Source of the DNA: Anaerolineae bacterium
GTDB lineage: Bacteria; Chloroflexota; Anaerolineae; Aggregatilineales; Phototrophicaceae
Assembly (NCBI GenBank): GCA_026645745.1
Contig: JAPKMU010000009.1
Location: 1 to 32,314, forward strand
Length of the DNA: 32,314 nucleotides
Direction: 5' to 3'
Made by a program: the position numbers and the translations under genes. Positions within the stretch are counted from its first letter, which is position 1. Every line of letters starts with the position of its first letter. Below are positions 1-32,314 of the stretch, in pieces. The notes beneath the pieces were generated by a model that was not told the origin of the DNA, ran no database searches, and saw only the letters and a program-made list of their open reading frames with translations.

Positions 1-743
1 GCCTGTTCCATGACGGCTTTCGCCAGTTTGATCTGCGGCGATTGCAGCGGTTCGGTGCTGATCAAGCCAACCATTCCGTCGATACGTTCAAATGTCTGCG
101 GCATCGACAGGGGCAGCAAGAGCAGCGATGAACCGTCCTCCAGCACTGCCGACAGCCGTTTTCCGCTCTTATTGAGCGCGACAAAATGCGCATCCAGCGT
201 TCCCGACTGAATCGCCGCATTCCGCAGCATCTCGATCCGCACCGGATGATGCAGCAGCCCGACCGCGCCGCGTGCTCCTGTCAAATGGCATAGGTGTTCC
301 AACAGGGCTTCAAGCATATGCGGGAGATCGTGCGGGCGGCTGAGTGCGCTGTTCAAGTCATAAAGCGCCAGCACCAAATCCTGATTGTGAACAATCTCCC
401 GTGTGAGCGTATCGAGTTCGCGCTCTCGCTCAAAAAAGCCCGCAATCAAGCGCGCGTTCGCCTCCAACATCGCCAACCAACCCGCCATTCCGCCCGCCGG
501 GATGCGCTGGACACACAAACTCACGTTGATTCCCAGCGACGCACGCAAAGGAATCCGCGTACAGAATGCCCATTCCGAGGTCGATTCGTTTTTTGGAAAC
601 GCGCACAGTGGTTCATCCGGCGTGACGTCTTCAATGATTGCGAACTGTCCTGCGCCTGCATCCAACCACGCTTGCGCCAAACCATTAAGTTCGCGTTTCC
701 AGCGATGTATGAGTTCCTTGAGCGACTGTCTGCCGCTGGTCAT
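1..743 (-). CDS. GAF-domain sensor protein, 3' end outside window
   Basis: This open frame starts at the ATG on the minus strand at 743, four bases after the stop of the STAS gene, and runs without a stop to the window edge, so the C-terminus is missing. About 247 residues are visible. The first ~110 residues form an unrecognised input-type region. A helical linker (~residues 100-135) follows, containing the stretch FFERERELDTLTREIVHNQD. From ~136 on the sequence looks like a GAF domain, with LLEHLCHLTGARGAVGLL and a later hydrophobic core around LLLPLSMPQTFERIDGMVGL. GAF proteins located next to STAS proteins commonly carry a SpoIIE/PP2C phosphatase or a histidine-kinase-like output domain. 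That output would be in the missing part, so it is inferred, not seen. It is probably co-translated with the STAS gene as a partner-switching regulator. Confidence 0.75.
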   Translation of the reverse strand, partial: MTSGRQSLKELIHRWKRELNGLAQAWLDAGAGQFAIIEDVTPDEPLCAFPKNESTSEWAFCTRIPLRASLGINVSLCVQRIPAGGMAGWLAMLEANARLIAGFFERERELDTLTREIVHNQDLVLALYDLNSALSRPHDLPHMLEALLEHLCHLTGARGAVGLLHHPVRIEMLRNAAIQSGTLDAHFVALNKSGKRLSAVLEDGSSLLLLPLSMPQTFERIDGMVGLISTEPLQSPQIKLAKAVMEQ

Positions 744-747
744 GGTA

Positions 748-1077
748 TTACGCGCTTAACGCCGCTTCCCGCGTTTCGGCGATGACAAAGGCTTTGTGAA
801 GTCCGGTCAGTTCAAAAATGATTCGCACAGCCTGTTGAAGATTGCAAATGACCAGATCGCCGCCGCGTTCCCGGCAGCGTTTCATCCCTTTGACCAACGA
901 TGCCAGTGCCGCCGAATCAAGGAAGTTCACGCCGCCCAGATCAACCACGACATCCGCCTGCTCTTTTGTCACATTGTCTTCAAACCATTTGATCAGCGGC
1001 GGTGCTTCAAACGCATCAAAACGCCCATTCAGCGTGATCACGTTCGTGCCGTTGACCATACTTACATTCATATCCAC
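748..1077 (-). CDS. STAS-domain anti-anti-sigma factor
   Basis: A 109-residue single STAS domain, of the usual length for SpoIIAA/RsbV-type anti-anti-sigma factors. The hallmark is VVVDLGGVNFLDSAALASLV, in which Ser55 is the expected phosphorylation site for a partner kinase. The C-terminal GLHKAFVIAETREAAL matches the final helix of the family. I chose the GTG at 1077 because AAGGAG lies nine bases upstream; the ATG six bases further in would be too far from it. In the known scheme the unphosphorylated STAS protein sequesters an anti-sigma or switch kinase, and a PP2C phosphatase reactivates it. The GAF protein directly downstream could carry that phosphatase. Neither a kinase nor a sigma target is visible close by. 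Confidence 0.93.
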   Translation of the reverse strand: MDMNVSMVNGTNVITLNGRFDAFEAPPLIKWFEDNVTKEQADVVVDLGGVNFLDSAALASLVKGMKRCRERGGDLVICNLQQAVRIIFELTGLHKAFVIAETREAALSA

Positions 1078-1115
1078 TGTGAAAGTCTCCTTGTGTACCT
1101 GCGTTTGAGTTCATG

Positions 1116-1164
1116 ACCTCTCCCCCACTCCCTGCGCCAAGCGGGGAGGGATCGGGGGAGGGGT
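1116..1164. repeat. C/G-rich palindromic repeat, type A
   Basis: This is a CT-rich arm (1117-1136) facing a GA-rich arm (1141-1163) around a CAA loop, forming an imperfect hairpin of about 20 pairs. It lies between the GT4 stop and the STAS start. Its style matches the longer element at 4808-4917, and the 12-mer GGGGAGGGATCG recurs exactly at 31254-31265. It may act as a terminator or processing site after the glycosyltransferase gene, but no T-run follows. Confidence 0.6.
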
Positions 1165-1185
1165 TAAATAGGGCGTAGTGTTTCT

Positions 1186-2370
<1,185 letters not shown>

Positions 2371-3248
2371 CGGCGGCTAGCCTCTGGGTATAAACGCCTT
2401 TGAGATCGTTTGAAAGAATACGGAAGATATCCTTGACGAAACGCTGAACTTCTTTGCGTGCGTTCACTTTCGAGCCGGGTGCGTCAATCCACGAAACCGG
2501 AACTTCCGCGACTTTGTAACCGAGCTTGAACGCCAGATACAGCACTTCGAGGTCGAATGAGAAACCGTCAATCGTTTGCGCGGTGTGGAGCTTGCGCGCC
2601 GCTTCGCGGGTATACATCTTGAAACCGCACTGCGTATCGCGCACCTTGATCCGCAGCCCGTAACGGACAATCGTCCGCAAACCGCCGCTGAGGATGTGAC
2701 GCATCAGCGACTTTTTGCCCTCAGATGCGCCTTCTGCCGCCCGCGATCCAACCGCCACATCAAACCCTTCCGTATCCAGTTTGGCGATCAGCTTGGTGAC
2801 TTCTTCAATCGGCGTCGAATTATCCGCGTCCGCAAACAATACATATTTTCCGCGCGCGGCGAGCATCCCGCGCCGGACGGCGCTGCCTTTACCACCGTTC
2901 TTTTCAGCGATCAGCACGCGCATGTTGACGAAACCGAGTTCTTGGGTGATCTTCACCGTGCTGTCTTTTGATCCGTCATCCGCGATGATCAGCTCCCATG
3001 GGAAGCCGAGATCAGAGACGTGCGACGCAATTGCGCCGATCGTCGGGATGATGCGAATCTCCTCGTTGTATGCCGGAATCACAATCGACAGAAACGGTTC
3101 TCCCGTGTTTGGCGTTGTTTTCCAGTGTTCGTAATTGTGATAAACCATAAAGCTGTCCTCCCCAGATCAGCGTCGAACTTGCAGCAGCGAAAAATCGGTC
3201 AAATCAAAAAGGAAGGCACGTGTTACACCTATTCAACTCATTGTAATG

Positions 3249-3293
3249 CGTGAAGAAGTTGTGAACCCTTGTGAATTGTGAAAAAGTTGTGAA
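3249..3293 (-). promoter_or_regulatory. Phased TTCACA direct repeats and -10 element upstream of GT2 gene
   Basis: On the minus strand the heptamer TTCACAA occurs at 3293-3287, 3282-3276, 3275-3269 and 3265-3259, and TTCACG follows at 3254-3249. Start-to-start distances are 11, 7, 10 and 11 bases. A TACAAT -10-like hexamer follows at 3245-3240, and no good -35 is present. Direct six- or seven-base repeats with an 11-base period are the pattern bound by OmpR/PhoB-type response regulators, and TT(A/T/C)ACA-N5 is the described Bacillus PhoP box. Phosphate control is only a hypothesis. Confidence 0.5.
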
Positions 3294-3305
3294 ACGCCGT
3301 TTTGG

Positions 3306-3872
3306 TTATAAAAAATCAACGTTATACTGACGGATTCGCCAGAAACCATTGTCGAGCGTTAAGACGATCTCCGTCGTCGCCGTAAGCGCATACACACCGC
3401 TGGCATCTGTCACCGTGTACGAAAAGCCAAGATCGCGGACGACTGCCACGCTCGAATCATCGCTGAAAAATACCAACCGCAAACGGTGTCCGCTGTGTGT
3501 AACGGTGATCCCACTTTCGGCAGAGCGCCGCGCCGCATCGAGCGCATCCCCCGCCCAATAGGTTGGCAGATCGGCTAAATTGCCCGTAAGATGCGCCTGT
3601 TCAAGCGCTTCCCACGCCAGCCAATACGCCGAAATCAATTCTTCAAGTTCGACTTCGGTTGCCGCCGTCCCTTCCGGCTGAATACTCACCCACTGCGCTT
3701 CTTCGACGCTTGGCGCGTACAACGAATGCCCGCGAAAGATCGACGCCGGATCAGCGCCGGTATTAAATTCCGCGATAAAACTGCTCATCAGCGCGAAGCC
3801 GATCAACCCTACCGGAATCAGCAACGCAATCCCGAACGCGAAAATCCAGAATTTGACTTTGTCCTTACTCAT
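3306..3872 (-). CDS. Membrane-anchored small protein with NTF2-like outer domain
   Basis: 188 residues starting at MSKDKVKFWIF. The frame is open further upstream, but the ATG at 3872 overlaps the TGA of the preceding gene as ATGA, which decides the start. Residues ~8-33 form one membrane helix (WIFAFGIALLIPVGLIGFAL). The remainder is predicted outside the membrane. It has a helical start (ELEELISAYWLAWEALEQAH) followed by several beta strands ending in GFWRIRQYNVDFL. This helix-then-curved-sheet layout, with a terminal G-x-W-x-I strand, resembles NTF2-like accessory domains; the assignment rests on pattern only. A similar region is seen near the C-terminus of the 1043-residue protein of the same operon. 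It is the last of three coupled genes and may be an assembly or scaffold subunit. Function is unknown. Confidence 0.8.
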   Translation of the reverse strand: MSKDKVKFWIFAFGIALLIPVGLIGFALMSSFIAEFNTGADPASIFRGHSLYAPSVEEAQWVSIQPEGTAATEVELEELISAYWLAWEALEQAHLTGNLADLPTYWAGDALDAARRSAESGITVTHSGHRLRLVFFSDDSSVAVVRDLGFSYTVTDASGVYALTATTEIVLTLDNGFWRIRQYNVDFL

Positions 3873-4942
3873 GGGCACACCTCGTCGGTCACGCGCAAAA
3901 AAATCGAGCGTGAGCGTACTGACCCGCTGGAGGCGTGATAGCGATAGAGTCCGGCTTGCAGTGGGGCGGGAATGCTCAAGGTGGCGCTCCCGTTGGCGAC
4001 ACGCCCGAACCCGAATCCGTCCCCAAGATCGAAGCGGATCAGCGTGCCATCGACGACCGGAACGCCGTGCGAGTCGACCGCTTGCGCGCTCAAACGGATC
4101 ACATCGCGTCCGTCCGGGGCAGCGCATGAAGGCGTGATTGCCAGCGTGATCGATGCGGCTTCGCCGGGGACTTGGCGCACTTCCAAATCAGCCAGCGCAG
4201 ACTCCGCCGTGACATGCACCCGCACCCGCCCCGGATCGCCCATGCTGCTGAACCAAGTCCATGCTAACCCGGTACGATGAGCAAGCATAAACGTGGTTTG
4301 ATCGCCGCCGGGATAAGTAAGCGTCAGCGCGGCTTCGGCGGATTCGCGCGGCGGATTGCCAAACTCATCACGCAGCAAAACGATCAGCGTTCCGCGTGCT
4401 TCGCCGTAAGCGCGCAGTGCGTTTGCCGTCGTGATCAAATCGGCTTGCGCGGCGCGACCGGGGATCACCCGGACGGAGCGGCGCGTTTCTTCGCCCCCAT
4501 AACGCGCGATCAAAACACCTTCGCCCGCCTGTGTGATCACATTTGCGGGAATCGCCCAACGCGCGACTCCGCCCGTTCCGGTGGTCACCTGCTCGGTGAG
4601 GTGCTGCAAGCCGCTGAACACGGCGAGATCGACTTTTTCGCCCGCGCTCCCGCTCGTGACTTCGATTTCAGCCGACCACGCCGCACCCGCCGTCACCGCC
4701 GCTGGAGCGCGCACGATTACGACTGCGGCTTGTTGTGCCGTACTGCCGGAGAAGGCGAATAGGAGGGGGAGGAGAAGGAGGAGAATCCTCACCCCCTTGC
4801 TGTACTGCTCCTCACCCCCAGCCCCTCTCCAACCTCTGGTTAGAGAGGGGAGAAAAACAGGTGATCTGCTCCCCCTCTCTATCGCTTGCGATAGAGAGGG
4901 GGTCGGGGGGTGAGGAGTATTGAGGGTGATTTTGCGCGTCAT
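3869..4942 (-). CDS. Secreted Ig-like domain protein with repeat-invaded signal peptide
   Basis: 357 residues from the ATG at 4942, which overlaps the stop of the upstream gene (ATGA). The N-terminus is MTRKI, followed by about 37 Pro/Ser/Gly/Arg-rich residues encoded by a palindromic repeat. Then comes a normal signal-peptide core, ILLLLLPLLFAFSGSTA, with cleavage expected before QQ. The mature part has several beta-sandwich segments resembling bacterial Ig-like (Big_1/invasin-type) domains: VDLAVFSGLQHLTEQV, GTLIVLLRDEFGNPP and AVDSHGVPVVDGTLIRFDLG. The phrases D-x-x-G-x-P followed by V-x-F are typical of Big_1. It ends with a Cys pair (Cys in SCAAPDG, and VCP at the end). It is probably exported and works with the 1043-residue membrane protein. 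An alternative GTG start at 4792 would drop the repeat but has no well-placed ribosome site. Confidence 0.82.
   Translation of the reverse strand: MTRKITLNTPHPPTPSLSQAIERGSRSPVFLPSLTRGWRGAGGEEQYSKGVRILLLLLPLLFAFSGSTAQQAAVVIVRAPAAVTAGAAWSAEIEVTSGSAGEKVDLAVFSGLQHLTEQVTTGTGGVARWAIPANVITQAGEGVLIARYGGEETRRSVRVIPGRAAQADLITTANALRAYGEARGTLIVLLRDEFGNPPRESAEAALTLTYPGGDQTTFMLAHRTGLAWTWFSSMGDPGRVRVHVTAESALADLEVRQVPGEAASITLAITPSCAAPDGRDVIRLSAQAVDSHGVPVVDGTLIRFDLGDGFGFGRVANGSATLSIPAPLQAGLYRYHASSGSVRSRSIFLRVTDEVCP
4787..4917. repeat. Palindromic repeat element inside a coding sequence
   Basis: The ends are near-perfect inverted copies, CTCCTCACCCCC at 4808-4819 and GGGGGGTGAGGAG at 4905-4917. Two internal hairpins are built from CCCCTCTCC/AGAGAGGGG and CTCTCTATCGC/GCGATAGAGAG. 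A further copy of TCCTCACCCCC lies at 4787-4797, so the left edge may be there. The element is read in frame as residues ~9-45 (or to ~52) of the Ig-like protein. Its style (110-130 bp, C/G-rich arms) is that of non-autonomous palindromic elements with no coding capacity. Confidence 0.8.
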
Positions 4943-7900
4943 CGGCTGTAGCCGTTCAATGCGATCGGCGGCACGTCGCCCACCCAATCGGTCAAGCGCG
5001 GTCCATCGACCTCAACCGGAACATACAGTTCGACCAGCGCGGGCAAATCCGGCGCGGTGATTGACGCACTTGCGCCCGGTTCAAGCGCTGTTTCTAGAAT
5101 GACCGAACTCACCCAGTACAGCCCGCGTTCGTCGGAATAGCTGAACAGCGCGCGCGGAATATCGACCGTCACCGTTCCCGCGTTGTAGAGTGTCGCATCG
5201 TCGAGCATCACCAGCGGGCGATCCAAGTTGTAAGCAGTCGGGACGCCCTGCACAATCACCTGAGCCGAAGCAATATCGGTTAAGTCAAGAATCGCCGCCG
5301 CGTCCGATCCGGTGAAGTCGATGCGGAACGGCGAAATCTCCCCCGGCAGCAGTTGATGAATCACCACATCCATCGCGTTCGTTTCGGCAAGGCGGTTGTT
5401 TTCGGCGTCGCGCAAAATTCCGGTCAGCGTGATCTGAACCGGATATGCATCCATGTTGCGGATCGCGCCGACCAAGCTGATTCGTCCTTCAAAACGCCCG
5501 ACGATTCGCCCCGCGTCGTAGCTCTCCGGCGTAAAACTGATTGGCGTGACGGGATCGTACAGCACGCGCACAGACGTAATGCTCATCAGCGACCGATCCA
5601 ACACGCCGCGAGTCAATGCGCCTTCATCAAGCGAACTGATCGGCACATCGAGATAAAACGTGGTTTCCGCGCCGACGATCAAGGTTTCACGCGGGTCAGG
5701 CGGCGGCGCTGCGTCAAAGACGATCCGCCACCCCGCGCTTGTTTGACGCAGCGTGTACGTATTTTCGACCGGATACGTACCGAGCGCGGTCAGCCATTCG
5801 GCGGTGACATGCGCTGTGATCACGTTGGGATCGTCGGTCGGCTCGATTTCGGTGTACAGGTTTTCGAGTTTGGCGAACGAGGCGAGAATTCCGCCTTGCA
5901 GCGAAAGATGGCGCAGATACTCATCCTCGGTCAGATTGGTAACAAGCCATGTGTAACTGCTGCGAAAACGCTTGAAGTCGAGATCGTCGTAATAATTGAG
6001 GAGGATCGTCTCCGGCGCAACTGCCCGTTGACGCATCGAGATCATCACGCCCGCCGCCGCAATTCCGATCACGATCACGACTGCCGCGCCGTAGAGTCCG
6101 CGCCGCGCTAGTGGGCTTAAGCGGAGTTTGGGGGCAAAGCGGTCGATCAGGTAGCGCCATATCTGCCATGCTTCGTGAGCCGGGTTATCAGTGCGCGGCG
6201 GCTCGATTAAGATATTCGCCAGCCATTTACGGCGGAACAATCCGCCGATCAGCGGCAGTTTCGCCATGCTCCATCCGCGCGCCTGTGCGATCAGTGTGAA
6301 GGTGAACACGAACGCCGTGACGAACAAACTCCCGACCGGGAGCGCACCCCACATCAAGCGCTGCCAAGCCGGGTATACCTGAACCGGAACAGCGGCGGGG
6401 AGCGGGGGCACGTCGGCACGCTCCCACACCTGCACATCGTTATCCAGCCGCCCCAAGCGATGCCAGCCCGCGAAGTAAAGGAGAGGCTCGTAAAAAGCAT
6501 CGTTCACGAAAATATACTTGAGGTTGTAGCGCTGCGGATTGGTCACGAAGGCTTGCAAACTGCCCAAGCCGGGGATCGCGGTGTATTTCGCGCCGTCCAA
6601 GCGTTCAATCGGCGTCGAGGTGAGTTCGGGAAGCCGCCGCGCGCTGTGATAATTGCCTTCGACATTGAGCGCCGTCGTTTGCGCGCTCAACCACGCCATT
6701 TGATCGCCAAAACCGAGCGTCATAAAACGCCAGTTGTCGTGGTTATCCTTTGCCAAAAATTCGACGATGGGCTGCATATCAATCGGCGCGGGTTGAAACT
6801 TGCGGAATTGGGTCAGATTTGCCGTGAACAGCGCGAAGCCGATTAAGCCGATCACGAATGCCCATGCGAGTCCGTTCCGCAGCCATGCGCCGAAGTGCCC
6901 GCTGATCCATGCGCCGAGCCGCCCATGCAGCAGACTTTCGATAAACAAGCCCGCGAACGGCAGAATCACGATCGTCGCCCAAAACGTGAAACGCTCCAGC
7001 GTTAGAATATAAAATGCGCCTTTGAGCAGCAGCGCCGGAAGCGGTGTTGTGCCGCCCGTGCCCAGAAATGCCAACCCCGCCAGCGAAGTCGCCAGAATCC
7101 AATTGCGTGAGGTATAGCCTTTATACAGTGCATACGGCAGGATAACTGCCATCATCCCCCAAGGGATGACGAAAAAGACTAACCCTGCCGCGCTGTTGGT
7201 GATGAAACTGTCGCGGCTGGCGTGCGGGATCGTGATCTGCGTGATCGGGTCGCTTTTGCTCCACAACCAGTAGGGCAGCACGGTGATCACCAATACGGCG
7301 ATCAAGCCGACGCCGAAAACGCCAGTGCGGATCAAGCCGCCCCACACACGCGCCGTTCGCCGCATCACGAAGCGGCGCAGTACGCTGAATTTGAGGCTGA
7401 ATTTCTGATTATCGAGTTCGGGTTCATGCGGTCGCGGGGAGCGGAACAAGCGTAAAAGCGCCGTCGCCAAGATCGGTCCGCTGAAGAATACCATCCCGAA
7501 CAGCGTTGTGACATGATGCCCTGCCGCCGCGACCATCAACAGCGCCCATGCGCGGAACAGGTTGATCAGCTTGCCTTCCAGCACCCAATCCCAGACAAAC
7601 GGCAGCGCATTGAGCATCACGCCCATCACGAACATCGTCGGAAGCTGACCGAACACATGAATCGTCTCGGCGATGCTGCTGCTGAACACGGTTAGCAAGG
7701 CGGCATAACTCGCGGGGCGCTGACCCACCCACAAACGGCTGAAGCGGTACACGCCGAGCGTGGTCAAGCCGGAAGAAACGAGCATCACCAGCGAAAACGA
7801 CGCCGGAAGCGTGAATACTTTGGAAAGGAGTGCGATCAATTGATGCGTCAGCGGGGGATAGCTCACCATCGTGAAGCCGGTATACCAGCGCGGCTCCCAA

Positions 7901-8070
7901 GGATTCCACCATGAGCGCGCATAGTGATCGCCAAAGAAGATATGCACATACGCGTCGTAAGTCGCGCGGTAGCTCCCCGCCAGCAGCAGCACCGCATGAA
8001 ACGTGAGCGTTGCGACGATGGCAAGGATGAGCAGTTGATTCCGTTGAAACCACGACGAGCGCGCGCGCAT
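4939..8070 (-). CDS. PTPS-related/GT-C-like integral membrane protein
   Basis: 1043 residues with about a dozen membrane helices in the first ~620 residues. The first outer loop holds D39, H43 and the run W54-NPWEPRWYTGF, then YPPL (71-74). This matches the D-x3-H ... W-x-P-x-x-x-x-G-F ... Y-P-P-L signature of the '6-pyruvoyl-tetrahydropterin synthase related' membrane family. That family is misnamed and looks like GT-C glycosyltransferases, with the acidic residue in the first loop as a candidate catalytic site. A mid region contains a mixed soluble domain (LTSTPIERLDGAKYTAIPGL). A last helix (LYGAAVVIVIGIAAAGVMIS, around residue 655) leads to an NTF2-like region (TILLNYYDDLDFKRF ... SAGWRIVFDA) and then beta-rich segments. 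The ATG at 8070 is followed downstream by two ATGA-coupled genes. It probably transfers sugar from a polyprenyl donor to an outside acceptor. Confidence 0.8.
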   Translation of the reverse strand: MRARSSWFQRNQLLILAIVATLTFHAVLLLAGSYRATYDAYVHIFFGDHYARSWWNPWEPRWYTGFTMVSYPPLTHQLIALLSKVFTLPASFSLVMLVSSGLTTLGVYRFSRLWVGQRPASYAALLTVFSSSIAETIHVFGQLPTMFVMGVMLNALPFVWDWVLEGKLINLFRAWALLMVAAAGHHVTTLFGMVFFSGPILATALLRLFRSPRPHEPELDNQKFSLKFSVLRRFVMRRTARVWGGLIRTGVFGVGLIAVLVITVLPYWLWSKSDPITQITIPHASRDSFITNSAAGLVFFVIPWGMMAVILPYALYKGYTSRNWILATSLAGLAFLGTGGTTPLPALLLKGAFYILTLERFTFWATIVILPFAGLFIESLLHGRLGAWISGHFGAWLRNGLAWAFVIGLIGFALFTANLTQFRKFQPAPIDMQPIVEFLAKDNHDNWRFMTLGFGDQMAWLSAQTTALNVEGNYHSARRLPELTSTPIERLDGAKYTAIPGLGSLQAFVTNPQRYNLKYIFVNDAFYEPLLYFAGWHRLGRLDNDVQVWERADVPPLPAAVPVQVYPAWQRLMWGALPVGSLFVTAFVFTFTLIAQARGWSMAKLPLIGGLFRRKWLANILIEPPRTDNPAHEAWQIWRYLIDRFAPKLRLSPLARRGLYGAAVVIVIGIAAAGVMISMRQRAVAPETILLNYYDDLDFKRFRSSYTWLVTNLTEDEYLRHLSLQGGILASFAKLENLYTEIEPTDDPNVITAHVTAEWLTALGTYPVENTYTLRQTSAGWRIVFDAAPPPDPRETLIVGAETTFYLDVPISSLDEGALTRGVLDRSLMSITSVRVLYDPVTPISFTPESYDAGRIVGRFEGRISLVGAIRNMDAYPVQITLTGILRDAENNRLAETNAMDVVIHQLLPGEISPFRIDFTGSDAAAILDLTDIASAQVIVQGVPTAYNLDRPLVMLDDATLYNAGTVTVDIPRALFSYSDERGLYWVSSVILETALEPGASASITAPDLPALVELYVPVEVDGPRLTDWVGDVPPIALNGYSR

Positions 8071-8084
8071 GACGATCTTCTAAC

Positions 8085-8102
8085 CTCGCTTCTGTAAGCG
8101 AG
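8085..8102. promoter_or_regulatory. Leader hairpin before the 1043-residue protein
   Basis: CTCGCTT-CTGT-AAGCGAG is a perfect seven-pair hairpin with a four-base loop, ending 15 bases before the minus-strand ATG at 8070. On the minus strand a TATATA stretch lies just upstream (8102-8108), a possible -10. The hairpin would lie at the very 5' end of the transcript, where it could stabilise the message or act as an operator. Confidence 0.4.
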
Positions 8103-8165
8103 TATATACCCGGAACATGTGCCGCTCTTGCGTGAGATTAATAGGAAAAAGCAAACGAAAACGAG

Positions 8166-9917
8166 TCACTCGACGCGTAATCCGCGCCACAGCACCGCCG
8201 CCAACAGCAAACTCATCAACACGATTTGCACCGCGATCACCTGCTGCAAACTCTCATGGAACAGCAGAATCCCGATCACCTGAGCAATTCCGGCGATCAT
8301 CGGCAGGATCGTTTCGCTTGCCTTGCCAAGCGCCACCCGGTAGGTGATCACAAGATTGACGATCACATACAGGGACGCGGCAAGCGTGTAGATCGGCAGC
8401 AAAGAAGCAGCCTCAAGATAGGCATCCCCATAAAACAGGCTCAAGATCGGCGTGGGGAACAGCGCCGCCGTTCCAACCAAACCGGTGCAGAACACCGCTC
8501 CACCCGCCAGCATCACAAAAAACAACGGGCGCGTCGGTTGATCAAGCGCTTGGCGGCGTGCGAACAAGGGAACCATAATGATCGTGAGCGGGAGCGCGCC
8601 GAAGTAAGCGATGCGCCCCAAGACACTGACAGCGGCATACAACCCGGACTCGGCGGGCGAAAACAGCGATTTGACCAGCAAGAAATCGCTGTTCGTGATC
8701 AACGCCTGACCGATCAGCGCCGCCAGCGTAAGTCCGGTTAAGCGCACCCATGCTGCTTGATCCGGGTGACGCGCAGCAGACGCAGAACGATTCGGCAGGC
8801 GGCGCAGTGTCCGCAATGCCAACCAGCCGATGATCCACGTAATCAGCATCGACTGACCGACACCCCAGACCGCGCCCTCTAACGCGGCACCTGCGCCCAT
8901 CAGGAGGAGCGCCAGCAGTGCGCCGATCCCCAAACGGGCGACTGCTTCACCGACGTAAGCGGCAGTCAGCCAGTAGAAGGCATTCAATCCTTGAAGCACA
9001 CCGCGATCCGCCATGGCGACGATGAAAAACGGTACGGCAAGCAGGAGCGGCAGCAGCAGCCCCGCACCTGAGAGTTGGAACAGGGTCGCCAAAAACGGCG
9101 CGGCGATCAAGCCGATCACCAGCAGACTCGCGCCGATGATGCTCCACCAGCGCCGCCCGAATACTTTCAGCGCGTGAATCGCCGCGAGATCATCATGGGC
9201 GTTGTATGCCGCGCCATAACGCGCGGCGGTGGTTTGCCATGCGCTCGGCAGCAAGCCGATCAAAAGTTGAAGCGTGACCATCAGCGCGAGTTGGCTGTAC
9301 GCGGCAGGGGAAAGCAAACGTGCCATCACGAGGTTGTAGAGCAGATTCAGCCCGTTCACACCGGTATTGGCGAGCAGAAACACCGTTTTGCCTTCCAGAA
9401 GCGCTCCGGTGATTCGACGGCGCAAGCTCGGCTTGGGCGTGAGCAGTTCGCGCTCCAACCAATCGGCGGCGGCTTGCAGTGTCGCGCGGCTGGTATGCGC
9501 GATCTCATGCGCATCGTCTGGTTGAAGGCGCTCGACAATTGAGAACGGGAAGGTGTACATCAGCGGCAGGATCGGCGCTTCGGTCAAGCCTGCCGCATTG
9601 GTGATTAACCGCGTATCTTCAGACGTGATCCACAATGCGCCCGCAAGCTGGCGATGTGCCTGAGCTTCGTTCATCTTCATGCGTTCGAGCGCGGCGGGGA
9701 CATCTGCCGGATCAAACCATGCCGACTCGAATGCCTCAAGCGCGGTACGCGTTTGGTTCACCAACGGGACAGCGCCGCCGCTGATCTGAATCCATCCTTG
9801 AGTACGGTCGATTTGCGTAGGTGAGAGAGCTTGCGCTTGTTCGACGGTCAGCCCGTTGAGCAAGACCAACGCTTGAATCAGGCGATCAAGAGGCGCAGCA
9901 GCAGGGGAAGTGGTCAC
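8166..9917 (-). CDS. MOP-type polysaccharide flippase with extra N-terminal domain
   Basis: 583 residues. Residues ~170-583 form about 12 membrane helices in the MATE/Wzx-like arrangement of the polysaccharide-biosynthesis branch. Typical parts are GVNGLNLLYNLVMARLLSPA (the N-x-x-x-x-x-x-A-R-L-L start of helix 1), FLLVKSLFSPAESGLYAAVS and LPLTIIMVPLFARR. It should flip a lipid-linked sugar across the membrane. The first ~165 residues are unusual for the family, which normally starts within a few residues of the first helix. They contain ALVLLNGLTVEQAQALSPTQ followed by a short beta strand ending in VPL. This resembles the first conserved box of tyrosine recombinases but without the catalytic Arg (Thr instead). 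The gene is the first of the minus-strand glycan group. The 95-base gap to the next gene suggests separate or internal promotion. Confidence 0.85.
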   Translation of the reverse strand: MTTSPAAAPLDRLIQALVLLNGLTVEQAQALSPTQIDRTQGWIQISGGAVPLVNQTRTALEAFESAWFDPADVPAALERMKMNEAQAHRQLAGALWITSEDTRLITNAAGLTEAPILPLMYTFPFSIVERLQPDDAHEIAHTSRATLQAAADWLERELLTPKPSLRRRITGALLEGKTVFLLANTGVNGLNLLYNLVMARLLSPAAYSQLALMVTLQLLIGLLPSAWQTTAARYGAAYNAHDDLAAIHALKVFGRRWWSIIGASLLVIGLIAAPFLATLFQLSGAGLLLPLLLAVPFFIVAMADRGVLQGLNAFYWLTAAYVGEAVARLGIGALLALLLMGAGAALEGAVWGVGQSMLITWIIGWLALRTLRRLPNRSASAARHPDQAAWVRLTGLTLAALIGQALITNSDFLLVKSLFSPAESGLYAAVSVLGRIAYFGALPLTIIMVPLFARRQALDQPTRPLFFVMLAGGAVFCTGLVGTAALFPTPILSLFYGDAYLEAASLLPIYTLAASLYVIVNLVITYRVALGKASETILPMIAGIAQVIGILLFHESLQQVIAVQIVLMSLLLAAVLWRGLRVE

Positions 9918-10000
9918 GGGTGTTCGCTCGACGGTGTGTTAGCCGATCTTCTACCGTCATTGTAAAGCGGAGCAGAGGTTAACAATCGTAAGGGTTGTTT

Positions 10001-10033
10001 TCATCCTGTCGCACCTCAGGTGCGACAGGATGA
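10001..10033. terminator. 33-bp near-perfect palindrome after the EGAPPPD-repeat gene
   Basis: TCATCCTGTCGCACCT-C-AGGTGCGACAGGATGA is a 16-base arm and its exact complement around a single C. It begins ten bases after the stop of the minus-strand gene ending at 10044. It is GC-rich enough to end transcription, but no U-run follows on the minus strand, so a role as a stabilising 3' hairpin or a protein-binding palindrome remains possible. Confidence 0.6.
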
Positions 10034-10043
10034 GGAGTACGAC

Positions 10044-11672
10044 CTAACTGCACGAAACGCCGTTTTCACCGACGGGCACGCATGTCTCCGTGTGACCGCC
10101 CGTTTCCGGGTCGTACCATGCCGAGAACGAGTAACCGCCTACGCTGACGGTGCAGCCGAAGAAGCCGTTGCCATCGCTGTAGCACTTCGCGCCTTCGTTC
10201 GCGCCTTCTTCTTCCGGTGCGCCAAACGGCAGCGGACGCGGCGGCGGATCGGTCGGCGGGATGATGCGGATAATGTCCACTTCGTACTGCATCCCGCCGT
10301 CATCAGTCGGGGTCGGCGGAACATTCGGGTCAGCGATCATGATCTCGAACGCGCACGGATCAGCGGGCGGCAGCACCATGAGCGGCGTCAGTTCGAGTTC
10401 GCTCGCGCTGGCACGGCTGGCAGCTTCGCGGACTTTCTGAACAGCGGGCAGCAGCAGCCCGGTGGTCTGCGGGCAAGCGTCGGGATCAGCGGGCGGGTTA
10501 AACGCCAGCAAAATGTGTTCGCGGGTCTGCGGGATCGGGTCACCAGTTCCGGGCTGTGCGATATCCGCGACATCTTCTGGGATGAGGCAAATCTGTGATC
10601 CGTCCACGATGACATAATACGCGCAGTCGAACGGATCGGGCGGCGGTGCGCCTTCCGTGCCACCTTGATCGAGCGTGATCACCGGCGGGATCGTCACGAG
10701 GCAGTACGCCTGACCTTCATGGATCACGAGGTGATAGCATGTTCCCGGTTCGGGCGGCGGCGGTGCTTCTGAACTGCCCGGCGGCAAACCGAATTCCGGC
10801 GGGGTGGGGATCAAGCAGATGAATGAGCCATCTACCAGCACCTGATAATAGCAGGAGGTATCCGGCGGCGGTGCGCCTTCCGTGCCACCCACAGGCGCGA
10901 GTCCGGTCAGCGTCGGTTCGGTGCGCATCAAGCAGATGAAGTTTCCATTGACGACGACGCCGTACCAGCACGAGGTATCCGGCGGCGGTGCGCCTTCGGT
11001 GCTGCCGCCCATGCCCGTGATCGTCGGCGGGAGGGTTTGCAAGCACATCATCGTCCCGTCAATAATGACATAACGGTAGCAGTCAAAATCTGGCGGCGGT
11101 GCGCCTTCGCTTGCGCCGACATCTCCTTTGATGTCGCCAATTTTTATGTACGCCGCGCGCGGGAACGTCTGCACGGTTGGCACAACACGATCACACGGCT
11201 CATTGAAGCGGACGACGCTGCCTGCAACATAGCCGAGCGCGATCCGATACCACAATTGATCGATGATGATGACTTTTTGCAGGACAACCGCGAATTCACC
11301 CGGCTGAAGCTGACCAACAACAGGCGCATTCAGATCAGGCGCTTGGCGGATATTCACCGCGTCCCCGAAGGTGGCGATCAGACAGCGTTCGTTATCTGCC
11401 GGGAAGCCGGGAAGCGGTGCGGACGCCGCGGGCGTGGATGTTGCGCCTTCGACCGGGCAGCCGCGATTAGCAGGATCGCCAAACGTGTCCGGGCATGCGT
11501 CGTTCGCATCATCGATCGTATCGCTGTCACGATCTTGGAACGGCGCGGGAGTAGGCGTACAGTCGGGTCCCCCGGCGGTGCCGCATGGCACACTTTGTGC
11601 GTGAACACTCACCCCCACACTGACAATCAAGACAGCGATTGTCAGCACTAACAAAAGTGCTTTTTTCTTCAT
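10044..11672 (-). CDS. Secreted protein with SH3b domain and five two-Cys EGAPPPD repeats
   Basis: 542 residues from MKKKALLLVLTIAVLIVSVG; the ORF is open upstream, but this ATG begins a clear signal peptide with AAGGGG 12 bases before it. In order: signal peptide to ~27; a Ca-binding thrombospondin-type-3-like stretch (DRDSDTIDDANDACPDTFGD); and an SH3b domain around AVNIRQAPDLNAPVVGQLQP to YVAGSVV. Five tandem modules follow at residues ~187-375, each about 38 residues, of form S/T-E-G-A-P-P-P-D-x-x-C-Y-x-x-V-x-x-D-G-x-x-x-C-L. Then comes LLLPAVQKVREAASRA, a motif otherwise seen after the pilin-like N-terminus of DUF1559 proteins, and a Cys-rich tail (KCYSDGNGFFGC ... ETCVPVGENGVSC). It is exported and probably disulfide-rich. 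I recognise no known function for the repeat. Confidence 0.88.
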   Translation of the reverse strand: MKKKALLLVLTIAVLIVSVGVSVHAQSVPCGTAGGPDCTPTPAPFQDRDSDTIDDANDACPDTFGDPANRGCPVEGATSTPAASAPLPGFPADNERCLIATFGDAVNIRQAPDLNAPVVGQLQPGEFAVVLQKVIIIDQLWYRIALGYVAGSVVRFNEPCDRVVPTVQTFPRAAYIKIGDIKGDVGASEGAPPPDFDCYRYVIIDGTMMCLQTLPPTITGMGGSTEGAPPPDTSCWYGVVVNGNFICLMRTEPTLTGLAPVGGTEGAPPPDTSCYYQVLVDGSFICLIPTPPEFGLPPGSSEAPPPPEPGTCYHLVIHEGQAYCLVTIPPVITLDQGGTEGAPPPDPFDCAYYVIVDGSQICLIPEDVADIAQPGTGDPIPQTREHILLAFNPPADPDACPQTTGLLLPAVQKVREAASRASASELELTPLMVLPPADPCAFEIMIADPNVPPTPTDDGGMQYEVDIIRIIPPTDPPPRPLPFGAPEEEGANEGAKCYSDGNGFFGCTVSVGGYSFSAWYDPETGGHTETCVPVGENGVSCS

Positions 11673-11826
11673 GATGCTTTTACCCCTTGAACAACTTAAG
11701 CAAACATGGAACTCCTGACACGCCGATACCGTAACACGAAATGAAACAATTCCGCAAGCATTTTTAGCAAATGTATACAAATCCATAAACGAATCGTTAC
11801 ACTGTGACAAGACCTCGCATGGAATC

Positions 11827-11860
11827 AAAAGCGGCGGCGCATCTCAGCGCCGCCGCCTGG
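11827..11860 (-). terminator. Rho-independent terminator of PA14/SH3b gene
   Basis: Read on the minus strand, GCGGCGGCGC, a six-base loop TGAGAT, and GCGCCGCCGC make a perfect ten-pair stem followed by TTTTGATT. It lies 34 bases after the stop at 11894. It separates this gene from the EGAPPPD-repeat gene, so each is probably its own transcription unit. Confidence 0.85.
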
Positions 11861-11893
11861 TTTCCCGACTTTCTTTCAACTGCTGAATGCTGT

Positions 11894-13321
11894 CTAGCCC
11901 GTGATCGGGATACTGCCGACGTTCGCGCCTGCCGGAACGAGCACCGTATACTGCGCCGTCACCCAACCGACGATCCCGTTATAGTTGATCTGCCACCACT
12001 GGTTCGCCGCGTTGCGTCCAACCAGCACCGCCGACTGACCTGCCGGAAGGCGACCGATACGACTGCTCGTCGTGCCCGGACCGGAGCGGATATTGACCGT
12101 GTATGGGTTCGCAAGCACGGTGATACCCGTCACAGGCGGCGCGGTGGTCGGGGGCGGCTGCACAACCGTACCGTCCACAACCGGCACACCCGCGCCGTTG
12201 ACCACGCTCAAGTAACCCGCGCTCGACCAACCCTGAACGCCGCCCACCTGAAGCAGATACCACGTTCCCGCAGCGTTACGACCCAAAACCGGATACTGCT
12301 CATTGCGGTTGATGCGCGTCACAATCGCAGCAAATGGATCAGGTGCTTGGCGCACGTTCAAGCGATACGCCGTCACAATCGCCGACGCGCCTGTAATCGG
12401 GGCTGTCGTCGGCACAACCGGCGTGGCAGCAAGCAGTTGCAAATCAAGGAAAGCATTCGCCGTGTATTCGACATAATCGACTTGGAAGTTGTTCGCGCCT
12501 GCCGGGAGCGTCACCTGAGCTTGCAGCGTTTGACCGACTGCGCCGGTCAACTGATTGATGACCAATGCGCCGTTGATGAACACGCGAACACCGTCATCGA
12601 CATTGATGCGCAGCGTGTACAAGCCGCCAGAAAGCCCCTGAACGCTGGTGAACCGCGCCGACCAGTTATCCGCTGGAACACTGCCAATCGGAGAATTCGT
12701 CCCCGCATTAAAATTGAGCGAAGGCAGCGTAACAATCGCCGCCGGATCACCCGCAAGGGCGGTATTGGCGTAATACTGCGCTGTCCACGGGGACGGCAAG
12801 CCAACGGTTGAACCACCGCCTGTTGGTGGAGGGGTGCCAAACGGCGGCTGCGGGTTCGTCGCAGCATTGGCATACGAGAAATACAGGTATGCGAGGCTTT
12901 CCACTTCGCGGTAGTCGATCTGAATGTGATACACACCTGCCGCACTCACGACGACATCGGCGCTGATGGTCTGCCCAACTTGACCACTAGCAAACGTGTC
13001 GATCACCGGCTGCCCGAAGTTAAAGGTCACGCGGGCATTATCATCCGCAAGCAGGAAGAAACGATACGTCCCCGGCTGAAACGCGATATCCGCCGCGAAA
13101 CGTGCAGAAAAGTTATCTGCCTGAACTTCAGCCGCTGGCGTGCCTGTTCCCCAGTTGAAGTTGATGTTTCCTTCATAACGGGAAAGGGCGGGCGTGCCGC
13201 TCAGGGTGGGATTGTTATAATACTGGGCGTACCATGTCGCACCTTGAGCCGACACGGGCGCAATCAATCCAAGGCTGAACAGCGCGAGCACCAACACAGT
13301 CAGCGCAATTGTCCGCTTCAT
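11894..13321 (-). CDS. Secreted protein with two PA14 and two SH3b domains
   Basis: 475 residues. The signal peptide is MKRTIALTVLVLALFSLGLI with cleavage after VSAQ. Two PA14-type beta sandwiches follow (~28-155 and ~175-300). Each starts W-x-A-Q-Y-Y-x-N-x-x-L-x-G and contains D-N-x-S-A-R-F and, in the second, YTLRINVDDGVRVFINGALV, the classic PA14 core. Pro/Gly/Thr-rich linkers separate the parts. Two SH3b domains close the protein: YRLNVRQAPDPFAAIVTRIN ... GWSSAGYLSVV and YTVNIRSGPGTTSSRIGRLP ... GWVTAQYTVLV. PA14 domains bind carbohydrates or glycoproteins and SH3b domains bind cell-wall or peptide ligands, so a surface carbohydrate-binding role is likely. GGAG sits 11 bases before the ATG. 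A TATAAT promoter upstream and a terminator downstream make it a single-gene unit. Confidence 0.93.
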   Translation of the reverse strand: MKRTIALTVLVLALFSLGLIAPVSAQGATWYAQYYNNPTLSGTPALSRYEGNINFNWGTGTPAAEVQADNFSARFAADIAFQPGTYRFFLLADDNARVTFNFGQPVIDTFASGQVGQTISADVVVSAAGVYHIQIDYREVESLAYLYFSYANAATNPQPPFGTPPPTGGGSTVGLPSPWTAQYYANTALAGDPAAIVTLPSLNFNAGTNSPIGSVPADNWSARFTSVQGLSGGLYTLRINVDDGVRVFINGALVINQLTGAVGQTLQAQVTLPAGANNFQVDYVEYTANAFLDLQLLAATPVVPTTAPITGASAIVTAYRLNVRQAPDPFAAIVTRINRNEQYPVLGRNAAGTWYLLQVGGVQGWSSAGYLSVVNGAGVPVVDGTVVQPPPTTAPPVTGITVLANPYTVNIRSGPGTTSSRIGRLPAGQSAVLVGRNAANQWWQINYNGIVGWVTAQYTVLVPAGANVGSIPITG

Positions 13322-13363
13322 CTTGAAGTCTCCTCACACATCCCCAAAAGTCACTGTATTTGG

Positions 13364-13390
13364 ATTATAGTCCTTTTATGCCGTGATCAA
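13364..13390 (-). promoter_or_regulatory. Promoter of PA14/SH3b gene
   Basis: On the minus strand TATAAT (13369-13364) matches the sigma-70-type -10 perfectly. TTGATC (13390-13385) is a four-of-six -35 with a 15-base spacer, slightly short. The start of transcription would fall near 13357, giving a leader of about 35 bases that includes the GGAG ribosome site. Confidence 0.6.
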
Positions 13391-13452
13391 TGGGATCGTA
13401 GGTTGAACGTCAACCAAACGAAAGTATGAGTCGCTTGACATACGTTTTGCTG

Positions 13453-13479
13453 AAATTGGGAACTTTTTTGCCCCAATTT
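13453..13479 (-). terminator. Hairpin after the propeller gene
   Basis: AAATTGGG (13453-13460) and CCCAATTT (13472-13479) pair perfectly around an 11-base loop, five bases past the stop of the minus-strand gene at 13485. There is no U-run after it on the minus strand. It is a weak intrinsic terminator candidate. Confidence 0.4.
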
Positions 13480-13484
13480 GTGTC

Positions 13485-14600
13485 CTAAGGACTTACCCAA
13501 ATGGGTGACCCCCACAAGATCGCGCCGACATTCAATTTGTCCGCATCATCGCCCGTATTCGGGATTGTGAGCAGTTCCCCGTCACGGTAGATCGCTGCTG
13601 CGCCAAAATCCGGGAAACCGAGAAAAGCGATAGAACGTCCATCGGGCGAGAGCGTCACCCGCGACGGTGCGCCGGGGAACGCCACCGAAGTCGCCTCTGG
13701 GGTGAGCGGATCGAACGCCTCCCAGAAAAATCCGGTATCCGCCACATGCCCAAACCCGATCCGGTAAGTGCTTTCCGCTCCACTGATGGTCATCATCAGC
13801 GACGGTACAAATGCCGAACTTCCATCGCTGAAAATCTCCAGCCACTCACCTTGATCGTTCAAGATGATCAGGCGGTTTGACAAACTAAACAAACCTTCGA
13901 TGCTGCCGCCAATCGACTCTTGTGGGATCATGGTCAGCGCGGTTGGGATACCCGCCGCTGTGAACTGCTCGACGTGAGTCACGCCTGTGGGCAAGGTCAA
14001 CCAGACGGTAATCGTCTCTCCCTGCCAGATGACCGCCGGGGGAATGCCGAATACTTCCATCATGATCGGCACGCTGATCCCGTTCATCGTCTCGCGGTTC
14101 AAGATGAACAGCGCCGCTTGAGAACTCCCAAAATCGATCTGCGTCCATGCGAGTGATTCGCCATCGGGCGACCACACAGGCGCGGATCGACTGACTGCAC
14201 GATCCGGTACGCCTTCAACAAACAGGGACGGGCTTTCAGGCTGCCCCACAAGCGGGCGCGATTCCCCTGTTACAGTATTCAAAACAAACAAATCTGAGGG
14301 CAGATCAAAGTCCGCGATCAGCCCTTCCGTTTCCAATCGATCCAGCGCATCGATGCCGACTTGCGCTGCGGCTTTGTAGGCGATCCACGCGCCATCCGGC
14401 GAGAGAACCGGAGCAGAAATTGTGCCGCCTTCGGTGATTTGCTCCGGCGCGGCGGTGAGATCAACCGGATCGATCCGCCAGAGATCGCCGCGTACCCACA
14501 AGAAAATAGGCGCGTTGGGTGGCTCAGTTTGCGCCGCTGCTCCGATTGAGAACAGTAAGAAAAGTGGTACAAGTAGCCCACGCAGTAAACGGACAGACAT
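13485..14600 (-). CDS. Secreted PD40/TolB-like beta-propeller protein
   Basis: 371 residues. The signal peptide MSVRLLRGLLVPLFLLFSIG ends at AAAQ. The mature part carries repeated WD40-like PD40 motifs: LSPDGAWIAYKA (~67), WSPDGESLAWTQ (~143) and LSPDGRSIAFLG (~317). Between them are blades of form D-L-F-V-L-N-x-x-T-G-E and Q-A-A-L-F-I-L-N-R-E-T. It also begins IFLWVRGDLWRIDP, an opening common in TolB-like proteins of Chloroflexota. It is about half a full TolB propeller set, so probably a six-bladed propeller with divergent blades. It would act outside the cytoplasmic membrane, likely as a binding scaffold; no catalytic residues are evident. The divergent promoter region at 14601-14680 separates it from the 86-residue gene. 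Confidence 0.85.
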   Translation of the reverse strand: MSVRLLRGLLVPLFLLFSIGAAAQTEPPNAPIFLWVRGDLWRIDPVDLTAAPEQITEGGTISAPVLSPDGAWIAYKAAAQVGIDALDRLETEGLIADFDLPSDLFVLNTVTGESRPLVGQPESPSLFVEGVPDRAVSRSAPVWSPDGESLAWTQIDFGSSQAALFILNRETMNGISVPIMMEVFGIPPAVIWQGETITVWLTLPTGVTHVEQFTAAGIPTALTMIPQESIGGSIEGLFSLSNRLIILNDQGEWLEIFSDGSSAFVPSLMMTISGAESTYRIGFGHVADTGFFWEAFDPLTPEATSVAFPGAPSRVTLSPDGRSIAFLGFPDFGAAAIYRDGELLTIPNTGDDADKLNVGAILWGSPIWVSP

Positions 14601-14680
14601 GTGTTATCCTCGTATTTACACAAGCCTTGAGGTCGTGACAATTCTGTAACATCTTTACGGAATACGGTACACGGAGTCGA

Positions 14681-14686
14681 TATAAT
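14681..14686 (+). promoter_or_regulatory. -10 element of the 86-residue protein gene
   Basis: A perfect TATAAT. No clear -35 lies 16-18 bases before it. Because the upstream in-frame ATG at 14685 is part of this hexamer, it cannot be within the transcript, which supports translation from 14796 instead and a leader of about 100 bases. Confidence 0.5.
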
Positions 14687-14795
14687 GCAGACACTAGGAA
14701 CTTACACCAATTCGTCTGAGAGTCGTTCTGCATCCTCTCTCCATACAGGGGCTGTCCGAACAGAACGAACGCGCGACCGTTCATACGGAGTCATT

Positions 14796-15056
14796 ATGTC
14801 GGCTGTTGAAGACCCGTCGCTGCCTCCTCGATACCTTGTCGAACATTTCCGCAAGGTTTATGAAAAGGCGCATCAACGTGAGCCGATGGTGCGCTACATG
14901 GGCAACCACTGGTATTACGTCAATGGTGAGACGGTGCATCGCACCACGCTGATTGAAGAAATTCAGCGTTTGCAGCATCTTATACAGCGGCAGAACATCG
15001 TCAAGACCGATCAGAACTTGCTCAAACGGTTGATCGCCAAGCTCAAGAGTCTATAA
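14796..15056 (+). CDS. Small helical protein of unknown function
   Basis: 86 residues, starting MSAVEDPSLPPRYLVEHFRK. GGAG lies five bases before this ATG. A longer frame from 14685 would begin inside the -10 box, so it is not used. The protein has a short ordered stretch MVRYMGNHWYYVNGETVHRT, which looks like a beta hairpin. A long amphipathic helix follows (TLIEEIQRLQHLIQRQNIVK ... LLKRLIAKLKSL) with leucine spacing compatible with a coiled coil or dimerisation helix. It is strongly basic at the C-terminus, without a signal peptide or membrane helix, hence cytoplasmic and possibly nucleic-acid- or partner-binding. I recognise no family. It is transcribed divergently from the propeller gene and convergently with the next gene, so it stands alone. 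Confidence 0.75.
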   Translation: MSAVEDPSLPPRYLVEHFRKVYEKAHQREPMVRYMGNHWYYVNGETVHRTTLIEEIQRLQHLIQRQNIVKTDQNLLKRLIAKLKSL

Positions 15057-15084
15057 CTTTCAAATCCGCACGACAATCCAGCAT

Positions 15085-15918
15085 TTAGCGCGACGGTGCT
15101 TGCTGCGCAGCGGCGCGTGTGACATCTTGGCGGCGTTCGCGATGATTGCGAATCGTCCCCTGTGCCAAATCGTAAAACCCGCCAACATTATCCACAGATG
15201 GAATCCAGTAGCGCCTCGCGGTACGGAAGCGTCCGCGTTCTGCGTCGAGTTTACGGATCGTCAAGCGGCTGCGCTGAATCAAGACCGCCATATCACCCCA
15301 ACGCACTTTTGTTTTACCCGCTTCCACCCCACCGGGGAAAACCGTCAGTTTGGGATGCAGTTTGACAGGCTTACCCGCCCGCAGTGACGCGGCAATCTTC
15401 GATGCTGTGATGTACGCAATCGGGTTACGCACGCGGTCCACGAAGCGTTTCAAACTGCCGTGACGCGGCAGCACGCGGAACACATGCCCATCATCCACCT
15501 CGATGATGTGTGCACCCCATTGGATGATCGGCGTCATACCGAGGTAAAACCCGCGCCCGCCTTCCCGAAAATGCGCGATTTCAGGATACGGATACTTAAA
15601 CGACTCTTTGCCGCGCACCCACACAAACCCTTTGGAATAAAACCGGATTTCTTCGTTTGGACGGATGATCATGCGCAGAAACGCGATCAAACCGCGCAGC
15701 GCGGATAACCCGCCAAGCACAATCGCCACCAGCTTGCCAATATCGATCAATAGGCGATCTGCGAGTCCGCGTCCCGCCGCTTCGCCAAGCGCCAGATACG
15801 CGCCGAGTGCCGCCAGCGTGATAAGCACCATGCGGATAAAAATCCCCCGGTAGCGAGCGCGTGATGATTGATATTGAAAGATTAAGCGGTTCTTTTCATC
15901 AGGTGTTACAGCAGACAT
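15085..15918 (-). CDS. Two-TM membrane protein with PH-like C-terminal region
   Basis: 277 residues from MSAVTPDEKNRLIFQYQSSR. The frame is open for a further 59 codons, but this ATG has a very strong ribosome site (AAGGAGGGG, four bases away). Two hydrophobic helices lie at ~27-45 (IRMVLITLAALGAYLALG) and ~58-80 (IGKLVAIVLGGLSALRGLIA). The large C-terminal part faces the cytoplasm. It begins EEIRFYSKGFVWVRGKESFK and PEIAHFREGGRGFYLG, and runs to HVFRVLPRHGSLKRFVDRVR. The pattern of a beta strand, a W/Y-x-E-I element and a final helix resembles PH-like membrane domains (YcxB- or DUF6585-like); this is a weak pattern match. No catalytic residues are seen. It stands alone between convergent and divergent neighbours. 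Function unknown. Confidence 0.8.
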   Translation of the reverse strand: MSAVTPDEKNRLIFQYQSSRARYRGIFIRMVLITLAALGAYLALGEAAGRGLADRLLIDIGKLVAIVLGGLSALRGLIAFLRMIIRPNEEIRFYSKGFVWVRGKESFKYPYPEIAHFREGGRGFYLGMTPIIQWGAHIIEVDDGHVFRVLPRHGSLKRFVDRVRNPIAYITASKIAASLRAGKPVKLHPKLTVFPGGVEAGKTKVRWGDMAVLIQRSRLTIRKLDAERGRFRTARRYWIPSVDNVGGFYDLAQGTIRNHRERRQDVTRAAAQQAPSR

Positions 15919-15946
15919 CGCGCCCCTCCTTAGATTGATGCTCATG

Positions 15947-15975
15947 TTTGTAGTCGGAAAGCGCTCACGGCGCAA
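15947..15975 (-). promoter_or_regulatory. Possible promoter of the PH-like membrane gene
   Basis: On the minus strand TTGCGC (15975-15970) and TACAAA (15952-15947) are separated by exactly 17 bases. Both boxes are imperfect. The leader would be about 20-25 bases, ending in the strong AAGGAGGGG site. Confidence 0.35.
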
Positions 15976-16037
15976 GCGGTTGAAAAGTACGGGGTCGGGC
16001 AAACGCATCAAATCATAGTCAAGCGGCGAAATGCCAG

Positions 16038-16160
16038 TGGCAAGGAAAAGAGTCAACGCAAAGGCGCAATGACGCGAAGCCGCAAAGAGACTCAACGTGT
16101 GGACGCATCTTTGCGCCCTTGCGACTTAGCGTCATTGCGTTAAGTTTTTCCTTTTCTCTT
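16038..16160. repeat. Inverted pair of CGCAA-rich repeats
   Basis: The left copy (16038-16088) reads AAGGAAAAGAGTCAACGCAA and continues with GGCGCAATGACGCGAAGCCG. The right copy on the other strand (16160-16100) reads AAGGAAAAACTTAACGCAAT and continues GACGCTAAGTCGCAAGGGCG. The two share a 5' AAGGAAAA block and a run of ~9-base units of form (G)(A/C)GCAA(A/T)G. The whole forms a large imperfect palindrome. Similar 'ACGCAAAGGCGCAAAG' dispersed repeats are known in many environmental genomes. It has no coding capacity. Confidence 0.7.
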
Positions 16161-16199
16161 GGATTTGCTGCGTTTGCCCTAAAGTACGGGGGCACAAGT

Positions 16200-16227
16200 T
16201 TGCGTTCGTCGTCCTTGCTTCTACAAT
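16200..16227 (+). promoter_or_regulatory. Promoter of triple-SH3b gene
   Basis: TTGCGT (16200-16205) and TACAAT (16222-16227) are separated by 16 bases. Transcription would start near 16234, just before the AAGGAG site at 16239-16244, giving a very short leader. Confidence 0.5.
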
Positions 16228-16254
16228 TAGGACAGAACAAGGAGCGTGTGCGCG

Positions 16255-17322
16255 ATGAGAAACCGCCCGTTAATCCTGATCCTCCCGTTGACATTGCTAA
16301 TCGCGGTGGCGCTGCTGATTGCGTCTGCACCGCCGAGCATCGCTGTTTTGGCGCAGACGGCATTTCCGACTCTGCCCGTTCAGACGAATACGCCTTTCCC
16401 GACGACGCCCACGATTGTGCCGACGTTCACGCTGATTCCAGCGTCAACCAACGCCGGATGCCCGACACCGCTCAACCTAACGCCGGGAATTATGGTGGTG
16501 ATTACGGGCGGCTTAAACGTCCGCTCTGCTCCGTCACTGTCCGCGCCGTTGATCACGTATTTTTCCGAAGAACGCCTCGTCCGCTTGATCGGTGGACCCG
16601 TTTGTGCCGATGCCCATAACTGGTGGCAGATCGGGGACTTCGGCGGGCAGCCGGGAGCAAACACAGGCTGGTTGATCGAAGGTTCGCGCGATGGGCGGTT
16701 GTATATCGCACCTGCCGCCGTTCCGGTTGGGGATGGCTGTTATCCGCCGCTCCCGCTGGCAGTAGGGGATACGCTGATCGCCATCAACGGCGTGCGCTTG
16801 CGCAATGCTCCCACGCAGTCGAGCTATACGATCACCGTCGTGCCGGTTGATGCGTCGATGCAAGTGCTGGAAGGTCCCGCGTGCCGCGACGGGATCAACT
16901 GGTGGCGCGTCAGCACCGCCTTCCAAACGAGCACCGTTCCGGTTGAAGGCTGGATTGCGGAAGGCTTCCCCGAAAATTATTACGTCGCTGACGAGCAGGT
17001 AATCAACGCCACGTTGGAAATTCCGTGCGTCGTACCGCTCACGTTGGGTCCCGGTTCGCGCATCGCCGTGAATTACCGGGATGGCGTCGAGCGTCGTTTA
17101 CGTGCCGCTCCGAACGTGAATGCCGAAATCGTGTTGTTCATGCCGGATGAGATCGCCATGGAAGTGATCAGCGGACCGGAATGCAGCGGCGGCTACAACT
17201 GGTGGTATGTGCGGGTGCTGACGACGGATTATTACGGCTGGATCGCAGAAGGCAGACCGGGACGCTACAACATCGAAGTGATCACACGCTACCTGTTATA
17301 TACACCCACACCCGCGCCGTGA
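16255..17322 (+). CDS. Exported protein with three SH3b domains
   Basis: 355 residues. I chose the ATG at 16255, ten bases after AAGGAG; the GTG at 16246 is too close to it. The N-terminus MRNRPLILILPLTLLIAVAL is a signal peptide or signal anchor ending near VLAQ. A Thr/Pro-rich linker follows. Then come three SH3b-like domains, each opening with a V-R-x-x-x-L-R/N-x-A-P phrase: GGLNVRSAPSLSAPLIT, NGVRLRNAPTQSSYTIT and GVERRLRAAPNVNAEIV. Each contains a P-x-C-x-x-x-x-N-W-W motif (HNWWQI, INWWRV, YNWWYV) and ends in G-W-I/L-A/I-E-G. The regular Cys in each domain, plus one in each inter-domain segment, suggests disulfides. SH3b repeats usually bind cell-wall or peptide ligands. It is probably a surface-binding protein, with no enzyme domain. 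Confidence 0.9.
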   Translation: MRNRPLILILPLTLLIAVALLIASAPPSIAVLAQTAFPTLPVQTNTPFPTTPTIVPTFTLIPASTNAGCPTPLNLTPGIMVVITGGLNVRSAPSLSAPLITYFSEERLVRLIGGPVCADAHNWWQIGDFGGQPGANTGWLIEGSRDGRLYIAPAAVPVGDGCYPPLPLAVGDTLIAINGVRLRNAPTQSSYTITVVPVDASMQVLEGPACRDGINWWRVSTAFQTSTVPVEGWIAEGFPENYYVADEQVINATLEIPCVVPLTLGPGSRIAVNYRDGVERRLRAAPNVNAEIVLFMPDEIAMEVISGPECSGGYNWWYVRVLTTDYYGWIAEGRPGRYNIEVITRYLLYTPTPAP

Positions 17323-17353
17323 TCGGTTTATGTAACAGCGCGGTACAGTCGTG

Positions 17354-17359
17354 TATAAT
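17354..17359 (+). promoter_or_regulatory. -10 element of GT2 gene at 17397
   Basis: A perfect TATAAT 38 bases before the chosen start codon. No recognisable -35 is seen at the usual distance (TGTAAC at 17331 with a 17-base spacer is poor). The short leader contains no strong ribosome site. Confidence 0.45.
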
Positions 17360-17396
17360 AGGGTCAACTAAACACGGATAGAATGGATTGTGCGCT

Positions 17397-18449
17397 GTGA
17401 TTTCCCTGATTGCGACTGTACTCAACGAAGGTGAATCCATCCGTCGTTTGATGGATTCACTCCTGATGCAAACCATCCTCCCCGATGAGATCGTCATCGT
17501 GGATGGGGGCAGCCGCGACCGCACCGTTGGGATTTTACGCCGCTACGAAAACAAACTTCCGCTCAAGGTGATCGTCGCACCGGGGTGCAACATCAGTCAG
17601 GGGCGTAATCTGGCGATCCGCGAAGCGAAGGGCGATATCATCTGCGTCACCGATGCGGGGGTTGCGCTTTCGCAAGAATGGGTCGATTTGATTACCCGCC
17701 CGCTGTTGGAGTTCCCGCGTATTGACGTTGTCAGCGGCTTTTTTCGTCCAGACCCGCACACGATCTTTGAAGCGGCGATGGGCGCAACCGTACTGCCGGA
17801 TCAAGATGATATCGATCCGGTTACATTTTTGCCGAGCAGCCGCAGTGTCGCTTTCCGTAAGAGCGCGTGGGAAGAAGTGGGCGGCTACCCGGAATGGCTC
17901 GATTACTGCGAAGATCTGATCTTTGATCTGCGTTTGCGAGAGAATTTTGGCGCGTTCGGTTACGCGCCCGATGCAATCGCGTACTTTCGCCCGCGTTCGA
18001 GCCTGAAATCCTATTTCAAACAGTACCGCTTGTATGCGCGCGGCGACGGCAAAGCCGATCTGTGGCGCAAGCGCCACGCGATCCGCTACGCAACCTATTT
18101 GGGAGCCATCCCCCTAATTTTCTGGCTCGGTCGCAAAGTACATCCGATGCTGTGGACGTTATTCATTGTCGGCGCGGCGATCTACACCCGCAAGCCGTAC
18201 CGCCGTCTGCGCGGCGTACTGCGCGAAACCGCTGCTGCCAATCAGGTTCGTGTAACGCTGATGAGTAACCTCGAAGCGGTCGCGCTCGTCCCCCTAATCC
18301 GCATCGTAGGCGATTTCGCCAAGATGCTTGGTTATCCATCGGGCGTATTGTGGCGGATGCGCACCAATCCGCCGAATTGGCGCGATATGAAGACTCGAGA
18401 ACCTTTTGCTCAGGCACAAGTGATCGAAGCGAGTGAACTTGAAACGTAA
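17397..18449 (+). CDS. GT2 glycosyltransferase with C-terminal membrane segments
   Basis: About 350 residues. The fold begins ISLIATVLNEGESIRRLMDS, so I use the GTG directly before it; a TTG nine bases earlier is an alternative, and neither has a good ribosome site. GT-A motifs are ATVLNE, EIVIVDGGSRDRTVGIL and the DXD-like ICVTDAGVALSQEW. The acceptor region contains GGYPEWLDYCEDLIFDLRLR (the E-D pair typical of GT2). Around residues 230-260 there are hydrophobic stretches (YLGAIPLIFWLG, LWTLFIVGAAIY), so the enzyme is probably membrane-attached. The sugar and acceptor are not predictable. It is the only glycosyltransferase within the cluster of exported proteins and could modify them or serve a separate glycan. 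Confidence 0.9.
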   Translation: MISLIATVLNEGESIRRLMDSLLMQTILPDEIVIVDGGSRDRTVGILRRYENKLPLKVIVAPGCNISQGRNLAIREAKGDIICVTDAGVALSQEWVDLITRPLLEFPRIDVVSGFFRPDPHTIFEAAMGATVLPDQDDIDPVTFLPSSRSVAFRKSAWEEVGGYPEWLDYCEDLIFDLRLRENFGAFGYAPDAIAYFRPRSSLKSYFKQYRLYARGDGKADLWRKRHAIRYATYLGAIPLIFWLGRKVHPMLWTLFIVGAAIYTRKPYRRLRGVLRETAAANQVRVTLMSNLEAVALVPLIRIVGDFAKMLGYPSGVLWRMRTNPPNWRDMKTREPFAQAQVIEASELET

Positions 18450-18503
18450 GTGATTTTTACCGCTTTTTTATTTGTTTGTGTCTACTCCTCACGCCAGTTG
18501 AGA

Positions 18504-18509
18504 TACAAT
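18504..18509 (+). promoter_or_regulatory. -10 element of the secreted protein gene at 18565
   Basis: TACAAT, five of six to consensus, about 55 bases before the ATG. No convincing -35 lies in front of it. Confidence 0.35.
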
Positions 18510-18564
18510 TTAGGAAGCGCGTACACACACGTGTACCGCCAATAATCTCATACTGGAGTGGAAC

Positions 18565-19353
18565 ATGACCTTCACTGCACACACCCTTCGCAACCGTTCC
18601 ATTTTCGTGACCGCCGCATTTCTGCTGGTGGTGTCGCTGCTGTTTGTGGCTTTCCCCGTTTTCGCGGGCGTGCCGTCAAGCGGCTATTTCTATATCATTA
18701 CCGGCGCAGAAGGCGTTTACTGCGTCGATTACGAGGGCAGCGTTTACGTCTACGTGGGCGAGGTCACGCGCACTGCTTACGTTCCTGCTGATAACGAAAT
18801 CGCTTACCAGTACATCAATTTGTATGGCGGCGATGAGTCGGGTTCATTTTCGATTGGTGCGCAGGGTGCTCCGGGTGCCGGCGTAGATGGAACCATGACG
18901 GGCGATATTGAATCGATCGATGCGCCCGGACCGATTACCTTCAGTTTTAGCGCCACACTGTATGTTGACGGCGTGCCTCTAGGGTCATCGTGGCTCGATA
19001 TCACCTGTGATGCTCCCGACGCGACACCTCAAATCGAACTCGGTGACGATTACGGCGGCAGCACCCGTGGGGACAGAGGCACAACATTTACAGGTCCCGC
19101 ACTCCCCGCGCCGGGCGCGCGTGATCTGGTGCTGATCACAGGTGACTACGGTGTGTACACTGCGCCGAACGGCACGCCCACAGGCGCAGTCATGCACCGC
19201 TGCCAGACCGTATTCGTGATCGAAACCAGCGCTGACGGTGAATGGTATCGTCTGTATCAGATGGGCGGCTGGATTCCGGTGATCACCACCCGCGATGTAG
19301 CGGAAAACTACGGTCAGCCGGGCGGCGAGCCAATCGATCCGTTCTGCCAATAA
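18565..19353 (+). CDS. Secreted protein with SH3-like C-terminal domain
   Basis: 262 residues. GGAG lies six bases before the ATG. A long signal peptide (RNRSIFVTAAFLLVVSLLFV, cleavage near VFAG) leads into a beta-rich domain (~35-150) with YFYIITGAEGVYCVDYEGSV and SFSATLYVDGVPLGSSWLDI. This region holds a Cys pair in the visible part and looks like an Ig- or PEGA-like sandwich; it is not recognised as a named family. After a Gly/Thr/Pro-rich linker, residues ~190-245 resemble an SH3b domain: DYGVYTAPNGTPTGAVMHRC, then FVIETSADGEWYRLYQMGGW. It continues the run of exported SH3-bearing proteins in this part of the window. A bidirectional terminator follows. Confidence 0.85.
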   Translation: MTFTAHTLRNRSIFVTAAFLLVVSLLFVAFPVFAGVPSSGYFYIITGAEGVYCVDYEGSVYVYVGEVTRTAYVPADNEIAYQYINLYGGDESGSFSIGAQGAPGAGVDGTMTGDIESIDAPGPITFSFSATLYVDGVPLGSSWLDITCDAPDATPQIELGDDYGGSTRGDRGTTFTGPALPAPGARDLVLITGDYGVYTAPNGTPTGAVMHRCQTVFVIETSADGEWYRLYQMGGWIPVITTRDVAENYGQPGGEPIDPFCQ

Positions 19354-19361
19354 TCCGACAT

Positions 19362-19400
19362 AAAAAAGGACAGGGTGAATATGCCCTGTCCTTCTTATTT
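19362..19400. terminator. Bidirectional intrinsic terminator
   Basis: AAGGACAGGG (19366-19375) and CCCTGTCCTT (19384-19393) form a perfect ten-pair stem with an eight-base loop. It is flanked by A6 on the left and a T-rich CTTATTT on the right. It sits between two convergent genes and can serve both strands. Confidence 0.9.
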
Positions 19401-20211
19401 ACGCGCTGACAGTTTCACGCCGGGGAGCAACCACCGGAACGAGCAGTGCGGCAGGCAGGATGAAGAACACCAGCCCAAACACGAACACCCCAAAGTCGAA
19501 CGCGCCACCCCGCAGCGCTGTGACCACAGGCAGCAGAATTAACCCGAAATTGAGCAGCGCGAACAGCATCAGCAGCATGAGCGCGTGCGCAGTGCTGCCG
19601 CTGGCGCGCAGCATGCTTACGCCGACCACGATCAACGGTGGCAGCAGAAACACGAACTCAACGATGATCAGGGGATTAGTCGCCCATCCGTAACTGAGCA
19701 GATCAGCGGGGAGCTGACCGGACGAAACTGCCGGAATGACCACGCCGATCCAGTGCAGCGCGGTGATCGCCGCCATGAACAGCAGATACGCGGCAGTCAA
19801 GCGGCGAAACACGCGCCCGCCGAACGCTGTTTCGGCGGCATCCGTATCCACACGCGGAATCATCAAGATCAGCGACCAGACTGCAAAAGCGGTTGCGCCT
19901 GCATGAACAAGAGTCAGCGTGTTGATCGTCAGCCCAAGCGCGGAATTGGTGAATTGATACGCGATACAAGCAAGCGCGCCGATCACGACGAACCGCGCGA
20001 GTATATTCCCACGCGCCGAAAGGATCAGCGCGATGACGAGCGCGGGCAGCGCCGCGAACAGCACAAAGACATCGTTGGCAATCGTCAAACGCAGAAGTTC
20101 GGGCGTATCGCGGTACAGTGTTTCGCCCGCAAATACCCCCGCACCTGCGGCGATGAGCGTGAGCAATGCCGCCGCCCACGCCAACCCATCCTCCGTCCTG
20201 AATGACTTCAT
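19399..20211 (-). CDS. Seven-TM membrane protein of unknown function
   Basis: 270 residues, almost entirely hydrophobic, with about seven or eight membrane helices. These include WAAALLTLIAAGAGVFAGET, DVFVLFAALPALVIALILSA, AYLLFMAAITALHWIGVVIP and VFVFGLVFFILPAALLVPVV. A short outer or inner loop has TLYRDTPELLRLTIANDV between helices one and two. No catalytic or transport motif stands out. The layout resembles uncharacterised membrane proteins frequent in Anaerolineae, but I cannot name the family. GGAGGATGAGGTT just upstream of the ATG offers a ribosome site. It lies downstream of clpP on the same strand but is separated by a hairpin, so co-transcription is doubtful. Confidence 0.85.
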   Translation of the reverse strand: MKSFRTEDGLAWAAALLTLIAAGAGVFAGETLYRDTPELLRLTIANDVFVLFAALPALVIALILSARGNILARFVVIGALACIAYQFTNSALGLTINTLTLVHAGATAFAVWSLILMIPRVDTDAAETAFGGRVFRRLTAAYLLFMAAITALHWIGVVIPAVSSGQLPADLLSYGWATNPLIIVEFVFLLPPLIVVGVSMLRASGSTAHALMLLMLFALLNFGLILLPVVTALRGGAFDFGVFVFGLVFFILPAALLVPVVAPRRETVSA

Positions 20212-20273
20212 AACCTCATCCTCCCATGGTGGCAGACTGCGCGCTCAAGGAGGTGGGGCATCCTCGTCACTCC

Positions 20274-20317
20274 ACAACGCGCCGTTCCTGAGTCGTATTA
20301 CGATCAAGCGGCGCGTT
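20274..20317. terminator. Inverted repeat between clpP and the 7-TM gene
   Basis: CAACGCGCCG (20274-20283) and CGGCGCGTTG (20308-20317) are perfect inverted arms around a 24-base interval. A further 14-base palindrome, GTGAAA-AG-TTTCAC, lies at 20322-20335. Both are just downstream of the clpP stop on the minus strand, so they may stabilise or end the clpP message, or serve as an operator for the 7-TM gene. Confidence 0.5.
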
Positions 20318-20355
20318 GAGTTGTGAAAAGTTTCACGGAATATACAACAAACGTG

Positions 20356-20985
20356 TTAAGGTTTCCCGTTCGCGCCGTTGACGTGCGCTCCGGCTTTGTT
20401 CGGCGCACCCGCCAAAATCGAGTCGATCAGTCCGTACTCGACCGCTGATTTCGCATCCAGCCAAATATCGCGATCTTGATCATGCTCAAGACGTTCACGG
20501 GTTTGCCCGGTGTGCTTGACGAAGATATCAAGGATGCGCGTCTTGAGGCGGTTGGCTTCGTTGGCGGCGATCACGATATCGCTTGCCTGCCCCTGTGCGC
20601 CACCGTGCGGTTGGTGCATGTGAACCGTCGCATTCGGAAGGGCATAGCGCATCCCTTTCGCGCCGCTGGTCAGGATCACCGTGCCAAAACTGGCAGTCAA
20701 GCCAACCGCTGTTGTGCTAACAGGGGCGCTGATCTCCTGAATCGTGTCGTAGATCGCCAGCCCTGCGTAAACCTCACCGCCGGGGGAATGGATGTACATC
20801 TGAATTGGACGCTCCTGATCTTCACGGTTCAAGAACAAAAGCTGCGCGACGATCAAATTCGCCATCTGGCTTTCGATCTGCTGTCCCAGAATGATCAACC
20901 GCTCCTTGAGCAGAAGCGAATAGATGTCGTAAGCGCGCTCCATATGACTGGAGCGCTCAATTACCATCGGAATAACGTTGAACAT
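20356..20985 (-). CDS. clpP: ATP-dependent Clp protease proteolytic subunit
   Basis: 209 residues, the standard ClpP length. The catalytic triad is complete: Ser99 in [15 protein letters not shown], His124 in VHMHQP and Asp173 in [20 protein letters not shown]. The Ser region reads ASFG where most ClpP proteins have ASMG or ASAG. The oligomerisation and entry segments ([49 protein letters not shown]) are typical. The tail [18 protein letters not shown] is low-complexity and probably disordered. ClpP forms tetradecamers and degrades substrates delivered by ClpX or ClpC; no Clp ATPase gene is in the window. GAGAGGA lies about ten bases before the ATG. The gene follows a sigma factor gene after only 15 bases, suggesting co-transcription. 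Confidence 0.97.
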
Positions 20986-21000
20986 CGTTTCTGAATCCTC

Positions 21001-21654
21001 TCAAACTAATACCATCGGTTCGATGCTCCCGACCGGAATCAAGAGCAGCCAGCGGATCACATCATCCGCCGAATCCATCACACCCGCCATGCGCATCACG
21101 CCCATACTCATCGATAATCCGGCGAGCGTCTCGCGCAGATGTTCGCGGGCGTACTGCAAACGTTTCTTCACCGTTGTGAGCGGCAGTGCCATCCGTTCTG
21201 CGATCTCCTGCTGCGATAAATCGCTGAGGTAGAACAGTTCGGTCACACGCCGTTCCCCTTCCGGCAGTCGATCCAAAGCGCCGCGCAGACGGCGTGCCAA
21301 TTCGCGCGCCTCAGCAATCGCCGCCGGATCATCGTCGTCCTCCGCCAGCGTTTCGTCTTCGAGCGCGGGTGCATCATAATCACGCGCGCGTGTGATTCGG
21401 CTGCACTGGCGACTCACGATCCGCTTGAGCCAACCGGGAAACGCCGCCGGATCGCGCAGCGCACCGAGATGCTCAAACGCGGTGATCAGCGCTTCTTGCG
21501 CGGCATCCTGCGCCGCTGCCGGATCGCCTAACACCTGATACGCCCATCGCTCCGCTTGCGCGCTGAACTCCGCTGCCAGCACTTCAAAGGCGGCGCGGCG
21601 CTCGGCGGGTGTCGGGGCGTGCTGGGCAGTCTTGACCAGCGGTTCGACTTGCAT
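21001..21654 (-). CDS. ECF-like RNA polymerase sigma factor
   Basis: 217 residues. Region 2 includes LGDPAAAQDAAQEALITAFE and PAAFPGWLKRIVSRQCSRIT, the typical -10-reading helices. An acidic linker (LEDETLAEDDDDPAA) follows. Region 4 begins LDRLPEGERRVTELFYLSDL and ends with the helix-turn-helix SQQEIAERMALPLTTVKKRL. After it comes a ~40-residue tail (GLSMSMGVMRMAGVMDSADD ...), longer than in a minimal ECF factor and of unknown use. No anti-sigma gene is adjacent. The start codon at 21654 is preceded by AAGG. It is followed by clpP in the same direction and faces a response regulator across a 145-base divergent region that contains a perfect inverted repeat. Confidence 0.93.
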   Translation of the reverse strand: MQVEPLVKTAQHAPTPAERRAAFEVLAAEFSAQAERWAYQVLGDPAAAQDAAQEALITAFEHLGALRDPAAFPGWLKRIVSRQCSRITRARDYDAPALEDETLAEDDDDPAAIAEARELARRLRGALDRLPEGERRVTELFYLSDLSQQEIAERMALPLTTVKKRLQYAREHLRETLAGLSMSMGVMRMAGVMDSADDVIRWLLLIPVGSIEPMVLV

Positions 21655-21726
21655 CCTTGATGATCCTTCACACTCTGGAGATCAGAGCCAGATCGCGGGC
21701 AAAAGGTGACACACGTGCCTCTTCTC

Positions 21727-21748
21727 TTTTACAACGCACTTTGTAAAA
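21727..21748. promoter_or_regulatory. Operator-like inverted repeat between sigma and response-regulator genes
   Basis: TTTTACAA-CGCACT-TTGTAAAA is a perfect eight-base inverted repeat with a six-base centre, seven bases before the -10 of the response-regulator gene. It covers the -35 region and suits a dimeric regulator. It could control both divergent genes. Confidence 0.6.
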
Positions 21749-21754
21749 ACCGCG

Positions 21755-21760
21755 TATAAT
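21755..21760 (+). promoter_or_regulatory. -10 element of response-regulator gene
   Basis: A perfect TATAAT with no usable -35; the -35 place is taken by the inverted repeat at 21727-21748. This suggests a promoter that depends on an activator or is blocked by a repressor. Confidence 0.6.
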
Positions 21761-21799
21761 GTACGCTGGATTAGGGGGATCACTTTTTCGGACTGGGAC

Positions 21800-22540
21800 A
21801 TGTCATCATCGAATACCATTCATGTGAACCTGAAAGTCCTGCTTATGGATACGGACTTTTACGCGCGCCATGCCGTCAATAGTTATCTGGCATGGGATCG
21901 GCGCACCCGGGTGACCCAGCTTTGCGACAGCGAACGCGCAATGTGGGAGTATTTGAACAGCACCCCGTTGGCAGAGCTGCCCGATGTGATCATCCTTGAT
22001 GCGGATCATATGGGTGGACCGGAAATGCTCAAGCTTCAAATTGAGCGGCTGCGCGGCAAAATCCCACAGGTGCTTGTGATCTGCGTCGCGCAGTCGGCTG
22101 ACCTTCGCTTGATAGAAGCGGCGGCAGATGGCGGCGCACGCGGGTATCTCCTCAAAGGCGATGTTCGTGCACAAATCGCGTGGGCAATCGTGATCGCTTA
22201 CGTCAACAAGATCGATTTCATCGTCACGGTCAATATGATGGATACGATCGCACATTCCGCGCATTCCCGTCTGCGCCGCGCCCATCGTCTGCCCCCGCGC
22301 CGCGAATATACGCACCTTACCCCGCGCATCCTTCAAGCGGTCGAGTTATGCGTCGTGAACGGAATGCCCGCGCAGCTTGCCGCCGATGAGATGGGGATCA
22401 GCTTGCACACAATCCGTTCGTATATCAAAGAAGCGTATCGCATTCTCGAAAGCGAAGACGATACTGATTACCCGCGTGATATGTCGCCGCAAGAGCGCGC
22501 GTTTATGCGGCTCACACGCTTTGCGGACGAAGAAGGTTAG
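21800..22540 (+). CDS. Orphan response regulator with C-terminal HTH
   Basis: 246 residues. An N-terminal receiver domain (~10-130) has the acidic pair at D17/D19 in VLLMDTDFYARHAV, the likely phosphoacceptor D67 in VIILDADHMGG, and the conserved Lys in GGARGYLLKGDVRAQIAWAI. The Thr/Ser switch position is in ICVAQSADLR. A hydrophobic helix (IAWAIVIAYVNKIDFIVTV) connects to a LuxR/NarL-like helix-turn-helix: LTPRILQAVELCVVNGMPAQ followed by ADEMGISLHTIRSYIKEAYR. That places it near the NarL group, though the HTH is divergent. No histidine kinase is beside it. Its promoter carries a symmetric operator that could be its own binding site. The ribosome site is weak (GGGAC just before the ATG). Confidence 0.88.
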   Translation: MSSSNTIHVNLKVLLMDTDFYARHAVNSYLAWDRRTRVTQLCDSERAMWEYLNSTPLAELPDVIILDADHMGGPEMLKLQIERLRGKIPQVLVICVAQSADLRLIEAAADGGARGYLLKGDVRAQIAWAIVIAYVNKIDFIVTVNMMDTIAHSAHSRLRRAHRLPPRREYTHLTPRILQAVELCVVNGMPAQLAADEMGISLHTIRSYIKEAYRILESEDDTDYPRDMSPQERAFMRLTRFADEEG

Positions 22541-22559
22541 CATTTGCGCGGCAGTGTTT

Positions 22560-22588
22560 GAAGATTGATGGCGCGTAATGCAATCTTC
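22560..22588 (+). terminator. Hairpin after response-regulator gene
   Basis: GAAGATTG (22560-22567) pairs perfectly with CAATCTTC (22581-22588) around 13 bases, 20 bases after the stop. A TTTT run appears 11 bases later. It may be a weak terminator. Confidence 0.45.
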
Positions 22589-22603
22589 CGATACGATCAT
22601 TTT

Positions 22604-22656
22604 AGGTGGTGACGGCTGTCACGTCACCGCCGCTTGATCCCCTCGCTGAATGCCAC
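22604..22656 (+). promoter_or_regulatory. Structured leader before HEAT-repeat gene
   Basis: Nested pairing is visible: outer AGGTGG (22604-22609) with CCACCT (22653-22658 region), and inner GGTGACG (22608-22614) with CGTCACC (22622-22628). The two overlap slightly, so they could be alternative folds. The ribosome site TAGGAGG follows at once. This could be a mutually exclusive leader structure controlling translation; the exact effect is not known. Confidence 0.35.
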
Positions 22657-22674
22657 CTTTTAGGAGGCTACCTC

Positions 22675-23541
22675 ATGTCTAGCAGTCAACCTGCTTCCGC
22701 ATCCGTTCCTGAACTCATTAAGCAAATCAACAGCCTTGACCCGACAGTGCGTGCATCGGCAGAAAAAGCGCTTGCCGCTTTGGGAATCCAAGCCGCCGAT
22801 CCATTGATCGAGGTCTTTTCGAGCGGTAGTTTTTTTGACCGGAAATGGGAAGCAAAACATATCGCCGCTGGATTGCTCACCGCGATGGGTGAGCCGCGCG
22901 CGGCAGCCCTGATCGCGAGTTATCTGGCTGAACTTGCCCCGACCATTGGCGCATCGCAGGATTACTTGAATAAAGCGCGCAGCGCTGCCGAAATGCTCAC
23001 CACGCTGCATTGGACGCCGACGACACCGCAGGAAGCAGGCATCTATTGGTTTCTGCGTGATGATCCGGTCAAGTGTGCCGAAAGCGGCAGAGCGGGGATC
23101 AAGCCGCTGCTCGATATTTTGAAAAATGAGCAGGTTGGCAATGCGTACAACAAACTTATTCGCCAACAAGCTGCGTGGGCGCTCCTTCTATTTGATGATG
23201 CTTCGGTGGTCAAACAGGCTGTGCGCACACTCGTCTATTACGGTATCACGCCCGAAGCGATTAGCGAACGGCTCGCCGTGCTGAATGCGTCTCCGGAACA
23301 AATTCAACAGGTGAGTACAGGTCACGCGTCCGCAGTCTCTTACTTAGGTTTTGTGGAAATTGTGTTAGGGTTAGGGGCAGTTCTAATCGGGTTTGGCATG
23401 TTTTCCACCACGCAAGGTGGTTCGCAGTCGATAACCGGCATGGTGATTGCAGTGGGTGGTGTGTTCGTCATCCTGATGGGTATTATGAGCATTCGCGGCA
23501 AACGCCAGCTTTCAAAGCCCGCACCCCCGGAAAGTGCGTAA
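22675..23541 (+). CDS. HEAT-repeat protein with two C-terminal membrane helices
   Basis: 288 residues, starting MSSSQPASASVPELIKQINS, with TAGGAGG nine bases before the ATG. The first ~210 residues are alpha-helical. They carry HEAT-like units such as LDPTVRASAEKALAALGIQA, then EAKHIAAGLLTAMGEPRAAA and RQQAAWALLLFDDASVVKQA, which form a protein-binding solenoid. Two membrane helices close it: LGFVEIVLGLGAVLIGFGMF and GMVIAVGGVFVILMGIMSIR. No signal peptide is present, so the solenoid is expected on the cytoplasmic side and the protein tail-anchored. A role as a membrane docking platform is likely but its partner is unknown. The two TPR proteins downstream on the other strand also form helical binding solenoids. 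Confidence 0.85.
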   Translation: MSSSQPASASVPELIKQINSLDPTVRASAEKALAALGIQAADPLIEVFSSGSFFDRKWEAKHIAAGLLTAMGEPRAAALIASYLAELAPTIGASQDYLNKARSAAEMLTTLHWTPTTPQEAGIYWFLRDDPVKCAESGRAGIKPLLDILKNEQVGNAYNKLIRQQAAWALLLFDDASVVKQAVRTLVYYGITPEAISERLAVLNASPEQIQQVSTGHASAVSYLGFVEIVLGLGAVLIGFGMFSTTQGGSQSITGMVIAVGGVFVILMGIMSIRGKRQLSKPAPPESA

Positions 23542-23553
23542 ATCGGAATCAGG

Positions 23554-23593
23554 GGGTGACGGGCATTGAATTGACCGGAGGAGCGCGTCACCC
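23554..23593. terminator. Stem between convergent HEAT and TPR genes
   Basis: GGGTGACG (23554-23561) pairs with CGTCACCC (23586-23593), eight pairs, with a 24-base interval. It lies between two convergent stop codons, but the large loop and lack of a T-run make it a weak terminator. Confidence 0.35.
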
Positions 23594-23645
23594 TGTCCTG
23601 TAAACATGTGATTGTATTTTTGACGCTGAAAATCGCACCGATTCC

Positions 23646-24650
23646 TTACCGCGCGATTGCGTTCATCTGCGCCTGAGCGGCTTTGTTTGCGTCGTCGCGC
23701 ATCCCCAACTTGGTGAAGATCAGCATCGCCTGATGAAACTTGCGCGATGCTGTCACACGCTGTCCACGCGCCATCAGGCTTTGCCCTTGCATAAACACCG
23801 TCCGCGCCATTTCACCTTCGGCTTTAATATCGCTGAACGCATCCACCGCAAGCTGAAAATACATATCAGGATCGCCAAGATGCTCGTTGGTTGCAGCGGC
23901 GTCATCTTGATGCATGGGCTGGATGCGCGGCGTACCGGTTGGCGTGTAGCCGACGGCGGTCAGCACCTCGCCCATCGTCCGATAGGCGAAGCCCAACATG
24001 AACGGCTGACGCGCCTTTTGTGAAAGCTGAAGCGACTCCAATGCGCAGCGCCATGCGGCGGTTCTCTCATCCACACGCAGATAATAGGTCGCCAACCCTT
24101 GATCACAGTCGCTCGTGACCTCGTCGCGTGTTTCTTCTTTCGACTCTTGCTTGACCAGCTCAATCGCCTTTTCAAAGCGTTCTTTCGCGCTTGCCAGTTG
24201 GTTCATTGACAGCAGCAGGTGTCCTTCATTCGCGGCGGCGTATGCTGCCGTGCTGTATTCGTTGATCGCATTCGCCTGTTCATAGGCGGTGCGAAAGAAC
24301 TGACGTGCGCGCGGAAAATCTCCCTTTTGGCGGTAGCTTTCGCCTAAGTTCATGATCGCCCGCACGATTTGCGCACGGTTTCCCGCGCGTTCGAATAAGT
24401 CGCGGGCGCGGGCAAAGTGGCGAACGCTGTAGTCAAGCTCGCCGCGATACCCGTACATCATCCCCAGCATATTTTCAACGATACCTTGATTGGCATAATG
24501 CGCGCTGCCGACCTGCTCCCGTTCCATATCGAGCAATGTATCAACGGCGGTTTTAAATACTAAACTGCCATTGTGCCAGCCGTCATAAACCGCATTGCAG
24601 CGTTCTTTAAACGCTTCATCCGGTTCTTGAGCAATCGTCGGTTGCGTCAT
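23646..24650 (-). CDS. TPR-repeat protein, paralog 2
   Basis: 334 residues, helical, cytoplasmic (no signal peptide). TPR-like units begin after ~50: QGIVENMLGMMYGYRGELDY, SVRHFARARDLFERAGNRAQ and IMNLGESYRQKGDFPRARQF, then a fourth around AAANEGHLLLSMNQLASAKE. A C-terminal block contains HLGDPDMYFQLAVDAFSDIK and TASRKFHQAMLIFTKLGMRD, which it shares with its neighbour. The upstream paralog (24673-25683) is similar over its full length with about half of positions identical by eye, so this pair is an old tandem duplication. The 22-base gap between them suggests one operon. The N-terminal part (FKERCNAVYDGWHNGSLVFK) is conserved in both. Function unknown; probably protein binding, perhaps in a signalling context. 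Confidence 0.85.
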   Translation of the reverse strand: MTQPTIAQEPDEAFKERCNAVYDGWHNGSLVFKTAVDTLLDMEREQVGSAHYANQGIVENMLGMMYGYRGELDYSVRHFARARDLFERAGNRAQIVRAIMNLGESYRQKGDFPRARQFFRTAYEQANAINEYSTAAYAAANEGHLLLSMNQLASAKERFEKAIELVKQESKEETRDEVTSDCDQGLATYYLRVDERTAAWRCALESLQLSQKARQPFMLGFAYRTMGEVLTAVGYTPTGTPRIQPMHQDDAAATNEHLGDPDMYFQLAVDAFSDIKAEGEMARTVFMQGQSLMARGQRVTASRKFHQAMLIFTKLGMRDDANKAAQAQMNAIAR

Positions 24651-24672
24651 GATTTCAAGTGCCTCGGCTCAA

Positions 24673-25683
24673 CTAGTCTGCGATTGAATTCATCTGTGCT
24701 TGAGCGGATTTGGTCGCATCGTCTTTCATGCCCAGCTTGGTGAAAATCAAGGTTGCCTGCTGGAATTTGCGCGATGCGGTGACTTTTTGCCCGCGTGCGA
24801 GCAAACTCTTGCCTTGAACAAAAATCGTCCGCGCGATCTCGCCTTCCGCGCTGATCTTCCTGAACTGGTCAATCGACAATTGGAAATACATGTCAGGATC
24901 GCCGAGCGATTCATTCGTCGCCGCCGGATCAGACATATCGGGTGTTTCTCGCGGGGCGTTGTCCGGCGTTGTGCCAAGCGCCGTCAGGATTTCGCCCATC
25001 GTGCGGTACGCGCCGCCAAGCAGGAACGGTACATCTGCCTGACGCGCGACGTTGAGCGACTCAAGAGCGCACTCCCACGCCGACTGGGTATCGCGCTTCG
25101 CCAGATGGTATGTCACCATCCCCTGCTTCACTTGCGCGATCACCTGCCAGCGCCGCTGCTCGGTTACATCGGCGCGAGTGATGATCTCCTCGGCTTTTTC
25201 AAAACGTTCACGCGCCCCATCGGGTTGATCTTGCGACAGCAGCAGATCACCTTCGTTTGCGGCTGAAATCGCAGCGACACCGTGATTGCCGAAATAGATC
25301 GCTTGGTCGAACGCGGTGCGGAAGAACTGCCGTGCACGAACAAAGTCCCCTTTTTGGCGGTGACTTTCTCCGATGTTCAGCACGCACGCCAAGACGCGAT
25401 CCGGTCTGTTGGCGCGCTCGAACAAGTCACGAGAGCGGGCGAAATGACGGATGCTGCGGTCATAATCACCCCGGTAAGCGTACAACAGCCCAATCGTGTT
25501 TTCCGCATACCCTTGATTGGCAACTTGGGCTTCTTTCGCACCCTCCATCTCCAACTGCAAGAGTGAATCCATAGCGGTTTTATAGGCAAGATTTCCGCTG
25601 CTCCATCGACGAAAGACATCTTCGCAGCGCGCACGAAAATCCTCATCAACATCGAGCGGCTGAGGACTGAGAGGTTGCGTCAT
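24673..25683 (-). CDS. TPR-repeat protein, paralog 1
   Basis: 336 residues from the ATG at 25683; a GTG six bases earlier is in frame, but AAGGGG is better placed for the ATG. It is colinear with its downstream neighbour, with TPR units VANQGYAENTIGLLYAYRGD, SIRHFARSRDLFERANRPDR and VLNIGESHRQKGDFVRARQF. The shared C-terminal block reads LGDPDMYFQLSIDQFRKISA and TASRKFQQATLIFTKLGMKD. It is slightly longer in the first inter-repeat region. As the first gene of the pair it carries the promoter region (a TACAAT on the minus strand at 25736-25731 with no clear -35). It is likely an adaptor protein; no catalytic residues are seen. Confidence 0.86.
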   Translation of the reverse strand: MTQPLSPQPLDVDEDFRARCEDVFRRWSSGNLAYKTAMDSLLQLEMEGAKEAQVANQGYAENTIGLLYAYRGDYDRSIRHFARSRDLFERANRPDRVLACVLNIGESHRQKGDFVRARQFFRTAFDQAIYFGNHGVAAISAANEGDLLLSQDQPDGARERFEKAEEIITRADVTEQRRWQVIAQVKQGMVTYHLAKRDTQSAWECALESLNVARQADVPFLLGGAYRTMGEILTALGTTPDNAPRETPDMSDPAATNESLGDPDMYFQLSIDQFRKISAEGEIARTIFVQGKSLLARGQKVTASRKFQQATLIFTKLGMKDDATKSAQAQMNSIAD

Positions 25684-25810
25684 TATCACCCCTTAACTTT
25701 CGGTTACATCCCCTTAATGCTGACGACTATTGTATGACCATGCCCCTGAAGTTCCCACAATAGTTTGCAATAATTTTACGTAACCGTGTTGAGCGGGTTG
25801 CACAATGCCA

Positions 25811-25852
25811 TCACAATTCGTTCACCATTCTCTCACACCCATGTTGTAGAAT
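25811..25852 (+). promoter_or_regulatory. 11-bp-phased TCAC repeats and -10 before the AttH-like gene
   Basis: TCACAA (25811), TCACCA (25822) and TCACAC (25833) start exactly 11 bases apart. A TAGAAT -10-like hexamer follows at 25847-25852, eight bases after the last repeat. No -35 is visible because the repeats occupy that region. This is the layout of promoters activated by PhoB/OmpR-type regulators, and the repeat resembles the set at 3249-3293. Confidence 0.45.
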
Positions 25853-25882
25853 TTTTCACGAACGAATTTTGGGGTAAACATT

Positions 25883-27061
25883 GTGTGGCGATGGATGACT
25901 CTTGGCGTGATCGCGCTGGCGATTGTGCTGGTTGGCTTCAGTTTGGTCAACAGCACCGGGGACGCGCCTGTAACTGCGAGCGCTGTGTTGGGCGCGGCAA
26001 ATACGGATATTACCGGATTCACGCGGGCGGTCACCCCGCTGGCGTGGGAATTCCCGCGCGATTTTGGTGCGCACCCGGATTATCAAACCGAATGGTGGTA
26101 TTACACCGGAAATCTGCAAACTGACGACGGGCGGCGTTTTGGCTACCAGTTCACGATCTTTCGGCGCGGCATTGCGCCAGAATTCCCTACCTCAGCCGAT
26201 TCCGAATGGCGGTCAACACAGTTGTATATGGCGCATTTCGCCATCACCGACGCGGCGGGCGCGCGTTTCTTGCACGAAGAACGCTTCGCGCGCAGCGGTG
26301 CGGAACTCGCCGGAGCCGTTGTTGAACCAACCTACCGGACATGGCTCGAAGGCTGGCAGGTGATCGGACTGAACGCCGAAGCAACCGAGCGGCAGATTAC
26401 CGCCGCGATGACCTCAACCGAGGAAGGCGCAGCACTCGATTTGATCCTGTCCATCGTCAAGCCGCCCGCACTTCAAGGCGAAAACGGAGATGGCTTGAGC
26501 GCCAAGAGTTCAGACGAGGGAAACGCAAGCCATTATTATTCGCTGACACGGATGCCCACACGCGGAACGATCACGATTGACGGCGAAACATTCACTGTTT
26601 CCGGTTCATCATGGATGGATCACGAATTCAGCACGAGCGCGCTCGGCAGCGATGCGTTGGGGTGGGATTGGTTCGGCTTGCAGTTTGACGACGACCGCGA
26701 AATGATGCTCGGTCAAATTCGGCTGAACGACGGCGGACGCGACCCGAATTTCGGCGGCTTGCTGGTGAATCCTGACGGTTCAACGCGCTATCTACCCGCT
26801 GATTCATTTACACTCACACCCACTGGCACATGGACGAGTCCACATTCAGGTGGGGTATATCCATCCGGCTTTGAAGTTTCGGTGAACATAGGTGAGGCTG
26901 AACCCCTTTGGTTTACGCTCACACCGCTGCTTGCCGATCAAGAGCTTCACGGCGGTGGAATCGTGTATTGGGAGGGAAGTGTTCGGATCAGCGGCGATGT
27001 GACCGGATACGGCTATGTTGAGCTTACGGGCTATGTCGATGCGATGACGGGGCGGTTCTAA
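25883..27061 (+). CDS. AttH/CrtC-like lipocalin-fold protein
   Basis: 392 residues, starting with GTG (TGGGGTAAAC upstream supports it). An N-terminal membrane anchor or signal peptide (WMTLGVIALAIVLVGFSLVN) is followed by the family core. EWWYYTGN (70-77) and GSSWMDHEFS (241-250) are hallmarks of the AttH/carotenoid 1,2-hydratase (CrtC) group. Further typical parts are GYQFTIFRRG and LGWDWFGLQFDDDREMMLGQ. These proteins have two lipocalin-like barrels. CrtC adds water to carotenoid ends, but most AttH-like members are not proven enzymes, and no carotenoid genes are near. The acidic Asp in SWMDHE is the kind of residue used by CrtC-type hydratases. It ends in MTGRF, and that 3' sequence recurs downstream of the second Uma2 gene. 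Confidence 0.87.
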   Translation: MWRWMTLGVIALAIVLVGFSLVNSTGDAPVTASAVLGAANTDITGFTRAVTPLAWEFPRDFGAHPDYQTEWWYYTGNLQTDDGRRFGYQFTIFRRGIAPEFPTSADSEWRSTQLYMAHFAITDAAGARFLHEERFARSGAELAGAVVEPTYRTWLEGWQVIGLNAEATERQITAAMTSTEEGAALDLILSIVKPPALQGENGDGLSAKSSDEGNASHYYSLTRMPTRGTITIDGETFTVSGSSWMDHEFSTSALGSDALGWDWFGLQFDDDREMMLGQIRLNDGGRDPNFGGLLVNPDGSTRYLPADSFTLTPTGTWTSPHSGGVYPSGFEVSVNIGEAEPLWFTLTPLLADQELHGGGIVYWEGSVRISGDVTGYGYVELTGYVDAMTGRF

Positions 27062-27134
27062 TCGCCTTCTTGTTCGGCGTCCTGCTCAAAGCTGACTTTC
27101 TCGTATACGTCGCTCAACGCCAGCACACATTCGA
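27044..27134. repeat. 3' cassette repeat, copy 1
   Basis: This stretch covers the last codons of the AttH-like gene and the end of the first Uma2 gene. It is almost identical to 27705-27795 for about 76 bases (47 and then 26 identical bases split by one mismatch), after which identity declines. Confidence 0.85.
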
Positions 27135-27672
27135 TAGACGGCAGTTCGACCATTTGATCAAGCCCATAGATTACCGTGCTTGCCTTCGACCATTCGCCGT
27201 TCGATTCGCGTGTGAAACGCTCGATCACGGGGGTTGTTTGGCGAATCAATAAATAGTCGCGCAGCGTCGGGATCGTCTGATAAGCACGCCATTTTTTGCC
27301 GCGATCCATTGACTCTGAGGTTTTGGACATCACTTCAACGAGCAGTGTCGGGTTGGTGATCATCTCCATGCCCCGGCGCTGCTCGATCACGGGATCGCCG
27401 CACACCACGCTGACATCAGGATAAACGAACATCCCCGAAGCCGTTTTCACCATCATGTCACTAGAAAACAGACTGCATTTCCCGCCGTCGAGCTTGCGAC
27501 CCAAACTGATTAGCAAATTGGTGATAATGCGTGCGTGCGACAATTTGCCCCCCGACATCATGCGAAAGACATAGACCTCACCGTCGATGAACTCATGCCG
27601 ATCATCGCTGGCGGATTCCATCGCCAAGTATTCCTCGACCGTCCACTCTCGTTTAATCGGAAGCGTGCTCAT
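27058..27672 (-). CDS. Uma2-family PD-(D/E)XK nuclease-like protein, copy A
   Basis: 204 residues from MSTLPIKREWTVEEYLAMES. The ORF is open further upstream but this ATG fits the family's typical start. The nuclease core is EFIDGEVYVF, then YPDVSVVCGD (acidic metal ligand), LLVEVMSKTSESMDRGKKWR (E and K of the PD-(D/E)XK centre) and YLLIRQTTPVIERFTRE. All key acidic and Lys residues are present. The last 20-odd residues, ALSDVYEKVSFEQDAEQEGD, are identical to those of copy B. The stop overlaps the AttH-like gene's stop from the other side. Uma2 proteins are abundant in Chloroflexota and cyanobacteria; their cellular role is not settled. Confidence 0.92.
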   Translation of the reverse strand: MSTLPIKREWTVEEYLAMESASDDRHEFIDGEVYVFRMMSGGKLSHARIITNLLISLGRKLDGGKCSLFSSDMMVKTASGMFVYPDVSVVCGDPVIEQRRGMEMITNPTLLVEVMSKTSESMDRGKKWRAYQTIPTLRDYLLIRQTTPVIERFTRESNGEWSKASTVIYGLDQMVELPSIECVLALSDVYEKVSFEQDAEQEGD

Positions 27673-27704
27673 CGGTGCGTTCTTTCTCACTCTAACCAAT
27701 CCCA

Positions 27705-27795
27705 ATGACGGGGCGGTTCTAATCGCCTTCTTGTTCGGCGTCCTGCTCAAAACTGACTTTCTCGTATACGTCGCTCAATGCCAGCATGCATTCAA
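27705..27795. repeat. 3' cassette repeat, copy 2
   Basis: It contains the 3' end of the second Uma2 gene plus an extra ATGACGGGGCGGTTCTAA, the tail of the AttH-like gene although no such gene is here. It is offset by 661 bases from copy 1. Confidence 0.85.
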
Positions 27796-28333
27796 TCGAC
27801 CGAATTTCAAAAACCTGCTCCTGCCCCCGATAGATGATGCTGTTATCTGTCCATTCGGTATCGGCAGCGCGGCTGAAGTGTTCGATCTCAGCTTCATCTT
27901 GTTTGATCAAAAGATAATCGCAGAGGGACGGGATCGTTTTGTACTCTCCCCATTTTGCGCCACGATCATAAAACGCGGTTGAAGGCGAAAGCACTTCGAC
28001 AATCACCGTTGGGTTGAGTAAGGTGTCGCGGTGATCATCCCGAAGCTGAACATCGCCACAGACAACGATCACATCTGGAAAAGTCGCCAACTTGGAAGGC
28101 GTAAGCACACGCATACTTTCGACATAGACTTTACAAGCCTTACGCCGAAGCTGCGCGTGCAGTGACGCGAACGTGTTCCCGATGATTACATTATGTGCCT
28201 CGCTGCCGCCCACCATATCATAAACACGCCCATCCAGATATTCGTGTTTCTGTTGGCTGGCGCGATCCATCATCAGATACTCATCGAGCGTCCAATAATG
28301 GACGCGAGAGTCCAAGTGTGGCATTGCAGACAC
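27719..28333 (-). CDS. Uma2-family PD-(D/E)XK nuclease-like protein, copy B
   Basis: 204 residues. The GTG at 28333 is supported by GAGGAG eight bases before it; the ATG three codons in is too far. The core motifs are EYLDGRVYDM, FPDVIVVCGD, VIVEVLSPSTAFYDRGAKWG and YLLIKQDEAEIEHFSRA, all compatible with an intact metal-binding site. Outside the C-terminus it is only about 40% identical to copy A by eye, so the genes are old paralogs. The last ~25 residues and the DNA just past the stop are nearly identical to copy A, which suggests gene conversion or reuse of a 3' cassette. Confidence 0.92.
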   Translation of the reverse strand: MSAMPHLDSRVHYWTLDEYLMMDRASQQKHEYLDGRVYDMVGGSEAHNVIIGNTFASLHAQLRRKACKVYVESMRVLTPSKLATFPDVIVVCGDVQLRDDHRDTLLNPTVIVEVLSPSTAFYDRGAKWGEYKTIPSLCDYLLIKQDEAEIEHFSRAADTEWTDNSIIYRGQEQVFEIRSIECMLALSDVYEKVSFEQDAEQEGD

Positions 28334-28388
28334 AGGTATTTCTCCTCATCTCGCCCTGATTCCATTATGCCACAATCTGCCGCCGCGT

Positions 28389-29630
28389 TTACGCGCCAAG
28401 CGCCCACCGCAAAATCGTTTGCAGCAGCACATTCGCGCCGCGCTCGATGTCCTCCCATTCGGTGAACTCACGCGGACTGTGACCGATCCCATCGACTGAT
28501 GGGATGAAGATCATACCGGTCGGGGTGATCTGCGCGGTGAACTGCCCTGCATGCCCTGCATAGCTGATCAGCGGCATGGAGGGGATGCCAAAATCCTCAC
28601 AGACGGATTCAATCGCAGAAACAAAACCAGCCGACATAGAGGCGGCTGGCATGTGGGTGATCAATTCGTGACGGATGTCGAGAGCGTTGGCGGCGGCGCA
28701 TTCACGCGCAATCTGAAGGGCTTCGCGTTCCATCTCAACCATCAAGTCTTCTTGAACATGACGGAATTCGACGGTGCAGCACGCTTCACTGGGGATGATG
28801 TTGAACTTACCCGGCTTTACATCAACATCACCGCAGCTAAAAATGCCATCGCCGTAGCGGGCGCGCATGCTTTCGTGTGCCCGCACGATGAACAGCGCCG
28901 CACCACGCAGCGCATCACGCCGCTTATACATATCGGTTGTGCCGCTGTGTCCCGCTTGACCCAAAAATGTGATCTTGTGCGTCTTACGTCCGACGATTCC
29001 TGTGACGATACCAATTGGGCGGTGAGATTTTTCGAGGCGAGTGCCGTGTTCGATGTGCAGCTCAAGATACCCCGCCAGCGACTCAGGATCGCGCCGCGTT
29101 CCGAGTACCCGCTGCGCATCTGAGCCGACGCTCCGCAGCGCCGCGCGTAACTGCGCGTTATCGCGGCGGGTATCGAAAATATCTTCACTGGTGAGCACAC
29201 CGACGAATGCCCGCGCCCCAAACAGCGACGCATAATGCCCTTCGTCGTCGGTGAAGTTCATCGCTTCAAGTTTCACGGGGAGTTCGATGCCGGATTCGTG
29301 AATCGTGCGCAAGCATTCGAGCGCCGCTAACACCCCCACCGCGCCATCGAACCGTCCGCCGTCAGGGACGGTATCCAAATGTGAGCCGATCACGAGTGTG
29401 CGCGCGTTTGGATCTGCTGCATCCAAAATCGCGCTCAAATTTGCGGCGTCATCGTCATGAACGCGCAGCCCTGCTTCTTCGGCGCGATCAGCGTACCATG
29501 CGCGCGCATGAATATCGTCCGGCGTAAGCGCTAACCGTGTGACACCGCCGCTGCCATCACCACCCACTGCTGCCAATGCTTCAAAGTCGGCGCGCATTCG
29601 CTCGCCATTTACTGCGATTTGTCTGATCAT
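28389..29630 (-). CDS. M20-family amidohydrolase, allantoate/N-carbamoyl-amino-acid type
   Basis: 413 residues from MIRQIAVNGERMRADFEALA; an ATG five codons upstream (29645) is also possible. I rejected the much longer frame because it would start at the promoter. The two metal ligands are in GSHLDTVPDGGRFDGAVGVL (His and Asp), NFTDDEGHYASLFGARAF (D-E-G motif) and ELHIEHGTRLE. The dimer-domain hallmark G-R-K-T-H-K-I-T-F-x-G-x-A-G-H-S-G is present, and the last ligand is in the IPSVDGIGHSPREFTEWEDI region. This set marks the hydantoinase/carbamoylase subfamily that hydrolyses allantoate, ureidopropionate or N-carbamoyl-amino acids with two metal ions. The substrate is not decidable. It has no pathway neighbours, so it acts alone in nitrogen salvage. 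Confidence 0.9.
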   Translation of the reverse strand: MIRQIAVNGERMRADFEALAAVGGDGSGGVTRLALTPDDIHARAWYADRAEEAGLRVHDDDAANLSAILDAADPNARTLVIGSHLDTVPDGGRFDGAVGVLAALECLRTIHESGIELPVKLEAMNFTDDEGHYASLFGARAFVGVLTSEDIFDTRRDNAQLRAALRSVGSDAQRVLGTRRDPESLAGYLELHIEHGTRLEKSHRPIGIVTGIVGRKTHKITFLGQAGHSGTTDMYKRRDALRGAALFIVRAHESMRARYGDGIFSCGDVDVKPGKFNIIPSEACCTVEFRHVQEDLMVEMEREALQIARECAAANALDIRHELITHMPAASMSAGFVSAIESVCEDFGIPSMPLISYAGHAGQFTAQITPTGMIFIPSVDGIGHSPREFTEWEDIERGANVLLQTILRWALGA

Positions 29631-29727
29631 GGTGTTGTGCTGCATAAGTACCACAGAGGGAAATCCTAACGCCGCCGAAAGCGGCAAACGCGCAACCACA
29701 ATCGGCGCTCGTGCGTAAATGCTTCTG

Positions 29728-29757
29728 ATTATAAGGACAGGTGTGCCAAAAGGACAA
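29728..29757 (-). promoter_or_regulatory. Promoter of the M20 amidohydrolase gene
   Basis: On the minus strand TTGTCC (29757-29752) and a perfect TATAAT (29733-29728) have an 18-base spacer. Transcription would begin near 29721, giving a leader of ~90 bases and excluding the longest frame start. Confidence 0.6.
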
Positions 29758-29886
29758 TAACGTTCGGCATACATCCAATCAGACCATCTTTTTAGAGGAA
29801 GGATGGTTTTGAATACCGCCTGCCTTGAATCGCCCTACTCCTTGAAAGTTGAAAGAATTTGCGCACAGTCTTACACAGGAGACACT

Positions 29887-31218
29887 ATGAAGCACATTCG
29901 CGTGTGGGTACTGCTGATCGTCCTAATCAGCGTCGGAGTCGTGAGCGCGCAGTCAGACGTGTTCGCAAACGGAACTTGGGAAAGTAATGGTTATGGATTG
30001 ATCCTTCACGCCGAGGACGGCACAGTTTCGCTGTTGGAAGTCACTTCTGTAAGCTGTATTCCAAGCGTGTATCAAGCCGCGCTGGATGCTGGAGATTTTG
30101 GGGTGATACAGGATGGCGATCAACTCGTGATTACGAACCCGTACACGCTGTATGTGAGCGCCGATCCGATCGATGCACTGCCGATGCAGTGCGCCGATGG
30201 CGGCACGCCCGCGAGTGATGATCCTGAACTCAATTTTGAGGTCTTTTGGCATACGTTTAGCGAGCAGTACGCGCATTTTGAGCGGCGCGGCGTCGATTGG
30301 CAGACAGCTTACGACGAGTACCGCCCACAGGTGACGCCGGACACGACGCCGGAGGAATTATTCGCCATCCTATCCGCCATGATCGCGCCGCTGCATGATG
30401 GTCATGTCAACCTTGAGACGCCGTTCGACAGCTACTCCTCGTTTGAGATGCCGGAATGGGCGTCATCGCCGATGGCATTCGTGATGACGTATATTGACGC
30501 CATCGCCGCCGCTGGCGTCAATCGGATCGGCGGCGAAGTAGCGGTCGGTCTCAGCACTGGTGTACTCACTGGCGACGAGGCACTGCTCGCCTCCCCGCTC
30601 ATCTATTACGGCGATCTCAGCGAGGGTATTGGTTACGTGCAAATTCTGGCAATGTCGGATACAGGCGGCGGATTGGAAGAAGTCGCCGCCGCGATTGACC
30701 GCGTGATCGCGGCATTTGCCGATCATCAAGCCGTGATTGTCGATGTGCGTTTCAACGGCGGCGGCGAGGATGCAATCGCGCTCCTGCTTGCAAGCCGCTT
30801 TGCCGATCAAGAACGCTTCGCTTACGACAAAGCCGCCCGCGACGGAGACACGTTTACCCCCTTCCGTGAATTCTTCGTAACGCCGGATGGCGAACGCCAA
30901 TTCACGGGACAGACTTTCCTGCTCACCAGCGGATTCACTGCCAGTGCTGCCGAGATGTTTACGATGGCGATGGGTGTACTGCCGCATGTGACCATTATCG
31001 GTGAACCGACCGAGGGTATTCATTCGGATGCGCTTGGGCGCAGTTTGCCGAACGGGTGGACGTTCAGCCTTTCGAATGAAGTCTATCATGCGGCTGATGG
31101 TGAGATTTACGAAGCACTTGGAATGCCGCCGGATGTCGTGATTCCGTTTGTTATCCCCGATATTGCCGCTGGACAAGATGCCGCGCTTGAAGCCGCGCTC
31201 GCTGTGATCGACGGTTAA
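29887..31218 (+). CDS. Secreted S41-family peptidase
   Basis: 443 residues from MKHIRVWVLLIVLISVGVVS with AGGAG six bases before the ATG; the longer frame from 29803 has no signal. Cleavage is expected after VVSA. An N-terminal domain of ~110 residues precedes the helical part FEVFWHTFSEQYAHFERRGV and LFAILSAMIAPLHDGHVNLE, which is the usual start of tricorn/IRBP-like S41 enzymes. The core has VIVDVRFNGGGEDAIALLLA, then the nucleophile in LLTSGFTASAAEMFTMAMG (Ser after TA) and IIGEPTEGIHSDALGRSLPN. No PDZ domain is seen, as in the tricorn-core/IRBP type. It should cleave peptides outside the cytoplasm. It is a single gene, followed by a hairpin. Confidence 0.9.
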   Translation: MKHIRVWVLLIVLISVGVVSAQSDVFANGTWESNGYGLILHAEDGTVSLLEVTSVSCIPSVYQAALDAGDFGVIQDGDQLVITNPYTLYVSADPIDALPMQCADGGTPASDDPELNFEVFWHTFSEQYAHFERRGVDWQTAYDEYRPQVTPDTTPEELFAILSAMIAPLHDGHVNLETPFDSYSSFEMPEWASSPMAFVMTYIDAIAAAGVNRIGGEVAVGLSTGVLTGDEALLASPLIYYGDLSEGIGYVQILAMSDTGGGLEEVAAAIDRVIAAFADHQAVIVDVRFNGGGEDAIALLLASRFADQERFAYDKAARDGDTFTPFREFFVTPDGERQFTGQTFLLTSGFTASAAEMFTMAMGVLPHVTIIGEPTEGIHSDALGRSLPNGWTFSLSNEVYHAADGEIYEALGMPPDVVIPFVIPDIAAGQDAALEAALAVIDG

Positions 31219-31236
31219 GCGCCTCCCAAGCAGGGG

Positions 31237-31265
31237 CGATCCCTCGCAAATTCGGGGAGGGATCG
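31237..31265 (+). terminator. Hairpin after S41 peptidase gene
   Basis: CGATCCCTC (31237-31245) and GAGGGATCG (31257-31265) form a perfect nine-pair stem with an 11-base loop, 19 bases after the stop. The right arm includes GGGGAGGGATCG, shared with the repeat at 1143, so it may be a small member of the same repeat family rather than a true terminator. Confidence 0.5.
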
Positions 31266-31339
31266 TCCTCGGTTGAGTGTTACACTGGTGATGACATCTA
31301 TCGTGTGCCAGAACCCGATTATGGGGGAGGAAAGGCAAC

Positions 31340-31978
31340 ATGTCACTTGGCAGTATATTTCTCGATCCGAACGTCGTTTATGTGCTGCTCGTCGCGGCAT
31401 TGTGGGCAGTCGTCACCGCCGTCCTACTGCCGGGCACAGGCTTGATCGAAGTGATCGCATTAGGCGGTATTGGTGCGTCGATTCTGCTGCTTGCGCAGCT
31501 TCCTACCAATTGGCTGCCTGTGATCCTGATCGTGCTGGGGGTGATGATGTTCCTCGTTCTCCCCTTGGCGGATTATCGTTTCCTTGGCATTGGGCTGCTC
31601 GGTTTGACGCTTCAGGCAATCGGCGGTTGGACGCTGTTCTTTGGCAGTACGCTCGTATCGCCTGTGATCATCGGCGTATCGGTGATCGTCTCACTCGTCT
31701 ACTATCGCTTCGCGCTCGTTCCGGCGCTGCAAACCCAACGCGGCAAACCGCAGATGTTGGAAGATCAATCGCTGATCGGGTTACGAGGTCGCGTGCAAGC
31801 CATCATCGACCCGGTTGGGACGGTCTACGTCTCCGGCGAGTCATGGACGGCGCGGCGCGGAGATGACCTCAAAGACGCGATCGGAATCGGTGCAGAAGTG
31901 ATTGTGCGCGAACGTGAAGGACTCACCTTGTATGTTGAGCCGATCAAAGAGAAGCGCGATCCGCAAAATGATGAATAA
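31340..31978 (+). CDS. NfeD-family membrane protein
   Basis: 212 residues, with GAGGAAAGG ahead of the ATG. Four or so membrane helices fill the first ~130 residues (VVYVLLVAALWAVVTAVLLP, LIEVIALGGIGASILLLAQL, LPVILIVLGVMMFLVLPLAD, LVSPVIIGVSVIVSLVYYRF). The last ~70 form the soluble OB-fold domain: LIGLRGRVQAIIDPVGTVYV, GESWTARRGDD, then IGIGAEVIVREREGLTLYVE. This is the short NfeD form without the ClpP-like protease domain. NfeD proteins work with stomatin/slipin partners in membrane-domain organisation. The next gene 53 bases on is such a partner, so the pair is an operon. Confidence 0.92.
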   Translation: MSLGSIFLDPNVVYVLLVAALWAVVTAVLLPGTGLIEVIALGGIGASILLLAQLPTNWLPVILIVLGVMMFLVLPLADYRFLGIGLLGLTLQAIGGWTLFFGSTLVSPVIIGVSVIVSLVYYRFALVPALQTQRGKPQMLEDQSLIGLRGRVQAIIDPVGTVYVSGESWTARRGDDLKDAIGIGAEVIVREREGLTLYVEPIKEKRDPQNDE

Positions 31979-32031
31979 TAGACGGTATGTGTTGAGTCTG
32001 AGTCAGCTTCGACGAAAGGGATAAAGTCTCC

Positions 32032-32314
32032 ATGGAAGTTCAGAGCATCCTGATTATTGCCCTGATACTGTTTCTCGTGTACGTGTTCGTCTCGTCGTTC
32101 CGCATTCTGCAAGAATACGAGCGTGTGGTCGTTATGCGCCTCGGTCGCTATGCGGGCACGCGCGGTCCGGGTGTCACCCTACTGATCCCGATTCTGGAAA
32201 CCGCGCGCAAAGTCGATATGCGTGAGCGCTTCTATGAAATCCCGCGCCAAACGGCGATTTCAAGAGACAACACCGCGATCGATATTGACTTCCTCGTTTA
32301 CTACCGCATCGTCA
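32032..32314 (+). CDS. Slipin/stomatin-like SPFH protein, 3' end outside window
   Basis: 94 codons are visible from MEVQSILIIALILFLVYVFV, one N-terminal membrane anchor. Then comes EYERVVVMRLGRYAGTRGPG, LLIPILETARKVDMRERFYE and PRQTAISRDNTAIDIDFLVY, the beginning of the SPFH (band-7) domain. The phrases Y-E-R-x-V-V-x-R-L-G-R and Q-x-x-x-S-x-D-N-x-x-x-x-x-D are hallmarks of bacterial slipins. It forms the classical pair with the NfeD gene upstream. The rest of the SPFH domain and the coiled-coil tail lie beyond the window. AAAGGG, 11 bases before the ATG, is a modest ribosome site. Confidence 0.93.
   Translation, partial: MEVQSILIIALILFLVYVFVSSFRILQEYERVVVMRLGRYAGTRGPGVTLLIPILETARKVDMRERFYEIPRQTAISRDNTAIDIDFLVYYRIV

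Follow-up and report, generated by a model that had tools for sequence, protein, structure and literature searches.

A displaced gene end beside a tandem Uma2 pair points to recombination between Uma2 copies in Anaerolineae

Two adjacent Uma2 family genes, here called u1 and u2, lie in a 32,314-nt stretch of DNA from an Anaerolineae bacterium (the window). Their bodies have diverged, while their 3' ends are nearly the same and continue past the stop codons into what is, at u1, the end of a neighbouring AttH-like gene. This arrangement raises the question of how the end of an unrelated gene came to stand beside u2, where that gene is absent. The AttH-like gene is convergent with u1, u2 and an M20-type gene, all three of which are on the minus strand, and its last 4 nt are shared with the end of u1 (u1 stop codon 27058-27060, AttH stop 27059-27061). 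As whole-protein matches, u1 and u2 both lie above the curated Pfam cut-off for PF05685 (27 bits). No known RNA element or tRNA was found in the window. Tandem TPR-protein paralogues with 57% amino-acid identity (23646-24650 and 24673-25689) also adjoin the AttH-like gene. The features of the locus are as follows.

25883..27061, plus strand: AttH/CrtC-like lipocalin gene (Pfam CrtC PF07143 and Lipocalin_9 PF17186), with homologues that have a conserved C-terminus
27044..27061, plus strand: native end of the AttH-like gene, its last codons encoding MTGRF before the stop
27044..27119, strand not applicable: repeat copy 1, the same as copy 2 at 74/76 bases, with weaker likeness to about 27139
27058..27672, minus strand: u1, Uma2 family gene adjoining the AttH-like gene (Pfam Uma2 PF05685, E 1.2e-28, 100.2 bits)
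27140..27704, minus strand: u1 body and 5' spacer between the repeat copies, without close similarity to u2
27705..27722, plus strand: orphan copy of the AttH end, not preceded by an AttH gene
27705..27780, strand not applicable: repeat copy 2
27719..28333, minus strand: u2, Uma2 family gene (Pfam Uma2 PF05685, E 2.3e-29, 102.5 bits)
28389..29630, minus strand: M20 family peptidase/amidase gene (Pfam PF01546)

The shared tail forms a direct repeat with an offset of 661, in which 27044-27139 matches 27705-27800 at 94% over 96 nt. The match at 74/76 over the first 76 nt bears out the roughly 76 near-identical bases claimed in a sequence-only reading of this DNA. The only mismatches within this part, at 27091 and 27118, are both silent when the codons are read by eye, and it is only in the relative sense of two changes in 76 nt that the event can be called recent, as that reading had it. 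The longest exact run between the copies is 47 nt, and the copies differ at several positions. Over their whole alignment u1 and u2 are identical at 49% of amino acids and 56% of nucleotides, and without the last 25 residues or codons at 41% and 50%; the last 25 codons alone reach 93% nucleotide identity. The earlier figure of about 40% identity is thus right for the genes outside the tail and too low for the alignment as a whole. The 3'-end identity is not a matter of chance: a permutation test on amino-acid-identical codons alone finds identical codons clustered at the 3' end (p = 0.003). Identical codons fill 13/14 of the last positions, silent sites included.

This identity extends 14 nt beyond the Uma2 stop, into the AttH scrap. 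Both copies contain ATGACGGGGCGGTTCTAA (27044-27061 and 27705-27722), and in copy 1 it makes up the last five codons and the stop of ORF 25883-27061, in agreement with the sequence-only reading. We read the ends of 19 AttH genes of relatives together with that of the window's AttH gene, 20 in all. MTGRF and a stop end 16/20 of them, with variants in the other four: MNGRF in L042, MRGRF in L045, MQGYF in L043 and, once the printed bases were followed on, LNGRF and a stop in L044. As the AttH C-terminus is conserved across relatives, the 18-mer has its native place in the AttH/CrtC-like gene, and the displaced copy is the one beside u2. These ends uphold the claim that the end of a foreign gene has been copied to a place without that gene.

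On the AttH side of the repeat, similarity ends at once at 27044/27705, and no similarity between the copies was found on the far side of the AttH scrap; on the Uma2-coding side it fades gradually within a conserved SIECxLA stretch (27118-27140). A near-identical tract that includes silent sites, with a drop outside it, is characteristic of gene conversion, but conversion also calls for homology flanking the tract on both sides, and the AttH far side is dissimilar. A tract with one homologous and one non-homologous end is instead the pattern of homology-facilitated illegitimate recombination. A simple recent tandem duplication would have left copies alike along the whole unit, whereas the bodies here have diverged. 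The common 5' spacer expected of a plain tandem duplication was likewise not found, the u1 spacer and the sequence upstream of u2 having no similarity (406/1000 shuffles were as good). In a search of the 5.66-Mb home assembly the tail occurs in two copies only, and the other 17 matches listed are stretches of at most 25 nt with E 0.9 or worse. The tail is therefore not a dispersed repeat, despite 15 Uma2 matches in that assembly, and the other Uma2 genes of the genome, where the earlier reading had proposed to look for it, lack it.

We consider it highly probable that Uma2 copies at a single locus recombined and left the shared tail as a scar, in a tract that passed beyond the Uma2 stop and on into the convergent gene overlapping it. 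The tract would have reached the AttH end because the convergent AttH-like gene overlaps the end of u1. Recombination among Uma2 genes had also been the explanation offered from the sequence alone, and it stands as the best one: adjacent Uma2 pairs of relatives are mosaic far above controls, and the ends of cinA and ilvD genes have been copied in the same manner. This reading does not depend on what Uma2 proteins do.

The neighbour-tail signature recurs with cinA in G113, G108 and, weakly, G099, and with ilvD in G120. At least 10 bases past the stop are common to both members in 8/54 terminal Uma2 pairs, window included. In L271 (G113:C6) a decayed 3' piece of cinA (residues 121-197, 79% amino-acid identity, with a deletion) stands after the first Uma2 copy, and after the second comes an intact cinA (Pfam PF02464) that is convergent with it, with overlapping stops. 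This second Uma2, beside the intact cinA, has an open frame of only 117 codons and looks like a broken gene. The cinA end is matched at 24/26 nt in L120 (G108) and at only 11/12 nt in L272 (G099); all three cinA cases belong to a single genus, and one old event may underlie them. The scrap in L263 (G120) derives from the end of an ilvD/edd gene (PF00920, residues 575-613), with 39 residues at 61% amino-acid identity and the last 34 nt at 33/34, and the Uma2 3' half is nearly identical between the copies. Judging from these identities, an old ilvD copy appears to have been partly refreshed along with the Uma2 3' half. In the remaining three of the eight sharing pairs (L247, L252, L259) the common stretch is intergenic flank. 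Where a convergent ORF lies at offset -4 to the terminal Uma2 stop, its tail follows the upstream copy in 5/7 pairs, a count to which the window was added by hand as overlapping, 257 nt having been taken after u1 in the scan; the convergent ORFs of the two exceptions, L114 and L245, are putative genes.

Mosaicism of Uma2 genes in the relatives is linked to adjacency. We compared adjacent same-strand Uma2 pairs of related Anaerolineae, chosen by eye among the matches listed, for clustering of identical codons among same-amino-acid codons, a test that sets protein-level conservation aside. Left out of the resulting 67 pairs are L117, which lies within L259; L080 and L083, with a single Uma2 apiece; L084, whose copies are separated by 9 kb; L122-L124, which are outside array regions or have a single gene; and L052, L067, L096 and L108, which are the same places as L081 and L082. 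Silent-codon patchiness is significant at p<=0.01 in 32/67 of these adjacent pairs among the matches listed, window included, and at p<=0.05 in 40/67. At p<=0.01 the corresponding counts are 0/148 for non-adjacent Uma2 pairs in the same genomes and 4/250 for cross-genus pairs, both controls being mostly less similar than the adjacent pairs; with 1/148 same-genome non-adjacent pairs above 60% amino-acid identity, the 0/148 contrast applies mostly at lower identity. Identity-matched cross-locus pairs, 14/159 of which are significant at p<=0.01, form a fairer and weaker contrast, and several of these 14 are orthologous arrays of sister species. Between 38 and 50% amino-acid identity, significance is reached by 1/6 adjacent pairs (the window alone), 0/129 same-genome and 4/230 cross-genus pairs. 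At least 15/20 bases past the stop are common to 14/64 adjacent pairs, against 7/159 cross-locus pairs. Genus g17 supplies 27/32 of the significant pairs. In 12 of these 32 pairs the patch runs to the stop, in 9 it begins at the 5' end and in 11 it lies inside the gene, so that patches are not limited to 3' ends. By the same test the TPR tandem pair of the window is not mosaic (p = 0.957), and the non-Uma2 tandem pairs in AttH loci and the window, this pair included, give 0/4 at p<=0.01 and 1/4 at p<=0.05, too few to settle generality.

As to how the window reached its present state, what we say of the succession of events, their direction and their enzymology is inferred. The most likely route, to which we give a little under an even chance, is insertion of the u1 body into a junction between u2 and AttH. 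The starting point would be a u2-type Uma2 gene adjoining AttH, between which a second, distant Uma2 body (u1) would have entered. Homology in the conserved stretch of 3' coding sequence near SIECxLA (27118-27140) may have anchored its entry, with the other side joined at the AttH end without homology, and the 96-bp piece comprising the AttH tail and Uma2 end would have been duplicated as a result. A single event, homologous at one end and non-homologous at the other, would account together for the 96-bp repeat and for the differences between the two spacers and between the two bodies.

The space between the AttH and M20 genes differs among genomes of the same genus. In G001 and G006 the two genes converge directly on each other across about 47 nt, with no Uma2 between them, and in G004 the gap has one different ORF on the AttH strand (L273:2032-2592), which we read, from its sequence, as Uma2-like. 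What varies at the AttH-M20 locus is thus its Uma2 content. With two Uma2 genes in the window, one Uma2-like ORF in G004 and none in G001 and G006, the gap looks like a repeated landing place.

The direction of transfer was approached through a tree of Uma2 bodies, from which the last 28 residues had been removed. In this tree u1 groups loosely with Uma2 genes of G001 and G006, a weak placement (87/84), and u2 lies elsewhere; the two come together in 10% of bootstraps. A 19-residue tail piece has a mean score of 72 against the 11 top relatives of u2 and of 48.6 against 8 members of u1's clade. The shared tail is of the YEKVSF type, as in the nearest relatives of u2; the weakly supported clade mates of u1 mostly have YRRVTF. 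These scores speak with moderate force for a tail and AttH junction of the u2 lineage and a u1 body that arrived later, so that the u1 body is probably the graft. As the direction, the "modular replacement of 3' ends" that had been proposed is unproven or unsupported. No DNA donor was found, the best body relatives being at 42-47% amino-acid identity for u1 and 47-54% for u2, nor did any close strain turn up in an intermediate state.

Nearly as likely as the insertion is an old tandem duplication that included the AttH tail, after which the bodies drifted and gene conversion later homogenised the 3' ends. While the bodies of u1 and u2 are not joined in the tree, an AU test does not reject them as sisters (p = 0.336). 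Both steps can be seen in L263, where a decayed ilvD fragment accompanies a near-identical terminal stretch, and the large cinA fragment in G113 is of the kind that duplication predicts; at the window itself, the dissimilar 5' spacers of u1 and u2 and a tail that is u2-like, not intermediate, argue the other way.

The direction given in the sequence-only reading, in which the 3' end of u1 converted that of u2 and the tract spilled into the AttH tail, is rather unlikely. AttH adjoins u1 today, which would make the u1-AttH junction the intact one, yet the YEKVSF tail is that of u2's nearest relatives and not the one prevailing among u1's clade mates, and a tract ending in AttH would also require a non-homologous join. 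An assembly or binning artefact is very improbable: the metagenome-assembled genome is a draft of 655 contigs, 86.9% complete with 4% contamination, but an artefact fits poorly with the differences between the repeat copies and with analogous structures in independent genomes. Least probable of all, and barely credible, is selection holding the 3' ends identical through a functional tail or a shared terminator, for although tail amino acids are partly conserved across Uma2, the silent codons are identical as well, the identity runs on past the stop into the AttH scrap, the 96-nt element is absent from the home genome's other Uma2 genes, and no terminator-like site was found at 26900-28450.

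Recombination among tandem paralogues is already known; the neighbour-tail signature and its recurrence are the new part. A survey of gene conversion among prokaryotic paralogues describes 26 genes, most of which belong to protein complexes, and regards long-lasting concerted evolution as rare (PMC6053082). Like those paralogues, the Uma2 genes have stretches within one genome that resemble each other beyond expectation, silent sites included; unlike them, they have short patches in diverged tandem genes, spilling past the stop into a neighbouring gene. Homology-facilitated illegitimate recombination has been proposed for immunity-gene arrays at Vibrio T6SS loci, which resemble the Uma2 locus in having a conserved anchor for incoming DNA with a non-homologous other end, and in arrays whose members are not sisters and which include displaced 3' pieces (PMC5361080). 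They differ in that the Uma2 locus has no effector/immunity module and that the scrap here is the end of a convergent, unrelated neighbour. Expansions of Uma2 (DUF820) to large paralogue numbers are described in Thermus and Thermosynechococcus, where the accessible portions of the reports give copy numbers and not mosaicism or neighbour tails (PMC1274311, PMC9403480). In PMC1274311 the mention of gene conversion falls in the reference list. No earlier report of mosaic Uma2 arrays was found among the papers listed in searches of an open-access library.

The Uma2 family, whose nuclease role is putative, has undergone strong expansion in several bacterial groups. Its Pfam label is "putative restriction endonuclease", u2 matches one solved structure only (chain 9y1l, E 8.4e-05), and proteins like u1 and u2 match the PADLOC candidate system PDC-S03 (5e-25 and 1e-22). 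If tandem Uma2 copies habitually recombine, Uma2 trees and orthology calls would be unreliable, and the family would have a fast route to diversification like that of known arms-race genes. A copied neighbour tail is a cheap marker of such events that can be read from sequence, marks the end of the exchanged piece and can be searched for in any genome. It is conceivable, if quite improbable, that Uma2 forms a self-diversifying tandem array, in which breaks close to the 3' ends would be favoured by the putative nucleases or by the layout of the array, and neighbours would trade segments, drag along the ends of converging genes and so shuffle candidate defence proteins.

Larger Uma2 arrays of three or four genes are present in L112, L115, L255, L257, L260 and L261. 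Some of their non-terminal genes share 3' ends and spacers, and the last gene differs past the stop, as unequal crossing-over would leave them. In L267 (G120:C39) an adjacent Uma2 pair is identical over all of its 178 aligned codons, with unlike flanks (6/20 nt past the stop).
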